From: Propionispira arboris
Lineage (GTDB): Bacteria > Bacillota > Negativicutes > Selenomonadales > Selenomonadaceae
DNA: 64,000 nucleotides
Direction of reading: 5' to 3'
NCBI RefSeq assembly: GCF_900109225.1
Contig: NZ_FNZK01000009.1
Location: 1-64,000 of the forward strand
In this document: one piece after another, positions 1-64,000 of the stretch
Position numbering within the stretch: the stretch's first letter is position 1
Layout: the number at the start of each line of letters is the position of its first letter
The notes under the pieces: generated by a model
The model's input: the letters and a program-made list of their open reading frames with translations, nothing else
Told to the model about the DNA's origin: nothing
Database searches by the model: none
Translations under genes and position numbers: made by a program

Positions 1-2004
1 GCAACGCCAGATAAGAATAAGATCAGTACGGATACGTTGAGCTATTCGGATATTAAGAATAAAGCGGACTATAGTGCAAGTAGTACAGGGGTAAGCTTTG
101 ATGGAAAGTTACATCAAAACGCTGGTATTCCAGTGTCAGGTGACGCTGATAGTACGACGAAATCAGCTATATCGAATGGGACAATCACGGTTACTGGTAA
201 TCAGAAGCAAGATTTGAGCAAGTTAAATCGTGATCCTAGTGGTGCGCTGAATGCATTAGAAAAAATCTTTGACAAGAAAACAGTCCAAGAAAAACAAGAA
301 TTGACCAATTTATTCGCCCAAGAAGCCTATAAAGCCATTGGCGATCTTGCCCTAAAAAAACAAAATGAAGCTATAAGTAAGCTAAAAGCAGCAGAAGAAG
401 CAGCAAAAAAAGGTGACCTGAAAAAAGCGACACAGCTATATGAAGAAGCAAAAAACATTGCATCAAATTGGCAAGATGGTGGTGCAAGCAAAATTGCATT
501 GCATGCGGTAGTTGGTGGGTTAATAGGTCAAATATCTGGTGGGAATGCAGCATCCGAGGCATTTTCTGCTGGGACGAATGAAGCAAGTTATAATTCGGAA
601 TTAATACAAAAATTATCACCAGAATTAAAAGAATTTACTAGTATAATCATAGGTGCTGGTGTAGCTAAACTGACAGGAGGAAATAGTAAGTCAGGTGCAT
701 CGGTTGCCCTTTCTGGGACAAAAAATAATAATATACTGCATGATATCGGGTGGGATACTCTAGGAAACCTACTCGATGAAACCGAAGAAGTAATAAAAGA
801 AAAAAGAGAAGCAAACAGTCAGGCAAATAATGACTATATGAAGATGAATACAGAAGGATATACTTCCTCTGTATCGGAAGAAACATATGGGGATAACATT
901 CCTGAAAAGCAGATAGAAAATGCACAAGAAATTAAAGAAGACATAAAACGAGCTGTTTCAACGTCAGACGATACCATTAAAAACGAAGTGCCACCTCCGA
1001 CGGTAGATCAGGTATTAGATCAAGGAGGAACATGGAATTCTGCAGGTCAATTAGTAGGTAGTGATGGAACGATATATGAAAATTCACCTAACAGAGGAGA
1101 TTATTTATATAGCAAGGGAATAGAACCAAAAGTTAATAAAGAAACGAATACGTGGTATATATCAACAGCAGATGGTGATTATCAAGTATATAGTTTAGGC
1201 TATGTGGGTGATTATTATGCAAAACTAGGCTATAAAGTTTATCTGGGGTCAGACGGAGGTCATTATACAATAGCTCCAGATGGAAGCTCTTTGAATACGT
1301 CAGCAGATATTACCTGGGAAGAACAGAATAAGGGGAGTGGAACTCAGGGGACTGTAAGGAATAGCTGGGATTATGCAGCAGGTTTAGGCAGAGGACTTCT
1401 GGGGCTTCCCAATCTTCCAGGAAGTGATTACTCTGATAAGAGCAATGCTTTTAAATATGGATATAGCGAAGGAACTCGTGCGATGCCGTGGGTTCTTATT
1501 TTAGAAGGATTGAAAACACCTGTTTCAAGTGCACCAGAATTTGCAGTAGGATACAATGGAACACTTGCACAAACGGTTGCTGTAGATGCTTGGAAATCGG
1601 GTTATCTTGGTTCGACTATAATAAATGCTAGTACAAATAACTCTAATTCTGGAAATAATGAGGCGGATGAGGGGTCGAATAATGCCAAAACCGGAGTAAA
1701 TAAATATGGTGAAATGCTTGGGGAAAATGGTACTAGAGTTGATAGTGATACAAAATGGCAGAATGGAAAAACAGAACGAGTTGATGTTGAAAATCCAAAT
1801 CCAGGGAAAAGACCAGGTGATATTCATTATCATGATTCAAATAATATCAAATATAGGTTTGACGTGGTTTCTGGAAAACTATATGACGAAGCAGGTAATT
1901 TAGCACCGAATAAGGTGCAAAAGATACTAGAGAATCAGGATGTTCAAAAAGCAATAAATAAAGGGCTTCAAGTATTAGGAGAGGAAAAATATTTTAATAA
2001 ATGA
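1..2004 (+). CDS. cdiA: C-terminal part of a CdiA/FhaB-type contact-dependent inhibition exoprotein (5' end outside the window)
   Basis: The frame is open from base 1, and the TTG at 37 is internal (no ribosome site; its flanking codons recur in the second module at 3143-3237), so the gene begins upstream. The segment to about base 720 is a conserved pretoxin region rich in Gly/Ala and ends with the residues T-K-N-N, in the place where proteobacterial CdiA proteins carry VENN. Up to there it resembles the second module; afterwards the two proteins differ completely, as expected for swappable toxin tails. The last ~110 residues contain WQNGKTERVDVENPNPGKRP followed by a GDIHYHD motif, a pattern I recall from polymorphic toxin C-termini; I cannot name the Pfam family or the activity. 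A separate gene follows after 16 bases and should be its immunity gene. By family analogy the protein would be exported by a TpsB-type outer-membrane partner, not seen here. Confidence 0.8.
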   Translation, partial: ATPDKNKISTDTLSYSDIKNKADYSASSTGVSFDGKLHQNAGIPVSGDADSTTKSAISNGTITVTGNQKQDLSKLNRDPSGALNALEKIFDKKTVQEKQELTNLFAQEAYKAIGDLALKKQNEAISKLKAAEEAAKKGDLKKATQLYEEAKNIASNWQDGGASKIALHAVVGGLIGQISGGNAASEAFSAGTNEASYNSELIQKLSPELKEFTSIIIGAGVAKLTGGNSKSGASVALSGTKNNNILHDIGWDTLGNLLDETEEVIKEKREANSQANNDYMKMNTEGYTSSVSEETYGDNIPEKQIENAQEIKEDIKRAVSTSDDTIKNEVPPPTVDQVLDQGGTWNSAGQLVGSDGTIYENSPNRGDYLYSKGIEPKVNKETNTWYISTADGDYQVYSLGYVGDYYAKLGYKVYLGSDGGHYTIAPDGSSLNTSADITWEEQNKGSGTQGTVRNSWDYAAGLGRGLLGLPNLPGSDYSDKSNAFKYGYSEGTRAMPWVLILEGLKTPVSSAPEFAVGYNGTLAQTVAVDAWKSGYLGSTIINASTNNSNSGNNEADEGSNNAKTGVNKYGEMLGENGTRVDSDTKWQNGKTERVDVENPNPGKRPGDIHYHDSNNIKYRFDVVSGKLYDEAGNLAPNKVQKILENQDVQKAINKGLQVLGEEKYFNK

Positions 2005-2020
2005 TTTTCAGGAGGGTATA

Positions 2021-2500
2021 ATGCTTCAGTATAATAAAAATATGGTAAAAAATTTGACCAGCATAGAAATATATCATCAAGATTTTTTAGATAAAATGAT
2101 GCGGATATGGCCAGAGTTTTTAGAGGTAAAAGGGTTTGTGCTGTTAAAAAAAAATAAGGGTGATTTTGAAGAGCTAGATGAAAATAAAATATTATCAATT
2201 TACTATGATAGAACTGGATTTGAAGCGAGTTACAACGAATTTCGAATTGAGGATTACTTTGATTGGTGTATTGAAAAACCTATTGAGAATCTTGCATTGG
2301 CTATTAAGCTATCTGAAATTTGGGAATGCAAATTAAAAAGAGACTTTCCAAGTTATAAGTTCCATATTATCATAGGGTTCGATGGTAAGTTCACAACTAT
2401 TCGATTTCATAAGTTAAGAGATGAGGAAGGTAGCTGGATCGCATTAGAGAATTTAGACGATTATAAGAACAACTCTATTGCCGTTAGAGTTGTTGAGTAA
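2021..2500 (+). CDS. probable CdiI-type immunity protein, cognate to the first toxin tail
   Basis: A 159-residue acidic, cytosolic-looking protein starts at ATG 2021 after a strong AGGAGGG site, 16 bases downstream of the toxin gene. No signal peptide or membrane segment is visible. Its layout parallels the second immunity protein at 4706: a PE-hydrophobic-E-V/I-x-G-F/Y stretch near residue 30-35, a DYF/DFF motif in the middle, and a basic 'KR..FP..K' segment before a beta-rich C-terminus. The two therefore look like distant members of one immunity family although their toxins differ. Its role, neutralising the toxin tail encoded upstream, is inferred from position and this similarity; no catalytic motif is apparent. 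Confidence 0.65.
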   Translation: MLQYNKNMVKNLTSIEIYHQDFLDKMMRIWPEFLEVKGFVLLKKNKGDFEELDENKILSIYYDRTGFEASYNEFRIEDYFDWCIEKPIENLALAIKLSEIWECKLKRDFPSYKFHIIIGFDGKFTTIRFHKLRDEEGSWIALENLDDYKNNSIAVRVVE

Positions 2501-2596
2501 TAAAATAAACGAATACAACTATTTGAAATATCTGTGTGAAGTGCTTCCGCATTGCCGCAAGGAAGCGGCTCCCTAAGATTGGTGGAGATATTAATA

Positions 2597-2816
2597 ATGT
2601 TATATGCTGATGAAAAAGATATTGAACGTTGTTTAAAAATTGTAAAAGATGAATTATCAAAAAACTATGAATGTCAATGATCAAGTTTTAAGGGGAATAA
2701 CGATTGATATTATGAATATCTCATACGCAAAAGGCGGAGATTACTCAAATGATATTATTAAAAGTTTCGCAGAAATATATGTAGAAGAAAGATTTTATAA
2801 AAAATTTATAAAGTAA
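2597..2816 (+). pseudogene. frameshifted small immunity-like gene
   Basis: An ATG at 2597, preceded by a GGTGGAG site, opens a reading frame that stops after 27 residues. If one A is removed from the run of six at about 2657-2662, the frame continues (…SKTMNVNDQVLRGIT…) to a stop at 2814-2816, giving about 73 residues. Coding-like sequence on both sides of the A-run supports one broken gene. The position between two toxin/immunity modules suggests an immunity-type protein; the family is not recognised. Confidence 0.45.
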
Positions 2817-2857
2817 CTTGTTTTAAAATTGGATATTTCCAACCTTTCTATAATGTC

Positions 2858-2898
2858 AAGATGTCAGCGGAGAAAAACCGTTGTCATCTTTTCTTTTT
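2858..2898 (+). terminator. Rho-independent terminator
   Basis: A stem of AAGATG-TCA-CGG pairs with CCG-TTG-CATCTT around an AGAAAAA loop and is followed by TTCTTTTT. It closes the first toxin/immunity unit and lies just before the junction where the second module's cdiA-like homology begins (about 2930). Confidence 0.75.
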
Positions 2899-2929
2899 AG
2901 GTGTAGGCTCGTGATCAAAACCAAACTAG

Positions 2930-4684
2930 ATTGGAAGACACGACTACAATGAAAAAAGCAGCAGCAGCGGCGGGAAAATAGGAACCGCAGGAATCGGCCT
3001 GCAAGGTAATGCCAGCAAAGGAAAAATCGATTCGAACTATGAATCCGTAACCACGCAGGCAGAAATCCATGCAGGACAAGGCGGCTTTAACATCGAAGTA
3101 GGGAAAAATACCGACTTAAAAGGTGCGGTCATTTCCAGCGATGCTACGCCAGATAAGAATAAGATCAGTACGGATACGTTGAGCTATTCGGATATTAAGA
3201 ATAAAGCGGACTATAGTGCAAGTAGTACAGGGGTAAGTTACAGCAATGGTGGAGATACAAAGAAAAAAGATCAAGGCTTAACGCCAAATATTGGTGTAAC
3301 GGTTTCGGGAGATGCAAATAGCACAACTCACTCTGCTATTTCACCAGGAACAATTATTGTTGGTGGAGTAAAAGTTAATCCTGACAACCTTAGTCGTGAT
3401 ACAACTAATTCACTAAATACATTAGGTAAGATATTTGATAAAAAGACTGTTCAAGAACAGCAGGAATTAACAAAAGTATTTGGCGAAGAAGCCTTTAAAG
3501 CCATTGGTGATTTAGCAGATGCACAATTGAAAAAAGCGGTTGCGAATGCTGCTAATAATAAAGATAAAGATCCTGTAGTATATCAGGAAGCTCTACACCA
3601 GATTTCTTTATGGAAAGCAGGTGGGGAAAACAAAATATTACTTGATTCAGTAGTAGGCGGTATGATGTCTAGCCTTGGAGGCGGTAGTTTTGGTTCTGGT
3701 GCAGTGAGTTCTGGATTAAATCAAGCATTTCAAGGAGAATTGTCCAAAATTACAGATCCAGCAGCACACCAATGGGCAAGTTTTATAATTGGATCAGCAG
3801 CATCTAAATTACTCGGTGGAGATGCTTTGACTGGCGGTAGTATAACAAGTAGTGAAACGAAGAATAATGACCTTGATCATGATCAACAGATTCAGTTTGC
3901 TGCTGACTTAACTTTGGCAATTTTTGGTGATGAAAAAACAAATGAAGAAGTAAAAGCAAATATTAAAGACGTGATTCAAAATTGGATAAATATAAATAGT
4001 CAAACAGATCCTGATCTAAAAGCTACCGATGAACCGACTATGTTGTTGATAGAAAGCGCTGCAGATACACTAGGAATTAAGTTTAGTTACAATGAAAACG
4101 ATAGCCTCACTAATAATTTAAATACCATCCAAAACAAGATAGATCTAGAAGATGTAATGCAGGAATCTTTTGCAGAGTTTCTACGACCAAGAGTTGAATA
4201 TGAATTAAGCCAAAAAGGTATATATCTATCCAATACTAATTATGCAGAAGAATATAAAAAAGAGTTTTACACAGAAAGGGAAAACCAAAAAATTGGATTA
4301 ATAGGAGCTGCTGATGATGTGGGCTCAGTTAATGGGTTAAAGAAAACCTTTGACACTGAAGGGCCAAGCGGAGCTTTCTCAAGATCTGCAAATTTAACTT
4401 CAGACATGGATACCTCGATATTTGGAAATTTAAAGAGTAATGGGATTATTGATGCAGGAAGAAGTGGTACTAATAGACCGCTTACAAGTGATCCAAACAG
4501 CTATTTTAAGACAAAAGCAGGAAATATTATTGTTTACGATAACGAAGGTAAATTGATATATGATATCAATAGTGAAAGAGTAAAAATTTTCGATATTAAT
4601 ATAAATCCACAAGGAGAAGAGTTTTTTAATCCAAGAAAATTAGATGGAGTTGTTCCAAGTGAAATTCTGGAGTTGTTAAAATAA
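2930..4684 (+). pseudogene. orphan cdiA-CT module: haemagglutinin-repeat stub plus second toxin tail
   Basis: The frame runs from just after a stop at 2927-2929 to 4684. The first ~80 codons (2945-3178) read as a filamentous-haemagglutinin repeat segment (GIGLQGN, DSNYESVTTQAEIHAGQGGFNIEVG-type, 'TDLKGAVISSDA'), which belongs in the middle of a full-length CdiA. There is no plausible start codon with a ribosome site and no export signal. The pretoxin part then matches the first gene, including 92 identical bases, up to E-T-K-N-N, after which a different tail of ~270 residues follows, ending in a 'NPQGEEFF…VPSEILELL' segment. This is the layout of orphan toxin modules kept downstream of cdiA, which can be moved into the expressed gene by recombination in the shared segment. 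The toxin activity is not recognised. Confidence 0.75.
3143..3237 (+). repeat. direct repeat shared by the two cdiA modules
   Basis: Bases 4-95 and 3146-3237 are identical over 92 positions, offset 3142, with a single mismatch just upstream. It encodes ATPDKNKISTD and the following 'LSYSDIKNKADYSASSTGVS' segment. Such a perfect tract would serve homologous recombination between the expressed gene and the orphan module. Confidence 0.9.
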
Positions 4685-4705
4685 TGAGCAAAGGGGGAAT
4701 GATTT

Positions 4706-5161
4706 TTGACTTACACGAGCATTGTAGATAAAGCCATATTTAATGAATTTAAAAAGCAAAATGGGATATCATTAATGAACCATGTAGCCAATACGTGTAG
4801 TATTGATGATTTTATAGCAGTATCAAGTGTATTATGTCCTGAAATAATTGAAATTGAAGGATATATTTTCATATCAGAATTCTATCATAATAATATAGCG
4901 GGATTAAAAAAGCAATTTGATAATAATAGGAAAAATATTGAACAATGGGTCAATTCATGGTCATTAGGAGACTTTTTTGTGGCTGCTTACACAGATTCTA
5001 TAGAAAATGAGAGAATCATAAAGCAGTTTGGTGATGTACTAGTATATTTTTGGAAAAGAAGGTTAAATGAATTATTTCCAGATAAAAAGATTATTGTTGA
5101 AATTGGTGAAAACATTATGGGTGAGAATGGTTTAACAATTACGATATATCAAGAAACATAA
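4706..5161 (+). CDS. probable immunity protein of the orphan toxin module
   Basis: A 151-residue protein starts at TTG 4706, about nine bases after an AAAGGGGGA site and 21 bases after the toxin stop. The ATG at 4699 is in another frame and gives only a ten-codon peptide, so it is rejected. The protein has a PEIIEIEGYIF segment, a 'WVNSWSLGDFF' motif and a basic 'FWKRRLNELFPDKK' stretch. Each has a counterpart at the same place in the immunity protein at 2021, suggesting a shared fold. No membrane segment or signal peptide is seen. It is expected to protect against the toxin tail ending at 4684. Confidence 0.65.
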   Translation: MTYTSIVDKAIFNEFKKQNGISLMNHVANTCSIDDFIAVSSVLCPEIIEIEGYIFISEFYHNNIAGLKKQFDNNRKNIEQWVNSWSLGDFFVAAYTDSIENERIIKQFGDVLVYFWKRRLNELFPDKKIIVEIGENIMGENGLTITIYQET

Positions 5162-5291
5162 ATATTATGAAAGAATTGAAGCGTTAAAAGACTCAAATGA
5201 ATATCCATAAAAGGACTAAAGTTATTCAAGAATAAGATGAAATATCCAATAGACAACGTGTAGTATTCGTTTGCTTTGGCTAAAAAGTAGT

Positions 5292-5326
5292 TAAAATGGC
5301 TAGCAGAAATGTTAGCCATTTTTGTT
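5292..5326 (+). terminator. probable Rho-independent terminator
   Basis: ATGGCTA pairs with TAGCCAT around a short GCAGAAATGT loop and is followed by TTTTTGTT. It ends the second module. Confidence 0.6.
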
Positions 5327-5340
5327 AGCTAAGAAAAGAA

Positions 5341-5457
5341 AAGTAGTACAAGAGTACGTTTTAATGGAAACTTACATCAAAATACTGGTGTTCTAGTGTC
5401 AGGTGACACTGATAGTACGAAAAAAGTGGGACAATCACGATTACAGGTGATGAAGAT
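5341..5457 (+). repeat. eroded third copy of the cdiA pretoxin start
   Basis: The stretch aligns with 79-210 of the first gene: shared blocks include AGTAGTACA, 'TTACATCAAAA', 'GTGTCAGGTGAC', 'CTGATAGTACGA' and 'GGGACAATCAC'. It has several substitutions and a gap of about 15 bases after the GTACGA block. No long frame survives. It marks the former start of a third toxin module. Confidence 0.75.
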
Positions 5458-5468
5458 GAAGGGGGGAG

Positions 5469-5868
5469 ATGATGATGTGGTACAAAATTTTAATTGTGTG
5501 TTTTTTTATAGCTGCAATCGGATACTTGGCATGGAATAATGAAGATGGGAGAAACAGTGAAGTTAGAATTATAGAAGAATATCAAGCTATCCAGCAACCT
5601 CAAGGAGCTGAAGTGATATTTTATAAAGTGGAAAGAAAGTTTGTTAATAGATGGATTTTTAGTTGTTATAAATACCCACTGTCTGTTAATGAGGTTCAAA
5701 GTTATTATGATCGATTACTTGAGAATGGTGGGTGGAAGAAAAAAACGTAATTTACCACAGGGACATATAGAATGTATTTATGAAAAAGGGGATTTGGTAT
5801 TTGATTTAATGCTTAATAACAAAGATACATGGTCGATTTCTATGACTTATAATGATGCGAGTTATTAA
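5469..5868 (+). pseudogene. membrane-anchored small protein with a poly-A frameshift
   Basis: After GGGGGAG, an ATG at 5469 (or 5472/5475) opens a frame with an N-terminal membrane helix (about residues 5-22) that stops after 93 residues. If one A is removed from the run of seven at about 5734-5740, the frame continues as KKRNLPQGHIECIYEKGD… to a stop at 5866-5868, giving roughly 132 residues. The continuation is coding-like. Two repeated elements (an anchor followed by 'YY..LL..GGW') are seen in small secreted or immunity-like proteins, but I cannot name a family. It directly follows the eroded third toxin module, so an immunity role is plausible. The frameshift may be real or a sequencing artefact. 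Confidence 0.5.
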
Positions 5869-5968
5869 GAGCAATATGCAAAATAAAATGAAGCTTTGTC
5901 CACAACCACTAAAAATGATGAAAAAATGTTCTTTGTGAATATAATAGATGCAATAGAAGTATCTATGA

Positions 5969-6079
5969 GCAGTCCCGCAGTCGATGCGATACATAAGAGT
6001 TGATAGCTCAGATGGTAGACCGACATTGAAAATTATGAATAAAAATGGTACACGTACGAAGGTTCGATACGATGATTAA
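5969..6079 (+). pseudogene. toxin C-terminal tail fragment
   Basis: A 36-codon open stretch with no start ends in 'GRPTLKIMNKNGTRTKVRYD'. Its stop overlaps the ATG at 6072 of the following immunity-like gene, the tight toxin-immunity overlap typical of such modules. Everything upstream of the tail is missing. Confidence 0.5.
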
Positions 6080-6518
6080 TGGGGGACTGATTGAATTGAT
6101 AGAAGAATGGAAAAGGTGGATTCCATCTAAAGAGCTTTCTTTAAAAATGTATATGGAAAAGGTAATTGATGACAAAAAAGGATTGCAGCTTTTTTGTCAA
6201 AGTAAAGATGAGAAGATTACGATTAAAATTTGTTTCGAAAATTTTGTGCTTTCATATCGAAACACAGATGAAGGACGAAGATTAAAAATGTTAAAATTTT
6301 TAACTGAAAAATATGGAAAAGAGTTTTATGCTGAATGATCATTTTTTAAAGTTATTAATTCGACTTATATTGAATGGTTTAATCAAGAAACTTATAATAT
6401 GTACGCTGATTATAATATAGAGCATTATGTATTTCTCACATGTGATGATGTTGTAGAAGTACTATCAACTTATGAACCACAAATCAGTATTGATATGAGT
6501 GAAAAGAAAACAACATAA
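6072..6518 (+). pseudogene. immunity-like gene interrupted by an in-frame TGA
   Basis: The start chosen is ATG 6072, which overlaps the toxin tail's stop; the ATG at 6045 lies inside the toxin fragment. The frame codes 88 residues to TGA 6336-6338, then continues without any shift for another 59 codons to TAA 6516-6518. The continuation, with 'STYIEWFNQET', 'HYVFLTCDDVVEVLSTYEPQ', is clearly protein-like, and a TGG-to-TGA change would explain the stop (…YAEW-SFFKV…). The full product would be about 148 residues and cytosolic. It resembles immunity proteins of polymorphic toxins in size and position; the family is not named. Confidence 0.55.
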
Positions 6519-6523
6519 AAGAC

Positions 6524-6565
6524 AAAGAGGTCAGAAGACGTAAAAAATCCGCTGACCTTTCTTGT
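6524..6565 (+). terminator. probable Rho-independent terminator
   Basis: GAGGTCAG and CTGACCTT form a stem around a 16-base loop, followed by TTCTTG. It closes the interrupted immunity gene. Confidence 0.6.
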
Positions 6566-6603
6566 GAGAGTGCGTACATTTTTGTGTAAAGTCCAAATAT
6601 TAG

Positions 6604-6882
6604 GATGAAATTAATTTAAGTTTTACAAAGAACTTTTGGCGCGATCACCCAATAAATCATCAGGTTATCAAGTATCATTCCCCAATTTCGAATGGGCATT
6701 GTCCATTTATCAATGATGTTCCATCATGGGCAAAAGGGAATCAGCCGGATAAGGGAGAAAGCGGCAAAGATTTTGCAAAACGTTTAATGGACGCAAAATA
6801 TGGTGAGGAAAATTATGATAAAGGACTAGGGTCTGAATATAATAAAAGTAGAAAATGGGGAGATAGAGATTTTAATACGTGA
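6604..6882 (+). pseudogene. 5'-truncated polymorphic toxin C-terminal domain
   Basis: The frame is open from 6604 (after a stop at 6601) to TGA 6880-6882 and has no start codon with a ribosome site. The final ~60 residues include GKDFAKRLMDAKYGE and 'GLGSEYNKSRKWGDRDF'. I recall this tail (a G-P/L-G-S-E-Y/F-x-K..KWGDR motif) from the extreme C-terminus of many Firmicute polymorphic and LXG-type toxins. It precedes a DUF7336-like gene, a known partner in my recollection. Only the toxin's end has been kept, as an orphan specificity. Confidence 0.65.
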
Positions 6883-6896
6883 AGGGAGAGTTTGCT

Positions 6897-7136
6897 ATGG
6901 GCACAGTATATATTCTTCAACATAGTTATGAAGTGGGGGAAGATGGACAATTTGATGAGATAAAAATGATAGGAGTTTATTCGTCCAGAGAAAGTGCAGA
7001 AAAAACAATAGTTCGTTATAAAATGCTTTCAGGTTTTAAAGATTATCCTATAAGTTGCTTTTATATTAGTAAATATGAAATAGATAAAGATCATTGGACA
7101 GATGGGTTTATTAAAACAGATGAAGCATTATTGTAA
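6897..7136 (+). CDS. DUF7336-like small protein, probable immunity partner
   Basis: The start is ATG 6897, seven bases after GAAGGGAGAG; the GTG at 6879 is part of the toxin tail's last codons and would bury that site. The 79-residue product has 'VYILQHSYE' at its start, 'MIGVYSSRESAEK' in the middle and 'YEIDKDHWTDGF' near the end, the three landmarks I associate with the DUF7336 domain. It directly follows the toxin tail and is most likely its immunity or accessory protein. No signal peptide is present. Confidence 0.65.
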   Translation: MGTVYILQHSYEVGEDGQFDEIKMIGVYSSRESAEKTIVRYKMLSGFKDYPISCFYISKYEIDKDHWTDGFIKTDEALL

Positions 7137-7166
7137 CTCAGTCTAATGAAATAGGAGGACAATTAT

Positions 7167-7700
7167 ATGGGCTTAAAACTTGTAGGAGTATCTCGTGTTT
7201 TTAATGATAAAAAAGTTTATAGGAAGTTTGAGTCGATGGGGAAAAATCTATTATTAATCAAACTAGAAATTCTTCCTCAAAAGTGTATTCCTTTTCATTG
7301 GCTATTAGAAAATGGAAAAAAACCTCCCTTTGATATAGCAATAAATCCTTATGATGGTTCAATCAGCTATATGAAGTTTTTTTTCCAAGATGAAAAGATA
7401 GAAAAGTTTGATGTGTTTATCAATCAGCAAAAGAAGCAAGAAGGAACACCACAGTTTGATATAAGTAATTTTAATGAAAAAAATTATCAAATTTTTGAAA
7501 AAGGCAATGTTGAGGCAAATTTAAATGGAAAAAACTTGTATTTGATTATTTCTAATGCTGGAGCTAATCAAGTTTTAAATTTAGATGATAACAATGCTAT
7601 GCTTTTTGATGCTAATGCTTTTTGTACAGGTGTTTTATTTAAAAATTTGTTAGAAGAAATAGGAGAATTAATACGTTCCCAAATATTGATTGAAAAGTAG
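7167..7700 (+). CDS. hypothetical protein, candidate immunity protein
   Basis: A 177-residue cytosolic-looking protein starts at ATG 7167 with ATAGGAGG eight bases upstream, 30 bases after the DUF7336-like gene. It is rich in Lys, Asn and aromatic residues and alternates short beta-like segments (for example 'NPYDGSISYMKFF'). No motif or family is recognised. Its place between toxin tails and immunity genes, and the terminator directly after it, suggest it is the last gene of one immunity operon. Confidence 0.45.
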   Translation: MGLKLVGVSRVFNDKKVYRKFESMGKNLLLIKLEILPQKCIPFHWLLENGKKPPFDIAINPYDGSISYMKFFFQDEKIEKFDVFINQQKKQEGTPQFDISNFNEKNYQIFEKGNVEANLNGKNLYLIISNAGANQVLNLDDNNAMLFDANAFCTGVLFKNLLEEIGELIRSQILIEK

Positions 7701-7728
7701 AAAATGTAAAATAAAGGTTTTATAATAA

Positions 7729-7775
7729 ATGTTGGGATAAGCAAAAAACAAATTGCTTATTCCAACATATTTTTT
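7729..7775 (+). terminator. strong Rho-independent terminator
   Basis: ATGTTGGGATAAGCAA pairs with TTGCTTATTCCAACAT (one G-T pair) around an eight-base loop, followed by ATTTTTTC. It closes the gene ending at 7700 and shows that the TTG at 7753, inside its right arm, is not a translation start. Confidence 0.85.
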
Positions 7776-7776
7776 C

Positions 7777-7974
7777 ATAAAAACTCCGGACAAAGGTAGT
7801 CAAATTAATCTTACTGCCGCAAAAATTGAAAATTTTGGAACAAATGGAACGACAACTATTGTTGTGGAGTCGGATGAGTTTCTATTCATGGACGAACCAT
7901 ATTTAGTTAGAGAATATAAATTTGATCCCCAAATAATGCGTATGAATTTTGTAAAAAGTCAGTTGCAATGTTGA
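7777..7974 (+). pseudogene. 3' fragment of an unidentified gene
   Basis: About 65 codons without a start run from just beyond the terminator to TGA 7972-7974. The sequence is coding-like ('VVESDEFLFMDEPYLVREYK'). The family is unknown; it fits the pattern of tails left behind in this region. Confidence 0.35.
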
Positions 7975-8021
7975 GGTATAAAATCATAGCTGGCTAAATT
8001 TCTATGGCTATAAGCATGTTA

Positions 8022-8030
8022 TGGTATAAT
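8022..8030 (+). promoter_or_regulatory. extended -10 promoter element for the Fic gene
   Basis: TGGTATAAT (TATAAT at 8025-8030) lies 28 bases before the fic start; no good -35 is visible at 17-18 bases upstream, which fits an extended -10 promoter. Confidence 0.5.
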
Positions 8031-8057
8031 GGAGGTTAACGAAGAAGAGGTGATTGG

Positions 8058-8789
8058 ATGAATGAATTATTACGAAAAATAGATGATTTGCAAAAAATAA
8101 TCAATAGTAAACGACCATTAAATGAAACTGAAAAAAAAGAGTTAAAAGATTACTTTGCAATCGGTCTGACTTATAGCAGTAATGCATTGGAAGGGAACTC
8201 TCTTACTATATCGGAAACAAAAGTTGTTTTGGAAGATGGTCTTACTGTTGGAGGAAAACCATTAAAAGATATTCTAGAAGCTGTAGGGCATAAAAAAGCC
8301 TATGATTTTATGTATAGTTTAACAAAAGAAAAAAATATATCGGAAGAGAATATAAAGCAACTGCATAAATTGTTTTATCAAGGAATTGATGAAAATAATG
8401 CAGGGGTGTATAGGCAACAACGTGTATTTATTAGTGGATCTGAATACAGTGTTGCACCGCATGATGAAATTGAACCACTTATGGAAGAAATGTTAGTTGA
8501 GTTAAATGAACGGAGACGGATTATACATCCAGTTGTGTTTGCCGCAGAACTGCATCAGAAATTTGTTTATATTCATCCGTTTGTCGATGGGAATGGCAGA
8601 GTGGCGAGATTGCTAATGAATATGGCTCTTTTACAGGATGGATATCCTATCGTGGTTATTCCTCCAATTTGCCGGAGTGAATATATTTCTGCTTTGGAAA
8701 AGGGGCATAAAAGTCCGAACGTGTTCATGCAATTTATTATGGAAAGGGTAATGGAAGCACAGCGAGATTATATTCGATTAATTGGATAA
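8058..8789 (+). CDS. Fic-domain protein (AMP-transferase type), N-terminally autoinhibited
   Basis: The 243-residue protein starts at ATG 8058 behind GAAGAGGTG. The Fic signature HPFVDGNGRVAR is complete at residues 173-184, with the catalytic His173 and the anion-binding GNGR. An inhibitory helix motif S-x-x-x-E-G is at residues 41-46, placing it among Fic proteins that carry their own N-terminal inhibitory helix (class II); the glutamate would block productive ATP binding until displaced. By family knowledge it would attach AMP from ATP to Ser/Thr/Tyr of a target protein; the target is unknown. It has its own promoter and no partner antitoxin gene, and sits among toxin and immunity genes. 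Length and motifs look intact. Confidence 0.85.
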   Translation: MNELLRKIDDLQKIINSKRPLNETEKKELKDYFAIGLTYSSNALEGNSLTISETKVVLEDGLTVGGKPLKDILEAVGHKKAYDFMYSLTKEKNISEENIKQLHKLFYQGIDENNAGVYRQQRVFISGSEYSVAPHDEIEPLMEEMLVELNERRRIIHPVVFAAELHQKFVYIHPFVDGNGRVARLLMNMALLQDGYPIVVIPPICRSEYISALEKGHKSPNVFMQFIMERVMEAQRDYIRLIG

Positions 8790-8884
8790 ATGAATGAGCG
8801 GCTAATTTGAAATCATGCCGATTGCATTGGTAGAGTTGATCATTTTTGTGGAGATAGAGTAAAAGCATTTAAACCAGCTTCTTT

Positions 8885-8916
8885 TTTTAAACCCGTCGAA
8901 TTCGACGGGTTTAAAA
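8885..8916. repeat. 32-bp perfect palindrome
   Basis: Bases 8885-8916 form a perfect palindrome centred on GAATTC between 8900 and 8901. With the T-run just upstream it could be a terminator for minus-strand transcription or a cruciform/protein site. It lies about 100 bases after the Fic gene. Confidence 0.7.
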
Positions 8917-9191
8917 TTAGTATTATGTAGTTGTTCCCACAAGCCAACAAGATATAGACAACTATTTGATTTGATCAATATTTTAAATTTAAAAAATTAG
9001 GACTTAAGTAAACAAACCTAATCATCGATAAAAATAATGAGATATGGAATTGCAAAGCAAGTTATTAATTTACGATGTAGTAACAGATGGATCTGTTATT
9101 TAACAATATAAATCATGGAAGATTTAGTTAATATCCTTATATTTAGTGGATTATCTTACATGTAATTGATGAATAATAAGGTTAGCAAAAT
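8917..9191. other. AT-rich spacer without a recognisable gene
   Basis: About 275 bases with frequent stops in all frames. No RNA gene, promoter or coding relic is identified here; a terminator follows at its end, so it may once have held a gene. Confidence 0.5.
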
Positions 9192-9254
9192 GACTCTGGT
9201 TACTATTTATAGAATTTTTTAAGATTTTATAAATGAACCAGAGTCGTTTTTTTT
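9192..9254 (+). terminator. Rho-independent terminator with long loop
   Basis: GACTCTGGTT and AACCAGAGTC form a perfect 10-bp stem separated by 34 bases, followed by GTTTTTTTTATG. No intact gene lies directly upstream; it may be left over from a lost gene. Confidence 0.65.
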
Positions 9255-9311
9255 ATGAGCATTTTGTACTACATAACATTACAGTCAGCCTAAGTTTAAG
9301 GAGGACCGGAT

Positions 9312-9794
9312 TTGAAAGGTGCGATTTTAAGAAGGGGTGAAGAATATTATACCTACATGAGTAAAGTATTTGCTGCGATTAAAGACGAACAACTGAAATA
9401 TAACTGGTTAATAACAGATTGTATATGTTATCCTCAAAATGCTAAATATACGGAACTTCTGTCGCAAGAATATGCTTGGATCACAGGAGAAGAACTGACG
9501 CACATGATTGATCGGGAAGACTTTCAATGGATATGGGGTGTTTTATCAGGTTTTATGAAAAACATTACACTAGAAGAAGTTTTAAAGTATAAACTACCGT
9601 ACGCAGATGGTTTTACTGGATTTTGGGGATCAACATTAAATATACAACATCCTTTAGCGGATATTGAAATTGTACCTTGGGATAGTTCACTTGTCTTAGC
9701 AATAAGCAGAAACAATATTGTTATTGATAATTTTATGAACTACTTTCCTTTGGCGCAAGACTTAACCACGTATAATAAGCAGTTTGAAAAATGA
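9312..9794 (+). CDS. probable immunity protein (possibly DUF2691-like)
   Basis: A 160-residue protein starts at TTG 9312, eight bases after a full AAGGAGG site. It has 'YNWLITDCICYP' near residue 38, 'YAWITGEEL' near 57 and an 'FQWIWGVLSGF' motif near 75. The opening (K-G-A-I-x-R, a Tyr-rich helix, then Y-N-W-L-I) recalls the DUF2691 family of Firmicute proteins, but this is from memory and weak. There is no signal peptide. It stands alone, without a toxin fragment next to it, in an area full of immunity-type genes. Confidence 0.45.
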   Translation: MKGAILRRGEEYYTYMSKVFAAIKDEQLKYNWLITDCICYPQNAKYTELLSQEYAWITGEELTHMIDREDFQWIWGVLSGFMKNITLEEVLKYKLPYADGFTGFWGSTLNIQHPLADIEIVPWDSSLVLAISRNNIVIDNFMNYFPLAQDLTTYNKQFEK

Positions 9795-9956
9795 GCATAT
9801 TAAACTTTTTTTTTTGAAAGCTTATGGAAATTTATTTTTTGAGCGGCAGATTAGAACATGATACAGAAGCGTATTATTGATAATGATGAAAAAACAGGAT
9901 TCTTATTGTGCTTTTGTAAAAAAATTATTGACTCACATATAGAAAGGGATGGTCTA

Positions 9957-10961
9957 GTGAAAGTTAAGTATCTATTATTAGTAATTGTTTTCGTTTTTAC
10001 TGTTTGTAGTAGTAATAATGCTGTTTGTGCAGAACTAAAGGAGGGTGATCTAATTCCAACTACAGGGGAGACTGTTGGTGTACATGCAGGGGATACTGCA
10101 CCAGATTTAACATTATTTGATTTGAATGGTAATCTAAAGCATATTTCATTTAAAAATTCTCCGACAATCCTAATTTCGCTATATAGGCTAAATGGTGATA
10201 GTAATAAGATACAACAGCTAGTAAATTTATATGCAAAGCGAAAGGATATAAAATTGCTCTTTGTTGTAAGGGACGAGGCCGAATATGTAAAAGTATCTTT
10301 AATGAAGCACGACTTCGACATACCGGTTTATTTTGAACGGAAAAAAGAATTCTCAACTAAGTATAATATCGGTGTACCAACAATGCTTATAATTGATAAG
10401 AAAGGTATTGTTCGCTACAATAATATCTTTTGGGTCGATGCAAATTCTATGGATAGTTTTATAGAAAATCTAATTTCGGGTAAAGGGGATCAAACCCCTA
10501 GATTATTATATGCAGCACCGAAAGAAGTTAAAAAGGAAGTACCGAAGCTGGTCAATCTTGGTGAAAAAGTACCTGCAGATGTTTTCCGTGACTTGGAAGG
10601 AGCTCCTGTCAAGTTAGATTATAAAGGAAAACCAACCGTTATATTTTATTGGATGAGTTTCACAAATGACAAATTTCTTAATAAAATGATGCCTGTTATG
10701 CAGAGTCTCTATGAAGCAAATGGAAAAAAAGTTAATTTTTATACCATAAACGGCAGTGGAGATCGCCATTTTACGATGAGTATACTTGATCGATATTATA
10801 GCAGCTTTCCAACGTTAGTTGGAGGCGACGTTCTCCAATATAGTCGAGCTTTCCCTGCTTTCATAATAATTGATAGCGATGGTATTTTGCGATACAGGAC
10901 AACTACATTTCCAAATGTTGAAGAGTTAAATACGCTTCTGACTGAGATCATAGATGGGTAA
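9957..10961 (+). CDS. exported protein with two thioredoxin-fold domains lacking the CxxC active site
   Basis: GTG 9957 follows AGAAAGGG and gives a clean signal peptide (hydrophobic core about 5-16, cleavage after AVCA near residue 25); the ATG at 9858 would put 33 extra polar residues before it. The mature part has two TlpA/redoxin-like domains, about residues 40-175 and 195-334. Each has the usual opening G-x-x-x-P-D/A-x-x-x-x-D and the cis-proline loops (GVPTMLIID and 'AFPAFIIID'). The catalytic CxxC positions are replaced ('SLYRLNGDS' and 'YWMSFTNDK'), and the mature protein contains no cysteine at all. It therefore cannot do thiol chemistry; a binding or scaffolding role is inferred. 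Confidence 0.7.
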   Translation: MKVKYLLLVIVFVFTVCSSNNAVCAELKEGDLIPTTGETVGVHAGDTAPDLTLFDLNGNLKHISFKNSPTILISLYRLNGDSNKIQQLVNLYAKRKDIKLLFVVRDEAEYVKVSLMKHDFDIPVYFERKKEFSTKYNIGVPTMLIIDKKGIVRYNNIFWVDANSMDSFIENLISGKGDQTPRLLYAAPKEVKKEVPKLVNLGEKVPADVFRDLEGAPVKLDYKGKPTVIFYWMSFTNDKFLNKMMPVMQSLYEANGKKVNFYTINGSGDRHFTMSILDRYYSSFPTLVGGDVLQYSRAFPAFIIIDSDGILRYRTTTFPNVEELNTLLTEIIDG

Positions 10962-11076
10962 TAAATGAAATGGATTAGATGATAAAAGCCGACTCATTTT
11001 GGTGGATAAGAATAGTATCATATGTGATTGGTTTGTGATATTTTGTATAACCCATAAAATTTACTGGAACGGGGTA

Positions 11077-11898
11077 ATGTTTTTGAAATTGAAATTTTTA
11101 AATAAGCGAATCATACTTGTTTTATTTTTGGTTATATCACTTCAAGGCATGGTGTTTTCGTTGGCAAGCGCGTTTTCTTTGCCTGATCCGACTGGAGAGA
11201 AGACAACAGAATTTAATAACATTTTTCTCAATAAGCAGCAAGTGTATGCAGTGACAGTTCCGATGGAACGTACTTTTACGAAACAAGCAATTCCAGAAGT
11301 GGAAGCTCGGGGCTTTGCTGAACACCGTGTGCAGTTTGATTTAGCACGTGTATATACTTCGCGGATTTATGCTGCAAATTTAGGACTGCATGCCGATACT
11401 TTTTCCGTATCAACGAGATCAATTCCGTTGGAAGAGGTATCGGAACAAATTGAAGAACAGGAAATAAATGGGAAAAAATCAAAATACATGACCGTGGTCT
11501 TTCGCGAGAAAAAAATTGACAGTAATGCCTTTAATCCATTTTTTGAAAAGAAGATAATATCACAGCCTGCTGTTATTAAAAATTTCAACTATACGGATGA
11601 ACATTGGGAGATTGAAGCTGAGGGGTATGGATATTATGAGGGCACGGAGGATATTGATCACAAAGCAAGTATTGCCGGAAGTATGGCACGGGCGGCTGTC
11701 TTTGATATTGTAACTCAAAAAGCGTTGGAATTAGGGATTATTACTACGGATAACGAACAGGAATTTCGGCAGAACCTTGCACAGAAGAAGCGTTTAGGCG
11801 GAATTTATGATCCGACCGGATGCGGGGTATATTTTAGGAAACCTATCAGAGTTTGGATTACTGATGATGGTGAAATATTAGATGATTTGAGATCATAA
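11077..11898 (+). CDS. secreted protein of unknown function
   Basis: The start is taken at ATG 11077, close behind ACGGGG; TTG 11083 is equally possible. Both give a short basic stretch, a hydrophobic core and an A-S-A cleavage region, followed by a mature protein of about 240 residues. The middle part has alternating beta-like segments. The region around 'AEGYGYYEGTEDIDHKASIA' followed by repeated Ala and a long helix recalls the pattern of LPP20/FlgT-N-type domains (A-x-G-x-G … AR..A..DA…ALE), a weak resemblance. It is 115 bases after the redoxin-like gene and might be co-transcribed; a joint role in the cell envelope is only a guess. Confidence 0.45.
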   Translation: MFLKLKFLNKRIILVLFLVISLQGMVFSLASAFSLPDPTGEKTTEFNNIFLNKQQVYAVTVPMERTFTKQAIPEVEARGFAEHRVQFDLARVYTSRIYAANLGLHADTFSVSTRSIPLEEVSEQIEEQEINGKKSKYMTVVFREKKIDSNAFNPFFEKKIISQPAVIKNFNYTDEHWEIEAEGYGYYEGTEDIDHKASIAGSMARAAVFDIVTQKALELGIITTDNEQEFRQNLAQKKRLGGIYDPTGCGVYFRKPIRVWITDDGEILDDLRS

Positions 11899-11936
11899 AG
11901 AGCACAAGGCTGACTCTATTAATGAGGAGGAAGAAT

Positions 11937-12398
11937 GTGGAAGATGAAAAGGCAATAGCAACAAGGATTCGAATAGAAAATGGGTATAAAAATGGAGCCA
12001 GTTGGTTCTATTGGATTGCGGGAATGTCCATTTTAAATGAAATGTTTTATCAAACCCACACGGGTTGGATTTTTGCTATAGGACTCGGAATAACGCAGGT
12101 TACAAATGTAATATTTCAAAATAATGGGATGTCGCTTATAGCGACATTGGTTTTATCGGGGATATTCGTATTTTTCGGTAAAATGGCACATAGAGGACAT
12201 AACTGGGCTTTTATCACAGGTATGATTTTCTATATTTTGGATGCTATTCTTTTTATTATGGTCAAAGATTACATAGGTTTAGGACTACATGGACTTGCAA
12301 TATTTGGCATATACCGTGGGTTGAGGCTGCATAAGAAACTAATTGAGATAAACAACAACCAAGATTTAAAACCAAGTGAAGAAGGCGCGCCGGTTTAG
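11937..12398 (+). CDS. four-helix membrane protein of unknown function
   Basis: GTG 11937 is preceded at the right distance by GAGGAGGA; the ATG at 11922 would lie within that site. The 153-residue product has four predicted membrane helices (about residues 20-35, 40-60, 65-85, 95-125) and charged ends; the C-terminal tail is polar. A 'GHNWAFITGMIFY' segment follows the third helix. It lies 38 bases after the secreted protein gene. No family is recognised with certainty. Confidence 0.45.
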   Translation: MEDEKAIATRIRIENGYKNGASWFYWIAGMSILNEMFYQTHTGWIFAIGLGITQVTNVIFQNNGMSLIATLVLSGIFVFFGKMAHRGHNWAFITGMIFYILDAILFIMVKDYIGLGLHGLAIFGIYRGLRLHKKLIEINNNQDLKPSEEGAPV

Positions 12399-12492
12399 GG
12401 GTTATGGTAATATCTTTCTTATGACCACGACGTTTTGAAACGAATTTTCATAACGTTTTGTGCCTTGAACGCAGCGAAAGGCGTGAATATAT

Positions 12493-12963
12493 ATGATAGA
12501 ATTATCTATAAGTTATATAAATAACGAATTGGTAGTATATGGTACAGTAATAGTAATCCTTTATTTGGGAATGAAATTGCATATATCATGGATTGATGTA
12601 GGTAAGAAGATTACAAGAAAAAGATTTTTTTGTCGATGGATAATGTGTTTACTTATAGATATAATCGTATATTTGATTATTGTATTTTCAAAGCTATTTG
12701 AAGTCAATAATATTTTAGTCTATGACTTAATGAGAAATCTTGCGGCAATATTGATAATTTTGTATGAGCTTTTAGCAATTAGCAGTATCATACAACGATG
12801 TCGTTGCATGATATATTCTAGATTTTTTATGATAGTTATAATGCTATTTTGGGTTTTCAATGATTTTTTTAAAGCTTTCGTTAACCCTGTTGCATTAATG
12901 ATAATTTTAGCAATGGGCATGATTCCAAATAAAGATAATACCAAGGAGTATCATCAAAAATAG
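12493..12963 (+). CDS. small integral membrane protein
   Basis: A 156-residue protein starts at ATG 12493 behind GAAAGGCG and consists mostly of hydrophobic segments, about four or five membrane helices, with a central basic loop 'GKKITRKRFFCRW'. The codon use is very AT-rich. It is followed by a terminator. No homology is recognised. Confidence 0.4.
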   Translation: MIELSISYINNELVVYGTVIVILYLGMKLHISWIDVGKKITRKRFFCRWIMCLLIDIIVYLIIVFSKLFEVNNILVYDLMRNLAAILIILYELLAISSIIQRCRCMIYSRFFMIVIMLFWVFNDFFKAFVNPVALMIILAMGMIPNKDNTKEYHQK

Positions 12964-12985
12964 ATTTTATTTTAGCTTGATAAGT

Positions 12986-13025
12986 GAGGTCAATGGATGT
13001 GAAAATCTATTGACCTCGTTTCTTC
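12986..13025 (+). terminator. Rho-independent terminator
   Basis: GAGGTCAATGGAT pairs with ATCTATTGACCTC around GTGAAA, followed by GTTTCTTC. It ends the membrane-protein gene. Confidence 0.7.
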
Positions 13026-13059
13026 ATCTTTATCAGGGCTCGATAAAAAGGATTGATAA

Positions 13060-13233
13060 TACCTTCCATGGAGCTACGGGGAAAGACGGCAAAAAGTAAG
13101 CGATGTCAGCCGTGGCAGTACCAGCATGCAGCAAAACAGTATTTTAATCCAGAATCATGCACCAAATGTACCACATGTTCATGTGGAAATATTGGATGAA
13201 GCAAGTAATATTTTGGTCAACAATCATATATAA
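13060..13233 (+). pseudogene. toxin-tail remnant ending in a His-rich strand
   Basis: An open stretch of 57 codons with no start encodes '…SILIQNHAPNVPHVHVEILD…' and a stop at 13231-13233. The 'N-VPHVHVE' pattern looks like the end of a polymorphic toxin or RNase-like domain; identity is not established. Confidence 0.35.
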
Positions 13234-13269
13234 GAAAAAATATAAGGTTAGGTGAAGGCGGAATATGGT

Positions 13270-13356
13270 ATGCAAAATAGTAATGCGGAAGAAATAGCAA
13301 TAAATTTTATAAATAGGTTAAAAAGTTACTTTGGGAGTAGAGTGGATGAATTTTAA
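13270..13356 (+). CDS. short ORF, possible immunity fragment
   Basis: ATG 13270 after GAAGGCGG gives 28 residues. It follows the toxin tail at the distance expected for an immunity gene but is too short to be complete, and may be a truncated remnant. Confidence 0.25.
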   Translation: MQNSNAEEIAINFINRLKSYFGSRVDEF

Positions 13357-13607
13357 TCTTAAAAACAGAGAGATATCATTGTGTGACAGTACTATTAATT
13401 TATAATCAAGGTGCGTCTTATCAAAAATATGTTTTGTGGCAGAGAAACTGTACAACTTTTGTTACGGATATGTTGACACGAGCTTTGCCTGAAGGAGATA
13501 CGCGAGTTGGTACATTAAAATTAGTACTTGCTCCACATGATGCGGCAACTATTTTAGATCAGGACGTGCAGGGCCATGGTGGTGACTTAGTAAAAGAAAA
13601 GTTGTAG
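13350..13607 (+). pseudogene. 5'-truncated tail of a papain-like or peptidase-like toxin domain
   Basis: The frame is open from a stop at 13347 to TAG 13605-13607, and the GTG at 13383 has no ribosome site. The residues WQRNCTTFVTDML, about 50 from the end, resemble the nucleophile region (N-C-T/A-x-F-V/A) of NlpC/P60- or DUF4105-like cysteine peptidases. It precedes two beta-propeller genes, suggesting the tail of an exported enzyme or polymorphic toxin. The N-terminal part is lost. Confidence 0.4.
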
Positions 13608-13618
13608 AGGTGTTTTTA

Positions 13619-14581
13619 TTGACTAGTAAATGGATTGCCTATTTGTCAGTTTTTGTTAGTATTTTAATAGTTTTAAGTAGTATGTACTATTACTATAATT
13701 GGAAGCATGGTGCATATATGGATATTGAGGGCACTCTATTATTGCCAATTAATTATAATGAAAAAACGACAAATAAAAAAGCAGGTATTTATCAGATATC
13801 CACATTGGCGGAAATATCTGATAAACCATACTTTAGTGATGAGAGGTATGAAAAATATGCATATCCTTTTATCATTGGGGGAGATTTTATATGTGTTGCT
13901 AAGAATAAAGAAACTGGAGATAATGTCTTGCTTAGAGTCGAGAATGGTCATATTAGTGAGATGATGAATTCTAATAAATCAATTTATTTTCCTGTTGTAT
14001 CTCCTGACTTAAATACGATTTGGTATCTTCAATCTGAGGACAATGATAATAAAACAGATCGGATAACTTCCTTGTGGAAATATAATCGAATAAATGGAAT
14101 GAAAGAAAAGTTATTTGATGATCGCATTGATTTTTCATCTGGCATATTAGTAGCTCCTGATGAGTCAATCATTTTTGTTCAACAATCCGGCAAACTAGAT
14201 GGGCATTCTGAAATTATCCAGATATCTAATATAGGAGAGAAAAGAGTTTTGCTTTCTAAGGCGCATTTTCCATCATGGTATGAGAAGGGTAAAAGTATTC
14301 TTTTTAAAAGTGGAAATCAAATTAATGTGTTTATTTTAAAAAGTGGAGAAACTATAAGTATGGGAAGCGATGATCGATGGTGGGATTACCCCCCTGCTGT
14401 TAGTCCAGATAAAAAGCATTTGGCGGTAGTTGAATATGCACGAATTCAGCTTTTGGGTGGTGAACGGGATCACCGGCTGAAAGTAATATCTATTGATGGA
14501 AAGGTTGAGCATGAATTAACATTTTTGCAGAATGGTGGCATCAAGCCATGGGGAATAAATGTATCTTGGTTAAGTAATTAG
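13619..14581 (+). CDS. membrane-anchored beta-propeller-like protein, copy 1
   Basis: TTG 13619 lies at the right distance after TAGAGG at 13604-13609; the GTG at 13610 would start inside that site. The product (about 320 residues) has an N-terminal membrane helix (about residues 6-22) and then an outside domain of repeated blades with TolB/WD-like features: 'FPVVSPDLNTIWYL', 'LWKYNRINGMKEKLFDD', 'SSGILVAPDESIIFVQ', 'PPAVSPDKKHLAVVEYA'. The V-S-P/A-P-D turns mark the blade repeats. It is immediately followed by a paralogue. The function is unknown; the pair could be an exported binding protein or immunity to the truncated enzyme upstream. Confidence 0.55.
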   Translation: MTSKWIAYLSVFVSILIVLSSMYYYYNWKHGAYMDIEGTLLLPINYNEKTTNKKAGIYQISTLAEISDKPYFSDERYEKYAYPFIIGGDFICVAKNKETGDNVLLRVENGHISEMMNSNKSIYFPVVSPDLNTIWYLQSEDNDNKTDRITSLWKYNRINGMKEKLFDDRIDFSSGILVAPDESIIFVQQSGKLDGHSEIIQISNIGEKRVLLSKAHFPSWYEKGKSILFKSGNQINVFILKSGETISMGSDDRWWDYPPAVSPDKKHLAVVEYARIQLLGGERDHRLKVISIDGKVEHELTFLQNGGIKPWGINVSWLSN

Positions 14582-14597
14582 AGATAGGGGTGAAGAT

Positions 14598-15533
14598 GTG
14601 AAACAAATTATGCTAATATTGTTTTTTGTAATTAATTTATTGTGTAACTATAGCTGGGAAAATGGTGCATTTATGAACATTCAGGGGACTCTATTAGTAC
14701 CAATTAATTTTGATACAATAGCTAAAGCGGAAAAATCAGGATTTTATGAAATTATTCTTCCAAAGGGGACAGTGGATAGACTTTATTTTAGTGATGATCG
14801 GTATGAAAAATATATGTATCCATCTATGAAAAAAGAAAATTTTTTTTGTGTCGCTAAAAAGAAAGAAACAGGAGAATTTGTTTTACTTAAAGTAAGAGAA
14901 GGAGAAGTAAGTGAATTGATGAATTCCGATAAAGAAATTCATTTTCCTGTAGTATCAGAGGATTTAAACTCGATTTGGTACCTTAACTATGAAAAAAATG
15001 AGAACAAGATAGCCTCTAAAAATTCAGAGTGGAATATAATTTCTTTATGGAAATATAACCGAAAAACAGGGACGAAAGAAAAACTATTCGACGATCATAT
15101 CAATTTTTCATCCGCAATATTAGTCACTCCAGATGATTCAATCATCTTAACTCAAAATTCAGATGAAGTAGATGGGTATTCTAAAATTATTCTGGTATCT
15201 CCTACAGGAGATATAAATGTTTTACTAGCCCAAGCAAATTCACCTGCTTGGTATGAAGCTGGGAAGAGCATTCTTTATCGAGATGTAAAAAAACAAATTA
15301 ATAAGTATGATTTAGAAACTGGAGAAATCACAAATCTTGGAAGTGATAATCGGTGGTGGTATTCATCAGTGGTTAGTCCGGATAAAAAATATCTAGTGAT
15401 TAATGATTATGCATTGTTATATGTATTTGGTGGGGAAAGAGATAATCAATTAAAAGTGATATCTGTTGATGGGAAGGTAGAATGTGCGATTAAATTCGCA
15501 AAGCGGACAAGCGATATAATGTGGTTAAAGTGA
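14598..15533 (+). CDS. membrane-anchored beta-propeller-like protein, copy 2
   Basis: The GTG start at 14598 follows GATAGGGGTGAAG. The 311-residue protein aligns with the gene at 13619 nearly end to end: shared blocks include the GAFMNIQGTLLVPIN segment, 'YFSDDRYEKY', 'LMNSDKEIHFPVVS', 'SLWKYNRKTGTKEKLFDD' and 'GGERDNQLKVISVDGKVE'. The N-terminus is a short signal-anchor. The two genes are therefore a recent tandem duplication, 16 bases apart, and probably one transcription unit. Nothing in the sequence identifies a catalytic site. Confidence 0.55.
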   Translation: MKQIMLILFFVINLLCNYSWENGAFMNIQGTLLVPINFDTIAKAEKSGFYEIILPKGTVDRLYFSDDRYEKYMYPSMKKENFFCVAKKKETGEFVLLKVREGEVSELMNSDKEIHFPVVSEDLNSIWYLNYEKNENKIASKNSEWNIISLWKYNRKTGTKEKLFDDHINFSSAILVTPDDSIILTQNSDEVDGYSKIILVSPTGDINVLLAQANSPAWYEAGKSILYRDVKKQINKYDLETGEITNLGSDNRWWYSSVVSPDKKYLVINDYALLYVFGGERDNQLKVISVDGKVECAIKFAKRTSDIMWLK

Positions 15534-15580
15534 ATTTGTAAATGAAGCGAAAAAATGTGAAAAAAGAGAATGTAGAGCAA

Positions 15581-15669
15581 TGTAAGTGTGTCAAATTATT
15601 TAAAAATATTATATGAATGAAGATAAGCGAGAAAGGGGGTATGGATCATGAAGAATGAACAAAATGAAT
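15581..15669 (+). repeat. dispersed promoter/leader repeat, copy 1
   Basis: About 89 bases, from GTAAGTGTGTCAAATTATTT through the start codon and first codons of the next gene (ATGAA-AATGAACAAAATGAATT), match 32052-32140 with about ten differences. The shared part contains GTGTCA and a TATAT(G)AAT region spaced like -35 and -10 boxes. Confidence 0.75.
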
Positions 15670-15839
15670 TGGACTCTACTTGTGGTGTATCAGATGATGA
15701 GCTTACAAAAAGATTTAGTGAGGCAGTTCGAATTGAAAATGAAATCAAAACGATTAAAGGGTTACCAATATCAAAATATGACCATGAAAAGAAGGCCCCT
15801 TATATCCAATACCCTGACGGGAACAGAGAATATGCATAA
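15648..15839 (+). CDS. small hypothetical protein behind a repeated promoter
   Basis: A 63-residue charged protein starts at ATG 15648 after GAAAGGGGG. It contains 'DDELTKRFSEAVRIENEIK' (helical) and ends 'PYIQYPDGNREYA'. No family is recognised; its size and shape would suit an antitoxin or small regulator. After TAA 15837-15839 the same frame continues open for 40 codons (VLDKSKDIKPIFLAED…) to TGA 15960-15962, so the gene may have been longer or followed by another fragment. A truncated copy of its first codons stands at 32118. Confidence 0.4.
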   Translation: MKNEQNELDSTCGVSDDELTKRFSEAVRIENEIKTIKGLPISKYDHEKKAPYIQYPDGNREYA

Positions 15840-16100
15840 GTATTAGATAAATCGAAAGATATCAAGCCTATTTTCCTTGCAGAAGATAGGACGTTTTATT
15901 TTGTGACATTGTTAAATCCATATATGTTTACTGGTGAGATTCCATATTTTTTGAAATTTTGAATATATTAAAAATTTGGCAGGAATATTAGATTATTTGT
16001 GTAAATGTAACATTGTAAATAGTAAAAGATAACACAGGGAGTTGTTTTATTTTATTACGGCAAGACGTGTATGATAATCGACTATAAAAAGAGGAGTGTT

Positions 16101-16907
16101 ATGATGGAATTTTACACAGGACGTTTACCTGCTGGGTTTAAGTATGTAGGACAAGACAATTACTGCATTTATGATTTGGAAGCTGAAAAGCAAACGCCGT
16201 ATTCATACTTATATTCAGATAGTGCTACATCTTGCATTATCGTTATTGCTATCGGCGAAAGTATGGAAACAGGTCACAAGACAGTATGCATGGCTCATTT
16301 GAGCAGACTGCAGCGTTTTGATGCTTTTTTTCAGCTTGTGACCAAAACCCTAAAACAGGGAATTTGTTTATATGCTCAGGGCGCTAATCCGGTGAGTGAT
16401 AGTACAACGCAAACTTCTACGCAAAATGTGATCATTTTAATGCAAAATCTTCAGTCAATTATCAATGCCAATAGTGCATACATTGCAACCCTAAGTATAT
16501 CTGTCGGGCAAGGAAATCCTAATTGTGGCTGGGGCACATACGGCGTCAATGTAGATGCAGCATCAGCAGATTATCTGCAACCGACTAACCGCTATTATGA
16601 ATTAAGTAACACGGATCGCTGCACAGCACAAGGGGTACAAACGCTTTTTTGTGTGTATGGGCTTAAAACTATGAATATTTATCCAGAACAGTTATATATC
16701 TTGCATAATACAGATGAGCTGGAGTTTCCGAAAAATGAGATTAAAACTCTTGTAGATCGGGCAATTGCTGATGATTTTACGCAGATCTGCGACATGACGG
16801 ATGATGAAATTTTAACCAAGTATTCTTCTACACCGCAGTATGAGGCTGCATGGTTCTGTGCGACTATGCGTGAAGCGGCGGAGTTTGCCAATAATTATTA
16901 TAAATAA
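16101..16907 (+). CDS. hypothetical protein with CheD-like opening pattern
   Basis: ATG 16101 (or 16104) follows AAGAGGAG; the ATG at 16071 lacks a site. The 268-residue cytosolic protein has 'TSCIIVIAIGE' near residue 45 followed by a H-K-T-V-C-M-A-H-L segment and 'RFDAFF'. A Cys followed some 20-25 residues later by a His in a hydrophobic strand is reminiscent of CheD-type deamidase folds, but this is weak and not a family call. The C-terminal half has 'GQGNPNCGWGTYGVNVDAASADY'-like turns (only partly conserved anywhere I know). It ends 12 bases before the Ntn-hydrolase gene and is likely cotranscribed with it. Confidence 0.4.
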   Translation: MMEFYTGRLPAGFKYVGQDNYCIYDLEAEKQTPYSYLYSDSATSCIIVIAIGESMETGHKTVCMAHLSRLQRFDAFFQLVTKTLKQGICLYAQGANPVSDSTTQTSTQNVIILMQNLQSIINANSAYIATLSISVGQGNPNCGWGTYGVNVDAASADYLQPTNRYYELSNTDRCTAQGVQTLFCVYGLKTMNIYPEQLYILHNTDELEFPKNEIKTLVDRAIADDFTQICDMTDDEILTKYSSTPQYEAAWFCATMREAAEFANNYYK

Positions 16908-16919
16908 GGAGGCAAGATG

Positions 16920-17741
16920 ATGTGTACAATTGGTGCAGTATATGATGGGAACTCTATGATTAGTTTTAAACAATGTGATTTGACAGATACGACTAATTTT
17001 TTAAAACCTGAAATTTTGCAAGGTGAAGATGATATTCAATATGTTAAATTTGGTAGGGAAAATACTAATGGATTATGGGCAGGGCTTAATAATTACGGTG
17101 TATCTTTTGTGGCTGCTGATTCATATTTGACAGGAATGGATAATCACAGAGGGCATCATACGAATCCTAAATCGGCATCAGAAGATATTTTTACAAAGTA
17201 TCGGGAAATTGTTTCAAACTACAAAACAGCAAAAGAGGCTGCTGATGCAATGGTTGATTTTTATACGAATGAATTTAAAGATCCAGATATTTTATTAATT
17301 AGCGATGCCAGCGAACGATATTTTATTGAAGCTTATAATGGTGAAGTAATTAACGTTAAGCTTGCTGATACCGATACTGCCAATTATTTTGCGTCAACCA
17401 ATCATTTTCGGTATATCCACGGTGGAACTACTTTTCCAGAAAATCACAGCACATATCTCAGACTGCAGCGGGCGGAAAGCATTTTGCAGCAGAATCCTAG
17501 CCAGGCTGGTGTTGAGAATGTACTGCAAGATCAATATTATGGTTCATCGGTGCTTTCAATCTGTAGGGAAAGTACAATATGTCCCCGGGGGGAAGCTGCG
17601 TTTAATACCATGGCATCCGTTATTATGGTTGTACATAATGCGGAAATAAAGTTTGGCTATCAAATTAACGGCAATCCCAGAAACAATGCATATACTTGGG
17701 TGACATGCCCTTTTAATAATGGTTATGGTGTAAAATTTTGA
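16920..17741 (+). CDS. Ntn-hydrolase of the acyl-CoA:6-aminopenicillanate acyltransferase-like (C45/C59) group
   Basis: ATG 16920 is chosen over ATG 16917: it is six bases after AAGGAGG and makes cysteine residue 2 (M-C-T-I-G), so that removal of Met would expose the N-terminal Cys nucleophile of this fold. The 273-residue protein has the usual landmarks: the N-terminal C-T-x-G, 'NNYGVSFVAADSY' about residue 58, and 'DILLISDASERYFIEAYNG' about 120 (the D-A-x-x-x-Y-x-I-E strand). An N-x-x-x-x-H-S segment follows about 175. The family hydrolyses or transfers acyl groups at amide bonds; the substrate is unknown. No signal peptide is visible, so it acts in the cytosol. Confidence 0.65.
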   Translation: MCTIGAVYDGNSMISFKQCDLTDTTNFLKPEILQGEDDIQYVKFGRENTNGLWAGLNNYGVSFVAADSYLTGMDNHRGHHTNPKSASEDIFTKYREIVSNYKTAKEAADAMVDFYTNEFKDPDILLISDASERYFIEAYNGEVINVKLADTDTANYFASTNHFRYIHGGTTFPENHSTYLRLQRAESILQQNPSQAGVENVLQDQYYGSSVLSICRESTICPRGEAAFNTMASVIMVVHNAEIKFGYQINGNPRNNAYTWVTCPFNNGYGVKF

Positions 17742-17837
17742 CAGGATGATAGGATTTTTATCCTTTTGTACGTGAAGTGCAGAAAGAGGGAGCCTATATG
17801 TTCCTAATTGCTATTACGGAAGATTTATTGCTAACAT

Positions 17838-17905
17838 TTATATATTTTACGAAAAAAACACTTTCATATAGCGGCATGGCCGTAATGGGGGTGCTTTTTT
17901 TTGCG
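17838..17905 (+). terminator. degenerate copy of a repeated terminator
   Basis: ACATTTATATATTTTACGAAAAAAACACTTTCA followed by GGC/GCC pairing and GTGCTTTTTTTT resembles 31969-32037 behind potE, though the right arm has decayed. It is downstream of the Ntn-hydrolase gene. A 61-codon ORF over it is a by-product. Confidence 0.5.
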
Positions 17906-17981
17906 CAATGTACCTTTTATGGTCATTGTTTAAAGTTTAATTATATGGGATACTTCTATTAGATTTGAGTATTTTATATAA

Positions 17982-18266
17982 ACCAAACATAGGGATCGAA
18001 ATGGAGACGTAACATTAGCTAATTTGGAACGTCAAATACAGGGTATTAATCAGAAAATGTTAATTGAGCAATTAAAGGAATTAACAGAGTATGGCATTGT
18101 AAAATGTACAGAATATGAAGGTTATCCGTTGAGGGTAGAATATTCAATAACGCCTGAACGGGGAAAGAAAATGTTAGATGCGGTTTTGATTATGCAGGCT
18201 ATAGGAATTGATTATATGAAAGAAAACGGAATGGCTGATATATTGAAGTGTAAAGGTCTTATATGA
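17982..18266 (+). pseudogene. 5'-truncated HxlR-type transcriptional regulator
   Basis: The frame is open from 17982 to TGA 18264-18266 and lacks the N-terminal third. It carries the wing-helix core of HxlR regulators: 'LERQIQGINQKMLIEQLKEL', then 'TEYGIVKCTEYEGYPLRVEYSIT' and 'ERGKKMLDAV'. The missing part would be the G-K-W and recognition-helix start. Without it the protein cannot be functional. It precedes a truncated isochorismatase gene, a common partner of HxlR regulators. Confidence 0.7.
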
Positions 18267-18351
18267 GTATACTTACAAAAAAGTGGGTAATTTACAGGAA
18301 AGGATTCTATCTCTATAATAAAGAAAAATCTACTAGGAGGTAGCGATCAAT

Positions 18352-18450
18352 ATGGAAAATGCTGCATTACTTATCATTGATATTCAAAACATTTATTTTC
18401 ACTTAAGTGAGCAATCGGCTTATCTTAATTGTATTAACGAATTCGTGTAA
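18352..18450 (+). pseudogene. N-terminal stub of an isochorismatase-family hydrolase
   Basis: ATG 18352 after AGGAGG encodes 'ALLIIDIQNIYF', the opening strand of the isochorismatase/nicotinamidase family with the catalytic Asp of the I-D-x-Q motif. It then runs into the end of a transposase remnant and stops after 32 residues. The rest of the gene is absent. Confidence 0.65.
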
Positions 18451-18704
18451 ATTCTCGTGGATGCATTCGATGGCCTGTGTGTTTCCAAAACATGCCACTG
18501 CGCCATGGTAGTAGCCATGCAAGGTCTCCTGTGTATCGAAATAAGCGGTAACAATCGTACTCGTAGAGTCATCAATGGCAATATGCAGTTGGGTTTTTCT
18601 GAATCATTTCGCCAAAATAAGCACAGCGAAGCCTCCTGAAATGAACTTATTTCCAGATCGTGCAGTTTCTTGAATGATTTCATATTTAACTCAACTTTCT
18701 TCAT
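18425..18704 (-). pseudogene. internally deleted transposase remnant (integrase-core type)
   Basis: On the minus strand an apparent start at 18704 gives M-K-K-V-E-L-N-M-K; a second frame then carries 'GEMIQ' joined to 'TQLHIAIDDSTSTIVTAYFD' and TQETLHGYYH, the DDE integrase core region of ISNCY/IS481-like transposases as I know them. It ends with 'ENLHEFVNTIK'. Most of the enzyme is missing, so the element is dead. It overlaps the end of the isochorismatase stub and probably caused its truncation. Confidence 0.6.
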
Positions 18705-18894
18705 CGAGTAACCTTAACTTTCAACTAAGAATAAGGCTACAGTATATCATGGGATTTGGGACATAATCAAAAACGGTATAGTAAGACATTATCATATATC
18801 GATCACACAAACTCCTAGGGTTTATACTAAATACTTGACAAACCAATATATTAAAGATATCATAATTATGTGTTTTCTAAGAATAACTACATAT

Positions 18895-19110
18895 CGATTG
18901 AATTGGGTGTCTGAAAGGACTTAATAGGGAAGTTGGATAAAATGCCAACGCGGTCCCGCCACTGTATTAGGGAGTGAATCCACAAAATGTCACTGAAGCA
19001 TAAACTTTGGGAAGGCGTGGAGAAACAATGATCTAGAGCCAGGAGAACTGCCCAGTTAACAATCACCGTTAGACCCGCGAGCGATGGGAAGGGGATTTAT
19101 AGGAATACTA
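18895..19110 (+). promoter_or_regulatory. cobalamin (B12) riboswitch
   Basis: The order of landmarks is that of the class: a GGGAA-type segment with paired GTTGG/CCAAC, GCGGTCCCGCCACTGTA, 'GGGAGTGAATCC', GTCACTG, and the B12 box GAGCCAGGAGAACTGCCC at 19036-19053, with a CCGTTAGACCCGCGAG-type 3' end. A terminator hairpin follows at once (19124-19152), so binding of adenosylcobalamin would stop transcription of the metal/corrinoid genes downstream. Confidence 0.92.
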
Positions 19111-19123
19111 CATATTAAGCCTA

Positions 19124-19152
19124 TGAGTCTCGACAAATGTCGAGACTTTTTT
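19124..19152 (+). terminator. expression-platform terminator of the cobalamin riboswitch
   Basis: AGTCTCGACA and TGTCGAGACT form a perfect stem with a short loop, followed by TTTTTTG. It lies directly after the riboswitch aptamer. Confidence 0.85.
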
Positions 19153-19184
19153 GATTTGTGTTTGTGTTTTTATTTATAAACAAT

Positions 19185-19224
19185 AAAGGCCTCTTTTTGC
19201 GTGCGCAAAAAGAGGCCTTTTTGT
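19185..19224 (+). terminator. second terminator hairpin after the riboswitch
   Basis: Two perfect 17-base arms, AAAGGCCTCTTTTTGCG and its complement, are separated by only two bases and followed by TTG after a T-run within the arm. Being symmetrical it may stop transcription in both directions. Confidence 0.75.
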
Positions 19225-19300
19225 CAGGTTATCGCATTTTGTCGAAAAATTTTTCTTGTTTAACAGCTTTTACAGGAGAAAATTATTCATATATTTTATG

Positions 19301-19354
19301 CCTTGAAGTACTTACATGTTCCAATTTATATTGGAACATGTAAGTACTTCAAGG
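19301..19354. repeat. long perfect hairpin, 24-bp arms and 6-base loop
   Basis: CCTTGAAGTACTTACATGTTCCAA at 19301-19324 is exactly complementary to 19331-19354. Each arm contains the palindrome AAGTACTT. No T-run follows, so it is not a typical terminator. It stands between the riboswitch and cbiK. Confidence 0.85.
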
Positions 19355-19613
19355 AGAGTTAGCAATGTAGCTTTTTATATATTGAGAATAATATGTATAT
19401 TTCGGAAAATCAATTCAGACTAGTATAGTGGCACATTGATGTTTAACTTTTTATTTTATTGCATCACTTTATATTCTGCCGGTATATGAAAATTTGATTT
19501 ATTAAAAATTCAATGTGTCAGTACACTAGATGAAGGTGAAATTTACCGAGGCGGTAGTTTTATTTTGATGTTATCCGAGCAATAGTATGTATTTATTTTA
19601 GGGAGGAAAAATA

Positions 19614-20620
19614 ATGAAACAAAATCGAGAAAACTGCTTATCCTATTTTTGGCGGGCGTTGCCTTCGTTGGTGTTGGAATGATGACGAGCTATGCAGGTT
19701 ATAAACTAAATTCAGAGATTAAAGCGGTAACACCAGCTTTAAAACAAGCAACAGAAATTGGCGTTCGTGTTTTTGAAAATTCGGAAATGAAGGATTTAGA
19801 AAATAAAGATGCGATTGTGGTAATGAGTTTTGGTACGACCTTCAAGGAATCACGCAAAGTAACAATTGATAAAACAGTAGCGGATATTCAGGCTGCGCAT
19901 CCGAATACAAAGGTTGTATTGGCATTTACGTCACATATTATCGTTGATCGAATTCAAGCTAAAGAAGGAATTAAAATTCAAATACCGGAAGAAGTTTTAA
20001 TTGCTTTAAAACAGGACGGATATACTCGTGTAGCTCTTACGTCACTGAATCTGATTCCAGGAATGGAATATGCGTATAATAATGCAATTTTTGACTTATA
20101 CAAAACCAAATTCAAAAAAATGACATTGGGCACGCCATTGATGTATTGGACAGGACAGGCAAAGCAAAGAGATGATGTTACAGAATTCTTAAATGCACTT
20201 AAAACAGACTTTCCTCAAACAGGTAAAACAGATGCTATATTATTGATGCAGCATGGTACATCCCATCCAGGTAATGCTTATTATTCTGTTGTACAGGCTC
20301 GTCTTACTGAATTAGAAATGGATAATGTACTGATTTATACGGTTGAAGGATGGCCAAGTTTAGAAACGATTATTCCAAAATTAAAAGCAAAAGGAATTAA
20401 ACATGTCACATTGCTTCCAGTTATGATGGTTGCCGGAGATCATGCCAACAATGACATGGCAGGTGCAGATCCTGATTCACATAAGTCCATTTTGGAAAAA
20501 GAAGGTTTTAAAGTAGATACATATATTCATGGCGTTGGTGAAAATGAAAATGTTCGTAAGCTTTTTGTTGATCGTTCGAATGAATCGTGGAACGCATTGC
20601 AAAGTGCAACAATTAAGTAG
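19614..20620 (+). pseudogene. cbiK: cbiK-type sirohydrochlorin cobaltochelatase with N-terminal membrane segment; frame broken just after the start
   Basis: ATG 19614 follows GGGAGGAAAA, but its frame stops after 22 codons. The true protein lies one base off: S-R-K-L-L-I-L-F-L-A-G-V… from about 19625 to 20620. Adding one A to the A-run at 19621-19624 restores MKQKSRKLLILFLAG, an export signal or membrane anchor, like the periplasmic CbiK of Desulfovibrio. The enzyme core is intact: 'VVMSFGTTFKESRK', 'LAFTSHIIVDRI', the catalytic-His segment 'LLMQHGTSHPGNAYY' and 'LLPVMMVAGDHANNDMAG'. By family knowledge it inserts Co2+ into sirohydrochlorin. Either the base is missing through a sequence error or the gene is off. 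Confidence 0.8.
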
Positions 20621-20649
20621 TAGTTCAAAAAATAAAAATCAATTTTAAA

Positions 20650-20760
20650 AATTGAGGAACATGAATTAAGTTGTTTGGAAAGACTTAATAGGAAAATTGT
20701 GCGTAAAATCAATGCGGTTCCCGGACATTGTATTAGAGGACGAACTAAAAATATGTTAAT
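20650..20760 (+). promoter_or_regulatory. degenerate half cobalamin-riboswitch relic
   Basis: GAATTAAG…GAAAGACTTAATAGGAAAATTG, 'AATGCGGTTCCCGGACATTG' and TATTAGAGGACGAACTAAAAATAT follow the order and spacing of the intact riboswitch at 18900-18990, with many substitutions. The B12 box (AGCCAGGAGAACTGCC) cannot be found downstream. It sits before the MATE gene and probably no longer binds its ligand. Confidence 0.65.
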
Positions 20761-20917
20761 GGAATGTTGATTGATGTGCAGGGGCTCAGTAGCTGCAAAA
20801 CAGCATTGTTTGTCTTGACTATTTTGTTAGAGTTTTATCTTTTTATGTATAACTGTAAGGTGATGTTATTTTCTGCTTTAGTAAAAGTTTTTTTTAATTT
20901 TGAAAGTGAGGTTTTAC

Positions 20918-22261
20918 ATGAAACAAAAGCAAGGGAAACTGTCTTGGGCGGATCATCAAGAATTTTTAAATTTAGCACTACCATTAATGATATTATCATT
21001 GGCTACTCCATTGCTTGGTGTTGTAGACACTGCAATTATGGGGCGGCTAGACCAAGCAAGCTATATTGGAGGAATATCCATTGCTGTTTTAATCTTTAAT
21101 ACGTTGTATTGGGTGCTTGGCTTTTTGAGGGTCAGTACCTCTGGTTTTACGGCACAGGCACGGGGGATGAATAAGACCGAAGAACTTACGGCTGCATTTT
21201 TTCGTCCCTTGATGATTGCTATTGTATTTGGGGTACTCATTATTGCTTTTCAATATCCAATTAAATATCTTGCGCTTATTATCATGTCACCGAGTGCAGT
21301 GGTAGAAGCGACTGCAAGTTCTTATTATGATATTCGTATTTGGGGCGCACCGTTTACTTTGGCGGGGTATGTGGTTACTGGTTGGCTGCTGGGAATGGCA
21401 AAGGTGAGAATATCAATGGCTTTACAAATATTGATGAACATCATCAATATGGCTTTATCCTTGTATTTTGTTTTGACATTGCAATTAGCAGGTCAGGGCG
21501 TTGCCTATGCTTCGCTTATTTCGGAAGTTGTTATTACTTTGATTGGTGTAGGAATTGTAGTTAGAACAAAAGAATTTGATTGCTCCTTCATAACAAAAAA
21601 AATGCTTTTTGCGAAAACTGAATTTCTCAATATGATGTGTGTAAATCGTGATTTGTTTATTCGGACCATTTGTTTATTGGTTGTTTATAATGTCGTCACT
21701 TATTACGGTATGCAGTATGGTGAAATTATTCTTGCGGCGAATGCGGTCATTATGCAAATACATTATATGATTGCATATTTTTTAGGCTCGTTTGATAATA
21801 CAACGACAGTGCTTGTCGGCAGAGCCATTGGGAAAAAGGATACGTGTATGTATTTAAAAACCGTTCAGCTTAGTGTGATTTGGAGTACTTTGACAGCTGC
21901 TATTTTAAGTTTAATCATTTTGTTTTTTCCCGAAAACATCATTGCGGTCTTTACGAACATTGTTGAAGTGCAACAGGCAACGGGGGAATATCTATATTGG
22001 ATGATTATTTTCCCTCTCGTAGTGTATTGGGGCTTGGTGCTTTATGGCTTTTTCCTTGGTGCAACGGACTCTGTACCGATTCGCAATTCTACAGTAGCGT
22101 CGTTGTTATTTTTCTTTGTCGTATTGTTTTTGACTGTGCCTTATATTGGCAATCACGGTGTATGGATGGCATTTATTGCGTTTAGCTTAGGCAGAACAAT
22201 TTTTCTTTGGCCTTATTTATCAAAGCTGACTCGGCGTATGCTACTTATAGGAGATGAATGA
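20918..22261 (+). CDS. MATE-family efflux transporter (DinF-like)
   Basis: ATG 20918 follows AAAGTGAGG; the TTG at 20900 has no site. The 447-residue protein shows about twelve membrane helices and the MATE landmarks: 'ALPLMILSLATPLLGVVDTA' with IMGRL near residue 45, and in the second half 'NTTTVLVGRAIGKKD' with 'ATGEYLYWMI'. The family exports organic cations or metabolites against Na+ or H+. It lies between cbiK and an ABC importer, behind a riboswitch relic, so a corrinoid- or metal-related substrate is plausible but not shown by sequence. The frame is intact. Confidence 0.85.
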   Translation: MKQKQGKLSWADHQEFLNLALPLMILSLATPLLGVVDTAIMGRLDQASYIGGISIAVLIFNTLYWVLGFLRVSTSGFTAQARGMNKTEELTAAFFRPLMIAIVFGVLIIAFQYPIKYLALIIMSPSAVVEATASSYYDIRIWGAPFTLAGYVVTGWLLGMAKVRISMALQILMNIINMALSLYFVLTLQLAGQGVAYASLISEVVITLIGVGIVVRTKEFDCSFITKKMLFAKTEFLNMMCVNRDLFIRTICLLVVYNVVTYYGMQYGEIILAANAVIMQIHYMIAYFLGSFDNTTTVLVGRAIGKKDTCMYLKTVQLSVIWSTLTAAILSLIILFFPENIIAVFTNIVEVQQATGEYLYWMIIFPLVVYWGLVLYGFFLGATDSVPIRNSTVASLLFFFVVLFLTVPYIGNHGVWMAFIAFSLGRTIFLWPYLSKLTRRMLLIGDE

Positions 22262-22328
22262 TCAGAGATAAATTAAAGGTGGGGGTTTAAAGTTTATTTC
22301 AAAAAAATAAAATTTAGGAGATGGTGGT

Positions 22329-23273
22329 TTGAAAAAAAAAGAAATTATGCACAGAGTAATACAACTGATGATTACGCTTGTCGGCGTGACATTCCTGACG
22401 TTTTGTCTGACCTATTTGTCACCAGGTGATCCGGTAGAGATGCTGCTCGAAGTAGGAGATACGATTGTCTCGCAAGAAACGATTGCAGAAACTAGGGCGC
22501 AGCTTGGCTTGGATAAACCTTTTCATGTGCAGTATATCCGCTGGATTACAGGAATTGCACATGGAGATATGGGATTGTCTTATTCGGCGAAAATGCCAGT
22601 AGCTGATCGCCTTTGGCAGTGTTTGCCTGGTACCTTGTCCCTTGCAGTTAGTGCGATCATTATAATGCTGCTCATTTCTGTACCATGTGGAATTATCTCG
22701 GCTGTATATAGAAATCATAAAATTGATTATTTCATTCGTGGGCTTTCTTTTTTAGGAATCTCTATGCCGAGCTTTTGGGTAGGGTTAATTTTACTGTATA
22801 TTTTTGGACTAAAACTCGGCTTGTTTCCTATCGCTGGCGGTGTTGTATCACTAGATCGCATTGTACTTCCTGCGGTGACACTGGCAATTGCAATGTCCGC
22901 GAAATACACGCGGCAAGTGCGAACGGCAGTTCTTGAGGAATTAGGACAGGATTATGTGGTTGGTGCGCGTACGAGAGGCATCCCGATGCGAAAAATTTTG
23001 TGGCACCATGTACTTCCCAATGCTTGTTTACCGCTTATTACACTTCTGGGGTTGTCCATTGGTTGGCTGCTTGGCGGTGTCGCTGTGATTGAAATGGTTT
23101 TTTCTTGGCCGGGGCTTGGCAAAATGGCAGTACATGCGATTGAAATGCGCGATTATCCGTTGGTGCAAGGTTTCGTTCTTTGGATTGCTCTTTTATACAT
23201 GGGGATTAATCTACTTGTCGATATTTCTTATACCTATTTAGATCCACGGTTGAAAAAGGGAGGGGTGCAGTAA
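22329..23273 (+). CDS. ABC importer permease, nickel/dipeptide type (NikB/DppB)
   Basis: TTG 22329 follows TAGGAG. The 314-residue inner-membrane protein has six helices; it begins with the conserved 'LTFLTYLSPGDP'-like motif (FCLTYLSPGDPVEML, about residues 27-40) and carries the EAA loop 'YVVGARTRGIPMRKILWHHVLPNA' that contacts the ATPase. It would pair with the next permease, which overlaps its stop. The five genes from here to 27448 form one operon. By context (B12 riboswitch, cbiK) the cargo is more likely Co2+/Ni2+ or a metal chelate than a peptide; this is inference. Confidence 0.85.
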   Translation: MKKKEIMHRVIQLMITLVGVTFLTFCLTYLSPGDPVEMLLEVGDTIVSQETIAETRAQLGLDKPFHVQYIRWITGIAHGDMGLSYSAKMPVADRLWQCLPGTLSLAVSAIIIMLLISVPCGIISAVYRNHKIDYFIRGLSFLGISMPSFWVGLILLYIFGLKLGLFPIAGGVVSLDRIVLPAVTLAIAMSAKYTRQVRTAVLEELGQDYVVGARTRGIPMRKILWHHVLPNACLPLITLLGLSIGWLLGGVAVIEMVFSWPGLGKMAVHAIEMRDYPLVQGFVLWIALLYMGINLLVDISYTYLDPRLKKGGVQ

Positions 23274-24095
23274 GTGAAAAAATTTTTCAAAGATAAAAAT
23301 TTATTTGCTTTATATAGTTTATTTGTCCTTTTCATTTTAGGGGCTGCCATATTTGCACCATGGCTTGTACCCTATGATCCGTTTGATGCTGCGATGAAAG
23401 ACTCTATGCTTGCACCGTCTTTTGAACATTTATTTGGCACGGATAAATTGGGGCGTGATTGTTTGTCACGCATTCTTTTCGGAATGCAAACTTCACTGAT
23501 GATGACACTGTCGCTGGTGGTTATTATTTCCGGGATTGGGATGATGATCGGTCTTATTTCCGGTTGTTATGGTGGTAAAGTGGATATGGTGTTCATGCGT
23601 ATTGCAGATATGATGCTTGCCTTCCCGGGTATTGTCCTTGCAATTGCGATTGCAGGTATGATGGGGGGCAATATCTTCAATACCATTCTTGCTTTGGCAG
23701 TTGTAAGTTGGACAAAATATGCACGGCTTGCCCGCAGCCTCACACTAAAGTTGCGCGAACGCGATTTTATTGCTGCTGCCATAACGAGTGGAACGCGATT
23801 GCGCCAAATCGTATGGCGACATATGTTACCGAACATTTTGCCAACCATTGTTGTAACAGCGGCGATGGATATTGGTACGATGATGATGGAACTTGCAGGA
23901 CTTTCTTTTCTGGGCTTTGGAGCACAACCCCCGACGCCAGAATGGGGGTTGATGCTCAATGAAGGGCGGCAGCACATACAAACAGCACCATGGCTCATGA
24001 TTTTCCCGGGGACGGCAATTTTGATTATCGTAACGATATTTAACCTATGGGGGGATAGTCTGAGAGATATCATGGATACACAGAAGATAAATTAA
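23274..24095 (+). CDS. ABC importer permease, nickel/dipeptide type (NikC/DppC)
   Basis: GTG 23274 overlaps the preceding stop (TAAGTG), implying translational coupling. The 273-residue protein carries the family opening 'PYDPFDAAMKDSMLAPS…HLFGTDKLGRDCLSRILFG' in pieces at residues 37-70, six helices, and the EAA loop 'RDFIAAAITSGTRLRQIVWR' near 165. It would form the second half of the channel with the NikB-like protein. The 'FLGFGAQPPTPEWGLML' motif near 220 is typical for the DppC/NikC group. Confidence 0.85.
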   Translation: MKKFFKDKNLFALYSLFVLFILGAAIFAPWLVPYDPFDAAMKDSMLAPSFEHLFGTDKLGRDCLSRILFGMQTSLMMTLSLVVIISGIGMMIGLISGCYGGKVDMVFMRIADMMLAFPGIVLAIAIAGMMGGNIFNTILALAVVSWTKYARLARSLTLKLRERDFIAAAITSGTRLRQIVWRHMLPNILPTIVVTAAMDIGTMMMELAGLSFLGFGAQPPTPEWGLMLNEGRQHIQTAPWLMIFPGTAILIIVTIFNLWGDSLRDIMDTQKIN

Positions 24096-24117
24096 TACAA
24101 ATTATAAAGGAAAAAGG

Positions 24118-25695
24118 ATGGATTTTATGAGAGAATTCAGAAAATTTATAAGTGCAGCACTGGTTATTTGTTTCGTATCAATCTTTATGACGGGTTGCGG
24201 TGATAGCAAGAAAGAAGCTGATAAAACGACATTGAAAATCGGTGTAACGAATTTTGCGGATACACTTGAACCAACGGAAAATTATTTTGGCTGGGTTGTT
24301 ATGCGCTATGGTATGGGGGAAAGTTTAACGAAATTTGATGAAAAGATGAGTGTCGTATCATGGCTAGCGGAAAGCTGGCAAATCAGTGAGGATCATTTGA
24401 GTTGGACTTTTAAAATCAGAGACAATGTAAAGTTTTCTAATGGGAAACCATTAACAGCCGAAGCTGTAAAAGCATCGTTGGAAAGAGCTTTCAATAAAAA
24501 TAAACGTGCAGTAACATTTTTTAAATATACTGAAATCGTAGCCGATGGGCAGAAACTTACCATTCGGACAGCAAAACCAGAGCCCAATATGCCGGGATTT
24601 TTGGCAGATCCATTGTTTCTCATTGTAGATGTATCGGCTGAAGCAGATCATAATTTTGCTAAGGAAGGGCCAATTTGTACAGGACCTTACATGTGTCAAA
24701 GCTTTGTTAAGGATAAAGCTGTTATGGTAAAAAACCCTTATTATTGGGATGGCGAAGTACCATATGAAAAAGTAGAAATTCCATCTATTGACGATCCGAA
24801 TACACGTGCTATGGCTCTGCAGTCAGGGGAAATTGATATGGCAGTCAATATTGCCGCTGGCGATATTGGACTTTTTAAAGATGCTTCAAAATTCCGTGTC
24901 GATCGTATTTCTTCACTTCGTACGGTACTTGCGCGCATCAATCAAAAAGGTGTTCTGGGTGATCCTAAGGTGCGTGCGGCCTTTATCAGTGCTTGCGACA
25001 GAAAATCTTATAATGAAGTTTTGCTGAAAGGAACTTTTATCGAAGGGAAAGCGCCAGTGCCTCCATCTATGGATTATGGCTTTAAGGATCTTGCAGATCC
25101 TAATAGTTATAATGTAGAACGTGCAAAACAACTTTTAACAGAGGCTGGCTGGGTAGATACAGATGGTGATGGTATCCTTGAAAAAGATGGAAAAAAGCTT
25201 AGTGTAGATTTTGTTGTGTATAACAGTCGTGCAGAATTGCCTCTTTATGCCGAAGCCGTACAATCCGATGCGAAAAAAGTTGGTATAGATGTAAAGATTA
25301 AAAATGTAGATTATAACCTTATCGATAAGATGGGAATAAACGGAGAATATGATTGTCTGATTTCCAATATAACTACAGCGAATACTGGTGATCCGGAAAT
25401 TTTCCTAAGTTGGTATTGGAGAACAAATAAAAATGGTGATAATCCGCAAAATGGTTCAGGATATAGTAGTCCAGTGCTTGATGCAAAATTTGCTGAATTA
25501 TCTTCGGAATTTGATCAGCAAAAACGCCACCAACTCATCATTGATATTCAGCAAATCCTTATGAATGATGGAGCAGGTCTATTCCTAGGCTATCCAGAGA
25601 CCAATATCATTAGTTCGACCGCGATTACGGGAGCAAAAATGTATCCATCTGATTATTATTGGCTTACGAACAAGATTAGCCCGGTGAAGAAATGA
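24118..25695 (+). CDS. substrate-binding lipoprotein of the nickel/dipeptide-type ABC importer (NikA/DppA family)
   Basis: ATG 24118 or 24127 (both near AAAGGAAAAAGG) gives a signal peptide with a lipobox F-M-T-G-C at about residues 24-28, so the protein would be anchored by lipid. The 525-residue SBP_bac_5 protein has the typical 'WLAESWQISEDHLSWTFKIR' and FSNGKPLTAEAVKASLERA segments near residues 80-125 and an E-A-G-W-x-D-x-D-G-D-G-I-L turn near 345. It is the receptor that hands substrate to the two permeases. Its ligand cannot be read from the sequence; NikA-like proteins bind metal-chelate complexes, others peptides. Confidence 0.85.
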   Translation: MDFMREFRKFISAALVICFVSIFMTGCGDSKKEADKTTLKIGVTNFADTLEPTENYFGWVVMRYGMGESLTKFDEKMSVVSWLAESWQISEDHLSWTFKIRDNVKFSNGKPLTAEAVKASLERAFNKNKRAVTFFKYTEIVADGQKLTIRTAKPEPNMPGFLADPLFLIVDVSAEADHNFAKEGPICTGPYMCQSFVKDKAVMVKNPYYWDGEVPYEKVEIPSIDDPNTRAMALQSGEIDMAVNIAAGDIGLFKDASKFRVDRISSLRTVLARINQKGVLGDPKVRAAFISACDRKSYNEVLLKGTFIEGKAPVPPSMDYGFKDLADPNSYNVERAKQLLTEAGWVDTDGDGILEKDGKKLSVDFVVYNSRAELPLYAEAVQSDAKKVGIDVKIKNVDYNLIDKMGINGEYDCLISNITTANTGDPEIFLSWYWRTNKNGDNPQNGSGYSSPVLDAKFAELSSEFDQQKRHQLIIDIQQILMNDGAGLFLGYPETNIISSTAITGAKMYPSDYYWLTNKISPVKK

Positions 25696-25716
25696 TGTTT
25701 AGAAGAGGAGAAGTCC

Positions 25717-26505
25717 ATGTTATTAGAAGTATCTGAACTTTCGATAGCCTATGCGAATGATACAATTGTGAAAAATATGAATTTGTCGCTTGAGGAAGGC
25801 GAGGTAGTCGCTATCGTAGGAGAAAGTGGTAGCGGAAAAACAACTGTCATACGTGCAATTCTCGGGTGTCTACCGCATGGAGGGCATATCACTGGTGGAG
25901 AGATGTTCTTTGAGGGAAAAAATCTTTTAGAAAACACAGTGGAAGATTGGCGCAAGCTTTGCGGTAGGAAAGCGGCTATGGTTTTTCAAGATAGTGGCAG
26001 TATGCTCGATCCAATAAAACGTATTGGCAGCCAGTTTATAGAATATATTTGCGAGCACTCTTCGCTAACGAAAAGCGAAGCGGCAAAGGCGGCAGAAGAA
26101 ATGCTAAACAAAATGCACTTGCCGCATACCGAAAATCTGATGAAAAGTTATCCGTTCGAGTTAAGTGGCGGTATGCGGCAACGTATCGGTATTGCCATGG
26201 CGATGTTTTTTAAGCCGCGTCTTTTACTTGCTGATGAGCCGACTTCGGCCTTGGATGTGACAACGCAGGCGCAGGTTGTCACGGAAATGCTAGAGATTTG
26301 CCGTAGAGATCAGACAGCGATTATTCTGGTTACACATAATATCGGTGTTGCAGCCTATATGTCTGAAAAGCTCATTGTCATGCGTTCTGGTAGTATTGTT
26401 GAGGCAGGCAAAACGGATGAGATTATCACAAACCCACAGTCACAGTATACAAAAGAGCTCTTAGAAGCCGTACCAGAGATCGGAGGAAAGCGTTATGCCT
26501 TTTGA
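25717..26505 (+). CDS. ABC importer ATPase 1 (NikD/DppD type)
   Basis: The 262-residue protein starts at ATG 25717 behind AGAGGAGAAG. It has the Walker A GESGSGKTT at residues 35-43, a Q-loop 'VFQDSGSMLDP', the signature LSGGMRQRIGIAMAM and Walker B 'LLLADEPTSALDV'. It powers transport together with the next ATPase, whose start overlaps its end by 11 bases. It is slightly shorter than DppD homologues, lacking the Cys-rich C-terminal extension that the partner carries. Confidence 0.88.
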   Translation: MLLEVSELSIAYANDTIVKNMNLSLEEGEVVAIVGESGSGKTTVIRAILGCLPHGGHITGGEMFFEGKNLLENTVEDWRKLCGRKAAMVFQDSGSMLDPIKRIGSQFIEYICEHSSLTKSEAAKAAEEMLNKMHLPHTENLMKSYPFELSGGMRQRIGIAMAMFFKPRLLLADEPTSALDVTTQAQVVTEMLEICRRDQTAIILVTHNIGVAAYMSEKLIVMRSGSIVEAGKTDEIITNPQSQYTKELLEAVPEIGGKRYAF

Positions 26506-27448
26506 GATGGAAAAAGTTTTAGAAATCTCGCATATTGTGAAGCAATTTTTGGTGCCTGATGGGCGAAGCTTGACAGCTTGTGATGATGTCTCTCTTACCC
26601 TTTATAAAGGGGAAACGCTTGGTATTGTTGGTGAGAGCGGCTGCGGAAAAAGTACGCTTGTAAAGACGGTTATGCAATTATATGCGCCGACGGCAGGTGC
26701 TATTTATCATAGAGGTGTCGATATCACGAAGCTGAAGGGAGAAGCAGCGCGTCAAAATCGTCAACACATTCAGATGGTATTTCAAGATCCAATGCAGGCG
26801 TTTAATCCTAAGATGAAAATCCAAGATATCATTTGTGAACCACTACGCAATTTTGCAATCATTAAGAGAAATCAAGTTGAGGAAAAAGCAAAGGAACTTT
26901 TAAGGATTGTTGAATTGTCAGAAGAATTTGCAGAGCGGTATCCGGGAAATATGAGTGGGGGACAACGACAGCGTATTGCGATTGCTAGGGCTCTGGCACT
27001 TGAACCCGAGATTCTTGTCTGTGATGAAGCAACGAGTGCGTTGGATGTATCGGTACAGGAAAGAGTCGTTAAGCTTTTAGTCAAGATACAAAAAGAAAAG
27101 CAACTTTCTATCATTTTTATCTGCCATGACTTAGCTCTGGTGTCTAAGCTTTGTCATCGCGTTGCGGTCATGTATCTTGGTAATATCGTCGAAATACTGT
27201 CTGGAGATGCGATTTTAGAAGCTAAACATCCATATACCAAAGCACTTTTGCGTTCAGTTTTTTCTCTGAAATGTAAAGAAGAAATACAGCTATTAGATGG
27301 AGAGGTACCCAGTCCCTTAGACTTGCCACAAGGTTGCCCATTTCAAGATAGATGTGTGGAGTGTAGGGGAATTTGTCGACAAGAAAAGCCTGTTCTTAAA
27401 TTAAATTCAGATGGTCATAGTATTGCTTGCCATTTGATTTCAGCATAA
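26495..27448 (+). CDS. ABC importer ATPase 2 (NikE/DppF type)
   Basis: ATG 26495 lies inside the end of the previous gene with ATCGGAGGA just before it. The 317-residue ATPase has Walker A GESGCGKST, 'MVFQDPMQAFNPKM', the signature MSGGQRQRIAIARAL and Walker B 'ILVCDEATSALDV'. The C-terminal extension carries a cysteine cluster (C-P-F-Q-D-R-C…C…C), the pattern that holds an iron-sulfur or metal site in oligopeptide-type ATPases. It is the last gene of the operon; a MITE-like inverted repeat follows 150 bases later. Confidence 0.88.
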   Translation: MPFEMEKVLEISHIVKQFLVPDGRSLTACDDVSLTLYKGETLGIVGESGCGKSTLVKTVMQLYAPTAGAIYHRGVDITKLKGEAARQNRQHIQMVFQDPMQAFNPKMKIQDIICEPLRNFAIIKRNQVEEKAKELLRIVELSEEFAERYPGNMSGGQRQRIAIARALALEPEILVCDEATSALDVSVQERVVKLLVKIQKEKQLSIIFICHDLALVSKLCHRVAVMYLGNIVEILSGDAILEAKHPYTKALLRSVFSLKCKEEIQLLDGEVPSPLDLPQGCPFQDRCVECRGICRQEKPVLKLNSDGHSIACHLISA

Positions 27449-27600
27449 TAATAGGCGAGTTTATAGGATGAAAACATCGACGTATTAATTGATGTGTATA
27501 GTTCTAAAAAAATTATTGGTAAATATAAGTCGAGGTTCGTGGAATCGAAAAATTTACAGACATCTCTTGTATTTTAAATGTTTTCTGTTAAGAACCGATA

Positions 27601-27736
27601 AACAAGGGGCTGTCGCACTAAGCGTATAATCCTAAGAAATATGCAAAAATCATTCTTTTGAGGTGCAACATTGTGCTTATAAAAGAATGAATTGCATATT
27701 TATTTGCGGAAATGCTTAGTGCGACAGCCCCTTGTT
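27601..27736. mobile_element. 136-bp MITE-like element with 23-bp terminal inverted repeats
   Basis: AACAAGGGGCTGTCGCACTA plus AGC at 27601-27623 is exactly complementary to 27714-27736, and internal arms (ATATGCAA…TTCTTTT with AAAAGAATG…TTGCATAT) extend the fold to nearly full length. There is no ORF. The GGGGCTGTCGCA end resembles IS1182-family termini as I know them, so a parent transposase elsewhere is expected. Between convergent genes it may also stop transcription from both sides. Confidence 0.75.
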
Positions 27737-27791
27737 TTATCGAGCATATGTTTTTTCTATATATTTATAATTGTGATCTTGCCAAGCGGCA

Positions 27792-28169
27792 TTATTTTTT
27801 TTGCTCTTTTGTTGGCATGTATTCCGCAAATGTTTTGCGAAATTGAATTTTTGCCCAGATGCGAATTTCAGGATCTGGGTCAGACATTATTTTGTGAAGG
27901 ACGTCATACATTTCTTTTAAATCAAGATTTTCTGATAATTCATTTTTGTGTAAAGTAGTTTCTCCTGTTAAAATCCAATCTGCAGATACTTCATATTTTT
28001 TTGTTATCAATATCAACGTATCATATGATGGAGAAATCTTATCTTTTTCCATTTCGCTTAAATTACCTTGAGAAATCTTGATAGATGTAGCAAATTCCTT
28101 TTGGGTCAAGTTATGGGTTTTTCTCAATAATTTTAATCTTTTTCCAATACTATCAATGATATCAGGCAT
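27792..28169 (-). CDS. XRE-family helix-turn-helix regulator
   Basis: On the minus strand, ATG at 28169 follows AAAGGAGG. The 125-residue protein has an XRE/Cro HTH at about residues 10-65 (G-K-R-L-K-L-L-R, 'LTQKEFATSIKISQGNLSEM', 'SPSYDTLILITKKYEVSADW'). The W-I-L-T-G-E that follows is the usual end of this domain. A C-terminal helical part of about 50 residues may oligomerise. It is divergent from speF (217 bases between the starts), so it could regulate itself and the ornithine decarboxylase operon; no operator is identified. Confidence 0.8.
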   Translation of the reverse strand: MPDIIDSIGKRLKLLRKTHNLTQKEFATSIKISQGNLSEMEKDKISPSYDTLILITKKYEVSADWILTGETTLHKNELSENLDLKEMYDVLHKIMSDPDPEIRIWAKIQFRKTFAEYMPTKEQKK

Positions 28170-28386
28170 TAATAGAAGGCCTCCTTTTATTTAAAAAATC
28201 TAATTTAAAGATATTTTTATTGAAATATTTAGAATACAGATGTATAATAAAGATGTAAGTTGAATAGTTACATTAATAAATTTATAAAAACCCGACCGGC
28301 CGGAGGGTGAAGAGAACTTAAGACTTACCAAAAACTGCATAATACTTTTTTAGAAACTACTTCATTAGAATATTAGGAGGAAGCAA

Positions 28387-30543
28387 ATGAAACATTTCAA
28401 AATTGCTTATGGACCTGAAGCTAAAAAGTATTTTACTACGGAACGGGATTTGGTAGAGGCAGGACAGACGGATTATACCGATGTGGCTGCCATTGTTCTT
28501 ACGAGTGAAGAAACAAGCTATGCCAAGGCCGTTCAGGATACGAAGTTTGGTATTCCACTCTTTATCGTACTGGTCAAAGATGTCCCCTTGGAAGAAGCTT
28601 TCGTGGGGCGGGTTTATCATGTGATGGATACGACGCATTTTGATTTGCGTCTTTACAGCCGTCAGATTGAAGCGGCGGCTGTTTTATATGAAGAAAAAGT
28701 ATTACCGCCTTTTTTCAAGGCGCTGAGTGAATATGTAGAAAGCGGCAATGCGGCGTTTGACTGTCCAGGTCATCAAGGCGGGCAATTTTTCCGCAAACAT
28801 CCGGCAGGACGTTATCTTTACGAGTTTTACGGCGAAAACCTATTTCGATCCGATATCTGCAATGCGGATGTGAAACTGGGCGACCTTTTGATTCATGAAG
28901 GATTTGCCTGCGAAGCCCAAAAGCAAGCCGCACAAGTATTTAATGCGGATAAGACCTATTTTGTTTTAAATGGCACGTCAGCCTCCAATAAGGTTGTAAC
29001 CAATGCCTTGCTCTCACCGGGCGATCTGGTTTTATTTGATCGCAATAACCATAAATCAATCCATCAGGGAGCTTTAACACAAGCGGGTGCTACACCAATT
29101 TATCTGGAAACAGCACGAAATCCATTTGGCTTTATTGGTGGGATTGACAGCCACTGCTTTGATGAAACGTATTTGCGTGAACAGATTGCCAAAGTTGCGC
29201 CACGCAAAACAAAAGAAAAACGACCTTTCCGCTTGGCGGTTATCCAGCTCGGAACGTATGACGGAACGATTTATAACGCCCGACAGGTCGTTGATAAAAT
29301 CGGTTCTCTATGCGATTATATTTTGTTTGATTCAGCCTGGGTCGGTTATGAACAGTTTATTCCCATGATGAAAGACTGCTCACCGCTTTTATTGACGCTG
29401 ACAAAAGATGATCCGGGTATTATTGTAACACAATCCGTTCATAAACAGCAGGCCGGATTTTCGCAGGCATCACAGATTCATAAAAAAGACAGCCATATAA
29501 AAGGGCAGAAACGATACTGCGATCATAAGCGCTTTAACAATGCGTTTATGCTTCATGCCTCGACGAGTCCATTCTATCCGCTTTTTGCAACCTTAGATGT
29601 GAATGCGAAGATTCACGCCGGTGAAGCTGGGCGCAAACTTTGGATGAGCTGTGTAAAAATGGGGATTGAAGCGAGAAAAGCAGTATTAAAGAATTGTTCG
29701 ATGATTCAGCCGTTTATTCCTTTAATCGTAAACGGAAAAAAATGGCAAGATTATGATACCGATGAAATGGCGAATAATTTGGAGTTCTTTAACTTTCATC
29801 CGGGAGAAAAATGGCATTCGTTTGCAGGCTATGCGGAAAATCAATACTTTGTCGATCCTTGCAAATTAATGCTGACTACACCAGGGATTAAGGTTGATAC
29901 CGGGGAATATGATACGTTCGGCATTCCGGCGACCATCTTAGCGAATTATTTGCGTGAAAACGGGATTATTCCGGAAAAATGCGATTTGAATTCCATTTTA
30001 TTTTTACTGACACCAGCAGAAACTTCGACGAAATTGCAAAACCTTGTATCGCAAATTGCTCGTTTTGAAATTGCTATTAAGGAAGATTTGCCGCTGAGTG
30101 AAGTATTGCCAACCGTTTATAAAAATAATATGGATCGGTATGCAGGCTATACAATCCGTGCTTTATGTCAGGAAATGCATGATTTTTATAAGGAAAACAA
30201 TGTAAAGAATTTGCAACGGGATTTATTCCGCAGTAAAACGTTACCACGGACAGCAATCAGCGCCCAGGAAGCACAATGGGCTTTAATTCGCAATGAAGCG
30301 GAACTTGTACCATTGACGCATATTGTGGATCGTGTTGCCTTGGAAGGAGCTCTACCATATCCGCCAGGCATTATCTGCGTTGTACCGGGTGAACGCTGGA
30401 ATAAAACGGCACAGCATTATTTCTTGACGCTGGAAGCCGGAATTAATGACTTCCCAGGGTTTGCTCCTGAAATTCAAGGAGTCTATCTGCAACAAGCTGG
30501 AAATCTGATTAAAGGGTATGGCTATGTATTGAAAAAGGATTGA
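28387..30543 (+). CDS. speF: inducible ornithine decarboxylase (SpeF type)
   Basis: ATG 28387 follows TTAGGAGGAAG. The 718-residue enzyme is the PLP-dependent fold-I Orn/Lys/Arg decarboxylase. It has an N-terminal wing domain, then FDCPGHQGG, 'YFVLNGTSASNKVV' and the PLP-lysine segment S-V-H-K-Q-Q-A-G with Lys353, then 'DSHIKGQKRY' and 'TPGIKVDTGEYD…FGIPATILANYLRENG' in pieces. The resemblance to E. coli SpeF is high throughout by eye (EC 4.1.1.17: ornithine to putrescine plus CO2). With PotE next to it, it would consume protons and export putrescine as acid resistance. The close match to the gamma-proteobacterial pair suggests horizontal exchange. Confidence 0.92.
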   Translation: MKHFKIAYGPEAKKYFTTERDLVEAGQTDYTDVAAIVLTSEETSYAKAVQDTKFGIPLFIVLVKDVPLEEAFVGRVYHVMDTTHFDLRLYSRQIEAAAVLYEEKVLPPFFKALSEYVESGNAAFDCPGHQGGQFFRKHPAGRYLYEFYGENLFRSDICNADVKLGDLLIHEGFACEAQKQAAQVFNADKTYFVLNGTSASNKVVTNALLSPGDLVLFDRNNHKSIHQGALTQAGATPIYLETARNPFGFIGGIDSHCFDETYLREQIAKVAPRKTKEKRPFRLAVIQLGTYDGTIYNARQVVDKIGSLCDYILFDSAWVGYEQFIPMMKDCSPLLLTLTKDDPGIIVTQSVHKQQAGFSQASQIHKKDSHIKGQKRYCDHKRFNNAFMLHASTSPFYPLFATLDVNAKIHAGEAGRKLWMSCVKMGIEARKAVLKNCSMIQPFIPLIVNGKKWQDYDTDEMANNLEFFNFHPGEKWHSFAGYAENQYFVDPCKLMLTTPGIKVDTGEYDTFGIPATILANYLRENGIIPEKCDLNSILFLLTPAETSTKLQNLVSQIARFEIAIKEDLPLSEVLPTVYKNNMDRYAGYTIRALCQEMHDFYKENNVKNLQRDLFRSKTLPRTAISAQEAQWALIRNEAELVPLTHIVDRVALEGALPYPPGIICVVPGERWNKTAQHYFLTLEAGINDFPGFAPEIQGVYLQQAGNLIKGYGYVLKKD

Positions 30544-30546
30544 TCT

Positions 30547-30594
30547 GACAGACGGCTTTTAGTCTGTCAGGTTCGTCTAAAAGCCGTCTGATAT
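30547..30594 (+). terminator. hairpin between speF and potE (attenuator or terminator)
   Basis: CAGACGGCTTTTAG pairs with CTAAAAGCCGTCTG around a 14-base loop that itself contains TCTGTCAG; the T-run is weak (ATATTTG). Partial termination here would lower potE expression relative to speF. Confidence 0.55.
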
Positions 30595-30624
30595 TTGTAT
30601 CACCAGAAGAAAGGGTGAATCACA

Positions 30625-31953
30625 ATGTCTGAAAAAAACAATAAAATGAGTGTTATGCAGCTCACTTTTTTAACGGCAATCAATATGATGGGTTCCGGCA
30701 TTATTATGTTACCGACCAAACTGGCGGAAGTGGGGACGATTTCGATTGTTTCCTGGCTGGTGACGGCAACGGGTTCCATGGCACTGGCGTATGCTTTTGC
30801 CAAATGTGGGATGTTCAGTAAAAAGTCCGGCGGAATGGGTGGTTATGCAGAACATTCTTTTGGTAAAGCCGGAAATTTTATGGCGAATTATACGTATGGG
30901 ATCTCTTTGGTTATTGCCAATACCGCAATTGCTATTTCGGCGGTAGGCTATGGGGCAGAACTTTTTGGCGTGACGCTTTCACCGTTTACCGTAAGCCTAT
31001 GGACCATTTTTACCTTGTGGCTGGCAACTGTGCTGAATTTTGGCGGAGCCAGAATTACGGGGCAGATTAGTTCTTTCACGATTTTAGGAGTTATTATTCC
31101 GGTGGTCATATTGAGCATCTTTGGCTGGTTCTGGTTTGACAGCAGTTTATATATCGCTTCCTGGAATCCGCATGACTATCCGCAATTTGAAGCAATCAGC
31201 ATGTCGATTTCCATGACGTTATGGGCTTTTCTGGGGCTTGAATCGGCATGTGCAAATACGGATGCCGTTGACAATCCAGAAAAGAACATCCCGATTGCTG
31301 TTTTAGGCGGGACATTAGGTGCCGGTGTTATTTATATTCTTTCAACAAATGTTATGGCAGGTATCGTACCAAACGCAATTATGGCTGAATCAACCGCACC
31401 GTTTGGACTTGTATTTGCGGCGATGTTCAATGATACAATCGGTAAAATTGTCATGGGACTCATGGTGATGTCCTGCTTTGGCTCTTTACTCGGCTGGCAG
31501 TTTACGATTGCACAAGTATTTAAAAGTTCGGCAGTAGAAGGCTACTTCCCCAAACTTTTCAGCAAGGTGACAAAAGCCGATGTACCGTTGACAGCGATGC
31601 TCATTATTACAGCTGTTCAGACAGGTCTGGCCTTGTCGACCATGAGCCCTTCTTTAAATAAACAGTTTAATATTCTGGTCGATTTGGCGGTTGTGACCAA
31701 TATTATTCCATATCTCCTTTCGATGGCATCCGTGTCGGTTATTCAGGAAACCGCGGGCGTTCCTTTGGGGAAAAGCCGCTGGGTAAATTTTGTTGCTTTC
31801 GTGGGGTCAGTGTACAGTCTTTATGCGTTGTATGCCTGCGGCTTTACAGCGATGATGTATGGTGCGATGATTACCTTCGCCGGATGGACTTTATATGGAT
31901 TTGTTTCGAAACGTTTTGATTTGATCTCCTCGGTTACAGATCGACATATTTAA
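30625..31953 (+). CDS. potE: putrescine:ornithine antiporter PotE
   Basis: The 442-residue APC-family transporter starts at ATG 30625 behind GAAAGGGTG, 81 bases after speF. Twelve helices are seen. Landmarks shared with E. coli PotE include 'NMMGSGIIMLPTKLAEVGTI', 'KSGGMGGYAE', 'TLWAFLGLESACANTD', the N-P-E-K/R-N-I/V-P-I-A-V-L-G-G-T-L-G sequence and 'SCFGSLLGWQFTIAQVFK'. The protein exchanges external ornithine for internal putrescine in the inner membrane, feeding SpeF. The operon arrangement speF-potE is that of enterobacteria. Confidence 0.92.
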   Translation: MSEKNNKMSVMQLTFLTAINMMGSGIIMLPTKLAEVGTISIVSWLVTATGSMALAYAFAKCGMFSKKSGGMGGYAEHSFGKAGNFMANYTYGISLVIANTAIAISAVGYGAELFGVTLSPFTVSLWTIFTLWLATVLNFGGARITGQISSFTILGVIIPVVILSIFGWFWFDSSLYIASWNPHDYPQFEAISMSISMTLWAFLGLESACANTDAVDNPEKNIPIAVLGGTLGAGVIYILSTNVMAGIVPNAIMAESTAPFGLVFAAMFNDTIGKIVMGLMVMSCFGSLLGWQFTIAQVFKSSAVEGYFPKLFSKVTKADVPLTAMLIITAVQTGLALSTMSPSLNKQFNILVDLAVVTNIIPYLLSMASVSVIQETAGVPLGKSRWVNFVAFVGSVYSLYALYACGFTAMMYGAMITFAGWTLYGFVSKRFDLISSVTDRHI

Positions 31954-31968
31954 ATTAGCTTACCAACC

Positions 31969-32037
31969 ATATGTTTATATATTTTACAGAAAAAACACTT
32001 TCAGCCAGCGGGATTACCGTGCTGAAAGTGTTTTTTT
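31969..32037 (+). terminator. terminator of the speF-potE operon, member of a repeated type
   Basis: AAAACACTTTCAGC pairs with GCTGAAAGTGTTTT, followed by TTTGCC. The preceding TTTATATATTTTAC-GAAAAAACACTTT also occurs at 17838-17880. Confidence 0.8.
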
Positions 32038-32051
32038 GCCGGCCTGGGCAG

Positions 32052-32140
32052 TGTACGTGTGTCAAATTATTTAAAAATATTATATAATGAAGTCAAGTGA
32101 GAAAGTGGCAATGGGTCATGAAAAATGAACAAAATGAATT
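32052..32140 (+). repeat. dispersed promoter/leader repeat, copy 2
   Basis: It matches 15581-15669 over about 89 bases. In this copy a TATAAT at 32083-32088 and a GTGTCA 18 bases before it make a fair sigma-70-type promoter. Confidence 0.75.
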
Positions 32141-32183
32141 TAAAATTAAAATAGAACATATGATGGGAAAAAGAGGCCGCTAG
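32118..32183 (+). pseudogene. truncated copy of the small gene at 15648
   Basis: ATG 32118 gives M-K-N-E-Q-N-E-F… identical at the start to the 63-residue protein, but the frame ends after 21 codons with unrelated sequence. It is a broken duplicate carried with the repeat. Confidence 0.5.
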
Positions 32184-32224
32184 AATATAAAATTTTGGAA
32201 TCAAAATAGAAAAGAGGGATAGGT

Positions 32225-32692
32225 TTGCAAAAGATAATAGTGATGCTTAGTATATGTTTACTTTTCTGCCTTAAAGCTGGCGATGTATATGCTGCGGAAC
32301 CAGCAGAGGTTTGGCAGTATGAAAAAAATATAGAACAGGTGGCAGAACCATTAACAGAGCAAATGATGAAATCTATTAACGATGAAAATTATGATAGTTT
32401 TCAAAGCAATTTGAGTGCAAAGATGAAAGAAGTATTTCCTGAAAGTTCCTTTAAGAAAATGGTAGGTGATTTGAAAGATAAAGTTGGTATCTACAAAACT
32501 AAAGAAGTAATGAATATTGAATTGAGTACAGAGTATATGGTGATTAATTATAAAGGCATGTTTTCTCAAATGACGGATCCGATATTGATACGTGTGGTAC
32601 TGATCAATGAAAACGGAAAAACATGTATTGGTGGGTTATGGTTTAATCCGATGAAACTTGCTGGTCATACGGACCCTAACCCTTTTAAATAA
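32225..32692 (+). CDS. exported DUF3887-like protein
   Basis: TTG 32225 follows GAGGGATAGG. The 155-residue protein has a signal peptide (core about 4-17, cleavage near V-Y-A-A at about 24). The mature part reads 'LTEQMMKSINDENYDSFQSN', 'MKEVFPESSFKKMVGDLKDKVG' and 'VLINENGKTCIGGLWF', the layout of DUF3887/NTF2-like small domains found in Firmicute exported proteins. Function is unknown; it would be periplasmic. It probably uses the promoter in the repeat just upstream. Confidence 0.55.
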   Translation: MQKIIVMLSICLLFCLKAGDVYAAEPAEVWQYEKNIEQVAEPLTEQMMKSINDENYDSFQSNLSAKMKEVFPESSFKKMVGDLKDKVGIYKTKEVMNIELSTEYMVINYKGMFSQMTDPILIRVVLINENGKTCIGGLWFNPMKLAGHTDPNPFK

Positions 32693-33068
32693 AGATGGAG
32701 TACAAAGCAATAATATTTAAAGAAGCGTAAGTATTTGCCTAACAGAGGCCGTGCTTTTGATGTGAAAGAGCAATGGGCATTTTTTGTAAAAGGGAATGCT
32801 TAAGCAAATGCGTGATCCATCAAACGAAATTGATTGGTTGGTATTGTCAGGTACAGAGGGACAATAAATAAAAAGAGTTATAGCAACTACAGCAAAGACG
32901 ATAACGCAAGAAATAAAGGGTTTTATTGACAATGCCACTACTGGAGACATAAATAAGAGCGAAAGCTACTTTTTTATTATTGGTACAAATGGATCAGAAC
33001 GCGGGGAATATCAGACGGAGAATAACGGATAGGATGCTAATTAAGCTATCGGGATGATCGTGTTATTT
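32693..33068 (+). other. intergenic stretch with one coding relic
   Basis: Most of it lacks structure. From about 32868 to TAG 33030-33032 one frame is open without a start and codes 'KGFIDNATTGDINKSESYFF' and 'GTNGSERGEYQTENNG', which looks like the end of a former gene. No RNA gene or promoter is evident. Confidence 0.35.
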
Positions 33069-34073
33069 TTACCAAGTAGGAGGGGACTTCAGCAGAAAGA
33101 TCATAGCAAATAAGAGATAAAACAATACGGAATACACTAAATGCACAGGATTAAATTTATTTCGTTTAAGTGTTATCAATAAATAAGAGACCGCAATAAG
33201 AGTAACGATACCGGCCCAAAGTAAATGTGCATCAAATAACCAAGGGGTAAAAAATATACCAAAAGCACTCGGTACAGTTGCTTGTATCATCATTGAACCA
33301 CTAATATTTCCTAGAGCAAGTGTTTCTTTTCCTTGTTTAACCCATATAACTGCATTTAGAATTTCAGGTAATTCAGTAGCAATCGGGCTTAAAAGAAGAG
33401 ATACAATAAGTGGAGATATTTCCCAGTAACTGCTAATTAATTCCAGATTTTTAACGAATAAATGTGAACTGGAAAATATTAATATTAAGGCAAATATCGT
33501 TTGTGCAAGAACCAAAAATGTTGAAGGTTCTTGCTTTTTGGGTTGAAATTTCAGTGGATTAAGTCGTAAACACTCTTCAACACATTCTGCACGCATTTCC
33601 CTAAAGAAATAGAATCCATAAGCTATTAAGAACAAAAAAGCCATTAAAGGTTTAATGCTAAAAACAAGTAAACCTAATAAAACCTTAAAGAAAAAAATAG
33701 ATATAAACCACAATTGATCACGACTTAAATTTTTACGGTCAATATCCATTTTCATTCCTGACTTACGTTTTTTTCGATAGTAAATGATACTAAATCCTAC
33801 AACTGCATAAGCAATAGTTCCAAGTACAAGCGGACCACCTAATGCTGCTCCAATACCAATGTCTTTTTGTTGACTGCTAGAATTAAAAGCTACAGCAACA
33901 AATGTTACAACACTTTCCGGTAAGGCAGTTCCAATAGCCGCTAAAATAGTTCCAACTGCACACTGGGAAACATTAAATTTCACGCCAACCCATTCAATGG
34001 CATTGACAAAAAGTTCACAGCTATAATAAATTATGATGATGCATATGATGAGCAATAAATAGGTACTAAACAT
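33069..34073 (-). CDS. CaCA-superfamily cation exchanger
   Basis: On the minus strand, ATG 34073 follows TTGGAGGTAA. The 334-residue membrane protein has about ten helices in two inverted halves, each with the alpha-repeat: 'AAIGTALPESVVTFVAVAF' near residue 45 and 'LSPIATELPEILNAVIW' near 245. The acidic residues in these repeats bind the cation in Na+/Ca2+ exchangers. A central basic loop separates the halves. A probable Mn2+ riboswitch stands before it, so manganese (or Ca2+) export is the likely role, an inference from that leader. Confidence 0.82.
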   Translation of the reverse strand: MFSTYLLLIICIIIIYYSCELFVNAIEWVGVKFNVSQCAVGTILAAIGTALPESVVTFVAVAFNSSSQQKDIGIGAALGGPLVLGTIAYAVVGFSIIYYRKKRKSGMKMDIDRKNLSRDQLWFISIFFFKVLLGLLVFSIKPLMAFLFLIAYGFYFFREMRAECVEECLRLNPLKFQPKKQEPSTFLVLAQTIFALILIFSSSHLFVKNLELISSYWEISPLIVSLLLSPIATELPEILNAVIWVKQGKETLALGNISGSMMIQATVPSAFGIFFTPWLFDAHLLWAGIVTLIAVSYLLITLKRNKFNPVHLVYSVLFYLLFAMIFLLKSPPTW

Positions 34074-34099
34074 TAATTATTACCTCCAATATTCATAAT

Positions 34100-34228
34100 A
34101 AGAGCAAAAAAAGACTTTCGGCGCATTATAAAATGCACCAAAAGTCTCATTACGCAAAATTTGCGGGTACTACCAGGTTTCTCACCATTATGTTGATAGT
34201 ACCTATATTAATTACTCCCTTTTGAAAT
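34100..34228 (-). promoter_or_regulatory. probable yybP-ykoY (Mn2+) riboswitch with terminator
   Basis: Read on the minus strand, the leader has GGGAGTA near its start and GGTACTATCAACATAATGG. It continues with GAGAAACC-TGGTAGTACCC, a GCAAATTTTGC hairpin and 'GTAATGAGACTTTTGGTGC'. GGGGAGUA, UCAACAU and GAGACUUUUG at these relative places are the landmarks of the yybP-ykoY class. The end folds into a terminator (AGACTTTTGGTGC with GCGCCGAAAGTCT, then TTTTTTG at 34106-34144). Mn2+ binding would prevent termination and switch the exchanger on. Confidence 0.7.
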
Positions 34229-34369
34229 GTAAGACCTTAGTATAGCTTTTTTCTGTCTTAGCGTCAAGGTACTGCGGGATTTTTAGTTTTTAATGGAGAT
34301 TTTTTATTTTGCAGATATGGTTATGTACCGTTGACGGCTATGCTGATTCTTGATATAATCAATTCAATC

Positions 34370-34457
34370 TCTTATAGGCGATGGAGTTCGCCATAAATTT
34401 GTTCGGTGAACAATGATGACTCCTACCATTTTTCTAAATGGTAGGAGTCTATTTTTT
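34370..34457 (+). promoter_or_regulatory. fluoride (crcB-motif) riboswitch with terminator
   Basis: AGGCGATGGAGTTCGCCATAAA, a short hairpin, and GATGACTCCTACC make up the conserved core of the crcB motif, including the pseudoknot-forming GGAGT/ACTCC. The 3' part forms GACTCCTACC paired with GGTAGGAGTC, followed by TATTTTTTTG, as terminator. Fluoride binding would release transcription of the DUF190 and fluC genes. Confidence 0.93.
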
Positions 34458-34566
34458 TGTCGGAGAATGTGTTTAAACGATTATGAGGATAGAATATGTG
34501 GAGTGAATATCTGATGGAAGTATGACATAATAGGAGATAAGAAATTTTATTATAGGAGGGACTTTT

Positions 34567-34902
34567 ATGGCTGCTATTAAAAAGTGCGCGAAACGGTTAC
34601 GGATTTATATCGGTGAAACGGATCATTATGACCGCATTGTAAAAAAAGCCAAGGAGCTTGATATGGCAGGGGTTACGGTTTTTCGTGGGATCATGGGTTA
34701 TGGTGAAAACAATCGGCAAATTCGGTCGGCAAAGTTGGTGGAGCTATCCTGTGATTTGCCGATTGTGATTGAAATTATCGACAGTGAGGAATATATTGAT
34801 AAATTCATGCCGCATTTGGATACGCTTGTGCAAAAAGGTATGATTACGATTGATGATGTTAAAGTTTTAAAATATGGGAAGCAGCTTCCCGGGCATGAAT
34901 AA
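34567..34902 (+). CDS. DUF190-family protein of the fluoride response
   Basis: ATG 34567 follows ATAGGAGGG, 110 bases after the riboswitch terminator. The 111-residue cytosolic protein has 'RIYIGETDHYD' at 12, 'AGVTVFRGIMGYGENN' about 34-50 and 'LPIVIEIIDSEEYIDKFMP' about 65-85, the standard features of DUF190 (PII-like fold). Such genes often stand next to fluC. Its role with the channel, perhaps as a cytosolic regulator, is not established. The next gene starts within about a dozen bases. Confidence 0.88.
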   Translation: MAAIKKCAKRLRIYIGETDHYDRIVKKAKELDMAGVTVFRGIMGYGENNRQIRSAKLVELSCDLPIVIEIIDSEEYIDKFMPHLDTLVQKGMITIDDVKVLKYGKQLPGHE

Positions 34903-34913
34903 AGGTGGGGTCA

Positions 34914-35300
34914 GTGGTGTTTAGTATCGATCAAATTTTAATTGTTTTATTTGGCGGTGGCTGTGGTGCGGTGTCACGTTATGTTTTAACAACGTGGATT
35001 GCGAGTAAATATGGGGCGTATTTTCCGTTTGGTACATTATTTGTTAATGTAGCGGGGTGTTTTGTTATGGGCTTTTTTATGATGCTGACAACCGATCGTT
35101 TTACAGTGTCAACCAATCTGAGACTTTTGGTTACGGTTGGATTTTTGGGTGGGTTAACAACGTTTTCTTCTTTTGGCTATGAAACGATGCAGTTTTTACG
35201 CGAGGGTGATTTAGTGAACGCGTTTATGAATATGGGAGCTAATTTATTTATCGGGTTACTTGCTCTTTGGCTGGGAATCCTAACAGCAAAGTTAATATGA
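34914..35300 (+). CDS. fluC: fluoride channel FluC/CrcB
   Basis: The start is GTG 34914 or 34917 after AAAGGTGGGG; the GTG at 34905 overlaps that site. The ~128-residue protein has four membrane helices and the CrcB landmarks 'GGGCGAVSRYVL' near residue 12, 'FPFGTLFVNVAGCFVMGF' near 40 (the Asn of the G-T-L-x-V-N motif), and GFLGGLTTFSSFGYE near 75 with the T-T-F-S-S-F track that lines the pore. It forms a dual-topology dimer exporting fluoride. Confidence 0.92.
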   Translation: MVFSIDQILIVLFGGGCGAVSRYVLTTWIASKYGAYFPFGTLFVNVAGCFVMGFFMMLTTDRFTVSTNLRLLVTVGFLGGLTTFSSFGYETMQFLREGDLVNAFMNMGANLFIGLLALWLGILTAKLI

Positions 35301-35426
35301 AATTTTTTTCATAGACGAAGATACTTCTGCGAGTATTTTACAGCATAGTAAAAGTTTTGCCAAAAACTTTTTTCTGTGCTAGAGTAAGGATTAGTTGAGA
35401 AAAACCACGTCGTAGGAGCGAATGAT

Positions 35427-36116
35427 ATGAAGTTGGAGATTTCAGAAAAGAAAAAATATGAATCGATACGTGAATATGCTTTGCGAATCATGAATAAAAA
35501 CTTGTTGAATATGAATCTCGCCCCCGGCATGGCTTTGTCAGAGCAGGAAATAGCCAATGAACTGGAGATAAGCCGGACTCCTGTGCGGGAGGCGTTTATT
35601 CGCTTGGCTCATGATAATTTATTGGATATTTTGCCGCAAAAGGGTACTTATGTAGCAAAGATAGATTTGGGACAGGTTGCAGAATCTATTTTTTTGCGGG
35701 AAACGATGGAACATGCAATTATGCAAGTCGCCTGTAAAAATTTTTCGGAAAGTAGTCTGCAAAAATTGCAGTCTTGTTTGGATTTACAGGAACTTTGTGT
35801 GAAAAGAGATGACTTTCCACGTTTTTTTGAAATGGATGGAACGTTTCATGGGATCATCTTTGCTGCGTGTGATAAAACTCGGATTTGGCAAATGATTGAG
35901 CAGATGAGTTTGAACTATAATAGAGTTCGCATGCTGAATTTGGTGAATGGGTATTATGAAATGCCAAAGCTGTTTGGTCAGCATGAGGATATTTTTATGG
36001 CAATTGAGCAGTCCAATTGGGAAAAAGGCGAGAAAGTTATAGGCGAGCATATTAATAAAGTGTTAAAAGATACAGAAGATTTAAAAGAGAAATATCCATT
36101 ATATTTCAAAGACTAA
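35427..36116 (+). CDS. GntR-family regulator of the FadR (FCD) subgroup
   Basis: ATG 35427 follows GTAGGAGCG. Of 229 residues, the first ~75 form a winged helix: 'LSEQEIANELEISRTPVREAFIRL' then 'LDILPQKGTYVAKID'. The remainder is an all-helical FCD domain with the metal-binding type D…H…H pattern ('MDGTFHGIIF', 'QHEDIFMAIEQ', 'GEHINKVL'). Its ligand is probably a sugar acid. It stands before the uxuA operon on the same strand and likely represses it, as UxuR/ExuR-type regulators do. Confidence 0.85.
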   Translation: MKLEISEKKKYESIREYALRIMNKNLLNMNLAPGMALSEQEIANELEISRTPVREAFIRLAHDNLLDILPQKGTYVAKIDLGQVAESIFLRETMEHAIMQVACKNFSESSLQKLQSCLDLQELCVKRDDFPRFFEMDGTFHGIIFAACDKTRIWQMIEQMSLNYNRVRMLNLVNGYYEMPKLFGQHEDIFMAIEQSNWEKGEKVIGEHINKVLKDTEDLKEKYPLYFKD

Positions 36117-36157
36117 GAGATGTTATCCCTTGCAGAATATTTTATTTTGCCGGGGAT

Positions 36158-36283
36158 ATTTTTATATAAGAAATTACATCCAGTTTATCAGTCTGTCAGG
36201 AATGGGATATAGAGCATCGTTTGCTTCCTCCGTAACGCCACTCAACCCTATATCCCATTCCTGACGAGTGTCATATAAAAATA
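36158..36283. repeat. large inverted-repeat structure before uxuA
   Basis: Outer arms ATATTTTTATAT (36158-36170) and its complement (36271-36283) enclose inner arms of 17 perfect bases, 36195-36211 and 36249-36265, around a 37-base centre. There is no ORF. It may be a small transposable relic or a structured terminator of the GntR gene. Confidence 0.6.
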
Positions 36284-36412
36284 TTTAATGCAACTTATAT
36301 AGATAAAAGTCAGATTATTTATAAAACTTCAATATGTGGAGATAATAGAAGAAAATTAAAGATAATAAATGATAATTATAATAAAATGCATGAAAATAAA
36401 ATTGTTATTAAA

Positions 36413-36430
36413 ATACTAGTATGGTAGTAT
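36413..36430. promoter_or_regulatory. candidate operator before uxuA
   Basis: ATACTA and TAGTAT, separated by six bases, form a perfect inverted repeat 35 bases before the uxuA start. Size and symmetry fit a GntR-family site; the binding protein is inferred to be the regulator at 35427. Confidence 0.4.
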
Positions 36431-36464
36431 GTCTATAACAATTATAGAGCTGGAGGAATTTAAA

Positions 36465-37544
36465 ATGAAGATGACATTCCGTTGGTATGGGAAAGATGAA
36501 GATAAAATTACATTGCAGCAAATTCGGCAAATTCCAGGTATGGATGGTGTTGTTGGTGCATTATTTGATGTACCGGTAGGTGACGTTTGGCCGTTAGATA
36601 AAATTATGTGTCTTAAAAAAGAGATTGAAGATCATGGACTTGCTTTTGAAACGGTAGAAAGTGTTAATGTACATGAAGATATTAAACTTGGTTTACCAAG
36701 CCGGGATAAATATATTGAAAATTATATTGAATCTTTAAAAAATCTTAGCAAAGCCGGCGTTACGGTTGTTTGTTATAATTTTATGCCGGTTTTTGATTGG
36801 ACTCGTACGGAGCTTGCAAAACCGCTTTATGATGGGTCTACGGCATTAGCCTTTGACTATCACTTAATTGAGGGGAAAGATCCCCAGACGATGGTAAAAG
36901 AAATTCAGGCAAGCAGTAACGGGTTTTCTTTGCCTGGCTGGGAACCGGAACGTTTGAAAGAATTGACGCATTTATTTGAGCAATACAGCGATGTTGATGA
37001 AGAAAAACTATTTGAAAATCTTGGCTATTTTTTGAAAGCAGTTGTGCCGAAAGCCGAGCAATATGGGATTCAATTAGCAATCCATCCGGATGATCCACCT
37101 TGCAGCGTGTTTGGCTTACCGCGTATTGTGACAAGTGAGAAAAATTTAGCACGTATTGTGGACTTGGTAGACAGCCCAAGCAATGCACTAACAATTTGCA
37201 GTGGGTCACTCGGCGCAAATCGGGAAAATGATATTCCACAAATTATTCGGCATTTTGGGAAAATGAATCGTTTAGCTTTTGCACATATAAGAAATGTTCA
37301 AGTGCATGAACCATGGGTATTTAATGAAGTTGCCCATAAATCAAAATTTGGTTCGCTTGATGTATATGAAATGATGCGTGCCTTGTACGATGTTAATTTC
37401 ACTGGACCGGTTCGTCCGGATCATGGCAGAATGATTTGGGGAGAGGTTGGACGCCCGGGTTATGGACTTTTTGATCGAGCCCTTGGTGCGAACTATTTAT
37501 GCGGCTTGTGGGATGCCATTTGCCGGGAAAATAGCAGAAAATAG
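36465..37544 (+). CDS. uxuA: D-mannonate dehydratase
   Basis: ATG 36465 follows CTGGAGGA; the upstream ATG at 36429 lacks a site. The 359-residue TIM-barrel enzyme begins 'MKMTFRWYGKDEDKITL' as UxuA proteins do. It carries 'VCYNFMPVFDWTRT' near residue 105, 'LAIHPDDPPCSVFGLPRI' near 207 and 'HIRNV' near 270, which include metal-binding His/Cys residues. The enzyme removes water from D-mannonate to give 2-keto-3-deoxygluconate (EC 4.2.1.8), the last special step of D-glucuronate breakdown. It is followed by uxuB, 18 bases on. Confidence 0.93.
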   Translation: MKMTFRWYGKDEDKITLQQIRQIPGMDGVVGALFDVPVGDVWPLDKIMCLKKEIEDHGLAFETVESVNVHEDIKLGLPSRDKYIENYIESLKNLSKAGVTVVCYNFMPVFDWTRTELAKPLYDGSTALAFDYHLIEGKDPQTMVKEIQASSNGFSLPGWEPERLKELTHLFEQYSDVDEEKLFENLGYFLKAVVPKAEQYGIQLAIHPDDPPCSVFGLPRIVTSEKNLARIVDLVDSPSNALTICSGSLGANRENDIPQIIRHFGKMNRLAFAHIRNVQVHEPWVFNEVAHKSKFGSLDVYEMMRALYDVNFTGPVRPDHGRMIWGEVGRPGYGLFDRALGANYLCGLWDAICRENSRK

Positions 37545-37562
37545 TAGAAAGAAGGATATAAG

Positions 37563-39170
37563 ATGAAACTCAATGTGGAAAGTATGCAAGATGTATTTAC
37601 TTGGAAAAGTAAAGGAATAGCATTACCAGAGTTTGATCGCAGCAAAATGCTGCAGGAAACCGCAAAAAATCCAAGCTGGCTGCATTTTGGACCGGGAAAT
37701 ATATTTCGTGCTTTTATTGCTTCCTTGCAGCAGAATTTGTTAAATCAAGGGGCTGTGAACACGGGAATCATAGTAGCCGCAACGAATACTAGGGAAATCA
37801 TTGAAAAAATTTATCAGCCACATGATAATTTGAACTTATTGGTTACGTTGTATCCAGATCAAACCACTCGCAAAACTGTAATTGGCAGCATTGCAGAAAG
37901 CTTGACTTGCCGTACGGAAGAAAAAGCTGATTGGGAGCGGCTGCAAGAAATTTTGTGTAGACCATCGCTTCAGATTATGAGCTTTACGATTACCGAAAAA
38001 GGGTACAAGATCAAGGCGAAAGATGATACTTACTTACCTGATATTGCTGCAGATCTGCTAGCTGGACCCAAAGCACCGCAAAGCTTTTTAGCAAGGGTAG
38101 TTTCGTTACTCTATGAACGTTATATAGCAGGTGCTTGTCCGTTAACGCTTTTGAGTCTGGATAATTGTTCACAAAATGGTCTGGTCTTGAAAAAGGCAGT
38201 ACAAGAGATTGCCCAAAACTGGGAACAAACAGGTCTTGTCAAAGCTGGTTTCATGGAGTATTTAAGGCAACAAGTCGCTTATCCGTGCAGTATGATTGAT
38301 AAAATAACACCACGTCCGTCTGAAAAAATACAAAAAGAACTTTTGCAAGACGGATTTACGGATATGGAGTTTATTTCTAGCCAACGTGGTGGCTGTTATG
38401 CTCCTTTTGTCAATGCGGAAAAGACCGAATATTTGGTCGTAGAAGATACATTCCTTAATGGAAGGCCGCCTCTCGAAAAAGCTGGTGTGATTTTCACAAA
38501 CCGCCAGACGGTTGATTGTGTGGAAAAAATGAAGGTTTGTACATGTTTGAATCCACTGCATACAGCATTGGCGGTTTTTGGCTGTTTGTTAGGTTATACA
38601 TTAATTGCCGATGAAATGAAAAATCCGTTGCTCTATAAGCTTGTTGAAAATATTGGTTATCAAGAAGGTATGAAAGTTGTCGCCGATCCAGGGGTATTAA
38701 ATCCACAAGATTTTCTACGGGAATGTTTGACAGAACGTTTTCCAAACCCCGCAATACCGGATACACCACAGCGCATAGCTTGTGATACTTCACAAAAACT
38801 TGGCATTCGATTTGGTGAAACGATTAAAGCGTACCAAAAATCACCAGATTTAGATGTGAAAAACCTTACGTACATTCCCTTGACGATTGCGGGCTGGTGT
38901 CGTTATTTGCTGGGTCTTGACGATTCTGGCAATTCATTTACGGTGAGTCCCGATCCATTATTGGAAGAGTTACAGGGGCATTTGGCCGATGTACATTTTG
39001 GTACAAACATGGATGTTCATGCTGCTTTAAAAACGATTCTCAGCGATCCAACTATTTTTGGCTTGGATTTATATAAAATTGGGCTAGGAGATCGGATTGA
39101 AGTCTATTTTAAAGAAATGATTACTGGACCGGAAGCTGTTCAGAAAACTTTGCGGAAATATTTGGGCTGA
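37563..39170 (+). CDS. uxuB: D-mannonate oxidoreductase / fructuronate reductase
   Basis: ATG 37563 follows GAAGGATATAAG. The 535-residue protein belongs to the mannitol-dehydrogenase family: 'LHFGPGNIFRAFIA' near residue 40 is the nucleotide-binding opening, 'SFTITEKGYKI' about 140 and 'LLSLDNCSQNG' about 200 follow, and 'PCSMIDKITPRPS' near 241 is the conserved substrate-site motif with K. It would reduce D-fructuronate to D-mannonate with NADH, feeding UxuA. It is somewhat longer than E. coli UxuB (about 486 residues). Confidence 0.9.
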   Translation: MKLNVESMQDVFTWKSKGIALPEFDRSKMLQETAKNPSWLHFGPGNIFRAFIASLQQNLLNQGAVNTGIIVAATNTREIIEKIYQPHDNLNLLVTLYPDQTTRKTVIGSIAESLTCRTEEKADWERLQEILCRPSLQIMSFTITEKGYKIKAKDDTYLPDIAADLLAGPKAPQSFLARVVSLLYERYIAGACPLTLLSLDNCSQNGLVLKKAVQEIAQNWEQTGLVKAGFMEYLRQQVAYPCSMIDKITPRPSEKIQKELLQDGFTDMEFISSQRGGCYAPFVNAEKTEYLVVEDTFLNGRPPLEKAGVIFTNRQTVDCVEKMKVCTCLNPLHTALAVFGCLLGYTLIADEMKNPLLYKLVENIGYQEGMKVVADPGVLNPQDFLRECLTERFPNPAIPDTPQRIACDTSQKLGIRFGETIKAYQKSPDLDVKNLTYIPLTIAGWCRYLLGLDDSGNSFTVSPDPLLEELQGHLADVHFGTNMDVHAALKTILSDPTIFGLDLYKIGLGDRIEVYFKEMITGPEAVQKTLRKYLG

Positions 39171-39300
39171 AATGTGAGATTTGAAAGGGGGCTGTGAAAG
39201 TTCCCTTTCAGTTCTTACCATTTAAAATTATCCTGAAATAATTATCAGAATATATAAAAAATACAAGCGACTTTCAATTTAGAATATAGGAGGAATTCAT

Positions 39301-41091
39301 ATGACTGCGAAAAACAGAAAAATTACAATTCCGATTGGCATTGGCTATGGATTAACTGATTTAATGGGTGGCGGTGCATTTACCATTATCGGAGCGTGGA
39401 TGCTTTTCTTTTATACAACCTATGCAGGCTTAACACCAGTTCAGGCTGCTTCCATAGTCGGAATTGCTCGGATCGTTGATGCGGTTGTCAGTCTGGCGAT
39501 TGGCAGTATATCCGATAATTTTTTCAAGAATAGTCTTGGAAAACGGTTCGGACGCCGCCGCTTTTTCTTACTAATTGGGTCACCCCTCATGTTGGTGTAT
39601 GCTTTGCTTTGGCTTACCGGCATGAGTTATTGGTATTATCTAACCTGTTATTTAGCTTTTGAAATTATTGCAGCGATGGTATTGATACCTTGGGAAACTT
39701 TACCATCAGAAATGACAACCGATTTTAACTCTCGAACCAAGCTGTCGACCTGTCGTATGTTTATATCCTCTACGGGTGTTTTTTTAGCTACGTTTATTCC
39801 ATCCATCTTAATTCGTTATTTTGGTGAAAATAATGCGTATGCTTATACGTTAAATGGTACGATTTTTGCGGTATTGTTTGCGATCTGCCTCTTTATTAGC
39901 TATAAAGTGACTTGGGAAAGAGATCTTACCGCGAAAATGAAAGAAGAACTTCTTCAAGCTGAAGTGCCACAAAGTTTTGCACAAAGATGTGCCAGTATTG
40001 TCTATATTGCCCAAGAATATTGGTCTACTTTAAAGGTTAAAGCTTTTCGTCAACATTTATTGATCTATATTTGTTCTTTTACGGGAAAAGATGTTTTTAA
40101 TACAATCTTTATTTTCTTTGCTGTATTTTGTCTGGATCTTCCATCAGCAAATGCCGCAGATATACTTTCACTTAGTCTTATTGGAATACCGACAACAATT
40201 GCGGGTGGTTTCTTAATGATTAAATTTGGCCCGCGCAATTTGTTTAAAATTTCGTATATAACAATGATTGCCTGTTTGTTTGGCTTTTTTGCCGTATATC
40301 TTTATGATCCGGCTTCAAAATTAGCTATTTTATATGCACTTGGTTTTTTCTATCAAATTGGTCGTCAGCTTCTCGAATTTACACCCTGGAATGTTTTTCC
40401 TTTTATTCCGGATGTAGATGAAATTATATCACAGAAAAGAAGAGAAGGTTTGTTTGCGGCGGTAATGACTTTTTCGAGAAAAACTACAGTAGCAATTGCT
40501 ACCATTATTGTAGGTTTTGTTATGCAAGAAGGTGGCTTTGTTAAAGGGCAGTTAGTCCAATCACCAGAAGCGATTCATACGATTGCGAATACATTATTGA
40601 TTGGAACAGCTGGTTTGATTGGTATTGCATTGTATTTTGCCTGGCACTTTAAGCTGAATAAACAAACCCATGCGGTGTTGATTCAAGAAATTGATCGTTT
40701 AAAAGCTGGGGGAAGTAAAGCGGATGTCAGTATTGAAGCAAGGGCGGTTACAGAAGAGTTAACAGGGTATAAATATGAAGAGCTTTGGAGTCAGCCAAAT
40801 GAAGTAGAAAATCCAAAAGGAGTGGAAGCGGATCAATTGGTTTTGGCAAATGCAATTTTGAAAAATGTTGGTGGTGCCTATAATATTGATTATTATACAT
40901 ATTGCGCTACCCGTCTAAGAATTACATTATCCGATAATACAGCGGCAAATTGCGAAGTTTTAAAGAATTTAGATGGTGTTAAAGATGCTGTTATCGTTGG
41001 TGAACAGCTCCAGGTAGCTTTGGAGAAAAAAGTAAATCGTGCTTATAATGCTTTACAAAGCGTAATTGGCATAAAAAATAAAAAGAAATAA
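39301..41091 (+). CDS. GPH-family glycoside/hexuronide symporter with a C-terminal PTS EIIB-like domain
   Basis: ATG 39301 follows ATAGGAGGAATTC. Residues 1-455 have twelve helices and features of the glycoside-pentoside-hexuronide family ('GYGLTDLMGGGAF', 'ARIVDAVVSLAIGSISDN', 'GKRFGRRRFFLLIGSPLM'). From about 505 to 590 a separate domain resembles the glucose-family EIIB: 'ILKNVGGAYNIDYYTYCATRLRI' in pieces, with the phospho-accepting-type Cys at residue 535 and 'LKNLDGVKDAVIVGEQLQVAL'. Known GPH regulators such as LacS carry an EIIA-like tail instead, so EIIB is unusual. Import of glucuronides or alpha-glycosides for the neighbouring enzymes is inferred. Confidence 0.82.
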   Translation: MTAKNRKITIPIGIGYGLTDLMGGGAFTIIGAWMLFFYTTYAGLTPVQAASIVGIARIVDAVVSLAIGSISDNFFKNSLGKRFGRRRFFLLIGSPLMLVYALLWLTGMSYWYYLTCYLAFEIIAAMVLIPWETLPSEMTTDFNSRTKLSTCRMFISSTGVFLATFIPSILIRYFGENNAYAYTLNGTIFAVLFAICLFISYKVTWERDLTAKMKEELLQAEVPQSFAQRCASIVYIAQEYWSTLKVKAFRQHLLIYICSFTGKDVFNTIFIFFAVFCLDLPSANAADILSLSLIGIPTTIAGGFLMIKFGPRNLFKISYITMIACLFGFFAVYLYDPASKLAILYALGFFYQIGRQLLEFTPWNVFPFIPDVDEIISQKRREGLFAAVMTFSRKTTVAIATIIVGFVMQEGGFVKGQLVQSPEAIHTIANTLLIGTAGLIGIALYFAWHFKLNKQTHAVLIQEIDRLKAGGSKADVSIEARAVTEELTGYKYEELWSQPNEVENPKGVEADQLVLANAILKNVGGAYNIDYYTYCATRLRITLSDNTAANCEVLKNLDGVKDAVIVGEQLQVALEKKVNRAYNALQSVIGIKNKKK

Positions 41092-41109
41092 TTGTCGGGG
41101 AGTATTGCA

Positions 41110-41145
41110 TTTGAAGCGGTTATGAAACCGCTTCAAACTTATTTT
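41110..41145 (+). terminator. hairpin after the symporter gene
   Basis: TTTGAAGCGGTT and AACCGCTTCAAA flank a four-base loop, followed by CTTATTTTAT. Partial read-through into the GH31 genes is possible. Confidence 0.65.
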
Positions 41146-41185
41146 ATACGTTTATGAATTTTGATGTTAAAGGAGTGCTGCTGCT

Positions 41186-43696
41186 TTGATTTGTGCAACA
41201 AAAGTTACAAACAGCAAAAAAATCGAAAATGGTTATTTGATAGAAACGGATGGACCCTTTATAAAGCTTATTTTTTTAACGAAAGATATTATTAGAATAA
41301 GGACATCATTTGATAAAAAATTTATTGAAGAATCTTATGTACTAACTTTAACCGCCTGGGAAGATCGATTTGATAACTTTCTAGGTAAGGAAAGAAAACG
41401 AATCAAAGCGCTTGATGTTTCGTATACGGAAGATAAACAAAAAATGATCTTTAAAACGAGCAGTTTAATACTCGAGCTCTATAAAGAACCATTTGGTTTC
41501 AAATTATATGATCATAATAAAGTGTTGTTGTATTCCGATTTGATAGGCAGATCTTTTGTCAAAGATCAGTTAGGCAGAAGATATCATTATAATGCGATTG
41601 ATTTAGATAAAGATCATTTTTATGGGTTTGGTGAAAAAACAGGAAACTTAGACAAAAAAGGACAACGGATGATGATGAGCCCTAAAGATGCGATTGGACA
41701 TGATCCCGAAAATGGCGATCCTTTGTACAAACATATTCCGTTTTATATTCGCATCAATGAAACCAGCAAAAAGGCAGTGGGTCTGTTTTACAATAACTCA
41801 TATGATGCCGTTTTTGATATGGGCCGTGAAATTAGTGGTTATTGGCCACGCTATAGTTATTATATGACCGATGGTGGTGATATTGATTTATTTTTAATTC
41901 ATGGACCAAAAGTTAAAGATGTAGTGACGAAATATACAGATTTAACAGGTAAGCAGGCGTTTCCACCTAAGCAGTCATTAGGGTATACGGCTTCGACAAT
42001 GTATTATGCTGAGCTCAAAGAAAACTGTGATCAAGAAATTTACAATGTGATTGATAAACATAGCAAAGAGGACATACCAATTGATAATTTTTGGCTGGCA
42101 TCCGGATATTCGTCTGGTGAAGAAGATAATTTACGTTATACCTTTAACTGGAATCATAAAAAATTTCCTAGCGTAAATGAATTTTTTCGCAGTATGAATG
42201 ATAAGGGAATTAATGTTATACCAAACTTAAAACCGGGTGTACTAAAAAATCATCCTTATGCTAAATATTATGCAGAACAATCGGCTTTTATTAAAGATGC
42301 AGACAATAAAGAAGCCTGCTTGGGAAACTGGTGGGGTGGACTTGGGAAATTTATTGATTTTAGCAAACCAAGCGGTAGAAATGCATGGAAGAAATTGCTA
42401 AAGGAAAACATTTTGACAAAGGGAACCAGTACCGTATGGAACGATAATTGTGAATATGATGGGATTACGAATAAAGAAGCTATTTGTGATTTTGATGGCG
42501 GCTTAGGGACTATGGCACAGTTGAAAAGTCTGCAGAGTAATTTAATGGCACATGCTGGGAGAGAGGCAATTGCCGAAGTTTATCCAGAGGCTCGTCCTTA
42601 TATCATTAGCCGAGCCGGGTTTGCCGGGATTCAAAGATATGCACAAACTTGGGCCGGCGATAATTTGACAGATTGGCGTACGCCTAAGTTTAATATCAAT
42701 ACAATTATTGGTATGGGTCTGTCTGGTGTAGCGAATAATGGTTGTGATATTGGCGGCTTTGCGGGAAAAGCACCTGAGGCTGAACTATTATTACGCTGGA
42801 TTCAAAACGGCATTTTTCAACCTAGGTTTGTTATAAATTCGGCAAATAATGATAATACAGTGACGGAACCATGGATGTATGCTGAAAATATTGAATTCGT
42901 CAGAGCAGCCTACAAATTAAGATATAAATTATTGCCATATATGTACTCCTTAATGTATGAAGCTTGCAGTGAAGGTACACCGATTATTAGACCGTTGTTT
43001 TTAGAATTTCAAGACGATACAAGATGTTTGACGGATGATAACTTTACGTTTATGTTTGGATCAAGCATATTAGTAGCGAATGTTTTTGATAAGGGGGCAG
43101 TATCTAGGAAATTATACTTGCCGGCCGGATCAGATTGGTATTACTGGGAAACAATGGAGAAATTTGATGGTGGACAAGAGATTGAAATACCGATATCTTT
43201 AGCATCAATTCCAATGTTTTTTCGAGATACTGCTATTGTGCCAATGACCGAGGACATATCAAATATCAGTAAAGATCAAGTTGAAAAATTAGAATTGGTT
43301 ATTGCGACGGATAGGAACAGCAAATTTACATTTTATGAAGATGATGGAAAAACGAATGAATATTTAAATGGTACATATTTAAAAACTATGATTACGGTAA
43401 AAAATAAAATAAGATCAGAAATTATTTTTCATAAAGAGGGTAAATTTGTTTCAAGTATTGAAAGCATATTTTTAAAGGTAATTCATAAAGAAAAAGGGGC
43501 TTATTGGGTTACTGTTAATGAGAAGCAGCTAAAACAGTATTTACATGTTGATACCTTCGCCAAAGCAGTTGAAGGGTGGTATTATAATCCTTCAAGGGGA
43601 GTTGTATGCATAAAATATAAAAATATTCCAATTGATTACAAAGTCGTGGTCAGTTTTGAAAAATTCGATTTAATTGGCATGGACGATGAATTGTAA
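41186..43696 (+). CDS. glycoside hydrolase family 31 enzyme, copy 1
   Basis: TTG 41186 is ten bases after AAAGGAG. The 836-residue protein has an N-terminal beta-sandwich with 'FYGFGEKTGNLDKKG' near residue 148, a TIM barrel and C-terminal beta domains. The catalytic nucleophile is Asp420 in 'TSTVWNDNCEYDG' and the acid/base Asp492 in 'QTWAGDNLTDWR'; 'NIDGCDIGGFAG'-like N-G-C-D-I-G-G follows. The family cleaves alpha-glycosidic bonds (alpha-glucosidase, alpha-xylosidase and others); substrate specificity cannot be read. No signal peptide, so it acts in the cytosol on imported oligosaccharides. A paralogue follows 81 bases on. Confidence 0.9.
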   Translation: MICATKVTNSKKIENGYLIETDGPFIKLIFLTKDIIRIRTSFDKKFIEESYVLTLTAWEDRFDNFLGKERKRIKALDVSYTEDKQKMIFKTSSLILELYKEPFGFKLYDHNKVLLYSDLIGRSFVKDQLGRRYHYNAIDLDKDHFYGFGEKTGNLDKKGQRMMMSPKDAIGHDPENGDPLYKHIPFYIRINETSKKAVGLFYNNSYDAVFDMGREISGYWPRYSYYMTDGGDIDLFLIHGPKVKDVVTKYTDLTGKQAFPPKQSLGYTASTMYYAELKENCDQEIYNVIDKHSKEDIPIDNFWLASGYSSGEEDNLRYTFNWNHKKFPSVNEFFRSMNDKGINVIPNLKPGVLKNHPYAKYYAEQSAFIKDADNKEACLGNWWGGLGKFIDFSKPSGRNAWKKLLKENILTKGTSTVWNDNCEYDGITNKEAICDFDGGLGTMAQLKSLQSNLMAHAGREAIAEVYPEARPYIISRAGFAGIQRYAQTWAGDNLTDWRTPKFNINTIIGMGLSGVANNGCDIGGFAGKAPEAELLLRWIQNGIFQPRFVINSANNDNTVTEPWMYAENIEFVRAAYKLRYKLLPYMYSLMYEACSEGTPIIRPLFLEFQDDTRCLTDDNFTFMFGSSILVANVFDKGAVSRKLYLPAGSDWYYWETMEKFDGGQEIEIPISLASIPMFFRDTAIVPMTEDISNISKDQVEKLELVIATDRNSKFTFYEDDGKTNEYLNGTYLKTMITVKNKIRSEIIFHKEGKFVSSIESIFLKVIHKEKGAYWVTVNEKQLKQYLHVDTFAKAVEGWYYNPSRGVVCIKYKNIPIDYKVVVSFEKFDLIGMDDEL

Positions 43697-43777
43697 ATAT
43701 ATGATATTGCATGAATTAAAAATTGCGACAGCTAGGGGTATTATAAAAAATAAAGATTATCGAGGGAGGCCTTGCTT

Positions 43778-46267
43778 ATGAAAGTGAGCAGAAAAATTGT
43801 AAAAATAGAGAATCATCATACTTATTTAGATATAGAGACAGATGCGGGTAAGTATCGATTGATCTTGTTAAATGACGATATTGTACGGATTCGCTGTACG
43901 TTTGCAGCTGAATTCAAACCAGAGGCTTCCTATGCACTGGTCCTGACAGCTTGGCAAGATCATATGGACGAGTTGCTGCAAGGCGAAAGAAAAAGAGTAG
44001 AAGCCATTGCTGTGGCTTATCAAGATTGTGATACTTATATTTTATGGGCTGCTAAAAAATTAAATATCAAAATTCACAAAAATCCTTTTGCAATAGAGAT
44101 TTCAGATAAAAACGGAAATATATTGCATTCCGATTTACAAGAAAAAGCCAGTGTGCAAGATGACTTAGGGAGAATTTATCATTATTCCTGTATGGATGAT
44201 GATGATTATTTTTATGGGTTTGGCGAAAAAGCAGGAGTTTTAAATAAGAAGAAACGTCGAATGAGAATGCATAATGTTGATACGCTTGGCTATGATTCCG
44301 AATTGACAGATCCACTGTATAAGCATATTCCGTTTTATATTAAGCTAAATAGCAAAAACAATATAGCGAGCGGTTTATTCTATAACAACTCCTACGATTC
44401 TGTTTTCGATATGGGTTGTGAAAGAAGTGGGTATTGGAATACGTATAGCTATTTTTGCGCAGATGGAGGAGAGCTCGATGTATTCTTTATTTGTGGGCCG
44501 AAAATAAAAGATGTCATAAAAAATTATACGGATTTAACAGGAAAAACAATCTTGCCAGCAAAATATTCCTTGGGCTACATGGGATCTACGATGTATTATA
44601 CGGAATTAGATGTTTCTGCTGACAAGGCTATTCTACAATTTTTGGACAAATGCAAAGAAGAAGAAATTCCGTGCGATGGATTTTTCTTGTCTTCAGGTTA
44701 TACTGCAGGGGCGGATGGAAAAAGATATGTATTTAACTGGAACTATGACCGCTTTACGAATCCTCAAGGATTTGTAGAAGAAATGAAGGAAAAGGGCGCT
44801 GCATTAGCACCCAATATCAAACCGGGCATGTTAACGACGCATCCTTTATATAAAGAGTTTGCTGCGGCCGGGGCCTATATAAAAGATGACAGTGATGAGA
44901 AACCGCAAACTGACAGGTATTGGGGGGGACAAGCTTCTTTTGTTGATTTTACAAACCCTAAAGGTCGTGAACTTTGGAAAAAGCATTTGCAAGAAGCAAT
45001 TGTTTCCCTTGGAATTACCTCAATCTGGAATGACAATAATGAATATGAAATGAATGATTTAGCATCAATTTGTCACTATGAGGGACTGAAGGAAAACGTG
45101 AGTGCCTTGCGCCCCCTTATGCCAAATCTTATGGCCTTTATGGCTAAAGAAACCGTTTTAGAGACGTATCCTAATATTAGGCCTTATATTGTCAGCCGAG
45201 CTGGGTTTGCCGGTATTCAACGTTATGCCCAAACCTGGGCGGGGGATAATAATACAAGCTGGAAAAGTTTAAAATTCAATATTCCGGTGATACTCGGTAT
45301 GGGTTTGTCCGGGGTAGCGAATCAGGGCTGTGACATTGGAGGATTTTTTGGACCGGCCCCTGAACCGGAACTCTTTGTCCGATGGATACAAAACGGAATT
45401 TTCCAACCGAGATTTTCAATTCATTCTTGCAATACGGACAATACTGTTACGGAACCGTGGATGTTCCCTTCATATACAAAATATATTAAGGCGGCTATTC
45501 AATTGAGGTATCGTTTAGTTCCTTATTTGTATTCATTGCTTGTGGAGGCGGCTACTGAAGGTTCACCGATTATGAGACCCTTAATTTATGAATTCCAAGA
45601 TGATCACAATGTACTGGAAGAGAGTTTTGATTTTATGCTAGGCAGTTCCTTGTTGATTGCTAATATCTTAGATAAGGGTGCAAAAACAAGGCAGGTTTAT
45701 TTGCCAGCAGGAGCAGAATGGTTTGACTGGTATACTAAGAAGCGTTACGAGGGCGGACAAATAATTGAAGTAGAAGTATCGCTGGGTTCCATTCCGATGT
45801 TTATTAGAAGTGGTGCTATTATACCAATGAGCGAAGAATTAACGAATATTCATAAGGCTGTAGGTGAAACACTGCATCTGCTTGTGGAAGTCTCAAGCGA
45901 GGCGGAATTTAGCTTATATGAAGATGATGGTATTACAAATCACTATAAACACGGCGATTATTTGAAAACAAAAGTTAATATCAACAAAAGTAATGGCACG
46001 AAAATTACCTTTACGCCGGAAGGCAGCTTTTTGACACCCGTTAAAGTAGTGCAGTTAGACCTAATCTGCCATGATATCGCACCAATTCAAATTAGATTGC
46101 AGGATAGGAAACTCTCGATGTTTCTAAATCAACGGGAATGGCAAGCAAGTACTGCCGGCTGGTACTATGATATGGAACAAAAAACAGCTAAAATTAAATA
46201 TAGTAATATAAATGCAACCTACACCATACATGCCGATTTTGCTGTTAAAGATTTAATTTCGGTGTAA
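43778..46267 (+). CDS. glycoside hydrolase family 31 enzyme, copy 2
   Basis: ATG 43778 follows GAGGGAGG; the TTG at 43772 is too close to that site. The 829-residue enzyme is a clear paralogue of the preceding one, with the same order: 'FYGFGEKAGVLNKK', Asp419 in 'TSIWNDNNEYEMND' as nucleophile, Asp490 in 'QTWAGDNNTSWK' as acid/base, and 'NQGCDIGGFFGPAPEPELF'. Overall similarity is moderate, so the two probably differ in substrate. Cytosolic. A terminator follows directly. Confidence 0.9.
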   Translation: MKVSRKIVKIENHHTYLDIETDAGKYRLILLNDDIVRIRCTFAAEFKPEASYALVLTAWQDHMDELLQGERKRVEAIAVAYQDCDTYILWAAKKLNIKIHKNPFAIEISDKNGNILHSDLQEKASVQDDLGRIYHYSCMDDDDYFYGFGEKAGVLNKKKRRMRMHNVDTLGYDSELTDPLYKHIPFYIKLNSKNNIASGLFYNNSYDSVFDMGCERSGYWNTYSYFCADGGELDVFFICGPKIKDVIKNYTDLTGKTILPAKYSLGYMGSTMYYTELDVSADKAILQFLDKCKEEEIPCDGFFLSSGYTAGADGKRYVFNWNYDRFTNPQGFVEEMKEKGAALAPNIKPGMLTTHPLYKEFAAAGAYIKDDSDEKPQTDRYWGGQASFVDFTNPKGRELWKKHLQEAIVSLGITSIWNDNNEYEMNDLASICHYEGLKENVSALRPLMPNLMAFMAKETVLETYPNIRPYIVSRAGFAGIQRYAQTWAGDNNTSWKSLKFNIPVILGMGLSGVANQGCDIGGFFGPAPEPELFVRWIQNGIFQPRFSIHSCNTDNTVTEPWMFPSYTKYIKAAIQLRYRLVPYLYSLLVEAATEGSPIMRPLIYEFQDDHNVLEESFDFMLGSSLLIANILDKGAKTRQVYLPAGAEWFDWYTKKRYEGGQIIEVEVSLGSIPMFIRSGAIIPMSEELTNIHKAVGETLHLLVEVSSEAEFSLYEDDGITNHYKHGDYLKTKVNINKSNGTKITFTPEGSFLTPVKVVQLDLICHDIAPIQIRLQDRKLSMFLNQREWQASTAGWYYDMEQKTAKIKYSNINATYTIHADFAVKDLISV

Positions 46268-46278
46268 GTAATGCAAAA

Positions 46279-46320
46279 ATAAGGACAAGGGGAGACGAAT
46301 CCCGCTTGTCCTTATTTTTA
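46279..46320. terminator. terminator, copy 1 of a repeated type
   Basis: AATAAGGACAAG and CTTGTCCTTATT enclose GGGGAGACGAATCCCG and are followed by TTTA. A related hairpin with the same flanks lies at 48687-48728. Confidence 0.8.
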
Positions 46321-46368
46321 TAAGTGTGTTTTAAATTTTGCTGATCAATTTTATATGAAATGACAGTG

Positions 46369-46527
46369 TTAAAATGTAAGCACTATTTTACAAACTTCAG
46401 CGGGATTTGTATCCATAACTGTAAAAGCTTTTTTGGCATCATACAAAACTTCATTTTCTCCACAGTCAGGAATTGGACGTTCTACAATTGTGATTTCGCC
46501 AGGTTTTAGCACTTCAATTGCTTTCAT
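46369..46527 (-). pseudogene. zinc alcohol dehydrogenase collapsed by an in-frame internal deletion
   Basis: On the minus strand, ATG 46527 opens with M-K-A-I-E-V-L-K-P-G-E-I and ends with 'VMDTNPAEVCKIVLTF'. The first 30 or so residues are the N-terminus, and the last 25 the C-terminus, of a medium-chain zinc dehydrogenase of the sugar-acid type (as in L-galactonate or L-idonate dehydrogenases). All of the zinc and NAD sites are gone; some 290 codons were deleted in frame. It is next to the DlgD-like gene, with which the intact gene probably formed an operon. Confidence 0.7.
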
Positions 46528-46596
46528 AAGCTGCAGCCTCATTTCTTATATCTTTTATGTAAACCATACGGATAATTCGTTTTGGTCAAAAAACAT

Positions 46597-47601
46597 TTAT
46601 AGTTTGAGTATTTCCTGCCATACATTTTCATCGGCGGGAATTCCTTGTTCCATATTTTCACGGCGTGTTTTTGCAGCTAATTCGCCAGGAAAGTAAATTT
46701 CTCCGCCTTCTTTTACTGGTTCGGAAGCTTTTATATAGGCAATCGTTTCATTTAGAGTTTGTTCGACAAAAGTCTTTGTTCCAGCGGCATAAGGGTCAAT
46801 AACGACAAAAATTTGACTGCAGCCGCCGCAGCTTCCTTCATGGACTTTATCAATCCCAGAAGTAGCCAAACCATTCGATAAAATTGCAGCTACGGTATCA
46901 AGTAAAATAGCAAATCCAGATCCTTTCCAGTAACCTGTTGGCAAAATTCGCATCGATTCCTCAATAAGGCCAGGGACACTGGTTAGGTTGCCGTCTTTAT
47001 CATAGCCGCCTGGTACGGGCAAAAGCTCATTTTTAAGTCTTGTCACTTGCAGTTTACCATAAGAAAATTGTGACATAGCCATGTCTAGGACAATATTTCC
47101 CTCAGTTCGCGGCAGTGCCATTACAAAAGGATTATTACCAACCCGGGTGTTTTTTGCGCCCCAAGTCGGCATGCAAGATTCTGTATTGGTCCAGCAAATC
47201 CCAGCATAGCCTTGATTGGCTGCATCCCAGCCATATGTACCGCCGCGCATCCAGTGCGTGGTGTTGCGTAACGTAACAAGTCCAATACCAAATTTTTTGG
47301 AAATTTCAATGGCACGATTCATAGCAAATTTTGCATTCAGTATGCCAGGACCGCGATTCCCGTCATAGTTTTCGATAGCTCCCGCATTTAAAAATAAAGT
47401 AGGCTCAGCATTTATATCAACCCAGCCTTTTTGTACGTAATCAACAAATCGAGCCACACGATTTAGACCATGGGAATATACCCCGTCGCGACTTGACTCG
47501 GTATGGACTTGTGCACAGATATCCGCCTTTTCTTCCGACATTCCGACTTTCAAAAAAACTCGCTTTACTTCTGCTTTCATTGTTTCAAAAGGTATTCTCA
47601 T
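46597..47601 (-). CDS. dlgD: malate/L-lactate-dehydrogenase-family reductase, probable 2,3-diketo-L-gulonate reductase
   Basis: On the minus strand, ATG 47601 follows GTGGAGGAAAATAA; the GTG at 47616 lies within that site. The 334-residue protein matches E. coli DlgD/YiaK along its length by eye: 'SRDGVYSHGLNRVARF' near 48, 'GIGLVTLRNTTHWMRGG' near 108 (catalytic His), 'WGAKNTRVGNNPFVMALPR' near 150, 'MAMSQFSYGKL' and 'GYWKGSGFAILLDTVAAIL'. Such enzymes reduce a keto-sugar acid with NADH. It lies in the sugar-acid island opposite to the GH31 genes, with an AraC regulator divergent from it. Confidence 0.8.
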   Translation of the reverse strand: MRIPFETMKAEVKRVFLKVGMSEEKADICAQVHTESSRDGVYSHGLNRVARFVDYVQKGWVDINAEPTLFLNAGAIENYDGNRGPGILNAKFAMNRAIEISKKFGIGLVTLRNTTHWMRGGTYGWDAANQGYAGICWTNTESCMPTWGAKNTRVGNNPFVMALPRTEGNIVLDMAMSQFSYGKLQVTRLKNELLPVPGGYDKDGNLTSVPGLIEESMRILPTGYWKGSGFAILLDTVAAILSNGLATSGIDKVHEGSCGGCSQIFVVIDPYAAGTKTFVEQTLNETIAYIKASEPVKEGGEIYFPGELAAKTRRENMEQGIPADENVWQEILKL

Positions 47602-47832
47602 TTTATTTTCCTCCACTCATAATTTGATTTAATGAATTAAAATTTTCCCGGCATATTGACGGGTATCTATTTATCTAATATAACTGTTTTATTTTTATGA
47701 ATAATCTAATAATTTAATCTCTGTACACAAAATATCAATCATTAGACTACTATTAATCTACATCTTATAGAATGTTTTGAACATATATTATATAATTATA
47801 TTTGTACTATCTCACTATTTATGGAGGTGCTT

Positions 47833-48660
47833 ATGTCTGGTTTGTCGCCTGAATATTTATTAGAAAACATGTTTCTCCAAATTACGTATGCCGCGGAACG
47901 AAAATGTACTCCCGATTGGAAGCTCGAGGGAAAAACCATTTATGACAGACATAATTTAATTTTAGTTTATGATGGTGAAGCCAAGCTGGTTTGTAATCAA
48001 AAAAGTTATACTGTTAAAAAAGGAGATTTGGTCTATTATCGTCCGGAAGATTATCGATTAGGGAGTACCAGTTCCCCAAATTTGATGAAATGTTTTACCG
48101 TTGATTTCTTTTACACGCATCCAATTTTTAGTGATAATCAGTGGATTCAGACAGATAATCCTCTTCCTTTTTGCACGGTAGAAAACATTTCGGATCATTT
48201 TTTATACTCCCGCATCGCCGAATTGTTTTCCAGTTTCATAAAAACATGGTTTTTTAGCGATTATAATCGAATGATACGGGCTAAAGCTATTTTTATGGAA
48301 ATTTTGTCACTGCTGCTCTATTGGAAAACAACCACAAATTTCAACTATGACCACATAAGAAAAATAGAAACTTTACTTCATTTTATGTCCCAAAATTATT
48401 GCAGCAAAATTACATTAAAGGATCTTGCTGATAAAATTAATATTAGTCCAACCTATCTGGAAAATATTTTCAAAAAGATCACTGGGAAATCACCGATTCA
48501 CTATCTAATCCATTTGCGGATTCAAAAAGCCAAAGAACTTTTACTCGATGGTCACACAATTTCTGTTGTTGCCACAAAAGTTGGGTTCAGTGATGTTTTT
48601 TATTTCAGTAAATGTTTTAAAAAATGTGAAGGAGTCGCCCCTTCACATTTTTTAAAATGA
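47833..48660 (+). CDS. AraC-family transcriptional regulator
   Basis: ATG 47833 is preceded by GGAGGTGCTT; the ATG at 47821 overlaps that site. The 275-residue protein has an N-terminal cupin-like ligand domain ('LVYDGEAKLVCNQKSYTVKKGDLVYYRP') and the two-helix-turn-helix AraC domain at about 175-275 ('ITLKDLADKINISPTYLENIFKKITGKSP' in pieces, 'VATKVGFSDVFYFSKCFKK'). It is divergent from dlgD and probably activates that gene or the glycoside genes in response to a sugar. Confidence 0.85.
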   Translation: MSGLSPEYLLENMFLQITYAAERKCTPDWKLEGKTIYDRHNLILVYDGEAKLVCNQKSYTVKKGDLVYYRPEDYRLGSTSSPNLMKCFTVDFFYTHPIFSDNQWIQTDNPLPFCTVENISDHFLYSRIAELFSSFIKTWFFSDYNRMIRAKAIFMEILSLLLYWKTTTNFNYDHIRKIETLLHFMSQNYCSKITLKDLADKINISPTYLENIFKKITGKSPIHYLIHLRIQKAKELLLDGHTISVVATKVGFSDVFYFSKCFKKCEGVAPSHFLK

Positions 48661-48686
48661 TAGGGGTATGAATTTAATGCAAAAAA

Positions 48687-48728
48687 AATAAGGGTAAGGG
48701 GAGTACGAAATCCCCCTGCCCTTATTTA
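48687..48728. terminator. terminator, copy 2 of a repeated type, between convergent genes
   Basis: AATAAGGGTAAGGGG and CCCCCTGCCCTTATT form the hairpin, with flanks like those of 46279-46320 (GCAAAAA before, TTATAAG-GTG-TTTTAA-TTTT after). It serves the AraC gene and, from the other side, yhfT. Confidence 0.7.
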
Positions 48729-50075
48729 TAAGAGTGCTTTTAATTTTTTCCGGTCAACTTTACCGGAATCGTTTAGTGGTATTTCATGGATGAAGATAAA
48801 TCTTTTTGGTATCTCGACCGCCATCAGCGTGTCTTTTATCATGGAGCGAATCGAATCTTTTTTGACCTTACCATCGGTAACAAGAAACGCGGCTGCTTCA
48901 TTGCCCCGTTTATCATCTTGATAGGCAATGACGGCAATGTTCTTGATGCCGGGTATTTTTTTGAGTGCCTCTTCGATTTTTATGCAGCTTATTTTGAAGC
49001 CGCCTTTGTTGATCACATCTTCTTGTCTGCCTAAAAATATTAAGTGTTGATTTTCAGCAAAATAACCTCGATCATACACCGTATAAGGCAAGTCGATCCC
49101 TTCGATATGATACGGTGTATCAACATAGATAAACCCTTCTTTGATCGATACGGTTACGCCGGGAAATGGTTTGCCTACGCTTAGCGGGTTCGTTAGTAGA
49201 TCCTTATATTCGAGATAGGTAATGTAATTTAATTCGCTGGCGCCATAATAGAGAATGATGTTGGAATTGATAAATTTTTCTTTTAAGGTAAGGGCCATCG
49301 AAGAAAATAAGAGCTGTGAACCGGTGAAAATCATCGTTACACTTTTACTTGGTTCATGGATGAATTTGACGAATGCTTTTAATTTGGCTGGTACAAGGTA
49401 AATCGTCGTTACTTGAAATTCGTTTATTTCGTTCAGCCAGGTTTTGCAGTGGAACACATCGGTTAATACGATTGAGCCGCCTGCATATAAAACAGAAAGA
49501 ATGGCATTGAGATTTCCGGTAAAACTTAAACTGCCATGCATAAATAAAATAGTTGAAGCATCTATGCTAAAAATTTTATTTTGTGTAGGAAAAAATCCGG
49601 CCCAGCTTTCATAGGAACGAAAGAGGACTTTAGGGACATCGGTTGAGCCAGAGCTTAATACTCCCATACAAATAGTAGACGTGGTACTTTGTTCTTCTTC
49701 AACCTCAGTCGTTAATAAAAAAGCTTCGGGTATCGTTTCAACCTTGACAAGAAAATCAAAATTCGGGTTTTGATCCGATAGGATATATTTTATCTGATTT
49801 TTAATTATCATTTTTTTTAAGGACTCAATAGGGAGACTATAATGCGATAAAATGGGAATATTCCCGGATTTCATGGCCGCAAAAAAAGCGGTGACTTGAA
49901 AAAGTAAATTGTTAGAATAGATAAGCACAACAGAGTGTCTTAGTTGTATTTGATCACCTAAGCAATTTGCCGCCCCAAATAGATCTTCATAAGAATAATT
50001 GTTTTGATTGAGCCTTACAAACAGCTTAGTTTTGTTTTTATATGACATTTCTTTCAATAATGTAAAATAATTCAT
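48726..50075 (-). CDS. yhfT: acyl-CoA ligase (AMP-binding family), YhfT-like
   Basis: On the minus strand, ATG 50075 overlaps the stop of the thiolase gene (TAATG); an earlier start at 50138 would run through that gene. The 449-residue enzyme is shorter than standard ligases but has the AMP/CoA motifs: 'MGVLSSGSTDVPKVLF' (P-loop), 'YYGASELNYITYLEY' in the A5 place, 'YTVYDRGYF', and 'KVDRKKLKALL' with the catalytic lysine region at the end. In B. subtilis a BioY-thiolase-ligase cluster (yhfUST) is under BirA control. The acid activated may be a pimelate-related precursor; unproven. Confidence 0.8.
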   Translation of the reverse strand: MNYFTLLKEMSYKNKTKLFVRLNQNNYSYEDLFGAANCLGDQIQLRHSVVLIYSNNLLFQVTAFFAAMKSGNIPILSHYSLPIESLKKMIIKNQIKYILSDQNPNFDFLVKVETIPEAFLLTTEVEEEQSTTSTICMGVLSSGSTDVPKVLFRSYESWAGFFPTQNKIFSIDASTILFMHGSLSFTGNLNAILSVLYAGGSIVLTDVFHCKTWLNEINEFQVTTIYLVPAKLKAFVKFIHEPSKSVTMIFTGSQLLFSSMALTLKEKFINSNIILYYGASELNYITYLEYKDLLTNPLSVGKPFPGVTVSIKEGFIYVDTPYHIEGIDLPYTVYDRGYFAENQHLIFLGRQEDVINKGGFKISCIKIEEALKKIPGIKNIAVIAYQDDKRGNEAAAFLVTDGKVKKDSIRSMIKDTLMAVEIPKRFIFIHEIPLNDSGKVDRKKLKALL

Positions 50076-51217
50076 TAAGCCTTCATCCTCTTGATTAAAA
50101 TTGCGGAACCTAATCCGCCTGCTCCGGCAATCGAGCAAACACCATAAAGTCCTTTTGTGTATTCCAGAGCTTTTAATAGATGAAGCATAATGATTCCTCC
50201 GGACGCTCCATAAGGATGTCCATAGGCTAAGGCACCGCCCAAGATATTATAACGGTCAACAAGCTTTGGATATACACGCTCAAATAATACATCAATCACA
50301 GCGAAGGCTTCATTAAATTCAAAATTTGCAATATCGTTGTATTTTAAATGGGCGCTTGTTAGCAGTTTATCCACTGCTTTCATTGCTGATAGCGGGCTGT
50401 ATAAAGGATTGGTTCCAATGGAGCAGGTGTGCATGATTTGTGCGAGGGGGGCTCGTCCCTTTTTTTTAAGAAATTTTTCGGAAGCAAGGACAATAAAAGC
50501 TGCTCCATCGTTGATCAGACATGAGTTGCCAGCGGTTATTAGCGTATTTTCCCCGAGTAGTAATGGCAGGCGGTCTAATAACTTTTGACTCATGTGTTCG
50601 CGAATACCTTCATCTTTGGTGCTGCCATATAGAGGCAGGATCACATCGGCAAGTTGGTTTTGATTTTTGGCAGCTTTGGCATGGGCATGACTTTCTAATG
50701 ACCAAAAATCAAGCTCGGCTTTTGTTATTTTTTCTTTTTGTATGACTCGCTGCGCGCCTTCGAGCATGGCAAGGTCACTGTTTTCGTTTGGTGAGAATTG
50801 TGCCACCATATACTGGGCATGACCATCGCTATAACGACTGTCATTTTTCACATAGCTGCGAAGCGGCTGGAGTGAACTACTTTCCATGCCGCCAGCAATG
50901 ATCAAATCACATTGGCCGCTTTGAATTTTGGCGAAGGCAACATCGATGCTCATGCAAGCTGAAGAGCATTGCATATCAATTGTAAAAGCAGGGACTTCTT
51001 CGCTAATACCTGCTTTTAATGCCATTAAACGGGTAATATTTCCGCCTGTTCCAACGGCATTGCCGCCAATGATTTGGTCGATGGTGTCGAGTTGATATTT
51101 TTTGATCAATTCTTTTAAGAGGTCAGCTGCTAAGTCTTCCGGCTGTACATTTTTGAATATACCATTTTTGAGTCCGATATGGCTTCGCATACCACCTAGA
51201 ATATAAACATTTTCCAT
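50075..51217 (-). CDS. yhfS: thiolase (acetyl-CoA acyltransferase), YhfS-like
   Basis: On the minus strand the start is ATG 51217, with the preceding gene's stop five bases earlier and AGAGGATAAAT before it. The 380-residue thiolase has the nucleophile Cys84 in 'IDMQCSSACMSIDVAF', 'GGMESSS', the 'EFNEAFAVI' motif, 'GGALAYGHPYGASGG' with the active-site His, and the second Cys in 'GVCSIAGAGGLG'. It would shorten or extend acyl-CoA chains. Its place behind bioY and before an acyl-CoA ligase follows the known BirA-regulated cluster and suggests a role in biotin-precursor supply. Confidence 0.85.
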   Translation of the reverse strand: MENVYILGGMRSHIGLKNGIFKNVQPEDLAADLLKELIKKYQLDTIDQIIGGNAVGTGGNITRLMALKAGISEEVPAFTIDMQCSSACMSIDVAFAKIQSGQCDLIIAGGMESSSLQPLRSYVKNDSRYSDGHAQYMVAQFSPNENSDLAMLEGAQRVIQKEKITKAELDFWSLESHAHAKAAKNQNQLADVILPLYGSTKDEGIREHMSQKLLDRLPLLLGENTLITAGNSCLINDGAAFIVLASEKFLKKKGRAPLAQIMHTCSIGTNPLYSPLSAMKAVDKLLTSAHLKYNDIANFEFNEAFAVIDVLFERVYPKLVDRYNILGGALAYGHPYGASGGIIMLHLLKALEYTKGLYGVCSIAGAGGLGSAILIKRMKA

Positions 51218-51222
51218 TTTAT

Positions 51223-51756
51223 TTATCCTCTTTGACTTGCAAAAATTTTATTCAACTTAACTCCTAAATAAGCAGCAATTCCAGATTTGACGATATCACC
51301 GATAATGAAAGGAAAAACTGCCACCACCAGTGTAGAAAAGATATCTAAATTTTGCACGAGACACATTGAAATGGAACCACCTATATAAATAACAGGCATT
51401 CCGATAAAAACAGCAACCGCCATATAGCGTTTGAAATCAGGGGTTTTTCCTTTTAAGAGACTCATTAAAGGTACGGCTAAAAGATAACCGAAAATAAAAC
51501 CACCAGTCGGTCCGAATAATTTACCAGGGCCGCCCATTCCTCCTACGAAAATAGGCAGACCGGCTGTTCCAAGTAAGATGTATACGGCAAGGGTCAGAAA
51601 GGCCTGTTTTGGCGTTAACACAAATGCGACCAGGTTTACTACGACCGTTAATGCGGTCAGCATAGCGGCGGTAAACGGCAGTGGAATCGATATGTAAGCG
51701 GATACGCTTAAGAGTGCTACACAGATTGCTATTTTGGTTAAAACTCTTGTATTCAT
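51223..51756 (-). CDS. bioY: BioY biotin-uptake protein (ECF S component)
   Basis: On the minus strand, ATG 51756 is nine bases after GTAGGAG; the TTG at 51765 is too close to it. The 177-residue membrane protein has six helices and BioY landmarks: 'ISIPLPFTAAMLTALTVVVNLVAFVLTPKQAFL' in pieces near 22-55, 'LLGTAGLPIFVGGMGGPGKLFGPTGGFIFGY' near 65-95. It binds biotin in the membrane and is driven by an ECF ATPase encoded elsewhere, or works alone. First gene of a three-gene operon under a BirA-type operator. Confidence 0.92.
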   Translation of the reverse strand: MNTRVLTKIAICVALLSVSAYISIPLPFTAAMLTALTVVVNLVAFVLTPKQAFLTLAVYILLGTAGLPIFVGGMGGPGKLFGPTGGFIFGYLLAVPLMSLLKGKTPDFKRYMAVAVFIGMPVIYIGGSISMCLVQNLDIFSTLVVAVFPFIIGDIVKSGIAAYLGVKLNKIFASQRG

Positions 51757-51791
51757 GGTAATCAAGCTCCTACTTTTTTATACTATTCTTC

Positions 51792-51845
51792 ATTATACCT
51801 ATGTCAGGTTAAACCGTCAACCAAATGCGATTCGAACGGTTGACG
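51792..51845 (-). promoter_or_regulatory. bioY promoter overlapped by a BirA-type operator
   Basis: On the minus strand, TTGACG (51820-51815) and TATAAT (51797-51792) are 17 bases apart. The inverted repeat CGTCAACC (51815-51822), 15 bases, GGTTGACG (51838-51845) has the half-sites and spacing of Firmicute BirA operators (GTTAACC-N14-16-GGTTAAC) and covers the -35 box, so biotin-loaded BirA would block transcription. Confidence 0.82.
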
Positions 51846-51985
51846 AATTTATTTTTGCTGTCTATTGGTTTATGATAAAAAAGGGACATTCATTTTTCCT
51901 TCATAAAGTGTTATAGTGTAGATAACACAAGAACAGTATTTATTGAAATAATATCCCACGAATAATGCAGTGAGGAGCTGGTATC

Positions 51986-53668
51986 ATGGAAAAAACATGG
52001 TGGAAAGAAAGTGTAGTTTATCAGATTTATCCGCGCAGTTTTTATGACAGCAATGGTGACGGCATTGGTGATTTGCGGGGGATTTATGAAAAACTTGATT
52101 ATTTAAAGGATCTAGGGGTTGATGTACTATGGCTGTCACCGGTATATCAGTCACCAAATGATGATAATGGGTATGATGTCAGTGATTATCAGGCGATTAT
52201 GCAAGATTTTGGTACGATGGCGGATTGGGATGTTTTAGCAAAAGGAATTCATGATCGTGGCATGAAGATTGTTATGGATTTAGTGGTAAACCATAGTTCT
52301 GATGAACATAAATGGTTTATTGAATCTGCATCATCCAAAGACAATCCAAAACGTGATTATTATATTTGGCGTTCAGCAAAAAATGGAAGGGAACCAAATA
52401 ATTGGGAGTCATTTTTTGGTGGGTCAGCCTGGCAATATGATTTAAAAACGGATGCTTATTATTTACATTTGTTTTCGAAAAAACAACCGGATTTAAATTG
52501 GGAGAATCCAGCCTTGCGTAAGGAAATTTATGCTATTATGAACTGGTGGCTGGCAAAAGGAGTCGATGGCTTTCGGATGGATGTCATTAATTTCCTCTCA
52601 AAAGTACAATCTTTGCCAGATGCTTCAACTGTAGCTGGCAGAACTTATCAGGCAGGCGGGCAGTTTTTTATCAACGGGCCGAGAATTCATGAATTTTTAC
52701 AGGAAATGCATGCAAACGTATTGACGAATTATGATATTTTAACGGTTGGTGAGATGCCAGGGACGAGTGTTGAAGATGCTATATTATATACAGGCCAAGA
52801 TCGACATGAACTGAACATGATTTTTCAGTTTGAGCATATGGATTTGGATCGTGCCGATGAGGACAAATGGCACTCTAAACCATGGAACTTTTTGGAACTG
52901 AAACGAATTATCAGTAAATGGCAAATCGGGTTGGCAGGTCGAGGCTGGAATAGTTTATATTTGAATAATCATGATACGCCGCGTATGGTCAGTCGCTTTG
53001 GCAATGACAAAATTTATCGGGTGGAGTCGGCGAAAATGCTGGCAACGTTTAATCATATGCTTCAAGGGACACCGTATATCTATCAGGGGGAAGAACTTGG
53101 CATGACCAATGTGAAATTCTCGTCGATTGAGGATTATCGTGATATTGAAATTTTGAATATGTACCAGGAAAAAGTAATAGAATGTGGTGAGGATAAAGAA
53201 GCTGTTATGGAAGCTATTTATCGTAGTGGCCGGGATAATGCGCGGACGCCATTTCAATGGAATCAGGAAGAAAATGCCGGATTTACAAAGGGAAAACCAT
53301 GGATTGGTGTGAATTCGAACTATAAAGAAATCAATGCGGAAGCTGCTAAACGTGATGAGAATTCCATTTATTATTATTATAAGCAATTGATTGAATTGCG
53401 GAAAACACATGAAATTATTGTTTACGGATCGTATCGACTTCTTTTGGAAAATGATGGGAAAATTTACGCGTTTATGCGCGAATTTGGAAAAACAAGATGG
53501 TTGGTTGTTTTAAACTTTTTTGCTCATGCTGTGACTTTCCATTTACCAGAGGATATTTCGTATACGAAAGCTGAATTTGTGATTGGTAATTATAAGGATG
53601 ATATACAAGAAAATATCGATCGGATTTGCTTGAAGCCATATGAAGCCTGTGTGTATAATCTGCTGTAA
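51986..53668 (+). CDS. malL: GH13 alpha-glucosidase, oligo-1,6-glucosidase type
   Basis: ATG 51986 follows GAGGAGCTGG. The 560-residue enzyme opens 'WWKESVVYQIYPRSFYDSNG' and has the GH13 motifs: 'DLVVNHSSDEH', nucleophile Asp199 in 'GVDGFRMDVIN', acid/base Glu256 in 'TVGEMPG', and Asp330 in 'LYLNNHDTPR'. The 'MDVIN' reading is that of oligo-1,6-glucosidases, although trehalose-6-phosphate hydrolases are close relatives. Cytosolic (no signal peptide). It splits alpha-1,6 (or alpha-1,4) ends of short maltosides, likely from imported sugars. It stands alone, with bioY divergent from it. Confidence 0.85.
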   Translation: MEKTWWKESVVYQIYPRSFYDSNGDGIGDLRGIYEKLDYLKDLGVDVLWLSPVYQSPNDDNGYDVSDYQAIMQDFGTMADWDVLAKGIHDRGMKIVMDLVVNHSSDEHKWFIESASSKDNPKRDYYIWRSAKNGREPNNWESFFGGSAWQYDLKTDAYYLHLFSKKQPDLNWENPALRKEIYAIMNWWLAKGVDGFRMDVINFLSKVQSLPDASTVAGRTYQAGGQFFINGPRIHEFLQEMHANVLTNYDILTVGEMPGTSVEDAILYTGQDRHELNMIFQFEHMDLDRADEDKWHSKPWNFLELKRIISKWQIGLAGRGWNSLYLNNHDTPRMVSRFGNDKIYRVESAKMLATFNHMLQGTPYIYQGEELGMTNVKFSSIEDYRDIEILNMYQEKVIECGEDKEAVMEAIYRSGRDNARTPFQWNQEENAGFTKGKPWIGVNSNYKEINAEAAKRDENSIYYYYKQLIELRKTHEIIVYGSYRLLLENDGKIYAFMREFGKTRWLVVLNFFAHAVTFHLPEDISYTKAEFVIGNYKDDIQENIDRICLKPYEACVYNLL

Positions 53669-53832
53669 ATAAAAAATTATTTGCCTGTATTTTCCAAAAT
53701 CAAAGAGAGATCAAAGAAATGAATTGTAAACTATACTATATAAGTTGTATTAAATATTTTATATGGCAGACGAATAAGCTGGATGTCATTTATTTAATGC
53801 GGTATCCATAAAATTTATTATGAGTGGAGATC

Positions 53833-53946
53833 ATGTATATGAAAATTATAGCAATGTTAATGTTTTTTAGCATGCTGCTTACTTTTACAAGTATATCGAG
53901 AAGTATGAAACTGAGTGAAGTGAATGCGGTTATCAAAAAGAAATAA
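53833..53946 (+). CDS. short secreted or membrane peptide
   Basis: ATG 53833 (or 53839) follows GTGGAGA and codes 37 residues with one hydrophobic helix (about 4-19) and a basic tail ending K-K-K. A perfect terminator follows at once, so it is a distinct transcription unit. Function unknown. Confidence 0.4.
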   Translation: MYMKIIAMLMFFSMLLTFTSISRSMKLSEVNAVIKKK

Positions 53947-53958
53947 TTGGATGCATCG

Positions 53959-54012
53959 TTAAAACATCCTATAAAAAGACATGTTTTATGTCTTTTTTAT
54001 AGGATGTTTTTT
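53959..54012 (+). terminator. Rho-independent terminator
   Basis: ACATCCTATAAAAAGACAT pairs with ATGTCTTTTTTATAGGATGT around GTTTT and is followed by TTTTTTTCG. Confidence 0.85.
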
Positions 54013-54081
54013 TTCGAGCATTTTTGCATACGATCTGTTAAAATAAAAAGATATTCTGTAATGCTCATAGCAAAGGAGACA

Positions 54082-55704
54082 ATGCACTTGAAGAAAGTGA
54101 AGTTTTTGGTGAATATATGTATTATTTTCGGTCTATTGTCCTGGGTGGCTTTTTACTCAAATACAATGTGGCCCGAAAAACAGAGTCCGGGAATTTTTCA
54201 AGTTGTCGCGCAAGATGGGACAGATGCAGTGATGCAGGATGATGTACAAAAAACAGCGGATCTATTTAATCAGGTTTTGCAGGCAGATATGAAGGTTACA
54301 TTAAATAGGGACATCAAAATTTTCATCTGTCCAACCAAGGAGCAGTATGCAGCTGTTTTGCAAAAAGAATTTCATATGAAAGAGAAAAATATTGATCGAG
54401 AAGCGCAAGTAACGGGCGGTATGGCAAATGCCGACCTGAAAGTCGTTGCGCTAAATGGTTATTCGAATAATATGCGTTTGTCACAAAATCGCGTAGCTAC
54501 CATGGGACATGAACTATTTCATCAGGTACAGGCACAGTTATCACATGATAAAGGTGATAAAGCTTTGCGCTGGCTGACGGAAGGTACGGCTGATTATATG
54601 GGTGCTCGTATGGCTGAGAAAAGTGGCTATTTACCGATGCGGCAATTTCCGGTCGAGCGCATCAATGCTTTGCGCAGTAAAAGCGACCAGCTAGATCCAG
54701 GCGAGGTGTTTCATGCGAATAAGGATCAATGGGTAAAACTTATGGAAAAGGACGAATCATCCTATCGTATCGCGGATTTGATGGTGTTTTATCTGCTTGC
54801 CTCTGTACCAGATAATCAAAAATATGAATTAATTGCTGCATATTTTAGGGAAGTAGGTCAACTGGGAAATGGTGAAAAAGCATTTGAAAAAGTTTTTCAA
54901 AAAAAGCCGGATGTATTTTTAAGTGATTTTGAAGCATGGTTTTCCAATCAGCTGTCTGAGCCTACCACGCTGCAAATTGTTCGACAAGATGGTGTATCGG
55001 CTGCTTATTATGAGGATGTTGAAAATAGTGTTGTGCTAGCACGGCAGTTTTTAAAAAATCAGTGGGGTGGTGATCTGCGTGCTTCCCAAAAAATCATCCT
55101 TACAAATGAAGCAGAATATCAAAAGACGCTGCAACGTGAATTGGGTCTGAGCCCGGCAGAGGCTGAAAAACGGGCCGGCAAAAGCCTTTATTATAATTAT
55201 GGGCATACCGTTGTTTTAAATATGACGAGTTTATCTCATAAAGAGCAGCGTGTTTTTGTGCCAGCTATGATCTTGATTAGTTATTTTCAAGAACAAATCG
55301 CAGCACAAGAACAGTTAGCAAAGCTGACCTGGTTTAGTAATGGAAGTATCTATGTTACAGCGGCTTACACCGTTGAGTCAGCAGGTCTGGCCAATTTGAA
55401 TATGTATAAAAAAACATGGTTTCGCCTATTGGCAAAAGCAGATACAAGACCAAGTTTGCTAGAATTGGAAACGGCTGATGGCTGGGAAAATGCCGTGAAA
55501 ACCTATGGCGAAGGTACGGTTGATGAAGTCGCTGAATTGGCCGCTTGTTACTTAGTGGATACGTATGGTGTGGCTTCAATTCATAATTGGACACAACAGG
55601 TTCAAGCTACAGGTGATGCTGAAAAAGCTTTTACTGAAGTATATGGTATGACACCGACAGAATTTGATGTTGTGTTTGAGGCATATTTAGCGAAACATTT
55701 ATAA
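54082..55704 (+). CDS. exported gluzincin-type zinc-peptidase protein with a second, inactive domain
   Basis: ATG 54082 (or TTG 54088) follows CAAAGGAG; earlier codons belong to the terminator upstream. The 540-residue protein has an N-terminal signal-anchor (about 7-25). Domain 1 (to about 300) is a peptidase-MA-type zinc domain with His143-Glu144 and His147 in 'GHELFHQVQ' and the glutamate ligand Glu167 in 'LTEGTADYMG'. Domain 2 (about 305-540) repeats the layout ('IVRQDGVSAAYYEDVEN' against 'VVAQDGTDAVMQDDVQK') but has 'FVPAMILISYFQEQIAAQ' where HExxH should be, so it cannot bind zinc. It would act outside the inner membrane. Confidence 0.78.
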   Translation: MHLKKVKFLVNICIIFGLLSWVAFYSNTMWPEKQSPGIFQVVAQDGTDAVMQDDVQKTADLFNQVLQADMKVTLNRDIKIFICPTKEQYAAVLQKEFHMKEKNIDREAQVTGGMANADLKVVALNGYSNNMRLSQNRVATMGHELFHQVQAQLSHDKGDKALRWLTEGTADYMGARMAEKSGYLPMRQFPVERINALRSKSDQLDPGEVFHANKDQWVKLMEKDESSYRIADLMVFYLLASVPDNQKYELIAAYFREVGQLGNGEKAFEKVFQKKPDVFLSDFEAWFSNQLSEPTTLQIVRQDGVSAAYYEDVENSVVLARQFLKNQWGGDLRASQKIILTNEAEYQKTLQRELGLSPAEAEKRAGKSLYYNYGHTVVLNMTSLSHKEQRVFVPAMILISYFQEQIAAQEQLAKLTWFSNGSIYVTAAYTVESAGLANLNMYKKTWFRLLAKADTRPSLLELETADGWENAVKTYGEGTVDEVAELAACYLVDTYGVASIHNWTQQVQATGDAEKAFTEVYGMTPTEFDVVFEAYLAKHL

Positions 55705-55818
55705 AGGAACAAGTAAGAGGAGCCGGTTTATTTTCTTTTGTGTGACCGTACTGGTATTATGGGGACAAACCCTATATAATAGAATATATATAATCATAGG
55801 AAAAAGTGAGGGTAATGT

Positions 55819-56607
55819 ATGAAAAAAGCGGTTTTCTTTGATGTGGATGGCACATTGATTGATATAAGCAAAGGCATGATGACGATGAGCGCTAAAACAA
55901 AAAAAACCATTCGTCAACTGCAGGATGCGGGGCATTATACTTTTATTGCTTCAGGCAGACCATTTGCTTTTTTAGATAAAGAAATCACTGAATTTGGCTT
56001 TGATGGATATGTATTGATGAATGGTGCAGCCGTTATCATGGGAGATCAGGTGCTTTATAAAAAACCACTGGATAAAGCTTATGTAGCAAGCACTTGTAAA
56101 AAGTGTGATGACCATCAAGTGGAATATATATTGCAAGGGACGAAACATGTTTATTTAAAGCCGGAATTCAAACAGCTTGACGATTTTTATGAAGATATTG
56201 AAATAGCAAAAAATCGGTTTGTGTATGATTTTGATGCGAGAAATTTAGATGTTTATAAAATGGAATTTATTTCGAAGAATGAAGACGGATTGGATGTCTG
56301 TATGTCGTTTGTGAATGATAAAATGGAATTCATGACCGATCCACGTCATAAGCTGAACTTTGAACTTTATGCGAAAGCACAAACAAAAGCGACAGGCATT
56401 CAGCGGGCTTTGCAGGCTTTGGATATTCCGCTGGAAAACAGTTATGCCTTTGGCGATGGTAAAAATGACAAGGAAATGCTGGCGGCTGTAGGGTACGGCT
56501 TTGCTATGGATAATGCAGATGCTTCACTGAAAAAAATTGCGGATTATACAGTGGCTTCTGTACATCATGATGGTGTGGCGCAAGGTATCTTAGAATATAT
56601 ACTCTAA
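55819..56607 (+). CDS. Cof-type HAD-superfamily phosphatase
   Basis: ATG 55819 follows GTGAGGGTA, with TATATAAT about 40 bases earlier as promoter. The 262-residue protein has the nucleophile motif FFDVDGTLID (Asp8 and Asp10), 'FIASGRPFAF' (motif 2), and 'AFGDGKNDKEMLAAVG' followed by 'AMDNADASLKKIADY' (motifs 3 and 4), the C2B-cap (Cof) arrangement. Such enzymes remove phosphate from sugar phosphates, flavin precursors or similar cofactors. No substrate is indicated; it is cytosolic and monocistronic. Confidence 0.88.
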   Translation: MKKAVFFDVDGTLIDISKGMMTMSAKTKKTIRQLQDAGHYTFIASGRPFAFLDKEITEFGFDGYVLMNGAAVIMGDQVLYKKPLDKAYVASTCKKCDDHQVEYILQGTKHVYLKPEFKQLDDFYEDIEIAKNRFVYDFDARNLDVYKMEFISKNEDGLDVCMSFVNDKMEFMTDPRHKLNFELYAKAQTKATGIQRALQALDIPLENSYAFGDGKNDKEMLAAVGYGFAMDNADASLKKIADYTVASVHHDGVAQGILEYIL

Positions 56608-56623
56608 AAAATATTGATTCAGC

Positions 56624-56658
56624 AGGCGGTGAAAATGAATTTTTTGCCGCTTTTTTTA
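56624..56658 (+). terminator. terminator after the HAD gene
   Basis: GGCGGTGAAAA and TTTTTTGCCGC form a stem, followed by TTTTTTT. Confidence 0.7.
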
Positions 56659-56681
56659 ATGCGTTTATTTGGTCTGTAATC

Positions 56682-56709
56682 TTTACAATAAGATAACAAA
56701 ATCATAACC
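56682..56709 (+). promoter_or_regulatory. Pho-box-like triple direct repeat
   Basis: TTTACA, ATAACA and ATAACC recur at exactly 11-base spacing, the layout of PhoP/PhoB binding sites, 80 bases before a phosphatase gene. Phosphate-starvation control is therefore likely. Confidence 0.45.
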
Positions 56710-56789
56710 ATTTCTAGTACGTAACAGCGTATGATAAAAACTAGTACCATCGTAGTCCAGTTTAAATATAATTGGAGGGAAATGGAAAT

Positions 56790-58292
56790 ATGAAAACAAA
56801 AAAAAGGATTTTGACAGCGGCCATTTTTGCGGCGATCAGTTTGGGAACTTTGACTAGTTTTGCAGCTACGGAACATTGGAATGATGCTTCATTAACGCCA
56901 CAAGCTGTGACAAAAACACAAGTGTCTGCAGATACGGATTGGCAAGCTTGGAAAGCTGCCTGGGATGATACAAAAACAAATCATGAGCAGGTTTCACTGT
57001 CTCCTGGGAGTGATGCGAGCCAGTTGAATTTTGCCTGGTATTCAAAAATGGATGGGGCGCAGGTTCGTGTGGCGAAAGATGTTTCGATGAAGAATGCAAA
57101 AGAATTTTCAGGAACATCCGAGACTGGGTCTGTTGTAGAAGGCATTCAATATTATGCGAATAAAGTTGTTGCTGACGGATTTAAGGCGAATCAGACTTAC
57201 TGGTATCAAGTGAAGATTGATGGAACTTGGCAGAAACCGCAAGAGTATAAAACCAAAAGCTTGTCAGATTTTTCTTTTTTGTTTGTCGGTGATCCACAGA
57301 TCGGTGCTTCGGCAGGGCAGGTTCCTGTAGGCGGTGACCAAAAACAAAATTCGGAGTTAGCCGCACGAAATGATGCTTATAACTGGAATAAAACATTAAA
57401 TGCAGCGCTTACGCAGCATCCTGAAATCAGCTTTATGATTTCGGCGGGTGATCAAATAAATGAAGTGGCAAAAAATAATACACCGGATGAGATCAAGCAG
57501 CAAGAATATCAATATTCAGGATACTTATCAGCTGCGGCACTTCGTTCTTTACCGGTTTCCACAACGATTGGTAATCATGATTCTTTGACAAGAGGGTATC
57601 AGAACCATTTTAATACACCGAACCCTTTTAAAGAAGAACAGAGTCCAACTGCAGCTGGACATGGCTATTATTATAGTTACGGCAATGCCTTGTTCATTGT
57701 CCTTAATACAAACAATTATAATGCAGCCGACCATAAAGCTCTTATTGAAAAGGCTGTTGCCGCTAATCCAAAGGCTAAATGGCGTATTGTGATGATTCAT
57801 CAGGATATTTATGGTTCAGGACTGGATCATTCAGATTCAGATGGAATCATTCTTCGTACACAGCTTACCCCGATATTTGATGCAAATCATATTGATGCTG
57901 TTTTGCAGGGGCATGATCATACCTATGCAAGAACGTATCAGTTAACGGGGGACAGCAAACAACATCAGGTCTTTGATAAGACGGTAGATCTAAAAAATGA
58001 GCAGACACGGGCGGATTTTTTAACACAAAATAATTGCTATAATATTGCTGATATGCGTCAGGGAAAAGTTACGAATCCGAAGGGTGTTTTCTATATGACA
58101 GCCAACTCTGCTACGGGATCGAAATATTATGAGTTATTGCCAATCCAGCAGGATTATATCGCAGCTCGTAATCAGAGCTGGCGTCCAACGTATTCGGTGG
58201 TCAATATTACAGCAGATACATTCGCTATTACAACGTATGATGTAGGAACAGGTAAGGCAATTGATGATACGTACAGTATCGTAAAAAAATAA
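56790..58292 (+). CDS. exported purple-acid-phosphatase-like metallophosphoesterase
   Basis: ATG 56790 follows TTGGAGGGAAA; the codons from 56772 read through that site. The 500-residue protein has a signal peptide (cleavage near S-F-A-A about residue 28), an N-terminal fibronectin-like domain as in purple acid phosphatases, and the dimetal phosphoesterase core. The core motifs are Asp168 in 'FVGDPQIG', 'ISAGDQINE', Asn262-His263-Asp264 in 'TIGNHDS', 'MIHQDIYG', and 'LQGHDHTYART'. It would release phosphate from organic esters in the periplasm or outside. The upstream Pho-box-like repeats agree. Confidence 0.88.
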   Translation: MKTKKRILTAAIFAAISLGTLTSFAATEHWNDASLTPQAVTKTQVSADTDWQAWKAAWDDTKTNHEQVSLSPGSDASQLNFAWYSKMDGAQVRVAKDVSMKNAKEFSGTSETGSVVEGIQYYANKVVADGFKANQTYWYQVKIDGTWQKPQEYKTKSLSDFSFLFVGDPQIGASAGQVPVGGDQKQNSELAARNDAYNWNKTLNAALTQHPEISFMISAGDQINEVAKNNTPDEIKQQEYQYSGYLSAAALRSLPVSTTIGNHDSLTRGYQNHFNTPNPFKEEQSPTAAGHGYYYSYGNALFIVLNTNNYNAADHKALIEKAVAANPKAKWRIVMIHQDIYGSGLDHSDSDGIILRTQLTPIFDANHIDAVLQGHDHTYARTYQLTGDSKQHQVFDKTVDLKNEQTRADFLTQNNCYNIADMRQGKVTNPKGVFYMTANSATGSKYYELLPIQQDYIAARNQSWRPTYSVVNITADTFAITTYDVGTGKAIDDTYSIVKK

Positions 58293-58314
58293 AAAATATT
58301 ATTTTCAGTAGGAG

Positions 58315-58356
58315 AAGCTGCGGTAAAGTGATGAAACTTTATCGCAGCTTTTTGGA
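58315..58356 (+). terminator. terminator after the phosphatase gene
   Basis: AAGCTGCGGTAAAGT and ACTTTATCGCAGCTT form a stem with one G-T pair, followed by TTTGG. Confidence 0.75.
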
Positions 58357-58382
58357 AATTCAGGAGATAGGATCGATGGTAG

Positions 58383-59522
58383 ATGAGATTTAATAGATTA
58401 AAGCATAAACGTATTTATGTATGGCTGGGAACGATGGCTATATTGGTTGGCTTGGCAACTTTTTTATATATTTTTCAGCAAGTGGAAAAACCGGTTTTGG
58501 TGAATACGGGCGGACGAACTTTTGAAAATGCGACGGTACTGGATATACTGGAAGATAATATGCAGGAAAACGGCATGCGGATCGGGGACCAGAAAGTACG
58601 GCTTCAGATTGATAGCGGTGTGCTATCGGGGAAAACGGTTGAAGCGACAAGTGCAAATGGATTTTTGTTTGGTGCAGCCTGCGTTGTAGGCGAGAAAGTC
58701 GTTGCCATCGTCAGTTTAGCCGGAGATAGTCAAATGGTTACTGTTTATAGTGTAAACCGTGCTTTGCCAATTTATGCTTTTATTGGTTTTTTCCTTTTGT
58801 CACTTTGTGTGATCGGTGGTAAGAAGGGGATGAAGTCAGCGGGGGCTTTGATTTTCACGATGGTTTGTATCGTATATCTGTTTTTACCAATGCTGGTTCG
58901 CGGTATTTCTCCGTTCTTGGCAGCCAGTATAACTGCTGTGGTTACAGTAACTGTGAGTCTGAGCTTGATTGGCGGTTTTAATCGTAAGACGCTAGCGGCA
59001 ATCCTTGGTACATTTTTTGGTGTTGTCATTGCCGGAACCTCAGCCGCTGTTTTTGGTTATTTTGCCAGTATTTCAGGCTATAATGTTTCTAATATTGAAG
59101 CATTGCTTTTTGTGGGGCAAAATACGAAAATCGATATTGGTGGATTGTTGTTTGCGGGTGTCTTAATTGCGACATTGGGGGCGGTAATGGATATAGCTAT
59201 GGATATTGCGGCAGCGGTCAGTGAAGTACATGATAAGACACCTCAGCTTACCAGACGGCAGCTTTTTGAAAGCGGTATGAATGTAGGGCGTGACATCATG
59301 GGAACGATGGCGACCACCTTGATTTTGGCATTTACGGGAAGTTCATTAGGTATTCTAGTCCTGAATTATGTTTATGATCTACCATATCGACAGGTCATAA
59401 ATTCAAATTCGATGGGCATTGAAATTATGCAGGGGATTTCCGGCAGTCTGGGCGTTGTTTTCACTGTACCGATGGTGGCTGTGATGGCTGCACTTTTATT
59501 GAAAAAAGCCAGTGCAGAATAA
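58383..59522 (+). CDS. YibE/F-family membrane protein
   Basis: ATG 58383 follows GGAGATAGGATCG at a rather long distance. The 379-residue protein has one N-terminal helix (about 12-30), an outside domain of roughly 100 residues with beta segments ('NATVLDIL', 'VRLQIDSGVLSGKTVEA'), and then seven or eight helices. It contains 'GALIFTMVCIVYLFLPMLVRGISP' and 'AVMDIAMDIAAAVSEVHD', the hallmark of YibE/F. The family's function is unknown; transport is presumed. Followed by a terminator, so monocistronic. Confidence 0.85.
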   Translation: MRFNRLKHKRIYVWLGTMAILVGLATFLYIFQQVEKPVLVNTGGRTFENATVLDILEDNMQENGMRIGDQKVRLQIDSGVLSGKTVEATSANGFLFGAACVVGEKVVAIVSLAGDSQMVTVYSVNRALPIYAFIGFFLLSLCVIGGKKGMKSAGALIFTMVCIVYLFLPMLVRGISPFLAASITAVVTVTVSLSLIGGFNRKTLAAILGTFFGVVIAGTSAAVFGYFASISGYNVSNIEALLFVGQNTKIDIGGLLFAGVLIATLGAVMDIAMDIAAAVSEVHDKTPQLTRRQLFESGMNVGRDIMGTMATTLILAFTGSSLGILVLNYVYDLPYRQVINSNSMGIEIMQGISGSLGVVFTVPMVAVMAALLLKKASAE

Positions 59523-59529
59523 AGAAAAA

Positions 59530-59582
59530 TAAAAGTCAATTGTAAACCATTTTAAAAAAACGGTTTACAATTGACTTTTACA
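59530..59582 (+). terminator. terminator after the YibE/F gene
   Basis: AAAAGTCAATTGTAAACC is exactly complementary to GGTTTACAATTGACTTTT; ACAATTTTTTC follows. Confidence 0.8.
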
Positions 59583-59662
59583 ATTTTTTCTTTTATAATT
59601 CAGATTGGTAGACTCAAGGTTGCTAATTTCGTAAGGGCGATCATGGCGCTAATTAGCGTATC

Positions 59663-59715
59663 TATAATTATAAGATATTGGTCAACCTTATTTAAAAATA
59701 AGGTTGACCAATATG
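59663..59715 (+). promoter_or_regulatory. BirA-type operator and -10 of the bioW operon
   Basis: TATTGGTCAACC and GGTTGACCAATA are the ends of a perfect 38-bp inverted repeat (59676-59713), with GTCAACC and GGTTGAC half-sites 14 bases apart, just after a TATAAT at 59663-59668. The half-sites match the bioY operator at 51815. Biotin-loaded BirA should repress here. Confidence 0.82.
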
Positions 59716-59728
59716 GGGGGATGTTTTT

Positions 59729-60214
59729 ATGAATCTAAGAAATATGACTACCACTGCGTTACTTGCGGCACTTATTGCAATTTCAGGTTCGTTCAAAATC
59801 CCAGGGTTTATTCCTGGAACTGAATTTCAACTATCGGCGCCTTTAGCTGTAGCGATTTGTGCAGTTTATGGGTTTCAACGGTATTTTATTGCGGGTGTTA
59901 TAGCTAGTACGCTTGTTCTTCTGTTGGGGACACAAACTGTTTTAAATGTGGCAATTGCATTATTGTTTCGGGTTGTTATTGGAATCGTTTTTTATTTGGG
60001 GGGGACATCGTTGTTTGTTATTGTTATTGCGGGCCCGATCGCTTCCTTTATCGCTCGTTTAGCTTTTATAGGAATTATAGGGCAGGCAGGCTGGATTGTT
60101 ATTTTTGCAGCCATTCCTGGCATGATTTATACAGCTTTGGCAGCTTGGCCGCTTACGTTGGTATTACGTCGAGTTAGACAAACCGCAGAAAGGATGCTTA
60201 CAAATGTTGTATAG
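59729..60214 (+). CDS. ECF S-component-like membrane protein of the biotin operon
   Basis: ATG 59729 follows GGGGGGATG in the operator region. The 161-residue protein has five or six helices. Its start ('MTTTALLAALIAISGSFKIP' and 'PGTEFQLSAPLAVAICAVYG') resembles S components of ECF vitamin transporters such as BioY or ThiW relatives, but it is not BioY. As first gene before bioW and bioF, under a BirA operator, it may bring in pimelate or another biotin precursor for BioW; this is inference. Its end overlaps the bioW start by 11 bases. Confidence 0.6.
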   Translation: MNLRNMTTTALLAALIAISGSFKIPGFIPGTEFQLSAPLAVAICAVYGFQRYFIAGVIASTLVLLLGTQTVLNVAIALLFRVVIGIVFYLGGTSLFVIVIAGPIASFIARLAFIGIIGQAGWIVIFAAIPGMIYTALAAWPLTLVLRRVRQTAERMLTNVV

Positions 60215-60986
60215 CGTTAAAATGCGTTCAGCGAAAGGTGGAGCACATGAATTGGGTGGAAAGCATATTTCTGGTGCGGAACGTATTGTAAATCAAGAAG
60301 AAATTGAAAGAAGTGTCCAAGCCATGATCGAAAGAGCATTTCAACATGAGCGTGGCTGCGCTGATTTTATTAATTTAAAAATTGAACAAATTGTACCGCA
60401 GAATATTGTTTATATTAGGCAGCTGGCAATTTCCACGCTTGCAGCGGATACGATGTTATCAGGGCGTAATGCTGCAGTGGAAAAACTTATAAATTCGGGG
60501 GTAACGAAAGCGGCAGCGCTATCGGGGATAGAACAATTAGCTGGACTCAGTGAAAGTATGCATGGAGCGATGCTGTTATCTTCAACGACCGGGCAACGGC
60601 TGGATGCAGCGGCACAACGAGGAATTCGAGTCAGTAATATGGATGTTGCAGATTTGCCTGCCTATAGAATGGTGCTTAGAAATTGTGGCTTGCTGGATAT
60701 GCATGTTCGTGAGGCTGTAGTTTTGGCTTCTAAAGTTCAATCTGCAGCAGGTGTCATAGCTGAACTTTGCTGGTCGGACGATCTGACCTATACAACAGGC
60801 TATGTAGCCAATAAATCGGGGTATTATAGAATACCACATTTAAAATTGTTGAATAGTCCAAATGGCGGACGGGCATTTTTTATTAAACCCGATACGAACA
60901 TCGAAGTATTGGTTTCTTATTTGGAAAATACACCTGTTTTAATCAGACCACAAGAGAAAGTGGGCTGTAATCTATGCAAAAATTAA
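60204..60986 (+). CDS. bioW: 6-carboxyhexanoate-CoA ligase (pimeloyl-CoA synthetase)
   Basis: ATG 60204 lies inside the end of the previous gene, after GAAAGGATG. The 260-residue protein has BioW landmarks: 'MLYSVKMRSAKGG', then 'GGKHISGAERIV' near residue 18, and 'DFINLKIEQI' near 50. It continues with 'GRNAAVEKLINSG' near 88, 'GAMLLSSTTGQRLD' near 118, 'RGIRVSNMDV' near 138, and 'PNGGRAFFI' near 230. It activates pimelate with ATP and CoA (EC 6.2.1.14), the entry step of biotin synthesis in Bacillus-type pathways. It overlaps bioF by 13 bases. Only these first two enzymes are present; bioA, D and B must be elsewhere. Confidence 0.92.
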   Translation: MLYSVKMRSAKGGAHELGGKHISGAERIVNQEEIERSVQAMIERAFQHERGCADFINLKIEQIVPQNIVYIRQLAISTLAADTMLSGRNAAVEKLINSGVTKAAALSGIEQLAGLSESMHGAMLLSSTTGQRLDAAAQRGIRVSNMDVADLPAYRMVLRNCGLLDMHVREAVVLASKVQSAAGVIAELCWSDDLTYTTGYVANKSGYYRIPHLKLLNSPNGGRAFFIKPDTNIEVLVSYLENTPVLIRPQEKVGCNLCKN

Positions 60987-62164
60987 CACAGATAAAAACG
61001 CAGCTGCTTAACATGCATGCGGAAGCTGTTTTACGTCAACTTCATGAATTTCATTTTGTTGATCCTGTGCATGTTTGCATAAAAAATGAAAAATATCTAT
61101 TGATGGCATCTAATAATTACTTGGGGTTGACGCATCATCCGGCAGTTAAAGCAGCGGCAGCTGCTGCTATAGAGGAATATGGTACAGGTTCAGGTGGATC
61201 CAGGCTGACGAGTGGTAACCATCCGCTTTACGGACGATTGGAAAAGGATATCGCCCGGTTTAAACAGACGGAAGCTGCTTTAATATTTAATTCTGGATAT
61301 ATGTCGAATATCGGAGTAATTAGTGCTTTAGCCAATACAGCTGCAGATGTTATTTTTAGTGATGCTTTAAATCACGCGAGCATTATTGATGGTTGTCGTT
61401 TAGCAAGAGCAAAAACGGTTATCTATCCACATAATAATATGGTGGCGTTGGCAGAGTTGCTTAAAAATACACCTTGCAGCGGGCAGCGTTTTATTATAAC
61501 GGATGGTGTATTTAGCATGGATGGGGATATTGCTTGTCTGGAGAAAATCGTTTATTTAGCAGGAAAATATGATGGCTTTGTGATCGTAGATGATGCACAC
61601 GCTACTGGCGTTATTGGCAGTGGTGGCCGGGGATCAGCAGCTTATTATGGACTTAGCGGAAGGGTTCATCTGGAACTTGGCACCTTGAGTAAGGCTTTGG
61701 CTTCTGAAGGTGGATTTGCAGCGGGCAGTCAATTGGTTATTAACTATCTGATTAATAAAGCCAGAAGTTTTATTTTTTCGACTGCTTTGTCCCCGGCAAC
61801 GCTTGCTGCAGCTAGTGCTGCCTTGCAGATTTTATTGACAGAGCCATATCGAGTGGAAAGACTGGCTTTGAAGGCGGCTGCGATGAAGGATAAATTAAGG
61901 CTGGCTGGTGTTCCCCTACTGAAAAGTGAGACACCGATTATTCCAATTCTAATTGGTGCTGCTTCACAGGCTATGGACTTTACCGAAAAACTTTATGCTG
62001 AAAAATTGATTGTGTCAGCAATTCGTCCACCGACGGTTCCTGTCGGAAGCAGTCGATTGCGCTTGACGATGACGGGTGCGCATTCAGCAGCAGATATAGA
62101 TAAAGCCAGTGCTATTATAATTCATACTGCAATAAAAATGGGACGGGTGAAACCTTTTGCCTAA
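60974..62164 (+). CDS. bioF: 8-amino-7-oxononanoate synthase
   Basis: ATG 60974 overlaps bioW. The 396-residue PLP enzyme of the alpha-oxoamine synthase family has 'LLMASNNYLGL' near residue 37, 'GTGSGGSRLTSGNHPLYGRLE' near 74, 'DALNHASIIDGCRLA' near 133, 'DDAHATGVIG' near 205, and the PLP-lysine Lys240 in 'LGTLSKALASEGG'. It condenses pimeloyl-CoA with L-alanine (EC 2.3.1.47). It is close to KBL (2-amino-3-ketobutyrate CoA ligase), but the bioW context settles the assignment. Confidence 0.93.
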   Translation: MQKLTQIKTQLLNMHAEAVLRQLHEFHFVDPVHVCIKNEKYLLMASNNYLGLTHHPAVKAAAAAAIEEYGTGSGGSRLTSGNHPLYGRLEKDIARFKQTEAALIFNSGYMSNIGVISALANTAADVIFSDALNHASIIDGCRLARAKTVIYPHNNMVALAELLKNTPCSGQRFIITDGVFSMDGDIACLEKIVYLAGKYDGFVIVDDAHATGVIGSGGRGSAAYYGLSGRVHLELGTLSKALASEGGFAAGSQLVINYLINKARSFIFSTALSPATLAAASAALQILLTEPYRVERLALKAAAMKDKLRLAGVPLLKSETPIIPILIGAASQAMDFTEKLYAEKLIVSAIRPPTVPVGSSRLRLTMTGAHSAADIDKASAIIIHTAIKMGRVKPFA

Positions 62165-62189
62165 TAAGATTTTTACAAAAATGGAAATA

Positions 62190-62229
62190 AATCTCTGGTG
62201 ATACTAGCTGTCACTGGGGATTTTTTTTA
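62190..62229 (+). terminator. terminator of the bioW operon
   Basis: AATCTCTGGTGA pairs with TCACTGGGGATT (G-T pairs) around TACTAGCTG and is followed by TTTTTTTAC; a second AT-rich inverted repeat follows to about 62259. Confidence 0.65.
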
Positions 62230-62407
62230 CTTTTTTTAGTTACAAAAAAAGTAAAAACACAAACAAGGGACTTTATTCCTATTAATAAAAAGACTTGAAT
62301 TTTATATACTTAACTATATTGTTTCAAAATGTCATGGAATAACAGTTAATTTGTCTTAACATTCAGAAATGAACAGTAGGACTTATGTATAAATAGGAGG
62401 GGTTTAT

Positions 62408-64000
62408 TTGAAGTTGTTGAATGATCTAAATGTAGCAAAAAAACTGGCACTACTGATTTCGATTTTTATAGTTGGTCTGGTTGCAGTATGGGTTACGGGG
62501 TATGTTTCTTTAAACAAAACGAATGAAAATATGGAATCCATGTATAGCAAGAATTTTGCGGCCGTTAATTTATTAACTGAAAATCGCAATCATGCTCGTG
62601 CAATTGAGTCCAATATGTTTGCTATGATTTTGGCAAAAGAGCCACAGGATATCCAAAAATTGCAGGATGATATTACAAAGCGTGGTCAACAGTTTGATGA
62701 AAATTTAAGTGCGTATGAAAAACTTGGCTTATCAGGTGATGAACAGACGAGTTTGAAAAATGTACGTGAAGATCTAGTGAAATATCGCGAAGTTCGCAAA
62801 AAAGTTTTAGAACTTGCAGCACAAAATAAAGACGAGGATGCATATCGCTTATATCAACAGCAAGGCGATCCATTATCGAAAAAATTTAGCCAGGATCTTT
62901 TAGCAATGAGCGATAAGGCGAAACAACAAGCGGCGGCAACGAATGAAGATAGTAAAAAGGATTTTACGGGAGCGAATATTACCTTTAGTGTTATTGTGTT
63001 ATGCTCTATTTTCTTAGGTCTTATTTTGGGTATTGTTATTGCCAAACGCATTGCAATGCGACTAAAACAAGCGGTAGGGTTTTTAGAAGAAATTGCTCAA
63101 GGTGATTTTTCTCGGGACGTTCCAGCTGATAGTTTAGCTGATAAAAGTGAATTTGGTGTTTTATCAGCAGCCGTAGATCGTATGAATAAAAATGTTAGGG
63201 CCTTGATTCAAAAATTAGCGCAGGCCTCGGAACAACTCGCAGCTTCTTCGGAAGAACTGACAGCCAATGCCGAACAGTCGGCTCAGGCGTCCAATCAGGT
63301 AGCTGGAGCTGTAACAGCCGTAGCGCAAGGTGCTGAGCAGCAATTGCATTTGGCTAATGAAGCCAATACAGCAGTCGAAAATATAGCAAAAGCAATGAAT
63401 CAGGTTTCTGATAATACGCTAGTGGTTTCCACTTCATCAGAAAAAACAGCAGAAACGGCTAATAAAGGCGGCGAAGCAATTCGTAAAGCAGTTCACCAGA
63501 TGTCGATTATTGAAGAAAAAACAAAAAGCACATCGGGTGTCATCGGTGAACTGGAAGCCAAATCCAAGCAAATTGGCCAAATTGTTGAAGTGATTGCAAG
63601 TATTGCAAGCCAAACGAATCTTTTGGCTTTAAATGCAGCCATTGAAGCAGCTCGAGCGGGTGAGGCTGGTCGCGGCTTTGCTGTTGTGGCGGAAGAGGTT
63701 CGAAAATTAGCTGAGCAATCGCAGGAAGCGGCGAAGCAAATCACTGGATTGATCAATGAAGTACAGGAAAAAACGGATAATGCTGTTACTTATATGGGTG
63801 ATAGTCAAAATGAAGTCAATCGAGGTGCGGAAGTCGTTAAGGCAGCTGGTGATAATTTCAGTGCGATTTTGCTGATGGTTAGTGAAATGACAAAAGAAAT
63901 TCATGAAATTTCCGCATCCCTGCAAGAAGTTACCAGTGGTACGCAGCATGTTGTAACTTCTGTAGAAAATATTGATAAGGAAAGTCAGAAAACGTCTGAA
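62408..64000 (+). CDS. methyl-accepting chemotaxis protein (3' end outside the window)
   Basis: TTG 62408 follows TAGGAGGGG, and the frame stays open for 531 codons to the last base. A first membrane helix (about residues 12-33) and a second (about 194-214) enclose a roughly 160-residue helical sensor domain (4HB type). A HAMP domain follows ('[12 protein letters not shown]…[13 protein letters not shown]') to about 270, then the signalling coiled coil. The highly conserved hairpin '[21 protein letters not shown]' with '[20 protein letters not shown]' is at about 398-438. It senses a periplasmic signal and controls CheA; the ligand is unknown. Confidence 0.93.

Follow-up and report, generated by a model that had tools for sequence, protein, structure and literature searches.

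A single gene of Propionispira arboris encodes a carrier of the GPH/MFS_2 type fused, in one protein, to a glucose-superfamily PTS EIIB domain, and this architecture is well supported. The gene lies in a stretch of 64,000 nucleotides, hereafter called the window. Our preferred reading, to which we assign a probability of roughly 0.55, is that the product is a LacS-like, PTS-controlled hexuronide:cation symporter of the GPH family, whose regulatory EIIB domain would be phosphorylated on its cysteine by an EIIA protein. What we infer in this reading is that C535 is phosphorylated, that an EIIA is the donor, what the carrier transports, and how and in which direction transport is affected.

Architecture of the fusion protein

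The gene is a single open reading frame of 596 codons, with an ATG start and a GGAGG close upstream of it (Table 1). The proposal of the initial annotation, a GPH symporter joined to an EIIB-like domain, was confirmed by Pfam, where both halves scored above cut-off: MFS_2 (PF13347) matched residues 15-453 (E = 9.8e-40, 136.8 bits against a cut-off of 27) and PTS_EIIB (PF00367) matched residues 518-550 (E = 7e-10, 38.6 bits, cut-off 27). With NCBIfam models the EIIB similarity was wider than the PF00367 span and stretched to residue 595. The best EIIB match, also significant, was to the EIIB part only of TIGR01995 (beta-glucoside IIABC; residues 515-595, E = 6.3e-18), whereas TIGR00826 (EIIB_glc) remained below its cut-off of 45.75, with 31.2 bits for the whole protein and 38.2 bits for the tail alone. 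When the tail alone was compared by sequence with EIIBs of solved structure, the best match was 3ipj (E = 3.7e-06). The tail had originally been placed at residues 490-596; the domain is indeed present there, but it starts near residue 513, and residues 490-512 are the transporter end plus a linker.

The carrier half matched TIGR00792 (gph) over residues 14-465 with E = 3.7e-40, yet its 137.9 bits fell below the cut-off of 231.35. The carrier is thus a divergent relative, and we assign it to the GPH:cation symporters (TC 2.A.2) by MFS_2 profile and fold only. In Pfam searches at E ≤ 1, no EIIC family was matched in the protein, its membrane part being MFS_2, and there was no match to PF00358 (EIIA-Glc) either, which rules out a LacS-like EIIA tail. 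A frameshift or assembly artefact was also ruled out, because two other genomes have homologues (99% and 76% identical) in which one open frame spans transporter and tail, each with MFS_2 and PF00367 above cut-off.

Table 1. Features of the fusion gene and its surroundings (window coordinates)
Feature	Coordinates	Strand	Basis
GntR/FCD regulator	35427..36116	+	profile match, synteny
UxuA mannonate dehydratase	36429..37544	+	PF03786 E=7.1e-155; TIGR00695 above cut-off
Fructuronate-reductase-like protein, mannitol dehydrogenase family	37563..39170	+	Mannitol_dh domains; PRK15037 E=2.4e-46, below cut-off
GPH symporter-EIIB fusion gene, 596 aa	39301..41091	+	ORF, Pfam, NCBIfam
GPH/MFS_2 transporter part, residues 1-495	39301..40785	+	MFS_2 match; structural matches of the model to MFSD2A and MelB
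Linker, residues 496-512, poorly conserved	40786..40836	+	4/14 aligned residues (28.6%) kept, window vs Pelosinus
EIIB domain, residues 513-596	40837..41088	+	PF00367 and TIGR01995 matches; predicted EIIB fold
Active-site motif C535-A-T-R538-L-R540	40903..40920; Cys codon 40903-40905	+	motif scan, EIIB comparison
Terminator-like hairpin 3' of fusion gene	41110..41137	+	12-pair stem, T-rich tail; consensus scan only (12 such sites in region vs 8.8 in shuffles)
GH31 glycosidase	41186..43696	+	PF01055 E=9.3e-78
GH31 glycosidase, second gene	43772..46267	+	PF01055 E=1.3e-87

As for the active site, C535 sits in the only C-x-T-R-[LIVM]-R found by a six-frame scan of the window (CATRLR). We compared the tails of the window protein and of its Pelosinus homologue with nine PTS EIIBs from the window's own genome, the domains being located by C-x-T-R-[LMIV]-R, a pattern present in all nine loci. 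Ten positions were invariant in those nine (G524, N528, C535, T537, R538, L539, R540, G559, Q571 and G575, in window numbering); the Pelosinus tail keeps all ten, including the glycine at position 575, and the window tail nine, the exception being G575, which is replaced by E. Identity of the window tail to the individual EIIBs ranged from 23.5 to 36.4%.

Structure prediction gives the tail an EIIB fold. Its model, computed on a 106-residue piece, had a mean pLDDT of 77.4 (piece residues 21-100 in blocks at 83-89) and the secondary structure order H-E-E-H-E-E-H; it is a prediction for which the underlying alignment included other EIIBs. Foldseek returned six PDB matches at E ≤ 0.001, all of them EIIBs or EIIB-bearing PTS proteins; the model matches 3ipj, 3bp3, 1o2f (EIIB with EIIA) and 3bp8 (EIIB with Mlc). 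In the full-length model (mean pLDDT 75.6), the membrane part matches the MFSD2A and MelB structures; this model does not place the tail, where pLDDT is mostly below 50.

Occurrence, constraint and origin

The fusion looks rare, having been found in three genomes from two genera. When we surveyed GPH proteins for such a tail, examining the best 80 of 134 confirmed relatives in genome contigs, two carried it with the C-x-T-R-L-R motif: one from Propionispira raffinosivorans DSM 20765 (L019, 99% identical) and one from Pelosinus fermentans JBW45 (L020, 76%). The claim of the initial annotation that Cys535 is kept therefore held in both fused homologues; one of the two being a 99% copy, the conservation is in effect that between two different tails, one from each genus. 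The other 78 relatives are tail-less: they measure 497-523 residues from the homologous start, end near residue 500 and have no motif. They include a Megamonas protein (L022), 77% identical and encoded in a similar cluster.

Wider searches gave the same picture. Among the matches listed for 380 genomes of the class, three covered transporter and tail, namely the window's own, one at the place of L019 (G146) and one at that of L020 (G071); in 398 genomes of the phylum only the window's own did so (E ≤ 1e-20). Among the matches listed in 398, 97, 391 and 295 genomes from four other groups there was none (E ≤ 1e-20), the furthest reaching residue 538 across two stops (L143). These genome samples partly overlap, mostly three or four candidates were scored per genome, and distant GPH-EIIB proteins may escape. 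A search of five genomes recovered the JBW45 fusion again, and 264 plasmid records gave a match, the 15 listed all ending at query residue 531 or earlier. In a pattern scan of 172 loci, both halves shared one frame only in loci from the same three genomes.

Several further candidates were rejected. L170, L171, L172, L131, L133 and L135 have N-terminal extensions or motif-less transporter ends; the tblastn match of L045 runs to residue 588 past the stop of an ORF that has no motif; and no frame of L143 contains both halves. Searches of openly licensed PMC papers, in their accessible portions, turned up no description of EIIB joined to a GPH or MFS carrier, which is weak evidence of absence.

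Codon changes show that the tail is under constraint. Between the window and L019, its 82 codons differ at seven bases, all silent, with no replacement; assuming that roughly one random change in four is silent, simple arithmetic puts the chance of this near 6e-5. Against Pelosinus, where dS is saturated, identity was 65% in the tail and 79% in the transporter part. Clustering of identity near C535 was weak (17 of 21 positions, against 51 of 80; 932 of 20000 shuffles reach this).

As far as the origin of the fusion is concerned, one gain plus a loss, two gains, and transfer appear indistinguishable from the trees. A corrected tree of the transporter part (32 rows, three of them outgroup; L106 left out) united the fused Propionispira and Pelosinus proteins with the tail-less Megamonas protein in one set with support 100. 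The same set had received 98 in an earlier tree, in which the outgroup row L103 was probably misread and from which L105, L106, L107 and L142 were absent. The best tree joins Pelosinus with Megamonas at a support of only 25, so that a single fusion origin is neither shown nor rejected; alternative orders survive the AU test (p-AU 0.453 for a fused clade, 0.154 for Propionispira with Megamonas).

Gene neighbourhood and likely substrate

Genes for hexuronate use and for GH31 glycosidases flank the fusion gene, so the substrate of the carrier is probably a hexuronide rather than lactose, cleaved by GH31 inside the cell. The carrier has the LacS plan of a GPH transporter bearing a PTS domain but is probably not LacS-like in substrate. 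The Pelosinus cluster corresponds to that of the window (GntR 51% identical, UxuA 75%, dehydrogenase 55%, fusion 76%, GH31 83%) and has a glucuronate isomerase gene directly 3' of the fusion (PF02614 E = 2.1e-199; PRK02925 above cut-off). In Megamonas the cluster comprises GH31, the tail-less carrier, GH31, UxuA and the dehydrogenase. No RNA family was found within the fusion operon at gathering thresholds, and the scanned neighbours included no antiterminator that could act as a local EIIB partner.

Some other features of the window were recorded. A 3-dehydro-L-gulonate 2-dehydrogenase is encoded at 46597-47616 on the minus strand (PRK13260 above cut-off), and homologues (62-65%) occur near tail-less carriers in 10 of 80 other loci. 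A fluoride riboswitch (Rfam RF01734, 43.5 bits; 34368-34432, plus strand) precedes a small ORF at 34567 and, further downstream, a CrcB gene (PF02537) at 34905, the genes running to 35300. A cobalamin riboswitch (RF00174, 105 bits; 18888-19069, plus strand) lies 5' of the gene at 19649 for the cobalt chelatase CbiK. Finally, two large TTG-start ORFs (37-2004 and 3179-4684, plus strand) have their first 20 residues in common and then diverge; each is followed by a small ORF, there was no Pfam match, and they may be orphan contact-inhibition tails with immunity genes.

Proposed control of the carrier and alternative roles of the tail

The fusion is a variant on the known LacS-type plan, not a separate kind. 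Like it, the LacS and RafP proteins of streptococci and lactobacilli (GPH-type, with a C-terminal EIIA-Glc domain) bear a glucose-superfamily PTS domain on a likely phospho-controlled symporter. Their tail, however, is an EIIA (His, donor HPr), whereas that of the fusion is an EIIB (Cys, donor EIIA); the substrate of the fusion protein is probably a hexuronide, and the protein is without a PF00358 match. A carrier control domain phosphorylated on Cys by EIIA, as opposed to His by HPr in LacS, is plausible. MelB has the same transporter fold and family profile as the fusion and is subject to PTS control at the cytoplasmic side, but it is not known to have a fused PTS domain and is bound directly by EIIA. 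Beta-glucoside-type PTS permeases (TIGR01995, 3ipj) provide the best-matching type of EIIB, with the same motif and fold as the tail, but there the domain is attached to EIIC and passes its phosphate to the sugar. The tail-less GPH relatives (Megamonas L022, enterobacteria, clostridia) are 54-77% identical in the transporter, and many have uxuA-, dehydrogenase- or GntR-type genes beside them; unlike the fusion, they end near residue 500.

According to the accessible portions of the papers cited here, the EIIA-like domain of LacS is phosphorylated by HPr and controls transport (PMC10710835), and the EIIA-Glc domain of LacS and RafP is needed for full transport activity, as stated in a paper on the PTS of L. 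gasseri (PMC2848229). In MelB, a GPH member, EIIA-Glc binding reduces sugar affinity with Na+ binding unaltered, and the C-terminal tail helix may take part in the inhibition (PMC10942615). In B. subtilis, glucose-family EIIAs phosphorylate the EIIBs of other permeases that have no EIIA of their own (PMC6148471). A review of SSS symporters describes, in its accessible part, fusions to sensor-kinase domains, and its mentions of the PTS there are not about fusions (PMC7918813).

Combining the LacS, RafP, MelB and B. subtilis EIIA precedents, the most economical reading would be a relay from EIIA to C535 that controls the symporter. EI and HPr would hand phosphate to an EIIA-Glc-type protein, which would in turn phosphorylate C535; the tail may double as an EIIA dock beside the cytoplasmic end of the carrier. 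In the absence of PTS sugars, phosphate would sit on the tail and the symporter would be active; a PTS sugar would drain the phosphate, and the tail, no longer phosphorylated, would slow import whether or not EIIA is bound to it. In favour of this mechanism are the significant EIIB match, the nine retained invariant positions, the predicted fold, the shared architecture and motif of the Pelosinus protein, the wholly silent tail changes between the Propionispira copies, the PTS genes of the genome and the published precedents. Speaking against this mechanism are the number of distinct tails (two), the G575E replacement, a tail that diverges more than the transporter, the 78 of 80 relatives that are tail-less, the TIGR00826 score and the unplaced tail of the full-length model. 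Because natural tailed and tail-less homologues exist at ~77% identity, the role of the tail is directly testable.

If the relay is real, phosphorylating an EIIB tail on Cys would be a second way of controlling a symporter, one relay step further down; PTS domains would be interchangeable control modules for secondary carriers; and a few anaerobic bacteria would have an unusual way to tune an ion-driven importer to the sugars already available. A bolder version, for which the odds seem to us somewhat short of even, takes the fusion as a separately built second class of carriers under direct phosphorylation control, here a hexuronide symporter that EIIA would switch through its Cys, the tail recruiting EIIA to the membrane, with, at the far end, some sugar-phosphorylating ability.

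It seems rather unlikely that the tail is a reporter or sensor instead of a transport switch, its phosphorylation state serving either to hold back a repressor, in the manner of EIICB-Glc and Mlc, or to phosphorylate a PRD antiterminator. Dephosphorylated EIICB-Glc does sequester Mlc, according to the accessible part of one paper (PMC3901232). Any EIIB would match the one in the Mlc/EIIB complex, and so does the tail model; in addition, the genome encodes two CAT_RBD antiterminators. Neither of these, however, shares a contig with the fusion gene: they map to C28 and C37, which carry EIIB and EIIA matches as well. The regulators near the fusion gene are of the GntR/FCD and AraC types, which are not known to be EIIB partners.

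Inducer exclusion by binding only, in which the tail would recruit dephospho-EIIA to block the carrier as in MelB, with C535 phosphorylation incidental or merely freeing EIIA, we judge unlikely. EIIA-Glc inhibits sugar binding by MelB (PMC10942615, accessible part) and an EIIB is an EIIA-binding domain, as in the 1o2f complex that the tail model matches; yet the catalytic motif is kept, beyond the expected need of a mere docking domain. A neutral or decaying fusion, that is, a captured EIIB piece without a role in transport, would fit its rarity, the faster change of linker and tail than of the transporter, and G575E, but it is very improbable given the wholly silent tail changes between the Propionispira copies and the catalytic motif retained in Pelosinus. 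Group translocation, with EIIB~P phosphorylating the sugar on delivery by the symporter, is scarcely credible: both arginines of C-x-T-R-L-R, which mutant work has tied to phosphate transfer to sugar, are retained, but the protein has no EIIC domain, the MFS and EIIC folds are not known to be related, the UxuA/UxaC pathway encoded nearby uses free hexuronates, and tail-less relatives occupy similar clusters.

Returning to the EIIA-to-C535 relay, the type of the EIIB (glucose superfamily), together with the EI, HPr and EIIA genes of the genome, is consistent with phosphorylation by an EIIA. We counted ten PF00367 matches, fusion included, and eight PF00358 EIIA-Glc matches, all above cut-off; two of the latter occupy short frames of just 175 and 171 residues. 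The pattern around H-x-G-x-D-T, which we take to be the EIIA active-site stretch, is present in seven of the eight EIIA loci and absent from L013. The HPr gene (a 92-residue frame) adjoins the EI gene. About 2 kb from these two, on contig C15, we also noted a 581-residue frame (L156) with an HPr domain near its start (PF00381, 66.1 bits), followed by regions that, judged by eye, are PAS- and sigma-54-activator-like.
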